A stretch of DNA of 29,992 nucleotides from a virus: IMG/VR virus record IMGVR_UViG_3300047560_000898, positions 1-29,992 of that record; one strand, given 5' to 3'. Below, in pieces: positions 1 through 29,992 of this stretch. The translations under genes were made by a program, and so were the position numbers. The notes below the pieces were generated by a model. The model was not told where the DNA came from, ran no database searches, and worked only from the letters and a program-made list of their open reading frames with translations. The number at the start of each line of letters is the position of its first letter. Position 1 is the stretch's first letter.

Positions 1-221
1 ACAGCAAGATCAAAGAGCTTGAAAAGGAAAGAGAAACCTTGAAGGCATCCCTTGAAGGCGCTACTGGTACTACTGCAAGTGGTATCGAAATCAGTTGGAC
101 AACAGTCAAAGGACGTGAGTCAGTTGACAGTAAGGAAGTTGAGAAACTTCTAGGGTTCGTACCAAAGGTTGTTGGTGCAGAATCTACAAGACTAAATATC
201 AAATCTATCGGAGGAAAATAA
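1..221 (+). CDS. C-terminal part of an unknown coiled-coil protein (5' end outside window)
   Basis: The frame is open from base 3 to the stop at 219-221, so the gene begins upstream of the window; the TTG at 39 is only an internal codon. About 72 residues are visible. The first 16 are charged and heptad-like (KIKELEKERETL), which suggests the end of a coiled coil. A compact C-terminal part follows, ending in a basic, beta-like segment (STRLNIKSIGGK). The product is not recognised. The stop is directly followed by the next start, and the last codons supply that gene's ribosome binding site (GGAGG), so the two are co-translated. A role in recombination or replication is guessed only from position. 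Confidence 0.7.
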   Translation, partial: SKIKELEKERETLKASLEGATGTTASGIEISWTTVKGRESVDSKEVEKLLGFVPKVVGAESTRLNIKSIGGK

Positions 222-596
222 ATGGCTGCAAATGAGAACACAAAGTTCCAGATTAACTACAAGTTATCTGACGGAACTCTTATCAATCTTTACGCATCAG
301 ATGTGAAGGATCTTGAGACAGGTCTTAACGACCTAGGTATGGTGGCATCCCTTATCAAGGCAACAGCTGGTGACCTTGGTGGTGGCAACGCTACTGCTGC
401 TGCAGTAACAAACATTCAAGCAGCCTTCAATGCAACACCAGTTGCTGCCCCTGCTGAACAGCCTGGTACTAAGTCTTGCCGTCACGGAGTAATGGCATTC
501 AAGACTGGTACATCTGCTCGTGGTCCTTGGCAGGGTTATATGTGTGCAGCACCAAAGGGTGCAGCGGATAAGTGCGAGACTATCTGGGTTCGTTAA
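222..596 (+). CDS. Putative zinc-binding protein of unknown function
   Basis: The ATG follows the previous stop directly, with GGAGG seven bases upstream. The 124-residue product has three parts. Residues 1-50 are a small folded domain. Residues 52-84 are a low-complexity Ala/Thr/Pro linker. The C-terminal module (about 85-124) has Cys and His spaced as C-x-H-G, then a Cys about 22 residues on (YMCAAPKG) and another in DKCETIW, which would make a four-ligand zinc site. Small proteins with this tail occur near replication genes of actinobacterial phages, so nucleic-acid binding is plausible. This is inference; no enzymatic motif is seen. Confidence 0.75.
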   Translation: MAANENTKFQINYKLSDGTLINLYASDVKDLETGLNDLGMVASLIKATAGDLGGGNATAAAVTNIQAAFNATPVAAPAEQPGTKSCRHGVMAFKTGTSARGPWQGYMCAAPKGAADKCETIWVR

Positions 597-599
597 TGT

Positions 600-866
600 A
601 TGCGCGAGCCAAGGTTCTATGAGAACCCAAGCTGCGCTGAAGTAGGAGGTGACTTTTGGTTTCCGGAAAAAGCCGACGGGTCAATGAATACTGTAGAGAT
701 GGTGATGGCAAAGTCTATTTGCCGTACCTGTCCACACAAAGCTGAATGTGCAGAGTGGGGAATAAGAAAAGAAAAGCACGGAATCTGGGGCGGTCTTACA
801 GAGAAAGAACGTAGACCGCTACGCAAACAATTAAACATCATACTGAGGGAGGAAGACGTTGCTTGA
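600..866 (+). CDS. WhiB-family iron-sulfur transcription factor
   Basis: The 88-residue protein has the WhiB signature: a lone Cys at residue 12, then C-x2-C-x5-C (CRTCPHKAEC, about 41-50), giving four ligands for a [4Fe-4S] cluster. The G-[IV]-W-G-G turn (GIWGG) follows, then a basic tail (KERRPLRKQL) that contacts DNA. WhiB proteins bind the primary sigma factor of Actinobacteria and redirect or repress transcription; phage-borne copies are known to interfere with host WhiB regulation. ATG at 600 gives the normal family length. The end overlaps the next gene by 8 bases. The presence of this family is the best host clue in the window. Confidence 0.93.
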   Translation: MREPRFYENPSCAEVGGDFWFPEKADGSMNTVEMVMAKSICRTCPHKAECAEWGIRKEKHGIWGGLTEKERRPLRKQLNIILREEDVA

Positions 867-1737
867 TTTACAGCGTGCGTGGGGCACAGTCCTCACTAAA
901 GCAACGCCTCTTCCTGATGTATGGACTGCGCTCGCAGAGAAGCAGATTAAGTTCCGTAGGGGACAAGTCTGTATGGTTGCTGCAGCGCCTAACGCTGGTA
1001 AGTCTATGTTCGCACTTATCTATGCAGTCAAGGCTAAGGTACCTACGCTGTTCTTCTCAGCAGATACTGATACCACTACTGTAATGATGAGAGCAGCAGC
1101 GCACGTATCAGGTCATAACCAAGTAAACGTGGAGCAGAATCTATCTGCTAACAATAACTTCTACGACATATCATTTGATAAATTAAAACATATCAAGTGG
1201 GTCTTTGACTCTAGTCCGTCACTCGATGATATCGAGTTAGAGATTAAGGCGTACGTAGAGTTGTACGGCCAAGCCCCTGAGTTGATCATCATAGATAACC
1301 TTATGAATGTAGCTGCTGAGACAGACAACGAATGGGCTGGGCTTCGTGCAATTATGATGGAGCTTCACGATATGGCACGCAAGACTGAAGCCTGTGTACT
1401 GGTACTGCATCACGTCTCTGAGCAGTCAGAGTATGGCAGTCCAACAGACCCACCAGCACGTCGTGCTATCCACGGTAAGGTCAGTCAGTTACCTGCACTG
1501 ATACTTACACTGGGCTATAACCCGAACACAGCTGAGTTAAAGATTGCACCGGTGAAGAACCGCTTTGGTCCACACGCAGCAGATGCTAAGGACTATGCAA
1601 CGCTAATGGTTGACTATGGTTCCTGTCAGATATCAGATAAGAATGCTTACGGTGCAATGTTTGCTCGTGATGCAAGGTACGGGTACACTGGTAACTACGT
1701 ACCAGAAGATGAATATGGAAATGAGATAGCGGTCTAA
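859..1737 (+). CDS. RecA/DnaB-like P-loop ATPase (probable replicative helicase-type or recombinase-type)
   Basis: It starts at TTG 859, behind a strong GGGAGGA site (847-853) and overlapping the whiB end. The 292-residue product has a Walker A motif A-x-P-N-A-G-K-S at about 42-49; the usual first glycine is alanine. A SADTD strand follows at about 67-71, Walker B (LIIID, 142-146) and then VLVLHH, the strand used by the KaiC/DnaB/RadA group for nucleotide sensing. It matches a single RecA-fold core with no DnaB N-terminal domain and no zinc finger. A role as a helicase or DNA-repair ATPase in phage replication is likely, given the primase and resolvase downstream. Which of the two cannot be settled by eye. 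Confidence 0.85.
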   Translation: MLDLQRAWGTVLTKATPLPDVWTALAEKQIKFRRGQVCMVAAAPNAGKSMFALIYAVKAKVPTLFFSADTDTTTVMMRAAAHVSGHNQVNVEQNLSANNNFYDISFDKLKHIKWVFDSSPSLDDIELEIKAYVELYGQAPELIIIDNLMNVAAETDNEWAGLRAIMMELHDMARKTEACVLVLHHVSEQSEYGSPTDPPARRAIHGKVSQLPALILTLGYNPNTAELKIAPVKNRFGPHAADAKDYATLMVDYGSCQISDKNAYGAMFARDARYGYTGNYVPEDEYGNEIAV

Positions 1738-1895
1738 TGGCTAACACAGAGATTCAGTATCTAAAGAATGAAATCAGACAACTCAAGGCTGATATGGCTA
1801 ACCTCATTATGGCCTTGATTGAATTGAAAGTATTCAAGATCAAGGTAGACGAGAACGGTAACGCTGTGTATGACACAGGCAAAGAAGAAGCTTAA
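1737..1895 (+). CDS. Small coiled-coil protein, 52 aa
   Basis: The start overlaps the ATPase stop (TAATG). The product is short, charged and heptad-patterned (IQYLKNEIRQLKADMANL), with an acidic tail. Small coiled-coil proteins of this type are common in phage early operons and often serve as partners of the neighbouring enzyme; that role is only a guess here. The 3' end overlaps the next gene by 26 bases in another frame. Confidence 0.6.
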   Translation: MANTEIQYLKNEIRQLKADMANLIMALIELKVFKIKVDENGNAVYDTGKEEA

Positions 1896-2121
1896 GATAC
1901 ACAATCGCGGGGTTACCTGCGGTAACTGTGGCCTTACTTTAATGGAAGAAGATGATGTGTCATTTGTGCCAGCACTATCTAGTGTGAGTGGACGCTTTAG
2001 TCCAGCAGGCTCTAACTACTTTCATCGTTACCCAGAAGGATGTGCTGCTGCTTCTAATAGACCAGTCATTATTCCGCAGGGATATAAACAAAGACTTTAT
2101 TTACTGGATGACTTACTATGA
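1870..2121 (+). CDS. Small zinc-finger-like protein
   Basis: The 83-residue protein has a basic start (AKKKLKIH), a CGNCG knuckle at about 17-21, then a histidine (FHRY) and a cysteine (EGCA) about 35-40 residues on that could complete a zinc site. The family is unknown. It overlaps the previous gene by 26 bases and the next by the ATGA junction (2118-2121), so it is translationally coupled. Binding of nucleic acid is possible but unproven. Confidence 0.7.
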   Translation: MTQAKKKLKIHNRGVTCGNCGLTLMEEDDVSFVPALSSVSGRFSPAGSNYFHRYPEGCAAASNRPVIIPQGYKQRLYLLDDLL

Positions 2122-2474
2122 GTAGTCCTAAGTACAACAAAGCAAAGGGCGCAGCCTTTGAAATCGATGTAATGAAATGGTTTCGTGGTCTTGGTGTACT
2201 GGCTGAGCGCTTGCGCTTGGCTGGCAAAGATGACGAAGGAGATTTAGTTGTAGTCGTCTCGGGACAGACATACATACTAGAACTCAAGAACACGGTCAGA
2301 CTAGACCTGCCGGAGTTCTGGAGGCAAGCAGAGGTTGAGGCGCTTAACTACGCTAAGGCTCGTGGTATTGGGGAAGTGCCACTGCATTATGTTGTAGTTA
2401 AGCGTCGCAACTCTGGCATAGATAAGGCTTGGGTAGTCCAAGACTTGACACAATGGTTAAAGGAAAAGCAATGA
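2118..2474 (+). CDS. Holliday-junction-resolvase-like nuclease (PD-(D/E)xK fold)
   Basis: The 118-residue product matches the archaeal Hjc-like/RecB-like small nuclease pattern. A basic N-terminus (KYNKAKGAAFE) carries the conserved Glu at 15. The catalytic Asp is in EGDLVV (D42), and the E-x-K pair is in ILELKN (E55, K57). A beta strand with basic residues (HYVVVKRR) follows. Such enzymes cut branched DNA made in phage replication and recombination. It sits between ATPase and primase genes, which fits that use. Both ends overlap neighbours by ATGA. An alternative is a generic restriction-endonuclease-fold repair nuclease. Confidence 0.82.
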   Translation: MSSPKYNKAKGAAFEIDVMKWFRGLGVLAERLRLAGKDDEGDLVVVVSGQTYILELKNTVRLDLPEFWRQAEVEALNYAKARGIGEVPLHYVVVKRRNSGIDKAWVVQDLTQWLKEKQ

Positions 2475-2692
2475 TTAAAGTATTCAAAAAATTAAACGAA
2501 CGTTTAACGTGGCTTGAAAGAAATACTCCGTTCAAGGGACAAGTAGACCAACTTGAATCAAAGGTAGCAGCGCTTCAGGGTTTGTTCATTGAACTAGGTT
2601 TGGTTGAAGAATATGTCAATCCAATAGAAAAAGGAACAGCTTTGTTCCGTCTTAATGACAACTACTACACAGCAAAGAAAGGCAAGAAATGA
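2471..2692 (+). CDS. Hypothetical coiled-coil protein, 73 aa
   Basis: ATG at 2471 is chosen over an upstream TTG because it makes an ATGA overlap with the resolvase stop and has AAAGGA just upstream. The protein starts basic (MIKVFKKLNERL), has a heptad segment (QVDQLESKVAALQGLF, about 20-35) and a basic tail. No family is recognised. The 3' end forms another ATGA junction. Confidence 0.65.
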   Translation: MIKVFKKLNERLTWLERNTPFKGQVDQLESKVAALQGLFIELGLVEEYVNPIEKGTALFRLNDNYYTAKKGKK

Positions 2693-2811
2693 CACCAGTA
2701 CCACACGGAGTAATCAGTACATCAACAGGGCCAGTAGATCCAGTTGAAGAAGTAGTAGAAGCAATCGAAGAGGAGTTGCCAAGTGAGTCTGACTCTATTC
2801 AAGAGGATTGA
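2689..2811 (+). CDS. Acidic small protein, 40 aa
   Basis: It starts in an ATGA overlap with AAAGG seven bases upstream. The product is Pro/Val-rich at the start and strongly acidic in the second half (EEVVEAIEEEL). No family is recognised. It overlaps the next gene by 29 bases in another frame. The gene is accepted because it fills the interval exactly in an otherwise unbroken chain of overlaps. Confidence 0.5.
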   Translation: MTPVPHGVISTSTGPVDPVEEVVEAIEEELPSESDSIQED

Positions 2812-2983
2812 TATTGACCTGAATTGGTACTTCACAGCAGTATCAGTAGGCTTTACGTTACACAGACGTGGCTTTCAGTTGTCACTTATCTTCCTTGATA
2901 TTGATATCTACTATTGCAGTCTTAAGCTCCGAACTGAGATTGAAGAGCGAGTAAAAACTTTCAAGGAGTGGTACGAAGAATGA
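2783..2983 (+). CDS. Hypothetical protein, 66 aa
   Basis: It starts with GTG at 2783 behind GAGGAG. The product has alternating hydrophobic/aromatic stretches (WYFTAVSVGFTLHRRGF, LIFLDIDIYY) typical of a small beta-sheet domain, and ends in a charged helix. It is not recognised. The stop overlaps the next start as ATGA. Confidence 0.6.
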   Translation: MSLTLFKRIDIDLNWYFTAVSVGFTLHRRGFQLSLIFLDIDIYYCSLKLRTEIEERVKTFKEWYEE

Positions 2984-3132
2984 TCTGTCAAACTTGTAGC
3001 GAAGCAGGCGAATACAACCGCTTGAACCAGTTAAAGCTTAGCCAAGCACATCACGAACAATGTAAGGGGTGCGAATGCCAGCACAAGACTGGTCCAGGAT
3101 ACGTAAGGGCAGTAAGTTCAAAGGAAAAGTAG
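2980..3132 (+). CDS. Small zinc-ribbon-like protein, 50 aa
   Basis: The start is in an ATGA overlap; AAGGAG lies about 11 bases upstream. The product opens with a C-x2-C knuckle (MICQTCSEAG) and has a second cysteine group C-x2-C-x-C (about residues 28-33) preceded by two histidines, enough for a zinc-ribbon or treble-clef fold. It is a likely single-domain nucleic-acid or protein adaptor. The 3' part overlaps the primase zinc-finger gene by 58 bases. Confidence 0.55.
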   Translation: MICQTCSEAGEYNRLNQLKLSQAHHEQCKGCECQHKTGPGYVRAVSSKEK

Positions 3133-3452
3133 ATGCCAATGACATACCGATAGATGTCATCGTTAGATTTTTCGGCGGTGAAGTAAGAGAAGGTAAGTCA
3201 GCCAGTGTCCGGTGCTGCTTACATTCAGACAGTAGACGCTCTGCTGTCATCAACACGTACGATAACTTGTACTACTGCCACACCTGCGGTAAGGGTGGCA
3301 ATGCAGCAAACCTAGTGTGCATACTAGAGAACTTGGAGTTTAACGATGGCCTCAAACGCGCAATCGAAATTGCAGCTGGAAGCGGCGCAACGATACGCAC
3401 AGCAAATAAGTCCGGAGGCAATCGTCGCGCTAGCAGAACGTGGGATATCTGA
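3075..3452 (+). CDS. DNA primase zinc-finger domain protein (CHC2-type)
   Basis: The first ATG (3075) has AAGGGG six bases before it; the GTG at 3069 is too close to that site. The product (about 125 aa) carries a CHC2-like zinc ribbon: RCCLHSDSRRS, then NTYDNLYYCHTCGKGGNA. This is the layout with which bacterial and phage primases recognise the template trinucleotide. The catalytic TOPRIM domain is absent from this frame and lies in the next gene, which begins inside this one. This gene therefore supplies the DNA-reading half of a two-piece primase. Confidence 0.85.
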   Translation: MPAQDWSRIRKGSKFKGKVDANDIPIDVIVRFFGGEVREGKSASVRCCLHSDSRRSAVINTYDNLYYCHTCGKGGNAANLVCILENLEFNDGLKRAIEIAAGSGATIRTANKSGGNRRASRTWDI

Positions 3453-3996
3453 AGAGGTAGCTGCGCTCTATATGCTAGGCAGTGTGACTGATCCTATGAA
3501 CGGTCACGAGATGCACGATGGGTGGATATCTATTCCATACATCACTGCACTTAACCACTGCGTAGGCTTCAAGTTCCGTAGGCTAGATGATGGCAAGCCT
3601 AAGTATGGTTCACCTACTGGGCAGAAGGCACACTTATATAACGTCGTTGACACAACCATCTTGAGTAGACACATCGTGGTTTGTGAAGGCGAGTTAGATA
3701 CAGTCATAGTCTCAGGAGTACTGGGTATCCCTGCAGTGGGTGTACCTGGAGTGCAAGCGTGGAAGCCACACTTTGCTAAGTTACTGAACGGTTATGACAC
3801 TGTGTATATCGTAGGTGATAACGATGTAAAAGAGGACGGCACTAATCCGGGTGCCGAATTCTCTAAGCGCGTGGCATCCGAGGTATTGAACGGGACAATA
3901 GTACACTTACCACCTAATATGGACATCAACGACTACTACTTGGCACACGGTGCGGAAGCAACGATTACCTTGTTAGTAGGAGAGCAGAATGGATAA
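3346..3996 (+). CDS. DNA primase catalytic (TOPRIM) subunit
   Basis: The 216-residue product has the linker and TOPRIM core of DnaG/gp4-type primases: GWISIPY with a KFRRL strand (about 59-80), the catalytic Glu motif VVCEGELD (E114), and the metal-binding GDNDVKEDG (D158, D160). It synthesises RNA primers for DNA replication. The start ATG has GGAG seven bases upstream. It overlaps the zinc-finger gene by 107 bases in the +1 frame, so the two halves of a normal primase are made separately or possibly joined by frameshifting. No helicase domain follows; the ATPase at 859-1737 may fill that role. Confidence 0.87.
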   Translation: MASNAQSKLQLEAAQRYAQQISPEAIVALAERGISEEVAALYMLGSVTDPMNGHEMHDGWISIPYITALNHCVGFKFRRLDDGKPKYGSPTGQKAHLYNVVDTTILSRHIVVCEGELDTVIVSGVLGIPAVGVPGVQAWKPHFAKLLNGYDTVYIVGDNDVKEDGTNPGAEFSKRVASEVLNGTIVHLPPNMDINDYYLAHGAEATITLLVGEQNG

Positions 3997-4105
3997 GGCA
4001 GAATGGCAGCAGATGATACAGACTTTGCATACTATGGGCTTTCAGATCCTCGAAGTGAATTTGGAAACCGAGATCTTAGTAGTGCGCCCTATACCGACAA
4101 GGTAG
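3989..4105 (+). CDS. Possible nested small ORF, 38 aa
   Basis: ATG at 3989 has the best ribosome binding site in this interval (AGGAGAG, 3978-3984) and overlaps the primase stop. The product begins MDKAEWQQMIQTL and has a plausible alternating strand (ILEVNLETEILVV). However, most of it lies inside the Nmad1-like gene in another frame, so it may simply be a leader that couples translation. Confidence 0.28.
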   Translation: MDKAEWQQMIQTLHTMGFQILEVNLETEILVVRPIPTR

Positions 4106-4404
4106 ATGAGGCATTTGTTGCTGACGTCTGGCGCATTATGGATACTGCTGGCAACTTACTTATCCGTAAGCACCACGACTACGGTCCAAAGAACATAGCT
4201 CACTCACCAGGTGGTCCACTCAATGGCCTACGTGTGCGTATGTGGGACAAGATTGCACGCATCAATAACCTACTAGACTCTGGCGTTAAGCCAAGCAACG
4301 AGTCACTGCGTGATTCATACCTAGACTTACTTAACTACTCTGCTATTGCAATGATGGTGTTGGATGGCGTATGGCCAGAAGTACCAGTGAACGACTGTGA
4401 CTAA
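4003..4404 (+). CDS. Nucleotide-modification-associated domain 1 (DUF1599)-like protein
   Basis: The 133-residue product has the all-helical Nmad1/DUF1599 pattern. LLIRKHHDYGPKN is followed by a turn (SPGGPLNGLRVRMWDKIARINNL) and a second conserved helix pair (ESLRDSYLDLLNYSAIAMM). This family resembles MazG-like nucleotide hydrolases in helix layout and is often found with phage enzymes that make or process modified bases. The actual reaction is not known. The gene lies between primase and sigma-like factor. It overlaps the next gene by 8 bases. Confidence 0.75.
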   Translation: MAADDTDFAYYGLSDPRSEFGNRDLSSAPYTDKVDEAFVADVWRIMDTAGNLLIRKHHDYGPKNIAHSPGGPLNGLRVRMWDKIARINNLLDSGVKPSNESLRDSYLDLLNYSAIAMMVLDGVWPEVPVNDCD

Positions 4405-5029
4405 CCTACATCCATCCATATATGACATAGCACCTAGCGTTGCTAACACTGTATATAAACAGTATAAGAATTTTGTTGAGCGCGATGACGTAAAGCAAGA
4501 GTGTATGCAGTGGGCACTAGCCCGTGCTGAATACGTTAACTCACAGCTATCAGAAGAGAACACTGAACAGCGCAGACATAACGAGCAGAAGATTGCTTGG
4601 CAAATGTCTCGTGCTGCTGAGCGCTACTGTCGTAAGGAGAAGGCTACTCGGTCTGGCTATCAGCTAGGGGATGAAGCCTACTACCAGACTGCAATGCTCG
4701 GTCAGTTACTACCCTTTGTTATTGCATCCGTTATAGATGGCACAGTGCTAGAGCAAGCGCAAGAGATGATTAGAGATGGGCAACCAAAGGGATCATCCTC
4801 ACCAGCAGAAGGTGGCAACCTGCTGGCTATGCTCTTAGATATTAAGAAGTGTTATGAGAAGCTAGGTGATGAAGATAAGAACATACTTGTCCTTCGTTAC
4901 CACGAGAACCTAACCCTTACACAGATAGGTGAGGTGCTTGGCTGTCATCACAGCACAGCAGACCGCAGATGTAATCACGCTTTGCGTGAACTGAATAAAG
5001 AATTGGGTGGGCCTAGCCCGTACCAGTAA
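4397..5029 (+). CDS. Sigma-70-family-like factor (region 4 HTH)
   Basis: The 210-residue protein starts at GTG 4397. The C-terminal third is a typical sigma region 4: a helix (LGDEDKNILVLRYHENLTL) leading into the HTH (TLTQIGEVLGCHHSTADRRC) and a final helix (NHALRELNKEL), about 155-203. The N-terminal 150 residues are mostly helical and do not show a clear region 2, so it could be a divergent sigma factor, an anti-sigma partner or another HTH regulator. It probably directs RNA polymerase to phage promoters; with WhiB in the same operon the phage carries two proteins aimed at host transcription. Confidence 0.78.
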   Translation: MTNLHPSIYDIAPSVANTVYKQYKNFVERDDVKQECMQWALARAEYVNSQLSEENTEQRRHNEQKIAWQMSRAAERYCRKEKATRSGYQLGDEAYYQTAMLGQLLPFVIASVIDGTVLEQAQEMIRDGQPKGSSSPAEGGNLLAMLLDIKKCYEKLGDEDKNILVLRYHENLTLTQIGEVLGCHHSTADRRCNHALRELNKELGGPSPYQ

Positions 5030-5187
5030 TGAGACTCTACCTAAAATATATACGTGAGTGCTACCTTATTGTGCGTTGCCTCATCACACGTAATCATAAA
5101 TTAAAGTATGAGTTTGTTAAAAGGTTTACCCGTAATGAAACACTACAACTTATTCACTGTACCAGATGCAATAGGTACTGGGTATGA
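5029..5187 (+). CDS. Small basic protein with CxxC, 52 aa
   Basis: It fills exactly the gap between the sigma-like gene (TAATG junction) and the next nuclease-like gene (ATGA junction), which is the main reason to accept it. The product is very basic and aromatic (MRLYLKYIRECYLIV, KYEFVKRFTRNETL), with one knuckle HCTRCNRYW at the end. It is not recognised; a nucleic-acid-binding role would fit the charge. Confidence 0.5.
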   Translation: MRLYLKYIRECYLIVRCLITRNHKLKYEFVKRFTRNETLQLIHCTRCNRYWV

Positions 5188-5567
5188 ACGAGTTAATCCT
5201 TTTCGACTTTCTTAAACTTAATCTTTACCCAGACTTAGAGCGTGCGCCTGGTATCTACGATGCCTTCGACTGCACCAGTGCAAAGGCCGGTCACTTCATC
5301 GAACTGAAGTGTCGCCAAACCCATTATTCTACGCTACTTATAGAGCAGATGAAGTACCGCAAGCTGATTGAGCAGGCCTATCACCGCGACCTTCTGCCCT
5401 TCTATATCAACAGCACACCGCTTGGTATCTACTCCTTTGATCTTACAGAGATGGATGAACCAGAGTGGTTTGTGCACCAAATGCCAGCGACCACAGAGTT
5501 TGAGAACAACAACAAGGTCGATAAGATAGTGGGATACTTAGACATAGAGGAGGCAGTCAAGCTATGA
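5184..5567 (+). CDS. Putative PD-(D/E)xK-fold nuclease, 127 aa
   Basis: The product has the order expected of a minimal restriction-endonuclease fold: an N-terminal helix, an acidic strand (GIYDAFDC, D26/D29), then FIELKC with E40-x-K42, followed by a helix containing a Tyr/Gln pair (LIEQMKYRKLIEQAY). The catalytic triad D...E-x-K is therefore present. The substrate is unknown; phage recombination or host-DNA degradation are options. Starts and stops overlap neighbours as ATGA. It is distinct in sequence from the resolvase-like gene at 2118. Confidence 0.6.
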   Translation: MNELILFDFLKLNLYPDLERAPGIYDAFDCTSAKAGHFIELKCRQTHYSTLLIEQMKYRKLIEQAYHRDLLPFYINSTPLGIYSFDLTEMDEPEWFVHQMPATTEFENNNKVDKIVGYLDIEEAVKL

Positions 5568-5743
5568 CATACGATTACGAGTGTACTAAGTGTAAGAACA
5601 GTTACACAATAACGCGAGGTATTAGAGAAGAAGAAGTGCTACCAGTATGCGTTGGTTGCCACGAGTCTATGACTCGGGTGTGGTCTGCTCCCACTGTTCT
5701 TTTCAATGCACCTGGCTTCTACAGTACGGACAATAAGAAGTGA
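5564..5743 (+). CDS. FmdB-like zinc-ribbon protein, 59 aa
   Basis: The start is in an ATGA overlap with GAGGAGG upstream. The product follows the FmdB/CxxC-CxxC regulatory protein pattern: TYDYECTKCKNSY at the start, a second knuckle CVGCH, then the conserved tail RVWSAPTVLFNAPGFYSTD. In this family the tail is usually written with F-x-G-x-G-F-Y-x-T-D. Members bind one zinc and are thought to act as small regulators; in phages the role is unknown. The gene is just under 60 codons and so is easily missed. Confidence 0.82.
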   Translation: MTYDYECTKCKNSYTITRGIREEEVLPVCVGCHESMTRVWSAPTVLFNAPGFYSTDNKK

Positions 5744-6321
5744 CCGACTATCCTAACTGGTTTGCTGCGATAGCACAGCATAACTTCGAGCGCTTCCTAC
5801 TACCCGAAGCGGGTAAGCTTGACCTGCATTACCTGCAGCTTGGTTGCTTTACTGGTGACGCTAGTGTGTGGCTATTGCGGAACATACTTACCGACCTTAC
5901 CTCTGATCTTACTGACGTAGATACGTGGCGCGGTGCACCTAACGAACCTATCCAAGAGCAGATGGATTTCGATGATGTCTACACTACCTATCGCAATAAG
6001 ATCGAGCGTTTCGATAACGTAGGCCACTTCCGTGAGACTACACAAAGTTTCTTATTGCACCAGCGCAATAGGTTATATAAGTTTAACTTTATATATGTGG
6101 ACGCACACCACACCAGTGCTTCTGCTCTCCTTGATAGTGAACTATCTTGGGACTTGCTTAAACCAGGTGGGCTACTAGCTATTGACGATTACTTATGGGA
6201 ACACCCTGACGGTGTTGATATACACGCACCTAAGTTGGGTATTCATATGTTTCTTGATCGCCACGAGGGTGAGTATGAAGAGCTTGTACGCAACTCACAA
6301 GTATGGATTAGAAAGAAGTAA
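5740..6321 (+). CDS. Class I SAM-dependent methyltransferase (Methyltransf_24-like)
   Basis: It starts with GTG overlapping the previous stop. In the 193-residue product, motif I is YLQLGCFTGDASVWLL (about 31-46). An acidic residue at the end of the second strand is in DVDTW, and a central strand FNFIYVDAHH precedes LLKPGGLLAIDDYLW, the usual strand-4/strand-5 layout of small-molecule and sugar O-methyltransferases. The substrate cannot be told; sugar or glycan methylation is typical for this branch. It is the last gene of the rightward early block and faces the leftward block across a hairpin. Confidence 0.8.
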   Translation: MTDYPNWFAAIAQHNFERFLLPEAGKLDLHYLQLGCFTGDASVWLLRNILTDLTSDLTDVDTWRGAPNEPIQEQMDFDDVYTTYRNKIERFDNVGHFRETTQSFLLHQRNRLYKFNFIYVDAHHTSASALLDSELSWDLLKPGGLLAIDDYLWEHPDGVDIHAPKLGIHMFLDRHEGEYEELVRNSQVWIRKK

Positions 6322-6322
6322 A

Positions 6323-6353
6323 CCCACCGGCGAAAGAGGTAAACTCCGGTGGG
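6323..6353. terminator. Hairpin between convergent operons
   Basis: CCCACCGG (6323-6330) pairs perfectly with CCGGTGGG (6346-6353) around a 15-base loop. It lies two bases after the rightward stop and 22 bases before the leftward stop, so it can act on transcripts from both sides. There is no T-tract on either strand, so it would be a weak intrinsic terminator or an RNA 3'-end stabiliser. A second small palindrome, TATAGC-ATA-GCTATA, sits at 6377-6391 inside the methylase end. Confidence 0.55.
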
Positions 6354-6375
6354 CCTACTTAGGAGGGCGTGCGTA

Positions 6376-7011
6376 CTATAGCATAGCTATAAGTTGCTTA
6401 CCGATTTCGTATGTATAGCGTGGCGGGATAGCCTCGACCAAGTCACCCCACAACATCCAGTTAATTCCCATAGCCTCTCTCGCTTCCTCGATTGACTTGG
6501 CAGTATGACCGCCCTTTGGGATCTCATCACGCATTGAACCATAGATACCTACTGGCTTACCCTGTGTCTTGTGATCACATACTGAACCTATTAACTTCAG
6601 GTTAGACTCGAAGAGTCTGTGTCTGCGTACCTTTAACCCAAAAGAAGAGCCACACATCTGTATCGGGTTGATAAGCGGTGCGCCTGGTACATTTTCAATG
6701 ACATAAGGCACGCCACTCTCAATCAGTTTCTCTCTCGTCTGTGGGATAAGATCCACTTTATCAGTTGTCTTCCCCTGCGCGTCTCGCAGGTGTTTAGTGC
6801 GTGAGTGCGTCTGACACGGAGGGCTTGCAGCTATCGCGTCAAAGGATCTTAAGAAGTCTAAGTCCTGCATAAGTTCCAGGCAGTCGGCTTGGATAAAAGT
6901 ATACGGGTAGCGTTTCTGTTTCTTTATATCAACGCCAGTAACTTCGAACCCTGCGTCGGCGTAACCTTTACTCGCTCCTCCTGCCTTGCAATATAGATCA
7001 AGGAGTTTCAT
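6376..7011 (-). CDS. DNA cytosine-C5 methyltransferase, compact (211 aa)
   Basis: ATG at 7011 gives a start exactly at motif I (LLDLYCKAGGASKG) and makes a TGATG junction with the upstream transglycosylase; the longer frame to 7050 adds nothing family-like. Catalytic motif IV is ASPPCQTHS (C66), motif VI is ENV (106-108) and motif VIII is RRHRLFE (129-135). A motif X-like segment (YTYEIGKQL) is at the end. At 211 aa it has room for only a short target-recognition region. It would methylate cytosine at C5 in phage DNA, probably against host restriction; no partner nuclease is seen nearby. Confidence 0.9.
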   Translation of the reverse strand: MKLLDLYCKAGGASKGYADAGFEVTGVDIKKQKRYPYTFIQADCLELMQDLDFLRSFDAIAASPPCQTHSRTKHLRDAQGKTTDKVDLIPQTREKLIESGVPYVIENVPGAPLINPIQMCGSSFGLKVRRHRLFESNLKLIGSVCDHKTQGKPVGIYGSMRDEIPKGGHTAKSIEEAREAMGINWMLWGDLVEAIPPRYTYEIGKQLIAML

Positions 7012-7300
7012 CAGTACCAGCCTCGTTTGTGATGGGCAAGAGCGCGGCACGCAGATCCTCGATAGCGGTATTCAATGTATCGTAGACCGTGAAGGATTTG
7101 TAATTCAGGTCTTGAACTACGCTCTCCAAGGAGTTGAGCAATTCCATAAGCCGTGCTTCTTGGTTTGCCCTGAAGATTTCTTGGGCGAGCGAGGTGGTCG
7201 AAGCGGGATTCAGCGGTCCAAAGGGTGATGAGGCACTCTGTCTCTCTCTTCGTATATCCGAGAGCCTGACTATATTCTCTTGCTGTTCGTCTATTCTCAC
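6998..7300 (-). CDS. Hypothetical protein, 100 aa, overlapping the transglycosylase gene
   Basis: GTG at 7300 forms a GTGA overlap with the preceding gene and has a strong GGAGGAG site immediately upstream. The product is an even-composition helical protein: IVRLSDIRRERQ, a short Pro/Ser-rich turn, then long amphipathic helices (SLAQEIFRANQEARLMELL, YDTLNTAIEDLRAALLP). The frame lies wholly across the transglycosylase gene (7011-7442) in a different frame and runs 14 bases into the methylase gene. The good start signals argue that it is translated. The function is unknown. Confidence 0.55.
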   Translation of the reverse strand: MRIDEQQENIVRLSDIRRERQSASSPFGPLNPASTTSLAQEIFRANQEARLMELLNSLESVVQDLNYKSFTVYDTLNTAIEDLRAALLPITNEAGTDETP

Positions 7301-7442
7301 GCTTCTCCTCCATTGTAGCCTTCGTTCTCGCGCTGATTACTGGCTTGGCTATCGTGTTTAACGGAGGTATCGGGTCGTAGATCCAACTCACCAGCACCAG
7401 TAGTGCCGTCAATATCAAGCCACTTCTTACCCAGTTGTTCAT
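7011..7442 (-). CDS. Membrane-anchored lytic-transglycosylase-like protein
   Basis: ATG 7442 is preceded by AGGAGAAGG. The 143-residue product has an N-terminal hydrophobic segment (GLILTALLVLVSWIY, about 8-22), a charged linker and an SLT-like domain: LWTAESRFDHLA with the catalytic Glu at 78, STAYGIAQLLGE (96-107), a helix GLRYIEYRY and a terminal HHKRGWY. This is the goose-lysozyme/SLT pattern of peptidoglycan-cleaving enzymes. It could open the cell wall during lysis or be a wall-acting anchor protein. The whole gene is also coding in other frames for the genes at 7297-7587 and 6998-7300. Confidence 0.82.
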   Translation of the reverse strand: MNNWVRSGLILTALLVLVSWIYDPIPPLNTIAKPVISARTKATMEEKRENRRTAREYSQALGYTKRETECLITLWTAESRFDHLARPRNLQGKPRSTAYGIAQLLGERSSRPELQILHGLRYIEYRYRGSACRALAHHKRGWY

Positions 7443-7587
7443 CGTTCGCCTTCTCCTGTTCTAACATTTCTTTATAGATTTCAGGGTGGGCTTGCGCCAA
7501 CCTGGTGAGAGCTCGTTCTCTCGCCCGTCTGTAGTTACGGTAACTGACTGCAGTTCTCTTCGCTGTCTCGATCCTTCTCTCGTTCAT
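7297..7587 (-). CDS. Conserved-looking phage protein of unknown function, 96 aa
   Basis: ATG 7587 overlaps the upstream stop as ATGA. The first 60 residues are basic helices (SYRNYRRARERALTRLAQAHPEIYKEMLEQEK) ending in KKWLDIDGTT, which looks like a family motif. The last 35 residues are hydrophilic and disordered-looking. The last codons (N-G-G-E-A-stop) are written GGAGGAGAAGCGTGA, which is also the ribosome binding site and start of the next gene. The last 146 bases overlap the transglycosylase gene. Confidence 0.7.
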   Translation of the reverse strand: MNERRIETAKRTAVSYRNYRRARERALTRLAQAHPEIYKEMLEQEKANDEQLGKKWLDIDGTTGAGELDLRPDTSVKHDSQASNQRENEGYNGGEA

Positions 7588-7835
7588 TTTCCCTTTCCTA
7601 ATGCCTGGTTAATTATATGTGTAATGTCCACTGGCTGGCCGATCAGTACGGCGTCTTCCTCGTCGGAAGACCAGGCAGATACCAGTAAGCGTGAGCCGAT
7701 AGGCGATCTCTGATACCAGTCTACCGCCTCGAAGGGTTTCTCTCCGCCCCATAGGGCTATGCCCTCTGCGTCAGTCACCTCATACAGGTTGATAAGATCG
7801 TACTTAGACGGGTGAAAGGCTATGACGTTACTCAT
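7584..7835 (-). CDS. Hypothetical protein, 83 aa
   Basis: ATG 7835 is preferred to the in-frame start at 7877 because of the GGAGGAGGGAGAGG stretch just upstream. The product has a mixed alpha/beta composition: SNVIAFHPSKYDLINLYEV, ALWGGEKPFEAVDWYQRSP, LLVSAWSSDEEDAVLIGQPVDIT. The middle section recalls small domains that read an amino-acid or nucleotide ligand, but no family is recognised. It overlaps the upstream gene by 8 bases and the downstream one by ATGA. Confidence 0.7.
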   Translation of the reverse strand: MSNVIAFHPSKYDLINLYEVTDAEGIALWGGEKPFEAVDWYQRSPIGSRLLVSAWSSDEEDAVLIGQPVDITHIINQALGKGK

Positions 7836-7956
7836 CCTCTCCCTCCTCCTCGATCCCAAAGATACGCGATAGCGCACGGTTAGCCCTATTGAGCGTAGCG
7901 ATAGCCTCGTTAAGCTCTTGATTCATTACCTCTTCCATAGTCTCTCTCTCTTTCAT
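7828..7956 (-). CDS. Small helical protein, 42 aa
   Basis: ATG 7956 makes an ATGA junction with the upstream stop; internal ATGs at 7938 and 7926 are alternatives. The product is a single charged amphipathic helix (NQELNEAIATLNRANRAL) with an acidic end. The GAGGAGGAGGGAGAGG that encodes its last residues also supplies the ribosome binding site for the next gene. The function is unknown. Confidence 0.55.
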   Translation of the reverse strand: MKERETMEEVMNQELNEAIATLNRANRALSRIFGIEEEGEDE

Positions 7957-8105
7957 AGTAGGCACCCGCAATTCTCTACGGGTGTTAAGCAATCACCGCA
8001 AAATACGGTGCAGATAGTGCAACCGTCTCCTTCGCACTCTTTACAGATAACTTCTTTCACGATCCGTGCGTCCTTGTAATCGTGCAATTCAAAATAAGTA
8101 CTCAC
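7953..8105 (-). CDS. Cysteine-rich small protein, 50 aa
   Basis: It starts with GTG 8105 in a GTGA overlap. After a 20-residue lead the protein carries eight cysteines in 28 residues (CKECEGDGCTICTVFCGDC, then ENCGC), enough for two zinc sites. Cysteine-dense small proteins like this are seen in early regions of actinobacterial phages, without known function. Both ends overlap neighbours. Confidence 0.6.
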   Translation of the reverse strand: MSTYFELHDYKDARIVKEVICKECEGDGCTICTVFCGDCLTPVENCGCLL

Positions 8106-8281
8106 TCGCTAAACTTCCCTTCTAGTGTAATCTGATATTCCATAGGCTCACCTAACGGTATCCCACACTCTTGATCTAGTTTCTGCAGGGCAAAACGCTT
8201 TGCCTCTTCTTCATTGTCTGCATAAACAACTGTAGTGATATTGAATAGGTCATAGACTAATGTCATTGTGTAATCGTTCAT
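8102..8281 (-). CDS. Hypothetical small protein, 59 aa
   Basis: ATG 8281 overlaps the upstream stop (ATGA). The product looks like a small alpha/beta domain: YTMTLVYDLFNITTVVYADNEEEAKRFA is a strand-strand-helix unit in which NEEEA begins the helix, followed by a Cys/Gly turn and a final strand (MEYQITLEG). This pattern is common to small phage proteins of unknown role. The last codons make the GTGA junction. Confidence 0.6.
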   Translation of the reverse strand: MNDYTMTLVYDLFNITTVVYADNEEEAKRFALQKLDQECGIPLGEPMEYQITLEGKFSE

Positions 8282-8418
8282 TTACTCTCTCCCTTTTCTA
8301 TACAGGCGGGGCAGATATTGCCCTCTCCCTCTTGATCGTCGAAATACTCGCTGCACTCCGCACACTTCACTTCATTGAGCACGTGATTAGTCCAGGAGTC
8401 TCCTTCGTAGTAGCTCAT
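8278..8418 (-). CDS. Small zinc-ribbon protein, 46 aa
   Basis: ATG 8418 overlaps the upstream stop by ATGA. The product has two C-x2-C knuckles 15 residues apart (VKCAECSEYF and NICPACIEKG), a classic zinc ribbon. It is probably a single zinc-binding module that binds nucleic acid or a host protein. The family is not recognised. Confidence 0.65.
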   Translation of the reverse strand: MSYYEGDSWTNHVLNEVKCAECSEYFDDQEGEGNICPACIEKGESK

Positions 8419-8645
8419 TTTTCCCCCATTTTTCTCCAATAAGCAAGCGCGTTCAAAAAATCGTAATCGGAGAATCTCTTATACCCTCTCCCTAGTACGT
8501 AGACCTTAGGACTAGGCACGTTATCCCAATCGTTCGTCATTAGATCTTCAAGAGGTACGCCGTTACGGTGCAACGCCCCCAAAAATCCAGCTGCCTGCCA
8601 GTGTTTAGGATCTTGCGACTTCTTTTCGTAGGTACTTTTAACCAT
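8415..8645 (-). CDS. Hypothetical protein, 76 aa
   Basis: ATG 8645 has GAGGAGGAG six bases upstream, encoded by the end of the preceding gene (TAATG junction). The protein is basic and aromatic, with WQAAGFLGALHRNGVPLEDL, PKVYVLGRGYKRFSDYDF and NALAYWRKMG; it may be a small helical domain. It is not recognised. Confidence 0.65.
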   Translation of the reverse strand: MVKSTYEKKSQDPKHWQAAGFLGALHRNGVPLEDLMTNDWDNVPSPKVYVLGRGYKRFSDYDFLNALAYWRKMGEK

Positions 8646-8809
8646 TAGATCTCCTCCTCCGCAGGGTGCAGGTATCCGCCCATAGTTTCGATTAAATTAG
8701 TGTGGATCACTAGGGTTCCCGCACTATCTATTGTCACGTGTGCACCCTTCATATTCTCCTGCACCCATAACTTAAGATCCTGGATCGTGTCTACTTCTTG
8801 CAGTTGCAT
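8645..8809 (-). CDS. Hypothetical small protein, 54 aa
   Basis: ATG 8809 directly follows the upstream stop (TAAATG). The product has helix-strand-strand character: TIQDLKLWVQENMKGAHVTIDSAGTL is followed by VIHTNLIETMGGYLHP and an acidic end. The acidic end (E-E-E-I) is written GAGGAGGAGATC and acts as the next gene's ribosome binding site. The function is unknown. Confidence 0.6.
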   Translation of the reverse strand: MQLQEVDTIQDLKLWVQENMKGAHVTIDSAGTLVIHTNLIETMGGYLHPAEEEI

Positions 8810-9061
8810 TTACTTACCCTCCTCTTTAATTTGCTCTTCTAGCCAATAACCTAGTGAGTGATCTAGTGGCAGATTACCTGCCTCATATTCAGTAGCCCAC
8901 TTAGGATAAGAAACTCTCTTGCCTAAGCGATCATAAAAGGTAACCTGATAACCGTCGTAATGATCCCAACTAATATCGGCATAATGAACCTCTCCGTCTC
9001 TCTTAATTACAACGGATAGTTGATAAGCGTCAATTACTTTTTCTTTCAATAAAATTTCCAT
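8810..9061 (-). CDS. Hypothetical protein, 83 aa
   Basis: ATG 9061 follows the upstream stop directly. The product is a small alpha/beta protein: LKEKVIDAYQLSVVIKRDGE, then paired strands (VHYADISWDHYDGYQVTFY), then a helix with PLDHSLGYWLEEQIKEEGK. Its C-terminal E-G-K is shared with the next two genes upstream because GAGGGTAAGTAA encodes a ribosome binding site. No family is recognised. Confidence 0.68.
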   Translation of the reverse strand: MEILLKEKVIDAYQLSVVIKRDGEVHYADISWDHYDGYQVTFYDRLGKRVSYPKWATEYEAGNLPLDHSLGYWLEEQIKEEGK

Positions 9062-9196
9062 TTACTTACCCTCTCTCTCTTGCATAAATAATTGCTTAGC
9101 CTCTTTCACTGTATAACCGATATATAACTTACTTACTAGGTATCCTCCGATAATGTCGGAGATCTCAATACCTGCGTGCTTTTTAGTTACAGTCAT
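9062..9196 (-). CDS. Small helical protein, 44 aa
   Basis: ATG 9196 follows the upstream stop directly, with GAGGG nearby. Its short sequence (HAGIEISDIIGGYLVSKLY, YTVKEAKQLF) reads as two helices with a glycine turn. It ends E-R-E-G-K. The function is unknown. It fills the space between neighbours without gap, which supports it. Confidence 0.55.
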   Translation of the reverse strand: MTVTKKHAGIEISDIIGGYLVSKLYIGYTVKEAKQLFMQEREGK

Positions 9197-9370
9197 TTAC
9201 TTTCCCTCTCTTTCTAATGTGTTTAGTAATTCAATAGTGAGTAATAGATCCTGGCTTACTTTCTTTCTCTTCTCTTCGATCTCGCTCTTGTTCCAACGAG
9301 GCGCAGTAGCGGGATGTAGACTTTCTTCTAGTAACTTAATCGTTTCGATAGCCTCTTTAACTGTGATCAC
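9197..9370 (-). CDS. Small helical protein, 57 aa
   Basis: GTG 9370 has AAAGAGG upstream. The product is helical and charged: MITVKEAIETIKLLEESLHP, a Pro/Trp-containing turn (TAPRWNKSEIEEKRKKV), then LLLTIELLNTL, ending E-R-E-G-K. It may form a helical hairpin. It is the first gene after a 93-base gap (9371-9463), which contains only short inverted repeats (TACCT/AGGTA near 9405-9417 and CTATG/CATAG near 9430-9448). Confidence 0.6.
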   Translation of the reverse strand: MITVKEAIETIKLLEESLHPATAPRWNKSEIEEKRKKVSQDLLLTIELLNTLEREGK

Positions 9371-9550
9371 TTCGTCCTCTTTCTCTTTTGATCGTACTCT
9401 GCCCTACCTACTAGGTACAGACTACCGCACTATGTCGTATAAACATAGCACGATAGTACGCAACTAGAAGAGTTCGCCCTCTCCCTCTTTCGTACTTTCT
9501 CTCTTGATCGCAGGCTCGCCTTCACCCTCTCGCGCCTGGCTAGCTGCGCC

Positions 9551-9676
9551 CTAGTACCTGCGCCCCGTCGCTTTGCAGAAGATCCAGTGAACCGCCTCCA
9601 CTGCGCCCCATAAGGCGACGCCCTGCAGGGCTAGCAACGCCAGCCCCGCGAGCATTTGCCCCGCGTAAAGGATCAC
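9551..9676 (-). CDS. Small membrane protein, 41 aa, followed in frame by an amber-separated tail
   Basis: GTG 9676 makes a GTGA overlap with the upstream gene and has GGAGGG six bases before it. Residues 4-35 are hydrophobic (QMLAGLALLALQGVALWGA, then VHWIF), giving one or two membrane spans, followed by a basic end (KATGRRY). The stop is TAG (9551-9553). The same frame stays open for 28 more codons to a second TAG at 9464-9466, giving a hydrophilic tail (ASQAREGEGEPAIKRES). That tail resembles the normal end of the neighbouring genes. The gene may be read through or have gained a nonsense mutation. A holin-like role is possible but not shown. Confidence 0.6.
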   Translation of the reverse strand: MILYAGQMLAGLALLALQGVALWGAVEAVHWIFCKATGRRY

Positions 9677-10014
9677 GCGACGCCCTCCGCGTCACGGTTA
9701 AGATCTGCGATCAGTGCGTTGACCTGATCCATAACCTGCGCGACGGCTTGAATATGCAACTCCGCCATTTTTTCGTAGTTATATCGGGTAACTGCCTGGA
9801 TCTGGATCAACTTATTAAGGGACTGATACATAGTCCACTTCTCCATAGTGAACCCGTCGCGTCGTTCAATAACGCACTCACTGATATTAGATAGGTACGC
9901 CTTGCGGGTCTTATCGTGCCAGGTGCTTACCTTTACGCGATAGTTATCTTCTTCCCGTGTCCAACTTTCGGTAATGCGTCGGTTGATCTCGTGCCCGAAC
10001 TTTTCGTGTTGCAT
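9673..10014 (-). CDS. Hypothetical helical protein, 113 aa
   Basis: ATG 10014 has AAGGGG five bases upstream. The product starts with basic and acidic mixes (HEKFGHEINRRITESWTREED), has strand-like centre segments (YRVKVSTWHD, ECVIERRDGFTMEKW) and ends in long helices (LNKLIQIQAVTRYNYEK, HIQAVAQVMDQVNALIADL). The last codons encode the ribosome binding site for the membrane protein gene. No family is recognised. Confidence 0.7.
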   Translation of the reverse strand: MQHEKFGHEINRRITESWTREEDNYRVKVSTWHDKTRKAYLSNISECVIERRDGFTMEKWTMYQSLNKLIQIQAVTRYNYEKMAELHIQAVAQVMDQVNALIADLNRDAEGVA

Positions 10015-10064
10015 TTCTTGCCCCTTTTCTAGACTGATCTCATCAGGTGACGAATTACGCCACG

Positions 10065-10078
10065 ACGCCCGAAGGCGT
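10065..10078 (-). other. UUCG-tetraloop hairpin in the 71-base gap
   Basis: On the leftward transcript the sequence reads ACGCC-TTCG-GGCGT, a five-pair stem closed by the very stable C(UUCG)G tetraloop. It lies between the genes at 10086-10331 and 9673-10014, the one place in this stretch where the tight gene overlaps are broken. No T-run follows, so it is more likely an RNA-stabilising or attenuating element than a full terminator. Confidence 0.45.
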
Positions 10079-10085
10079 TTCGATC

Positions 10086-10331
10086 TTAGAATTGACGGGA
10101 GTCGTAGTCATCAACGGGGAAGAAAGTTAGCGCGGAGTAGTTGCTCATTTCTTCGTCGGGCAGTCCGACTGTGTGAGAGATGTTGAACCAATCGGATCTT
10201 GAACCTTCGGGAGAAGGTGCCAGGAGGATCTGCATATTGTCGGGCAGTCCTTCGATTACCTTGCGAAGATCTCCAACGGTAAAAGGCTTAATGCTCGCCA
10301 GGTACTGCGCGAAAGACATTTTTTCTTCCAT
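10086..10331 (-). CDS. Hypothetical protein, 81 aa
   Basis: ATG 10331 has AAGGGAG seven bases upstream, encoded at the end of the previous gene. The protein contains KPFTVGDLRKVIEGLPDNMQ followed by a strand (ILLAP), a layout often seen in small phage proteins that begin T-V-G-x-L-R and hold a short alpha/beta domain. The end is aromatic and acidic (ALTFFPVDDYDSRQF). The function is unknown. Confidence 0.7.
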   Translation of the reverse strand: MEEKMSFAQYLASIKPFTVGDLRKVIEGLPDNMQILLAPSPEGSRSDWFNISHTVGLPDEEMSNYSALTFFPVDDYDSRQF

Positions 10332-10460
10332 TTATTTACTCCCTTTAATCTTCTTAATTAGTATTTGAATTTGATCCTGGCGACCGTCGCCCCAACTGCC
10401 TACCTTGTCATTTACTAGCGCCGAAAGAATTAGCGCCTTTTCTTTATCGGTGAGTGTCAT
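10332..10460 (-). CDS. Small helical protein, 42 aa
   Basis: ATG 10460 is chosen because it makes a TAATG junction with the upstream stop; the longer frame to 10550 would lie inside the upstream gene. The product MTLTDKEKALILSALVNDK... reads as a helix-turn-helix-like pair ending in a basic tail (IQILIKKIKGSK). The function is unknown. Confidence 0.62.
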   Translation of the reverse strand: MTLTDKEKALILSALVNDKVGSWGDGRQDQIQILIKKIKGSK

Positions 10461-10882
10461 TATCCGCGTGCCCCCTTGAATAGTTCGGACTTCTTGCCGT
10501 AGGTCGCTACCTTGTAAAAGTGAATTCCCATTTCGTCGCGGATCTCCCATACGCTAGGGATCTTTTCACCTACGAAATAACCGCGTGAGTGCATTTCTTG
10601 AATTGCGGAGTGAACGTATTGTTCGTCGTAGCCGTATTGCATAGGCATTTCGAACGCGATCGCGCCGTTGATCCAAACACGGTTCGAAAAGTAGGTATTG
10701 CCGTAAGTCTTATCGAACCATAAGCGACCTTCAACAAATACACTTTCAAGGTCGAACGCGTCGCAATAAGCGGGTTTATGGTAACCGCTAGCGTCTAAGT
10801 GATCTACGCCGACGAACTCTCCGCAGGCGTTGCATAGTGTGTCATTTCTATTTTCTAGTGTTATTTCTTCTGTCTGTATCAT
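10460..10882 (-). CDS. Hypothetical protein with N-terminal CxxC, first gene of the leftward block
   Basis: The 140-residue product starts at ATG 10882 with only a weak AAAAGAG upstream. Residues 14-40 carry C-x2-C (TLCNACGEF) and a later H/C pair (GYHKPAYCDAF), a probable zinc site. The middle (RLWFDKTYGNTYFSNRVWI) and following helix (EQYVHSAIQEMHSRGYF) are rich in aromatic residues and look like a small beta-sheet/helix domain. No family is recognised. A candidate promoter lies about 45 bases upstream. Confidence 0.75.
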   Translation of the reverse strand: MIQTEEITLENRNDTLCNACGEFVGVDHLDASGYHKPAYCDAFDLESVFVEGRLWFDKTYGNTYFSNRVWINGAIAFEMPMQYGYDEQYVHSAIQEMHSRGYFVGEKIPSVWEIRDEMGIHFYKVATYGKKSELFKGARG

Positions 10883-10900
10883 TTTTTATTTTCTCTTTTC

Positions 10901-10918
10901 GTGAGGGGTCGAACTCAC
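10901..10918 (-). other. Hairpin at the start of the leftward leader
   Basis: GTGAG (10901-10905) and CTCAC (10914-10918) form a five-pair stem with an eight-base loop. It would lie at the very 5' end of a transcript from the candidate promoter at 10926-10955, where hairpins often protect phage mRNA from decay. Confidence 0.35.
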
Positions 10919-10925
10919 TGCCTTA

Positions 10926-10955
10926 ACTATAAGGGTTTATACCGTATAAATACAA
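10926..10955 (-). promoter_or_regulatory. Candidate leftward promoter with palindromic operator
   Basis: Read on the minus strand there is TTGTAT (10955-10950), an 18-base spacer and TATAGT (10931-10926), a fair sigma-70-type match. The spacer contains the perfect palindrome TTTATAC-C-GTATAAA (10936-10950), which touches the -35 element and is placed where a repressor dimer would block polymerase. It would drive the block starting at 10882. Confidence 0.42.
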
Positions 10956-11047
10956 CTCCATTTATTAGCGAGTTTCGCCAGGATCTAGGGCACGAAGTGC
11001 CTCCGCAGCTGGCTCAGGTAACACTCAGAAAGTACTCAGGGTTTAAC

Positions 11048-11064
11048 GGTTGGTTGAGGGTTGG
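11048..11064 (+). other. Two-tier G-quadruplex motif
   Basis: GGTTGGTTGAGGGTTGG has four GG runs with 2-4-base loops. It closely resembles the known GGTTGG-type quadruplex aptamer architecture. It is located in the non-coding divergent region upstream of the DnaA-box-like array. Confidence 0.4.
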
Positions 11065-11160
11065 CAGTTGTCGCCCGTCGGATCTAGTAGGTGCAGGCAG
11101 TCGGTTCGGGTTGGTATCGAATCCAGGTCGGGCACGGTTGGAGGGCTATCGGTTGCATAT

Positions 11161-11187
11161 GGGGGAGAGTGCGGGAGGGTGCCAGGG
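11161..11187 (+). other. Three-tier G-quadruplex motif with competing stem
   Basis: Four G-runs (11161-11165, 11173-11175, 11177-11179, 11185-11187) with loops of 7, 1 and 5 bases satisfy the standard G-quadruplex rule. The segment 11174-11182 can instead pair with 11205-11213 (eight of nine bases), so the region may switch between a quadruplex and a hairpin. It lies 52 bases before the DnaA-box-like array. Confidence 0.5.
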
Positions 11188-11238
11188 TCTGCCGATTATC
11201 TAGTGCCCCCTCCTATTCCGTATCACAACGGGGCAAAC

Positions 11239-11283
11239 TTATCCACATTGTTATCCACAAACTGTGGACAGAGTTGTGGACGG
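11239..11283. promoter_or_regulatory. Array of four DnaA-box-like 9-mers: candidate replication origin
   Basis: Two perfect TTATCCACA boxes (11239-11247, 11251-11259) are followed by two reverse-oriented boxes, TGTGGACAG (11263-11271) and TGTGGACGG (11275-11283). All are separated by exactly 3 bases, so the repeat period is 12. The forward boxes equal the E. coli strong-box consensus; the reverse ones differ at one or two outer positions. The array sits in the largest non-coding region, between divergent operons, with an AT-rich stretch about 45 bases downstream. Host DnaA would bind here to start phage DNA replication. A binding site for a phage regulator is the alternative. Confidence 0.62.
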
Positions 11284-11326
11284 CTGGCAACGCAGTCGGG
11301 CGCGCCGAAAACCGTGACCCCACATT

Positions 11327-11380
11327 GTTAAAAAACGTGGCTATGGTACTGATACTCCCCCAAAAAATATATTTCCTAAA
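11327..11380. other. AT-rich stretch beside the DnaA-box-like array
   Basis: Two A/T-rich runs (TTGTTAAAAAA at 11327-11337 and CAAAAAATATATTTCC at about 11361-11376) lie 45-95 bases from the array. If the array is an origin, this would be the natural DNA-unwinding element. It is otherwise unremarkable. Confidence 0.35.
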
Positions 11381-11414
11381 GTGAAGCTGATCGAATATGC
11401 GGTCTGACCTGCAG

Positions 11415-11441
11415 TTATATATACTGTGGTACAACTCACAG
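11415..11441 (+). promoter_or_regulatory. TTATATATACT element with adjoining hairpin
   Basis: TTATATATACT (11415-11425) has a near copy, TTATATATAGT, 61 bases downstream (11476-11486). The first copy runs into the inverted repeat CTGTG/CACAG (11424-11428 and 11437-11441). The copies could be -10 regions or sites for a phage-specific factor. No convincing -35 precedes the first one. Confidence 0.3.
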
Positions 11442-11456
11442 AATCAAAAGCGAGAA

Positions 11457-11486
11457 ATGACTTTAATTTCGCGCCTTATATATAGT
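11457..11486 (+). promoter_or_regulatory. Candidate rightward promoter
   Basis: ATGACT (11457-11462) is a four-of-six match to the -35 consensus. It is followed after 18 bases by TATAGT (11481-11486), the same -10 and spacer as in the candidate leftward promoter. Transcription would start near 11493, run through the folded leader and reach the virion genes. Confidence 0.38.
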
Positions 11487-11503
11487 AGGGGAGTAAAGCG
11501 GGG

Positions 11504-11567
11504 AAGGGTCCGGTTTACGACCCGTACGCTACGGGTGAAACCCTTCGCGTAGCCCCCTAGGGCGAAG
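11504..11567 (+). ncRNA. Structured leader or small RNA upstream of terminase
   Basis: ACCCGTA (11520-11526) pairs with TACGGGT (11530-11536). The stem extends outward by GGTTT (11512-11516) with AAACC (11538-11542) and, past a bulge, AAG with CTT (11504-11506, 11543-11545), giving about 15 pairs. An alternative or second stem joins CTTCGC (11543-11548) to GCGAAG (11562-11567); it competes for the CTT. The element lies between a candidate promoter and a terminator-like hairpin and has no open frame with a start signal. It could be an attenuator or a separate small RNA of about 150 bases. Confidence 0.4.
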
Positions 11568-11620
11568 CGAGCAGTACCACTAAATGCGGGATAGGTCTAT
11601 CTAAATACAGATCTCTAGTA

Positions 11621-11641
11621 TCTCACTATGTGAGACTTTTC
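11621..11641 (+). terminator. Intrinsic-terminator-like hairpin before the terminase gene
   Basis: TCTCAC-TAT-GTGAGA (11621-11635) is a perfect six-pair stem with a three-base loop, followed by CTTTTC. It is the only hairpin in the control region with a T-run. It would end transcripts from 11493 about 75 bases before the terminase start. Downstream, a TATAAA (11670-11675) without a clear -35 could restart transcription. Confidence 0.45.
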
Positions 11642-11716
11642 TAGCCCAGTAAAAACTCAACTTCCCTAGTATAAAAGAAGAGCCATCACGGCCGGTCTAA
11701 CTATTAGGAGCATTAC

Positions 11717-13576
11717 GTGGCAGAGAATTCAGCAGATATAGCTAAGAGGATTATCCTCGGCTGCGTCGCAGAAGGTATGACTATCGACGCCGCTTGCGGT
11801 TCAGCCGGTAAGTCGATGAAGACGTATGAGTACTACCGTCGTACCGACAAAGTATTTGCAGATAAGATTGATCGTACTAGGCTAGGACTGAAAGAAAAGT
11901 CCTTTGCCTCCGGCGACGTGCACGATATCGATTTTGTGGAATTCCGAGAACGGTTCCTCCATAGCAAGACTTTTCCACATCAGGTAAACCTAATAGATGT
12001 GATTGAAGGACGTGAACCTAGTTGGCTCCATCCCAGTATGAAGTACGAACCGGGCCTAGCGGCAAACCGTGTACTGATTAACATTCCGCCAAACCACGCC
12101 AAGTCGATTACGGTAACCGTCGACTACGTCACGTGGAAGGTAGCTCAGAACCCGAACTTCCGAGTTTTGATTGTATCCCAGACGCAGCAGTTAGCTGCCG
12201 ACTTTCTCTACGCCATCAAGCAAAGACTAACGCATCCTATGTATGCAGACCTCCAAAGTGCTTATGCTGCTGGTGTAGGGTTTAACTCTAAAACCGCTTC
12301 TTGGCAGGCAACCCGCGTCACCTTCGGTGATGAGCTTCGTGAGTCTAGCGAAAAGGATCCGAACATCGAAGCCGTCGGTATCGGCGGTCAGATTTACGGC
12401 AAGCGTGCCGATATGATTATTGTTGATGACGCGGTCACATTAAAGAACGCTAATGAGTTTGAGAAGCAGATACGCTGGCTAACCCAGGACGTACGTTCTC
12501 GTCTTAACCCTACTGGTAAGTTGATTGTTATTGGTACCCGTGTAGCCTCGGTTGACCTATACCGCGAACTTCGTAACGAAGACCGTTACCCAGGAGGTCA
12601 GGTTCCGTGGAAGTATTTGGCGATGCCGGCACTTCTTGAGATTGATGAGAACCCCGACAAGTGGGTTACCCTCTGGCCACACTCCGATGCTCCATTTGAT
12701 GGACAGGGTGAGGACGATAAGAACGAAGACGGTCTATATCCTAGATGGTCTGGTCGTAACTTATATAACGAACGCCAAGCGATGGATGCTTCAACCTGGG
12801 CGCTGGTCTACCAGCAACAGGATGTATCTGAGAACGCAGCGTTTGACCCAGTATGTGTTCGTGGCTCTATGGATGGAATGCGTAAAGCAGGACGTCTTGA
12901 GATGGGACATCCGGGCCACCCGAAAGACTTAACAGGCTTTAGCTTTATCTGCGGTATGGACCCAGCGATTGTCGGAGATACAGCAGCAGTCTGCTACGCA
13001 GTAGATCGTAATACTTCAAAGCGCTACATCGTAGACGTTATCAAGATTACCAAGCCTAGCCCGCAGCAAATCCGCGACATCATTATTAACTGGACGCAGC
13101 TTTACAGTCCGTCCGAGTGGATTATTGAAAAGAACGCTTTCCAGGCATTCTTGACGCAGGATGAAGGCATCAGATTATTCTTGGCAGGACGCGGCGTTAT
13201 CTTGCGTGAACACCATACTGGTTCTAATAAGTGGGACTCAGGTTTCGGTGTTGCATCTATGGCTACCTTATTTGGTACTAAGCAGCAAGATGGTAAGCAC
13301 CACCGCGACAACTTGATACACCTACCGAGTGATCAGACAGAAAACATCAAGGCTCTAGTAGAGCAGTTGATTACGTGGACACCTACGACTAAGGGTAAGA
13401 CCGATATCGTAATGGCGCTTTGGTTCTGTGAGATCCGAGCACGTGAGATGCTCAACTACGGTCAGTACGCAACGCACCACCTTAAGAATCCTTTCCTCTC
13501 CAGGGCGGAGTTGGGAAAGCGGGTAGTCATCAACATTGATGAGGCGCTCGCACAGCAGAATCAAACATTCGTCTAG
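11717..13576 (+). CDS. terL: Terminase large subunit with N-terminal HTH
   Basis: GTG 11717 has TAGGAG six bases upstream. The 619-residue protein packages DNA into the capsid. Residues 5-55 form a helix-turn-helix-like module (IAKRIILGCVAEGMTIDAAC, then KTYEYYRRTDKVFADKID) of the type found in small terminase subunits. The ATPase follows: a Walker A-like PPNHAKS (124-130), Walker B MIIVDD (233-238) and motif III VIGTRVAS (271-278). The C-terminal RNase H-like nuclease has ICGMDPA (D415) and WIIEKNAF (E471). No separate small terminase gene is seen nearby, so the DNA-recognition part may be fused here. It is the first gene of the virion block. Confidence 0.93.
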   Translation: MAENSADIAKRIILGCVAEGMTIDAACGSAGKSMKTYEYYRRTDKVFADKIDRTRLGLKEKSFASGDVHDIDFVEFRERFLHSKTFPHQVNLIDVIEGREPSWLHPSMKYEPGLAANRVLINIPPNHAKSITVTVDYVTWKVAQNPNFRVLIVSQTQQLAADFLYAIKQRLTHPMYADLQSAYAAGVGFNSKTASWQATRVTFGDELRESSEKDPNIEAVGIGGQIYGKRADMIIVDDAVTLKNANEFEKQIRWLTQDVRSRLNPTGKLIVIGTRVASVDLYRELRNEDRYPGGQVPWKYLAMPALLEIDENPDKWVTLWPHSDAPFDGQGEDDKNEDGLYPRWSGRNLYNERQAMDASTWALVYQQQDVSENAAFDPVCVRGSMDGMRKAGRLEMGHPGHPKDLTGFSFICGMDPAIVGDTAAVCYAVDRNTSKRYIVDVIKITKPSPQQIRDIIINWTQLYSPSEWIIEKNAFQAFLTQDEGIRLFLAGRGVILREHHTGSNKWDSGFGVASMATLFGTKQQDGKHHRDNLIHLPSDQTENIKALVEQLITWTPTTKGKTDIVMALWFCEIRAREMLNYGQYATHHLKNPFLSRAELGKRVVINIDEALAQQNQTFV

Positions 13577-13585
13577 GAGACAATA

Positions 13586-13768
13586 ATGGCACTAACACCA
13601 AGTTGGATGACCAACGCAGAAGGTGAAGAAGAATACATTGATAAGGGCGCAGTAAAGATGCCTCAGATCAACCCAGCAGTAGACGCTAAGTATGCAGCAG
13701 GTAAGGCTGAAGCTATGAAGAATGACTTCGTAGAGTGGCCTACTAAAGTACACGGACTTGAGAACTAA
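13586..13768 (+). CDS. Small hypothetical protein, 60 aa
   Basis: AGGAG lies 8 bases before ATG 13586, encoded in the terminase end. The product has an acidic start (NAEGEEEYIDKG) and an Ala/Lys-rich middle (AVDAKYAAGKAEAMKNDF) with an aromatic end (VEWPTKVHGLEN). It is not recognised; it lies between terminase and portal, where small packaging or portal-associated proteins are often found. Confidence 0.65.
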   Translation: MALTPSWMTNAEGEEEYIDKGAVKMPQINPAVDAKYAAGKAEAMKNDFVEWPTKVHGLEN

Positions 13769-13769
13769 T

Positions 13770-13940
13770 ATGGCTCAGCCAAATCACCACGTAACTACTG
13801 ATAAGAATTTCACAAAGCCAGTATCACCAGTATCGCCTGCTGATAAGCAAGCAAAGGCTAAGCGTCCAGCAGTCGGTAACGACAAGGCTGTAGCTAAGAA
13901 GGTCAATGGTCCTTCTTGGAATAACGGATACACTAACTAA
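13770..13940 (+). CDS. Small basic, disordered protein, 56 aa
   Basis: ATG 13770 follows the previous stop by one base; the TTG at 13758 would overlap the previous gene. The product is rich in Pro, Lys, Ala, Ser and Asn (TKPVSPVSPADKQAKAKRP) with no hydrophobic core, and ends NGPSWNNGYTN. Its basic charge suggests contact with DNA or the portal, but this is inference. Confidence 0.58.
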   Translation: MAQPNHHVTTDKNFTKPVSPVSPADKQAKAKRPAVGNDKAVAKKVNGPSWNNGYTN

Positions 13941-13948
13941 GGATTACA

Positions 13949-15706
13949 ATGCTAACAGTTAAAGAGGTTACCGCAAAGGTATCTCGCTTACAGACCAAAT
14001 ACGCAGCGCGTGACGGTCGTATGCGCGACGTCCTTTCAGTACGTCAGGGAGACATCTCTAAGGTCTACCCATCTATGTTTTCTGATGAGTACCCAAAGCC
14101 ACTCGTCGCTAACATCATTGACGTCGCAGCACGTGACCTTGCAGAGTCTATGGCTCCGCTTCCATCATTTAACTGTTCCGCTGCTAACACTGTATCTGAT
14201 ACAGCACGCAAGGCAGCAGACCTTCGTGGTCGTATTGCAAACTATTATGTAGACCGTTCAGAACTTGGCGTTCAGATGTATACCGGCGCAGACTGGTACA
14301 ACACCTACGGTATGTTGATTGGTCGCGTTGAACTCGATTATGAGAACGACAACCCAATCATTAAGATGATTAACCCGTTTGGTACATACCCAGAGATTGA
14401 CCGTTTCGGTCGTTGCTTGTCTCTTACACAGATTGTTGGTATGGATGCACAGACCTTGGCTTCTATGTACCCTGAGTTCTACAACGAAATCGTTGGAAAG
14501 AACCAGTACACACCAGGTTCTCCTTATCTATCTTTGGTCCGATACCACGACAAAGACCAAGATCTTATTTACCTACCAGAACGTAACGGCTTAGTTCTAT
14601 CTAATACACCAAACCCAATCGGTGAATGTATGGCACGCGTTGCTATGCGTCCATCTATTGATGGTGAAGCACGTGGTCAGTACGACGATGTGCTTGGTGT
14701 TCAGCTCGCTCGTGCTCGTATGGCAGTACTTCAAATCCAAGCAGCAGAGAAATCTATCCAAGCACCTATTGCTATCCCACAAGATGTGCAAGAACTTGCT
14801 CTCGGACCAGATTCTATTATGCGTTCTGCTAACCCACAAGGTATTCGTCGCGTTCCGCTTGAACTTCCAGCCGGTGTATTCGGTGAATCAAGCGTACTAG
14901 AGCGTGAACTTCGTACCGGCGCTCGCTATCCAGAGACTCGTGGTGGTAACTCAGATGCGTCTATCGTCACAGGCCGTGGTGTACAAGCTCTCCAAGCTGG
15001 CTTTGATACCCAAATCAAGGCGGCGCAATCACAGTTTGCTCGCTTATTCGTTGAACTTGTTGGTCTTTGCTTTAAGACTGACGAAAAGATTTTCGGTAAT
15101 AAGCAGAAGGAAATTCGTGGCGTTGATGACGGCACACCGTACACAATAAAGTACACACCTTCTAAGGCTATTGCTGGTGACTACACCGTAGATGTTCGCT
15201 ACGGAATTATGTCTGGTATGAACCCAAACAACGCTACAGTTGCTTTGCTTCAGATGCGTTCAGACAAACTCGTTTCTCGTGACTATGTACGCCGTGAACT
15301 TCCAATCGAAATCAATGTCGGTCAGGAAGAACAAAAGGTTGATATCGAAGAGATGCGTGATGCACTTCGTGCAGCTATTGGGCAGACTGCTCTTGCAATT
15401 CCACAGATGGTTGCACAAGGTCAAGACCCAATGAAGATTATTACTTCCTTTGCAGAGATGATCAAGAATCGTCAAAAGGGTATGAGTATTGAAAGTGTTG
15501 TGGAAAAGGCGTTTACGCCTGAACCTCAGCCTGAGACAGCAGCGATGCAGCCTCAGCCCCCAGTAGCAGGTATGGCTCCCGCCGCGCCTTCGCAGCCAAA
15601 TGTAAATCAAGTTGGCGGTGCAGCCCCTGCTGCTGGCGGTCCACAAGCTCCGCAAGGAAAACCAGATATTGCATCATTGCTCGCATCAATCGGCGGCGCG
15701 GCATAA
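13949..15706 (+). CDS. Portal protein
   Basis: AAGGA lies five bases before ATG 13949. The 585-residue product has the length and composition of a phage portal: an alpha-helical N-terminus (MRDVLSVRQGDISKVYPSMF), a beta-rich stem region (NPFGTYPEIDRFGRC), a long helix (LARARMAVLQIQAAEKSI), the conserved-looking GNSDASIVTGRGVQALQ, and a Pro/Ala/Gln-rich disordered tail (last 70 residues). It forms the dodecameric ring through which DNA enters the capsid. Position just after the terminase supports the call. No protease domain is fused. Confidence 0.87.
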   Translation: MLTVKEVTAKVSRLQTKYAARDGRMRDVLSVRQGDISKVYPSMFSDEYPKPLVANIIDVAARDLAESMAPLPSFNCSAANTVSDTARKAADLRGRIANYYVDRSELGVQMYTGADWYNTYGMLIGRVELDYENDNPIIKMINPFGTYPEIDRFGRCLSLTQIVGMDAQTLASMYPEFYNEIVGKNQYTPGSPYLSLVRYHDKDQDLIYLPERNGLVLSNTPNPIGECMARVAMRPSIDGEARGQYDDVLGVQLARARMAVLQIQAAEKSIQAPIAIPQDVQELALGPDSIMRSANPQGIRRVPLELPAGVFGESSVLERELRTGARYPETRGGNSDASIVTGRGVQALQAGFDTQIKAAQSQFARLFVELVGLCFKTDEKIFGNKQKEIRGVDDGTPYTIKYTPSKAIAGDYTVDVRYGIMSGMNPNNATVALLQMRSDKLVSRDYVRRELPIEINVGQEEQKVDIEEMRDALRAAIGQTALAIPQMVAQGQDPMKIITSFAEMIKNRQKGMSIESVVEKAFTPEPQPETAAMQPQPPVAGMAPAAPSQPNVNQVGGAAPAAGGPQAPQGKPDIASLLASIGGAA

Positions 15707-15723
15707 CGCGAGGGAGGTGAAAT

Positions 15724-15861
15724 ATGAAAAAAGGAACACAGGCACCAGCTCCAATGTCTAAGCCAGTTGAAGGCAGCAAGGCAGGAGATAAGGTATCAGG
15801 CGGTAAGGTAATGGCTCCATTCGCTGGAACAGCTAAGCCAGGTACAAAAGTTAAGAAGTAA
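15724..15861 (+). CDS. Small basic protein, 45 aa
   Basis: The start has a very strong GGGAGGTGA site. The product is Lys/Gly/Ala/Pro-rich and low in hydrophobics (KKGTQAPAPMSKPVEGSKAG), ending KPGTKVKK. The composition resembles the protein at 25576-25740, hinting at a family of small disordered virion or DNA-binding proteins. Confidence 0.58.
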   Translation: MKKGTQAPAPMSKPVEGSKAGDKVSGGKVMAPFAGTAKPGTKVKK

Positions 15862-15888
15862 ACAACTTTACGAAGCGGAGTGTACTGG

Positions 15889-16107
15889 ATGGATAAGAAT
15901 AAAGTTCGACGTCCAGTACGCTTCGCTGACTTCTTAGTCGTTGGCGCTGAACTTGTATTTAATATGATGCAAGTCTTTACAGCAGCCACAGAGGATTTAC
16001 TAGAACTATCCGTTTACAATGCGAATCGCACAACGGAATTAAACAAAGCGTGGGAAGACTTCGCTACAGATTTAGAAACTATTCAGGAGGATACAGATGG
16101 CGCTTGA
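15889..16107 (+). CDS. Hypothetical protein, 72 aa
   Basis: ATG 15889 has CGGAG eight bases upstream; GTG 15880 is too close to that site. The product is helical: basic start (NKVRRPVRFADFLV), a hydrophobic helix (GAELVFNMMQVFTAATEDLL) and an acidic amphipathic end (LNKAWEDFATDLETIQED). It overlaps the next gene by 11 bases. The role is unknown; a virion chaperone or portal-linked protein is possible. Confidence 0.65.
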   Translation: MDKNKVRRPVRFADFLVVGAELVFNMMQVFTAATEDLLELSVYNANRTTELNKAWEDFATDLETIQEDTDGA

Positions 16108-16522
16108 AGACGCTACTAACCCAATGCAGGGTGTATCAGGTCCTGGCAAATTTGCAAAGCGTACAGACCTTCAATATAAGCCAGACGCTTATGGCGAAGG
16201 TGTTGCATACCAGGCTGCAAAGTCTGGCGCACCGCTTGCAACAGCACCAAAGTCACCAATGCTTTCACAAGCACCAGTGGTTCCAACAGGTCAAGCGCTA
16301 ACACCAGTAACAGGTTTGTATGAACCAACACAGCGTCCTAATGAGCCAGTAACACACGGCGTAGATGTAGGTCCTGGTGGCGGTTCAGATGTTCTTGCTA
16401 TGCAAGATGCAACTGCAGGGCAATATCAGAATGCCTACGATATGTTTCAAACAATGGCTCAGAATCCAAATGCGTCCCCATCACTACAGTATTTGGCACA
16501 ACGTATTCAGCAAGGATTCTAA
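16097..16522 (+). CDS. Hypothetical virion-associated protein, 141 aa
   Basis: CAGGAGG six bases before ATG 16097 is a strong site. The product is largely disordered and rich in Ala, Pro, Gln, Thr and Gly (GAPLATAPKSPMLSQAPVVP). It ends in a helix with QYQNAYDMFQTMAQNPN and SLQYLAQRIQQGF. The disordered body and helical end suggest a linker or scaffold to the large internal virion protein whose gene begins on the next base. Confidence 0.68.
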   Translation: MALEDATNPMQGVSGPGKFAKRTDLQYKPDAYGEGVAYQAAKSGAPLATAPKSPMLSQAPVVPTGQALTPVTGLYEPTQRPNEPVTHGVDVGPGGGSDVLAMQDATAGQYQNAYDMFQTMAQNPNASPSLQYLAQRIQQGF

Positions 16523-19500
16523 ATGTCAACAAACTGGATAACGCCTGATCTAGCGCGTAACCCATCACTGGCATTTGATGTTGCTAATCAAAAGAATCCT
16601 AATGCCGTATCAGATTTAGTATCACATACAGCAAAAACTGTTGCTGTTACTGATGCCGTTAACAACCATATTGCAACCAATGACACACAGAGTTTCTGGT
16701 CTAAACTAGGTCACGGTGCTATCAGTGGTCTTGAGATGCTTGGTAAGCCACTCAAGGAAGTACAGAGAGACTATAAGTTTACTCACGCTGTATATACAGA
16801 TCACGGATTTCTACAAGGCTTTGCTGTCACACTAGGCATTATCGGTGGTGGCGTTGGTGGGGCACTTCTTGGTGGTCCAGTCGGAGCAGTTGTTGGAGCA
16901 GACTTAGCTGCAACAGGACTTCGTAAGTTATCAACTGTTCCAGCAATTAAAGATAACTACAAGGATTCATACGCTAAGAGCGAGAACCCAAACTATAAGG
17001 TTTCTCCAGGACGCGATTTCTCTAATGCTCTATCACTTGCGGTAGATGGCGTTGGATTACAGGCTGCATCTAAGGCACTTAAGAATACAGATTCTGGTGT
17101 GGGCAAAATTGTATCTGGTGTTGGCGACTTAGGTTTTGACGTAACAGCAGACCCAATTATGGTTATTGGTCGCTTCGGTCAACTGATGCGTGGTGGCAAG
17201 TATCTCAAGTTAGATAACGCTGCAGAACTACAACTTCGTTATCCTATTATGAACGCAGTGCCAGGAGTCAAAGACTTCCTAATGGCTCGTACTGGTGTTG
17301 CTCTTACATCTGAGCAGATGGATGCTGTCTATAAAGGCACAGGTTTGTTCAATGCTACAGCACGTAACTATCGTTCAGCACTCGATGATATTGCTAAATC
17401 AAATGCTGGAGAAATTATTCAGAAGTATCCAGCACTTGGTACATCAGCAGCTGGTCGCCTAGGAAAGATTGACACACCAGAAGGTGTACATCAGTTTCTA
17501 AAAGAAACATTATTTTTTAGTGAACAAGAAGGAACTATTGTTGGACAAGCAATGCTTCCAACACGTACTTTGCTTAAGGCAAAACTAGGTGACTCACAGG
17601 TAATTGATTACCTACGTAATGATGGCTCACTACCAGGCAAGATTTACAAAACATTTTCTGGCTATATGCCATACTCAGTAGATCCTAAAACACTTGAACT
17701 TTCAACTACTAAGTTCCGCTGGAATGCTAACGATGCAGCAACTGTAGTGTACAGAATTGCACGATTTGGTATGGGCGACAGCGCAGCCAAAGAGTGGGCA
17801 GGAAAGTATGCAGAAGCAGTAGCTATTGAAGATAAGGCTCTTGCTCGTTCTATTAAAAATCAAGCGCTTTATCACACACTACTTGCAGCAGGGCTTCCAG
17901 CAGATAACGCTATCGTTTCAAAGGCTTGGGAAGAAGTTAGCAAGGTAGGCGAGCCACTTGTAAGCTCACAAATTTACGGTGTACACCCATCTGGAAATAC
18001 AATCGGTGAATATGTAGCAAATGGCCAGCGTAAGGTCGGCGCTATCTTTGAACATCAGGCAACTGATATGTTTGATATTCCAGACTTCCTAGCGATTAAA
18101 AGCGCTATGCGTGAATCAGGCCAACTATCTAAGGTACTTGGCAAGACAGATGATTTCATTGCCAAGAAGTACACAGATAAAATCTTTAAGCCTTTGGCTC
18201 TTGCTACAGCAGGATTTGGTCTTCGTGTAGCAGCAGCTGAAATGATTCCTACCTTTGCTCGTTACGGCGTAATGAATACATTCAAGGCAAAGATTGCTAC
18301 AACAGTTGCTAAGAGTGGATATAACCTTGTAAAGGGTGAAGATGAGCACATCATTGCAGCGGCTCTTACAAGCCTTGGTGCTGGTGAGGGAATTGCAGCA
18401 GATGTACTTGAAAAGGGATTCCCTGCATTCAAGGAAGCCAAACGTCGTGGTCTAAACCTAGCGGCAAAGATGCTACCTAGTGAGCAGATTGATGTTGCTA
18501 CTAAGTTGATGATGGCAAACGACGCCCATATTCTTTCAGAAGCAGTCTCTACTGGACACGGATACGATGTCAACAACGCTTATCAGGCGTCACAGGCTGC
18601 ACACTACTATTATCAGATTCAGAAGAATAGCCCTCTCTACAGAGATTTACCTGAGTACACAACTTACTCACCATCTGATACACACTTTGTACCTCGTTAT
18701 GTAACCACACTTAATAAGGCAGCCAAGGATATTGCTCAACGTAATATCTCACGTGATGCACTTCAGGTCAGCCAAAAGCTTCGTGCAGCAGTCAAAGAGT
18801 CAGGCGCTCCAGTATCTCCAGCAATCGTTGGAGAAGAGTTCTATGCGACTAAGGCATATCAGGAATTCAGAGAAGCCCTTGTAAACAGAGAATACGCACG
18901 TATGCTCGATGCTACTAAAGGTACATTCAAGGGTTACAACGAAGAGATGAAAACCCTTACACGCTGGAGAGACGCAGTAGCCAGCGGAGATTTGCGTACC
19001 TTTGCATCAGATCGTGTAGATGCAACTCTCGGTATGCTAATGGGTAAGGATGGAACCTTCCATACAGACTTTGCTCGCAACATTGCAGAAGGTCGTAACA
19101 CAGACCTCAATAAGGTTGCAGAACTTGCTAAATCAAACCAGCAAGCAATGCCACGTAGCGTGGCTGGACCAATGCTTCAGTCATATGTAGAAGGAACAAC
19201 TGCCTTTCAAAAGGTAATCAACATAGGCTTTAAGAAGTTTATTGACCCGATTGTTAACAACCTTTCTCGTGAACCTTTGTATACCTTGCACGTAGCAGAT
19301 GCTTATACTCGTCTAGCACCACGTATTGGTAGAGGTCTTACAGAAGATCAGGCTCTTCGTATTGCTCAGACTCAAGCAGTCAACTCAATGTTGCCTCAGA
19401 TTCACAACGTGGCACTTCGTAGCCAGTTTGCTCAGATTGCTCGTAACTTCTTGCCGTTCTATTTTGCTCAAGAACAGGCTCTTAAGCGTGCGTTTAACTC

Positions 19501-20953
19501 GCTTAAAGATACAAGTATCGTCAATCCAGCATTCTCTCGTAGCTTCCGTTTCTATCAGCTAGCAGAGCAGTCACTTAATGACCCAGGATTTGTACAGTCA
19601 GATGAAAACGGTAACCGTTATGTTTATCTTCCTGTAGTTGGAGCATTTGGCGAAGGACTACAAGCAGGTCTTTCTTACTTCGGCGCTAACATTCAATCAG
19701 GTTTGCCTATCACCGCTAAGGGTTCATTGATTTCTTTGAAGTCAGTGCTACCAGAATTGCAGATGCCAGGTGTATCTCCATTCGTAGCAGTAGGTGGTAA
19801 CTTAATTACCAACTTCTTCCCTGCATCTAAGCCTATTATTGATGCAGGCATAGGCAGCATCTCTGCAGACCGAGGTATCATCGATACTATTATCCCTGCA
19901 GCGTGGGCTAAGACATTAGTATCTGCAACTACATCATTACTACCAGGCGGTGGAATTGACCTTAACCGTCAAATGGGTAATGCTGTTGCTTCAGCCCTAG
20001 CATCTGCCTACTATCACGGACAAGTACCAGGGCCAGATTCAAATGATATGGAACGCCAAGCGTTTGTAGACCGTATCAAGAACAACGCTCGTTCAATTCT
20101 TTTGATTAAGACATTCCTTAACCTTACTTCACCACTTGCTCCTACAGTATCTCAAGAAGATGCAGGATTCCGTGATGAATTCTGGAAGTTAGTCAAGGAA
20201 AAGGGTAACTACGCTGATGCGTTAGAAACCTTCCTTGGAGAACACGGCAATACTGCTATCTCTTATACAGTAGCAAAGACTTATTCAAACGTACCGGGTG
20301 CTAAGGTTCCTTACATCCAGTCAACTATTGACTTCATTAGAAACAATAATCAACTATTTAATCCTAAGAATGGAACATCAAGCGGAGCATTCTTCTTGGT
20401 TCCACAGGATCAAGTACAAGATGAGTCATCACGTACTGTGTATAACGAGTTGATGGCTATGCACTTCAGAAGCCAGCGTACTCCACAAGAACTTCTTAAG
20501 CAGTTTTATATTGCTCAGGGTGACCAAGCAATGTCCAAGGAAATTCAACAGCATCTTGAGACTATGAAGAATGCTATTGATCCATTCACACGTGAGCAGG
20601 AAAGAGCACGTTGGTCTGGAATTGTCGGACAGATGAAGAATTTCTATCCAGTCTGGTACACAGATTACACATCAGGCGGAGCTGCAACAAACGCTCAGAC
20701 TGCTTACAACCAGATTGTCAAGATTCTTAACAGCGACCAGAATCCAAAGAACGAACAGTCAAAGCTAGTTGGAGATTTGGTAAAGAAGTATCAAGACCAC
20801 CAGCAACAGATGTCTCAGTTCCAAGCACTTAACCTTCAAGGTTTCTTGGTTCAGCAGACAAAGAACAGCTGGAATGAATACCTTACTAAACTATCAGTAG
20901 AAGACCCACGCTTAACAACAGTAATCAATAGCGTATTTATGAAGTTGGGATAA
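16523..20953 (+). CDS. Large putative internal virion / DNA-ejection protein (1476 aa)
   Basis: AAGGA lies six bases before ATG 16523. It is the largest gene of the window. Residues 98-128 are a glycine-zipper hydrophobic segment (GIIGGGVGGALLGGPVGAVV) capable of membrane insertion; the rest is mainly soluble, long, helical protein. A segment QFAQIARNFLPFYFAQEQAL about two-thirds of the way along is aromatic and stands out. No lysozyme, protease or ART motif is seen. The length, position after the portal and zipper suit a protein ejected with DNA, as in podoviruses; a tape measure is the alternative but typical coiled-coil repeats are not obvious. Confidence 0.7.
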   Translation: MSTNWITPDLARNPSLAFDVANQKNPNAVSDLVSHTAKTVAVTDAVNNHIATNDTQSFWSKLGHGAISGLEMLGKPLKEVQRDYKFTHAVYTDHGFLQGFAVTLGIIGGGVGGALLGGPVGAVVGADLAATGLRKLSTVPAIKDNYKDSYAKSENPNYKVSPGRDFSNALSLAVDGVGLQAASKALKNTDSGVGKIVSGVGDLGFDVTADPIMVIGRFGQLMRGGKYLKLDNAAELQLRYPIMNAVPGVKDFLMARTGVALTSEQMDAVYKGTGLFNATARNYRSALDDIAKSNAGEIIQKYPALGTSAAGRLGKIDTPEGVHQFLKETLFFSEQEGTIVGQAMLPTRTLLKAKLGDSQVIDYLRNDGSLPGKIYKTFSGYMPYSVDPKTLELSTTKFRWNANDAATVVYRIARFGMGDSAAKEWAGKYAEAVAIEDKALARSIKNQALYHTLLAAGLPADNAIVSKAWEEVSKVGEPLVSSQIYGVHPSGNTIGEYVANGQRKVGAIFEHQATDMFDIPDFLAIKSAMRESGQLSKVLGKTDDFIAKKYTDKIFKPLALATAGFGLRVAAAEMIPTFARYGVMNTFKAKIATTVAKSGYNLVKGEDEHIIAAALTSLGAGEGIAADVLEKGFPAFKEAKRRGLNLAAKMLPSEQIDVATKLMMANDAHILSEAVSTGHGYDVNNAYQASQAAHYYYQIQKNSPLYRDLPEYTTYSPSDTHFVPRYVTTLNKAAKDIAQRNISRDALQVSQKLRAAVKESGAPVSPAIVGEEFYATKAYQEFREALVNREYARMLDATKGTFKGYNEEMKTLTRWRDAVASGDLRTFASDRVDATLGMLMGKDGTFHTDFARNIAEGRNTDLNKVAELAKSNQQAMPRSVAGPMLQSYVEGTTAFQKVINIGFKKFIDPIVNNLSREPLYTLHVADAYTRLAPRIGRGLTEDQALRIAQTQAVNSMLPQIHNVALRSQFAQIARNFLPFYFAQEQALKRAFNSLKDTSIVNPAFSRSFRFYQLAEQSLNDPGFVQSDENGNRYVYLPVVGAFGEGLQAGLSYFGANIQSGLPITAKGSLISLKSVLPELQMPGVSPFVAVGGNLITNFFPASKPIIDAGIGSISADRGIIDTIIPAAWAKTLVSATTSLLPGGGIDLNRQMGNAVASALASAYYHGQVPGPDSNDMERQAFVDRIKNNARSILLIKTFLNLTSPLAPTVSQEDAGFRDEFWKLVKEKGNYADALETFLGEHGNTAISYTVAKTYSNVPGAKVPYIQSTIDFIRNNNQLFNPKNGTSSGAFFLVPQDQVQDESSRTVYNELMAMHFRSQRTPQELLKQFYIAQGDQAMSKEIQQHLETMKNAIDPFTREQERARWSGIVGQMKNFYPVWYTDYTSGGAATNAQTAYNQIVKILNSDQNPKNEQSKLVGDLVKKYQDHQQQMSQFQALNLQGFLVQQTKNSWNEYLTKLSVEDPRLTTVINSVFMKLG

Positions 20954-20954
20954 A

Positions 20955-22157
20955 ATGGCAGACAAAGTAGTTAAATCGGTAACTCAATTATCAGATGGTA
21001 ACGTAATTGTTACCTACACTGATTTGTCTACCAAGAAATTGTCTGCGCTCAAGGCAACTAATGAGATTGCACAAGCAAAGTTGGCTGGTGCTTACGTACA
21101 AGGAGATAAGACACCAGGCTCTGGTTCAGCATTTGGAACTAATCCTCAAAATGGTGGAGACACCAATAGCACAACTCCTGTAGTAACCAGCGATAACCTC
21201 ACAGCCTATTATCAGCAAGCGTTGTCATCTAAGGCAAATGGATATGCAAAGATTCGTTCAGCACTTCTTGGTGCTGGCCTTATTAGCAAGGGAACTAAAA
21301 GTCTAAGTTCTGTACAGAATGCTTGGCTATCTGTACTTCAGGGTGCTTCTGCAGATGGCACAGACCCATTCTCATACATTGCTAATATCAAGCGTCAAGG
21401 TGCTGGACTAGACCAGACAGCTGCTCAACAGAATAAGCCTTACTCACAGATTACAGTCTGGGATCCTACTAAGACTAAAGATTACATCACACAACTTAGC
21501 CTAGATATTCTTAAGCGTGAACCTACGCCAGAAGAACTCACATCTTTACAGTCACAACTGGCTGCAGCACAGAAGAAAAATCCTCTTAACACCGTCTATA
21601 AGACTGACCCTAAGACTGGTAAGACAACAGCCACTCAAACAGGTGGACTTGATGAACAGCAATTTATTACAGATGTTCTCAAGAAATCTCCTGAGTACAC
21701 TAAGGTAAAAGAGGCTGCAACTACTGGTGCTTTACAGGAAGTTCAGTCTGCTGCAAGAGCAAACGGAATTGTCCTTACACCAGAAGATGCTGCAGTTTAC
21801 GCAGAGCGTGTACGTAATGGTGAGAAGATTGATACTATTGCTTCAACATTTCGCAAGATTGCTGCTATCTCACAGCCTAAAGCAGTCCAAGAATTGCTCA
21901 ACTCTGGTACAGACTTGGCTACTATTTATCAGCCATACAAGGCTGCTATGGCAACAACGCTTGAACTTAATCCTAATGCTATTGACTTAACAGATCCTGC
22001 ACTTGCTAACGCAATTACTGGCGATAAGACTATGACTACATACGAATTCCAGCGAGCGCTCCGTAAGGATGATCGTTGGCAGTACACAAATAATGCACGT
22101 TCAGAAGCAGCCAATGTGGCAACACAGGTGCTTAAAGACTTTGGATTTATGGGGTAA
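20955..22157 (+). CDS. Putative internal virion structural protein (400 aa)
   Basis: It starts one base after the preceding gene. The N-terminus is a small beta domain (SVTQLSDGNVIVTYTDLSTK), followed by a Gly/Ser/Thr-rich linker (about 50-80). Next are helices, including SSVQNAWLSVLQGA and a segment DILKREPTPEELTSLQSQL that looks like a repeat unit seen in environmental phage structural proteins. It ends KDFGFMG. It probably assembles with the 1476-aa protein and the next product in the capsid interior. The function is inferred from location. Confidence 0.68.
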   Translation: MADKVVKSVTQLSDGNVIVTYTDLSTKKLSALKATNEIAQAKLAGAYVQGDKTPGSGSAFGTNPQNGGDTNSTTPVVTSDNLTAYYQQALSSKANGYAKIRSALLGAGLISKGTKSLSSVQNAWLSVLQGASADGTDPFSYIANIKRQGAGLDQTAAQQNKPYSQITVWDPTKTKDYITQLSLDILKREPTPEELTSLQSQLAAAQKKNPLNTVYKTDPKTGKTTATQTGGLDEQQFITDVLKKSPEYTKVKEAATTGALQEVQSAARANGIVLTPEDAAVYAERVRNGEKIDTIASTFRKIAAISQPKAVQELLNSGTDLATIYQPYKAAMATTLELNPNAIDLTDPALANAITGDKTMTTYEFQRALRKDDRWQYTNNARSEAANVATQVLKDFGFMG

Positions 22158-22159
22158 CA

Positions 22160-23341
22160 ATGGCTATCGCACCTGACGAAGATTTAACTCCAGCAGAAGC
22201 ACGTGCTGCCACCGCAGCTGCTCGTAAAGCAGCAGCCGATGCAAATGCAGCAGAAGAAGCTGCAAGAATTGCAGATTCAGATGCACGCCTTAGAGCACGC
22301 ATTCCATCATCACCAAATTTTGTAGCACCTGAAGGTGCTCCTACTCTTACTGCAACTACAACTGCAACTACAACTGCTACATCTGCTCCAAAAACAACAT
22401 CAACTTTACCTACAGTAGTACAGCCTACTGTTACAGATACAACAGCGGCAGATCTTCTTAAGCAACAGCAACAGGCAGAACGCGTTAGTGCATTTAACAT
22501 TCTTAAAGAACAATTTAGCCAGTATGGTCTTGGTTCACTTGTAGATAACATTAAGAATCTTCTAACTGATGGAACTCCAGCATCTGAATTTGCTCTTAAG
22601 TTACAACAGACTCCTGAATATCAGAAGCGTTTTGCGGCTAATGCTGACCGTATCAAGGCTGGGTTGTCAGCTTTAACTCCAGCCCAGTATATTGCACTTG
22701 AAGACCAGTACCAAAATGTTATGCGTAACTATGGACTACCAACATCTTATTATTCTAAAGACGATATTGGCACACAGCAAGGTTTTCAAAAACTCCTTGC
22801 CAGCGATGTATCAGCAGCAGAACTAGAAGACCGTATTGCTACAGCACAACAACGCGTACTCAATACAAACCCAGAAGTTCTTAAAGCGCTTAAACAATTC
22901 TATCCAGACCTTAACAATGCTGACATCCTTGCTTACACTCTTGACCCTGCAAACGCTTTGACTAATATCAAGCGTAAAGTCAGCGCAGCTGAGATTGGTG
23001 GAGCAGCACTTGCTCAAGGCCTACAGGCTCAGGGCGGTACAGCAGAATCTCTAGCAGGCCAAGGCATTACTAAGGCTCAGGCACAGCAGGGTTACACAGA
23101 GATTGCTGGAATGTTGCCACGTGCTTCGCAACTATCTGATATCTACGGACAAGGTCCTTACAATCAGCAGACTGCAGAAGCAGAAGTATTTAATACAGCA
23201 GGTGCAGCGGAAGCTGCAGCAAAGCGTAGAAAACTTACCGAACTTGAGAAGGCACAATTTGGTGGCTCATCAGGAGTAGGTGCACTAGGACGCGATAAAG
23301 CGGCCTATGGATTAACACAAGGTCAAGCTGGCCTGTACTAA
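22160..23341 (+). CDS. Putative internal virion structural protein (393 aa)
   Basis: GGGG lies about six bases before ATG 22160. The first 45 residues are a highly Ala-rich helix (AEARAATAAARKAAADANAA), then a Thr/Ala/Pro linker with repeated T-A-T-T. The remaining 270 residues are helical (FNILKEQFSQYGLGSLVDNI, ALKQFYPDLNNADILAYTL). The tail is Gln/Ala/Gly-rich. The layout (disordered linker then helical domain) matches the previous gene, suggesting a shared origin. The role is probably in the internal core. Confidence 0.65.
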   Translation: MAIAPDEDLTPAEARAATAAARKAAADANAAEEAARIADSDARLRARIPSSPNFVAPEGAPTLTATTTATTTATSAPKTTSTLPTVVQPTVTDTTAADLLKQQQQAERVSAFNILKEQFSQYGLGSLVDNIKNLLTDGTPASEFALKLQQTPEYQKRFAANADRIKAGLSALTPAQYIALEDQYQNVMRNYGLPTSYYSKDDIGTQQGFQKLLASDVSAAELEDRIATAQQRVLNTNPEVLKALKQFYPDLNNADILAYTLDPANALTNIKRKVSAAEIGGAALAQGLQAQGGTAESLAGQGITKAQAQQGYTEIAGMLPRASQLSDIYGQGPYNQQTAEAEVFNTAGAAEAAAKRRKLTELEKAQFGGSSGVGALGRDKAAYGLTQGQAGLY

Positions 23342-23351
23342 ATAAAGCCTG

Positions 23352-23375
23352 CCACTAGAACGACCGGCCTAGTGG
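23352..23375 (+). terminator. Hairpin between internal virion and scaffold genes
   Basis: CCACTAG (23352-23358) pairs perfectly with CTAGTGG (23369-23375) around a 10-base loop. It stands in the 125-base gap upstream of the scaffold gene. With no T-run it is more likely an RNA-processing or attenuation site that sets capsid gene expression apart from the upstream genes. Confidence 0.4.
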
Positions 23376-23466
23376 AGTGACAACAACACCGGTAGCAAGA
23401 GCCATACTGGAGATCCCCAGAACTGTGTGAGGCTTGCGACTAACTACAATGAATGGGAGATGGACT

Positions 23467-23943
23467 ATGTCCAATTTCGAGTACGAGGACGACGAAGATG
23501 ACTTCACTACACCAGTAGCGGATTCAGGTAATGATCTCGTCAAACAACTGCGTAAAGCAGCAAAGCAGAAGGATAAAGAACTAGCTGAGCTTCGTGCCCA
23601 GTTTGAGAATGTATCCAAAGCACAACGTGAACGAAACATTAAAGATGTTCTCGAATCTCGCGGGGTGAATAGCAAGATTGCTAAATTCATTCCATCGGAC
23701 TTAGACCCAACTGAGGAGTCTTTGTCTAAGTGGCTTGACGATAACGGAGACGTTTTCGGATTTCAAGCTACTGATTCTAACCAGCCTGTTGTCGACCCAG
23801 CTACTGCGGCGGCCTACAAGAAGATGAATAGTGTTACTGAGCAAGGGCTAACGCCTGATTCTCACGATGACATTATGCGTCGTCTTATGAGTGCCAATAC
23901 CAAAGAAGAGCTGGACGAAGTTATTCGACAGTCTGGACTCTAA
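23467..23943 (+). CDS. Capsid scaffolding protein
   Basis: ATG 23467 has GGGAG seven bases upstream; the TTG at 23434 is not supported. The 158-residue product has the usual scaffold architecture: an acidic N-terminus (NFEYEDDEDDF), a charged coiled coil (VKQLRKAAKQKDKELAELRA, about 26-50), then a helical middle and a C-terminal helical end (MRRLMSANTKEELDEVIRQS) that would bind the capsid protein. It sits directly before the major capsid gene. No protease motif is seen. Confidence 0.8.
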   Translation: MSNFEYEDDEDDFTTPVADSGNDLVKQLRKAAKQKDKELAELRAQFENVSKAQRERNIKDVLESRGVNSKIAKFIPSDLDPTEESLSKWLDDNGDVFGFQATDSNQPVVDPATAAAYKKMNSVTEQGLTPDSHDDIMRRLMSANTKEELDEVIRQSGL

Positions 23944-23968
23944 CCAACCTAACGAAAGGCAAACCTAA

Positions 23969-24916
23969 ATGGCAGGAAACGTCCCTTATGGTTCGCTGAC
24001 TAGCACATCATCCATTAGCAACCTCGTCCAAACAGCGTATGACCAATACGTTCGTATGGCACTTCGTAGCATTCCAGTAATGCGCGCTCTTGCAGATGTT
24101 AAGCCAGTTCAGCAGGCAATGCCAGGTTCATCAGTTGTATTCTCAATCTACTCAGACCTCGCTCAGGCGACAACGACTTTGACAGAATCTTCTGACGTAT
24201 CTTCTATTGCTCTTGGTAACCCAAACCAGATCACAGTAACATTGAACGAATACGGTTCAGCAGTTACAACAACTAAGAAGTTGAACCTCACTTCTTTCAA
24301 CGATGTTGACACAGCTCTTGCTGACATCATCGCTTACAACGCTGCAGACTCTATCGATGCTGTCGTTGCTTCAGTCCTCACAGGCGCAGGCAACACAAAC
24401 ATCATCTACGGTGGAAACGCAACAACAACTAACACAATCGACTCATCAGACACAATGACTGTTGCAGCGATTCGTAAGGCTGTAACAGAACTTCGCACAA
24501 ACAAGGCTTTGCCTCGTATTGGTGAACTCTACGCAGCTTACCTCCACCCACGTCAGACAGCCGACCTTCGTGCTGAAACTGGTACTGGTGGATTCCAGGC
24601 ACTCACACAGTACGTAGACCGCACACCATTCGTGGCTGGCGCAGTCGGCGTTCTTGAAGGTGCATTCGTTGTTGAAACACCTCGTGTTCCATACGCAGCG
24701 AACACAAACTCACCAGCAGTGAACGTCTACAAGGCAATCATTGCAGGTCGTGAAGCACTCGCAGAAGCTCAGGGACAGGACATCTCAACAGTTGTCGGTC
24801 CTCAGATCGATGCGCTCCGTCGTTACCACACCATCGGTTGGTACTACTTCGGTGGCTTCAACATCCTTCGTACAGCGGCTCTTTACCAGATCCAGACTGC
24901 AGCGACAAACGGATAA
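23969..24916 (+). CDS. Major capsid protein (N4-gp56-like, HK97 fold)
   Basis: GAAAGG lies nine bases before ATG 23969. The 315-residue product matches the N4-gp56 capsid pattern: an N-terminal arm (SSISNLVQTAYDQYVRMALR), the E-loop region (QQAMPGSSVVFSIYSDLAQA), the helical spine (VDTALADIIAYNAADSIDAV), then AYLHPRQTADLRAETG and an A-domain end (GWYYFGGFNILR). It shows no visible propeptide. Hundreds of copies would form the icosahedral shell. A strong hairpin follows the stop. Confidence 0.9.
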   Translation: MAGNVPYGSLTSTSSISNLVQTAYDQYVRMALRSIPVMRALADVKPVQQAMPGSSVVFSIYSDLAQATTTLTESSDVSSIALGNPNQITVTLNEYGSAVTTTKKLNLTSFNDVDTALADIIAYNAADSIDAVVASVLTGAGNTNIIYGGNATTTNTIDSSDTMTVAAIRKAVTELRTNKALPRIGELYAAYLHPRQTADLRAETGTGGFQALTQYVDRTPFVAGAVGVLEGAFVVETPRVPYAANTNSPAVNVYKAIIAGREALAEAQGQDISTVVGPQIDALRRYHTIGWYYFGGFNILRTAALYQIQTAATNG

Positions 24917-24937
24917 TCATTTAGTTGATTGACGGGT

Positions 24938-24959
24938 GGGGCCAGGGCAACCTGGCCTC
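24938..24959 (+). terminator. GNRA-tetraloop hairpin after the capsid gene
   Basis: GGCCAGG (24940-24946) and CCTGGCC (24951-24957) close a GCAA tetraloop (24947-24950). A G-T and a G-C pair extend the stem to nine. It is very stable but lacks a T-run, so it probably protects the abundant capsid mRNA or partly ends transcription before the connector genes. Confidence 0.5.
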
Positions 24960-24985
24960 ATCAGTAAGTTCACTAAGGAGAACTA

Positions 24986-25312
24986 ATGGCATATATGGCA
25001 ACAACTCCGTGGGAGTACCAGACCTGGGGAGCAAACAAACCTTGGCCTGATAAGTACACACGCCTATCACAAAAGGCAATCACAGGTGGTACTCAGACTG
25101 GGCCAACTAACCCATTCCTTACTGATATTGCACGTGGTGTAACACTTATTTACATCAATGGAATTATTGAACAAACTATGTATCCATATCAGAACACTCT
25201 GGCGGATGCAGACTGGTACATCTTGGGTGGGCATACACAAGAAATAACAGATGAGCAGGCAGCAATTCTAATTGCTTTCGGCTATGGAGACTACGTGGAG
25301 CCTATTATATGA
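24986..25312 (+). CDS. Virion protein of unknown type (possible head-completion/connector), 108 aa
   Basis: AAGGAG lies six bases before ATG 24986. The protein is aromatic and proline-rich at the start (TTPWEYQTWGANKPWPDKYT), has a beta strand pair (GVTLIYINGIIEQTM), and ends with YILGGHTQEITDEQAAILIA. Its place after the capsid and its length fit a head-tail connector or a decoration protein. The stop overlaps the next start (ATGA). Confidence 0.6.
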   Translation: MAYMATTPWEYQTWGANKPWPDKYTRLSQKAITGGTQTGPTNPFLTDIARGVTLIYINGIIEQTMYPYQNTLADADWYILGGHTQEITDEQAAILIAFGYGDYVEPII

Positions 25313-25563
25313 AACATTGGGAACATCACCCTGAACCAGTAGATACTTGCTTTGGTTGCAAAGCGCTAGGTCTGCAATTTGATTTAGGTGCAGCCAAGTC
25401 TAACGGTGTACCTCACGCTAAAGAACACGACAAAGAACTAGGTTCTTACTATGACGCAATCCGTCAGGGTATTGAACCAGTATCAACTAAGCAAAAAGAT
25501 ATTGATGCAGCAGTCCGACTATCTAACGATATGGGAACTGCATTCAACGGTAACGCAATCTAA
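25309..25563 (+). CDS. Small protein with CxxC zinc-like motif, 84 aa
   Basis: ATGA overlap with the gene before. Near the N-terminus there are HH, then D-T-C-F-G-C-K-A (residues 12-19), the C-x2-C knuckle, and later HAKEHDKE; together these could bind zinc. The second half is helical (GSYYDAIRQGIEPVSTKQKD). Small proteins opening with this cysteine pair recur among actinobacterial phage structural genes, without known function. Confidence 0.65.
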   Translation: MKHWEHHPEPVDTCFGCKALGLQFDLGAAKSNGVPHAKEHDKELGSYYDAIRQGIEPVSTKQKDIDAAVRLSNDMGTAFNGNAI

Positions 25564-25575
25564 CAAGGAGCAAGA

Positions 25576-25740
25576 ATGAATACAGACAAGGGAACAGCTG
25601 CTGAGTCTACTAATGACAAAGGCTATGGAATGGGATCCACTAAAGGTATTCCTGCTTCTATGCCAGCAGGCGGTCAGACAGCAATGACAAAGGGAAACTC
25701 TGCAAAGTTTTCTGCAGGTAAGAAAAGCGTAGGTAAGTAA
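25576..25740 (+). CDS. Small disordered basic protein, 54 aa
   Basis: AAGGAG lies about six bases before ATG 25576. The product is Gly/Lys/Ser/Thr/Met-rich with no hydrophobic core (KGYGMGSTKGIPASMPAGGQ), ending KKSVGK. It resembles the 45-aa protein at 15724-15861 in composition. Confidence 0.58.
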   Translation: MNTDKGTAAESTNDKGYGMGSTKGIPASMPAGGQTAMTKGNSAKFSAGKKSVGK

Positions 25741-25742
25741 TA

Positions 25743-25853
25743 ATGTGTGCGAATTGCGGTTGCGGATATGCAACATACGATGACCTTGAGACGGGTGCTC
25801 CGGCAAACGAAATGGGATACACAAACGAACTTACAGAAAAGAGTGAAGCATAA
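25743..25853 (+). CDS. Very small CxxCxC protein, 36 aa
   Basis: The start is two bases after the previous stop. The product opens M-C-A-N-C-G-C-G, a compact metal-binding knuckle, followed by an acidic tail. Very small proteins with this opening recur in actinobacterial phages. The stop overlaps the next start as TAATG, which supports translation. Confidence 0.5.
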   Translation: MCANCGCGYATYDDLETGAPANEMGYTNELTEKSEA

Positions 25854-26038
25854 TGGCAGCGAAGAAAGCTCATCCAGGATTCAAGGCAGTAGCAAAGAAA
25901 GTTGCTGCGAAGCAAGGTGTCTCAATGGAGCGTGCCGGTGCGATAGTTGCTGCGGGTGCTCGGAAAGCCTCGAAGGCAGCAGTTAAGGCTAACCCAAACC
26001 TTAAGAAGGTTTCTGGTATGAAGAAGAAGATGGGCTAA
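25853..26038 (+). CDS. Lysine/alanine-rich basic protein, 61 aa
   Basis: It starts in a TAATG junction. The product is strongly basic (KKAHPGFKAVAKKVAAKQGV, then ARKASKAAVKANPNLKKV) with a central helix (SMERAGAIVAAGARKA). It has the look of a histone-like or DNA-condensing peptide. The form K-K-A-H-P-G-F-K is found in small phage proteins of unknown function. Its stop and the next start share bases. Confidence 0.65.
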   Translation: MAAKKAHPGFKAVAKKVAAKQGVSMERAGAIVAAGARKASKAAVKANPNLKKVSGMKKKMG

Positions 26039-26223
26039 TGGCTCGTCAGCTTTACACTGAAAAGGGTGACGCTAAGGTAGATAAGAAGTTAACCAAAAAG
26101 TTAACTCCTGCCCAGAAAAAAGCCTTTGAAGCGCAAGACAAGAAACACAAGAAGGTTAAGTATCAAGATCAAGATACTAAAATCGATAAGCAGATTATCA
26201 AGAAGATAACAAAAAAGAAGTGA
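26038..26223 (+). CDS. Lysine-rich basic protein, 61 aa
   Basis: ATG 26038 overlaps the previous stop (TAATG). More than a third of residues are Lys (DKKLTKKLTPAQKKAFEAQD, ending IIKKITKKK). It has no hydrophobic core, so it should be extended in solution and condense on nucleic acid or a negatively charged surface. With the preceding gene it forms a pair of basic proteins in the virion block, possibly packed with the DNA. Confidence 0.62.
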   Translation: MARQLYTEKGDAKVDKKLTKKLTPAQKKAFEAQDKKHKKVKYQDQDTKIDKQIIKKITKKK

Positions 26224-26231
26224 GGTAGTAG

Positions 26232-26518
26232 GTGTCATACGGTACTCCAGGGTCAACGCTTAACGACGAGTTAAATCGTCTTGCAAACGGTGGCACCTAC
26301 CCTCCTATTTCTAGTTACCTAGACCAGGGTGCAGCAGCACAGGCTTGGGCTGCAGCCAAGTCAGTAACACTTAATGGAGTTACAGACGTAGTAGGTACTA
26401 TCAACTACATCGGTGGTATTACTACTCGTGCAACTATGCTTGACATTGCTGGTATCTGTAACTACATCGCTGGTACTTCAGGACTAGAACCCGCAGCTGC
26501 GCTGCGTGAGGTGGCTAA

Positions 26519-26522
<4 letters not shown>
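26232..26522 (+). CDS. Virion protein, possible connector/adaptor, 96 aa
   Basis: It starts with GTG 26232 behind GAGGTAG. The product has NDELNRLANGGTYPPISSYL then GAAAQAWAAAKSVTLNGVTD and alternating strand-loop segments (VVGTINYIGGITTRATMLDI). The repeated N-Y-I-(G/A)-G-(I/T) phrase occurs twice (about 58 and 77), a sign of an internal repeat. Location and composition suit a tail-side structural protein. Confidence 0.62.
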
Positions 26523-27714
<1,192 letters not shown>

Positions 27715-27727
27715 TACTTATCACCTT

Positions 27728-28309
27728 ATGAAGGTAAATGAGTATTTTGACCGAGTTGTCGTAATTAACTTAGACAGACGAAAAGATCGTATGGAGAAGT
27801 TAGGCGCTCAGTTAGATGAACTAGGTATCCAGTATGAGCGCTTCAGCGCTATTGATGGTAAGGCTGAAGGCATTGCCCCAATGGAAGCTGGCAAGTTAAG
27901 TCATTTGAAAGTAATACAAGAACTTAACGGGGAAAAGGTTCTCATCCTAGAAGATGATGCTTGCTTCGTTGATGGGTTCCAAGAACGCTTTGATGCTGAG
28001 ATGGATACACTGCCTGAAGATTGGGATGTGTTCTATCTTGGAGTATTGCTTCCTAGATTTACAGGCAAGCTAATACAAGTAAATGAGAATTGGCATAAGC
28101 AAGTAATGTCTAATGGGATGCAGGCTTACTGCGTTAATCCTAAGAAGGCAGAGTACTTTGCCAAAGAGGTTGAAGAGTACGAAGGTTACATAGATGTCTG
28201 CTTCAGAATACTGGCAGATAGAACTAACGCCTATGCACTGCAACCAAACCTAGTAACACAATTCCCCTCATACTCAGATTTACGCGAGCGAGAGGTAGAT
28301 GACTTTTGA
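27728..28309 (+). CDS. Glycosyltransferase family 25 (LPS/collagen-type galactosyltransferase-like)
   Basis: ATG 27728 begins 13 bases after the collagen stop, without an obvious ribosome binding site; a longer open frame inside the collagen repeats is spurious. The 193-residue product opens with the GT25 start VVVINLDRRKDRMEKL and has a FSAIDG turn, LSHLKVIQ (in place of the usual G-C-x-x-S-H), VLILEDDACF (the acidic metal/sugar site), WDVFYLG, and AYCVNPKKAEYF near the end. GT25 enzymes add galactose or other sugars to LPS, and in animals to collagen. Its position next to a collagen-like protein suggests the phage fibre as a target. Confidence 0.87.
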   Translation: MKVNEYFDRVVVINLDRRKDRMEKLGAQLDELGIQYERFSAIDGKAEGIAPMEAGKLSHLKVIQELNGEKVLILEDDACFVDGFQERFDAEMDTLPEDWDVFYLGVLLPRFTGKLIQVNENWHKQVMSNGMQAYCVNPKKAEYFAKEVEEYEGYIDVCFRILADRTNAYALQPNLVTQFPSYSDLREREVDDF

Positions 28310-29394
28310 AAGTAGCCGTATACACAATCTGTAAGAATGAGGAAAAGTATGTCCAGCGCTGGTATGAATCTACCAGAGATGCCGACTACCACATCCTCAC
28401 AGATACAGGATCAACAGACGGTACCGTTGAACTCGCTAGAAGTCTTGGTATCACTGTTAACGAGATTACTCTCAAGCCCTTTAGGTTTGATGACGCGAGA
28501 AATGCGTCGCTAATAGCAGTACCAACTGATGTTGATTACTGCATAGCGTTAGACGTAGATGAGATTTGTGCACCAGGCTGGCGTGAAGCGCTACAGGTAG
28601 CATACGACAAAGGTATCGATAGACCAACCTATCGTCGTATCGAAGCGTTTAATGAAGACGGTTCACCGCTTACAGAGTTTAATGGCTTTAAGGTACACCG
28701 TCGCTTTGGTATCAGATGGCACTACCCGATTCACGAGGTACTGGACTGGTACTCAACTGAAGAAGAAAAGTCTGAGTTCATCGAAGGCTTTGAGATTCAC
28801 CATCACCAGAACAAGGAAACATCTAGAGCGCAGTATCTACCGCTACTAGAGATGGCAGTTAAAGAAAAGCCAGACGCTAGAAACTTGTACTACCTAGGAC
28901 GAGAGTTGTCCTACTACAAGGAGTATGAGCGAAGCAAAGAGATGTTGCTGAAGTATCTTGAAATATCTATTTTTAAGCAGGAGCGCAGTTCAGCTTGTCG
29001 CATCCTAGGTATCGTCGATCCTAAGAATGCAGAAGAGTGGTTCACCCGTGCTACAGAAGAATGGGAAAGCCGTGAGTCTTTCTTAGCACTGGCTAACTAT
29101 TACTACCTCCGCAAGGAGTGGGATGAGTGCCACCTTGTAGCAAAGACTGCGCTGCAGTTTGACAAGAAGCCTATGGAATTTCTAGTAGAAGCCTGGGCGT
29201 GGGGCCATATGGCAGAAGACTTAGTTGCAGTAAGTGCGTGGCAACTAGGAGATTACAAGACAGCACTACATCACGGCCTAAAGGCGTTAGCACTAGCGCC
29301 TGATAATGAAAGATTGCAAAGCAATGTTCGATTCTATGAAAGTAAGGTAAGCGATGCCAACGTTCAGTCAGATGACGTCAGAGGTACAGAGTAA
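28306..29394 (+). CDS. Glycosyltransferase family 2 with C-terminal TPR-like region
   Basis: TTG 28306 overlaps the GT25 stop (TTGA). The GT-A domain (1-170) has VAVYTICKNEEKYV, TDTGSTDGTVELA and the D-x-D-like CIALDVDEI, followed by a typical acceptor loop (WHYPIHEVLDWY). Residues 185-355 are helical repeats (ARNLYYLGRELSYYKEYERS, DYKTALHHGLKALALAPDNE) of TPR type, a common fusion in glycosyltransferases that act on proteins. It is about 362 aa. With GT25 it would build a short glycan; the acceptor is unknown. Confidence 0.88.
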   Translation: MKVAVYTICKNEEKYVQRWYESTRDADYHILTDTGSTDGTVELARSLGITVNEITLKPFRFDDARNASLIAVPTDVDYCIALDVDEICAPGWREALQVAYDKGIDRPTYRRIEAFNEDGSPLTEFNGFKVHRRFGIRWHYPIHEVLDWYSTEEEKSEFIEGFEIHHHQNKETSRAQYLPLLEMAVKEKPDARNLYYLGRELSYYKEYERSKEMLLKYLEISIFKQERSSACRILGIVDPKNAEEWFTRATEEWESRESFLALANYYYLRKEWDECHLVAKTALQFDKKPMEFLVEAWAWGHMAEDLVAVSAWQLGDYKTALHHGLKALALAPDNERLQSNVRFYESKVSDANVQSDDVRGTE

Positions 29395-29992
29395 CCTACA
29401 GGGCTATTCCCTGCGCCAAGACCGCATTACGTGGGTGGCAACAGCAGGTGGCATTTCAGCTACCGACTTGAACATCAAGATTGGTTCGGCAGATAACCTT
29501 GCTAAAGGTATCGTGCAGATTGATAACGAACTTATCTGGGTCAACTCCTTTGACCGACAGAACCTAACTCTTAACGTAGCACCAGGCTTTGGCCGTGGCT
29601 ACCAAGGTACAACACCAAGCCCACACGCTGAGAATGCTCAGGTAATCCTTACACCTACATTCCCAATCACAATGATTCAGCAGGCTATCAACGACACCAT
29701 TAACTCACTCTATCCAAAGTTATTCCAAGTAGCGTCAACTACATTTACATTCAACGCAGCGCAGATTGCCTACGGTCTACCAGATGATGCACGAGATGTG
29801 CTCTATGGATCTTGGCAAACACCTGGTCCTTCTAAGGAATGGCTACCGATTAACCGTTGGCGTATCGACCGTATGGCAAACGTACCAGCATTTAATACTA
29901 CTAAGACTGTGAATATCTATGAAAAGATTGTCCCTGGTCGTACGGTCCAAATCTACTATTCCACTATCCCAAGTAACCTCACTAACTATAAC
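29354..29992 (+). CDS. Virion protein of unknown type, 3' end outside window
   Basis: ATG 29354 has TAAGG seven bases upstream and overlaps the GT2 gene by 41 bases. The frame is open to the window end (213 codons). The start (PTFSQMTSEVQSNLQGYSLR) is helical. A beta-rich domain follows: ITWVATAGGISATDLNIKIG, then VQIDNELIWVNSFDR, with a GFGRGYQGTTPSPHA loop and FPITMIQQAINDTINSLYPK. This looks like a tail or head-completion structural protein, not an enzyme. No family is recognised with certainty. Confidence 0.7.
   Translation, partial: MPTFSQMTSEVQSNLQGYSLRQDRITWVATAGGISATDLNIKIGSADNLAKGIVQIDNELIWVNSFDRQNLTLNVAPGFGRGYQGTTPSPHAENAQVILTPTFPITMIQQAINDTINSLYPKLFQVASTTFTFNAAQIAYGLPDDARDVLYGSWQTPGPSKEWLPINRWRIDRMANVPAFNTTKTVNIYEKIVPGRTVQIYYSTIPSNLTNYN

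Follow-up and report, generated by a model that had tools for sequence, protein, structure and literature searches.

The window, by which the whole analysed stretch of DNA is meant, is a virus record of 29,992 bases with genes for WhiB, a DnaB-like helicase, a split primase, a sigma factor, a terminase, a portal and a major head protein. The DnaB-like replicative helicase (292 aa; phrog_243, E 7.4e-72) is encoded at 859–1737 on the + strand, the large subunit of the terminase, TerL (phrog_38, E 1.2e-63), at 11717–13576 on the same strand, and a collagen-like protein of 286 aa with GPTG/GATG repeats, which is probably tail-associated, at 26854–27714. By TerL sequence (47 % identity), the closest named relatives are two phages in culture, LanE43-AprF5 and E7 (OX376641, OX376640), whose host is 'Ca. 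Planktophila' (order Ca. Nanopelagicales) and whose genomes likewise encode WhiB and a sigma factor (PMC10202952). A non-coding gap of 834 bp extends from the start of a leftward gene at 10882 to the start of terL at 11717, and terL forms the right border of the slot that is described here.

Within this gap, at 11239–11283, four DnaA boxes are arranged as TTATCCACA ttg TTATCCACA aac TGTGGACAG agt TGTGGACGG. They start at 11239, 11251, 11263 and 11275, i.e. in steps of exactly 12 bp with 3 bp in every spacer, and their orientation flips at the centre, as the first-pass annotation had described; the cores at 11242–11280 read TCCACA-N6-TCCACA-N3-TGTGGA-N6-TGTGGA. Box 1 (11239–11247, + strand) and box 2 (11251–11259, + strand), which follows 3 bp later, are the sole perfect TTATCCACA in the whole window. 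The inverted boxes on the − strand, TGTGGACAG and TGTGGACGG when read on the + strand, are less exact. Box 3 (11263–11271), CTGTCCACA, has two mismatches to TTATCCACA and one to the actinobacterial high-affinity box TTGTCCACA (consensus table, PMC4285127), whereas the weak box 4 (11275–11283), CCGTCCACA, has three and two, respectively, and retains the TCCACA core. The earlier description of two perfect boxes with two inverted close copies is thus accurate for boxes 1 to 3 and generous for box 4. By comparison with the DnaA consensus TTATNCACA or with TTGTCCACA the boxes of the window qualify as DnaA boxes. Among 12 register-matched arrays the core of box 1 is invariant (conservation 1.00), followed by the cores of box 2 (0.93), box 3 (0.82) and box 4 (0.64), the least conserved box, in comparison to 0.64 for the spacers and 0.61–0.62 for the flanks. 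In three relatives box 3 reads TTATGCACA, a change that is tolerated by TTATNCACA.

On the side of the early genes the array is preceded by a stretch (11020–11190, + strand) that is G-rich yet variable among relatives; one three-tract G-quadruplex motif starts at 11161 (+ strand) and many two-tract motifs are found from 11039 on. On the other side, about 80 bp from the array, lies the AT-rich element AAAAAATATATTTCCTAAAGT (about 11362–11382, + strand), a candidate unwinding element, which is conserved also in relatives without the array. ATATTTGCTAAA is found 5′ of terL in LanE43-AprF5 too; this phage and E7 share an AT-rich element upstream of terL with the window but have no DnaA-box array. 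The gap between leftward gene and terL, the G-quadruplex motifs and the AT-rich run are all present as first annotated. A promoter-like sequence directed towards terL (ATGACT-18-TATAGT, 11457–11486, + strand) is conserved in relatives, its count being one against 0.9 expected by shuffling. Next comes a putative structured RNA with which the terL transcript would begin (11484–11600, + strand), a neighbour of the array that lies outside it, with double compensatory changes in 6 of 13 predicted pairs (29 relatives, alignment A1). This element could be a leader RNA or an RNA for packaging or regulation; an Rfam search of the region including it matched no family, and no tRNA was found in the region.

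Single boxes with up to one mismatch are not in excess across the window (7 found, 7.0 expected). The arrangement, in contrast, is exceptional, since a four-core array is expected only 1.3e-10 times in a window with 16 cores, and it is the arrangement for which the earlier statement 'very unlikely by chance' holds. A scan of IMG/VR yielded the exact four-box pattern in 37 contigs with 15 distinct arrays and a version with 2-bp spacers in nine contigs, while the same type of scan yielded no IMG/VR contig for 4-bp spacers; a control pattern with reversed boxes did not occur in IMG/VR. A chance origin of the array is ruled out by the expectation together with the 4-bp-spacer and reversed-box controls. 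For E. coli DnaA it was found in vivo by ChIP-seq and mutagenesis that box pairs 2 or 3 bp apart are preferred and that one additional base pair abolishes binding (PMC11317965). The spacer order in phages, 3 bp before 2 bp and both far before 4 bp, matches this preference, and the array has the spacing of double DnaA boxes.

Two groups, which have no neighbour genes in common, can be told apart among the 37 contigs: the terL group, to which the window belongs, and group B, where the phages are larger (contigs of up to 108 kb), carry WhiB and have the array between converging genes. WhiB, an actinobacterial marker, is present in both groups, and some contigs with 2-bp spacers carry the flanking sequence of group B. 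In an unselected sample of 24 group B loci two strict arrays were found, both on contigs already known from the pattern search. In group B relatives (L128–L146, e.g. L139 1418–5673) pairs of TTATCCACA boxes, 20–21 bp apart, furthermore recur in many intergenic elements beside TGTGA-N6-TCACA palindromes and a GC hairpin, which gives the impression that several phage promoters are controlled by host DnaA and a CRP-like regulator. In a literature search no paper on DnaA boxes in these phages was found.

The distribution of the array within the terL group was determined in 58 relatives which were fetched by TerL alone and have enough upstream sequence; because IMG/VR contigs are often fragments, absence was counted only where 620 bp or more of the sequence upstream of terL were present. 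At least two boxes in register occur in 19 of the 58, and the array is absent even in relatives with 96–97 % identical TerL and conserved flanks. Along the TerL tree, in which some deep array-bearing rows came from the pattern search and are thus a biased sample, the array label changes at least seven times by supported branches and 11 times by parsimony. Most arrays of the group start 105–129 bp ahead of the AT-rich element TATATTTnCTAAAG, and the distance from array to terL differs between relatives. In relatives without the array, the AT-rich, promoter-like and RNA-like elements are all retained.

The slots without the array are often occupied by another motif. A TAGACA or TGTCTA site is present in 16 of 27 dereplicated array-less slots (shuffle mean 1.9) compared with 3 of 14 array-bearing ones, and in eight array-less slots (L110, L112, L117, L120, L122, L095, L066 and L052) the two form a dyad of exactly 19 bp, TAGACA-N13-TGTCTA, to which a third copy, 29 bp further, is sometimes added. 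It would thus seem that the slot is a cassette position for which two or more alternatives exist. Absence despite conserved flanks, named in the first-pass annotation as an outcome that would speak against an origin, does occur; with the other dyad often in its place it reads as replacement and not as lack of function. The only gene co-occurring with the array is one small ORF (6/6 array-bearing against 1/7 array-less, few genomes), and no initiator candidate follows the array in these 6 array-bearing and 7 array-less genomes. The helicase does not differ either, as phrog_243 is present in relatives of both kinds. To the left of the array slot, LexA/SOS-box-like palindromes (CGAACA-N4-TGTTCG), one or several, are located upstream of terL in L046, L047, L076 and L078, which suggests a further use of host regulators.

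From the kinship of the phages and from genome traits we infer that Ca. Nanopelagicales are the likely host group. Possible hosts were surveyed in 297 genomes of the actinobacterial class, from which the small rhodopsin-bearing ones were picked (1.2–1.5 Mb; dnaA regions with 40–48 % GC). A triad of boxes, TCCACA-N6-TCCACA-N3-TGTGG, is carried as a single copy by 98 of the 151 genomes of the order to which these streamlined actinobacteria belong, typically as TTATCCACAaagTTATCCACAggcTGTGGTCTAAAG, and class-wide by 110 of the 297; the reversed triad is absent from the same 151 genomes. In all 23 triad loci with a placeable dnaA the triad starts 13–74 bp upstream of the dnaA start. Like the array it has two direct boxes and one inverted box in 12-bp steps with TTATCCACA as second box, and 17-mers such as TTATCCACAGCCTGTGG are common to this element and the relatives of the window. 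It differs in its third box (TGTGGTCTA), in the missing fourth box and in its place at dnaA instead of terL; compared with the host, the phage array has retained the triad, has a box 3 that resembles a DnaA box more closely and possesses box 4 in addition. The full four-box form was found six times in genome contigs, in two Rubrobacteraceae about 0.87 kb upstream of dnaA, in one Ruminococcus near dnaN and three times elsewhere. With the triad at host dnaA and the four-box form by dnaA or dnaN, the layout is a signature of the bacterial dnaA/origin region and not a phage invention. The notion that the uniform spacing differs from oriC and is phage-specific has consequently to be given up, the sequence box-12-box-12-inverted box being common in actinobacteria. 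Some actinobacterial genomes (e.g. L185, L190 and L192) have a second DnaA-box cluster, in a 10–11 bp register, just downstream of dnaA.

In our judgement the array is very probably bound by host DnaA, and this part of the reading is well supported: the recruitment of host DnaA proposed at the outset agrees with the spacing test in phages and with the same element upstream of dnaA in the likely hosts. Overall, a high-affinity host-DnaA site with origin function is the most likely reading, and the layout of the array beside terL, like that of the sites before the dnaA gene of the host, suggests that the virus borrows the start machinery of its host for DNA copying. That the array is specifically the recognition part of the phage replication origin in a swappable slot appears to us somewhat better than an even proposition. 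It is favoured because no DNA polymerase of the phage itself was recognised, a conserved AT-rich element lies in the non-coding slot and the cassettes are swapped. As in an oriC, a cluster of DnaA boxes is found in a non-coding region. Several observations speak against an origin. Since the array is present in only 19 of 58 unselected relatives and missing in LanE43-AprF5 and E7, it is dispensable for the family at large; the AT-rich element persists without it, and in group B the array lies between converging operons. Furthermore, the host element is located at the dnaA promoter and may hence be a transcription element. The inflection of GC skew that was to be looked for follows gene direction only: coding-strand third-position skew is −0.036 for the early, −0.033 for the leftward and −0.078 for the late genes, and after coding-strand correction no switch in strand composition, as would mark an oriC, is left at the array.

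In the proposed mechanism the array would consist of two face-to-face 'double DnaA boxes' which are cooperatively bound by host DnaA, copying the layout of the DnaA element before the host dnaA gene plus a fourth box. Assembly of host DnaA would open nearby AT-rich DNA, with 11362–11382 as candidate, and the host replisome would then be loaded; the modular slot would provide DnaA boxes in some relatives and a different dyad in others. What the data show directly are the sequence, the spacing rule, the recurrence of the array, its match to the element upstream of host-type dnaA and the lack of a recognised phage DNA polymerase, whereas DnaA binding, strand opening, helicase loading and origin activity are all inferred. 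Loading of the host replisome is proposed because no examined phage of the group encodes a family-A DNA polymerase (absent from 22 of 22 records examined). In G007, a close array-bearing relative of 39,113 bp that is taken as complete because of its 113-bp terminal repeat, the only ORFs of at least 500 aa are the terminase, the portal and two ORFs of 1472 aa and 721 aa, none of them recognised as a polymerase. Replication would therefore lean on the host polymerase, barring an unrecognised one. With its 292 aa the phage helicase may lack the N-terminal part of DnaB, as judged from the general size of DnaB, and so DnaA may load host DnaB instead. It is conceivable, although we would rather bet against it, that unrelated actinophages independently took up the dnaA-upstream element of their hosts as a replication-start cassette, and that the swap with TAGACA-N13-TGTCTA in the terL-side slot represents exchangeable origins within one family, of which one is driven by host DnaA.

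The main rival to an origin is transcription control, because the element of the host is located at the promoter of dnaA. Host DnaA would then use the array as an operator and, in the way it acts on its own promoter, repress or activate the early and late promoters that diverge here; we consider this clearly less probable than an origin. The host distance of 13–74 bp upstream of dnaA, the conserved promoter-like sequence about 175 bp to the right of the array, the often regulatory role of double DnaA boxes in E. coli (PMC11317965) and the LexA-like or TAGACA sites that relatives carry in this region all fit such a switch. However, some 175–220 bp separate the array from the late promoter and about 360 bp from the start codon of the leftward gene, its distance to terL is variable, and the four-box forms of other bacteria lie in gaps adjoining dnaA or dnaN. 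Next in order, and unlikely, is a sponge for DnaA: many phage copies would titrate the protein of the host, whose initiation would be halted or whose dnaA would be derepressed. High-affinity double boxes multiplied by the phage copy number, as opposed to one element per matching host genome, would be suited to this, but titration needs no fixed place, and most arrays of the family occupy one common slot, where their distance from the AT-rich element hardly varies.

Very little probability is assigned to sites of another protein, of phage or host, or to a hairpin or terminator in place of DnaA sites. The inverted halves can pair and T runs are present in some group B arrays, but hairpin stability is no better than in shuffled sequences (z −1.31), the array of the window has no T tract and its outer flanks, TTA and CGG, are unpaired, and both the core and the 2–3 bp spacing obey the rules for DnaA, with the same element in front of dnaA in the hosts. 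An intrinsic terminator or functional hairpin was rejected on this z value and since no terminator-like site exists at the array. A packaging (cos/pac) site with incidental boxes is the least credible of these readings. The slot does adjoin terL, and related Streptomyces phage records begin about 660–680 bp upstream of terL; packaging sites should nevertheless be common to close relatives, yet the array is swapped at 96–97 % TerL identity, and it is the promoter/RNA region that forms the conserved block.

Reliance of phage replication on host DnaA has precedents in the P1 plasmid replicon and in phage 186. These differ from the present case in hosts and layout, and no phage Rep initiator was recognised here. 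The 'double DnaA boxes' of E. coli have TTATCCACA-type boxes and a spacing of 2–3 bp with 4 bp not tolerated, as in the phage, but they are pairs at chromosomal promoters and the origin, whereas the phage has two facing pairs (PMC11317965). Bacterial oriC likewise combines a non-coding DnaA-box cluster with a nearby AT-rich stretch (PMC4285127); unlike it, the putative phage origin has only four boxes in 45 bp and is unconserved across the family, including close relatives (19/58).

The array makes it testable how replication starts in phages of the most abundant freshwater bacteria. If the reading as an origin is true, phage replication would be tied to the initiation state of the host. The exchange of the array among nearly identical phages offers a natural panel for DnaA spacing rules beyond E. 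coli, and the strict 3-bp double-box spacing is a searchable sequence signature for metagenomic phages. A strict four-box array is also found in an Actinomycetaceae MAG (L040, 3798–3836) just 5′ of an ORF resembling the replicative helicase gene dnaB, where a control of dnaB by DnaA is possible.
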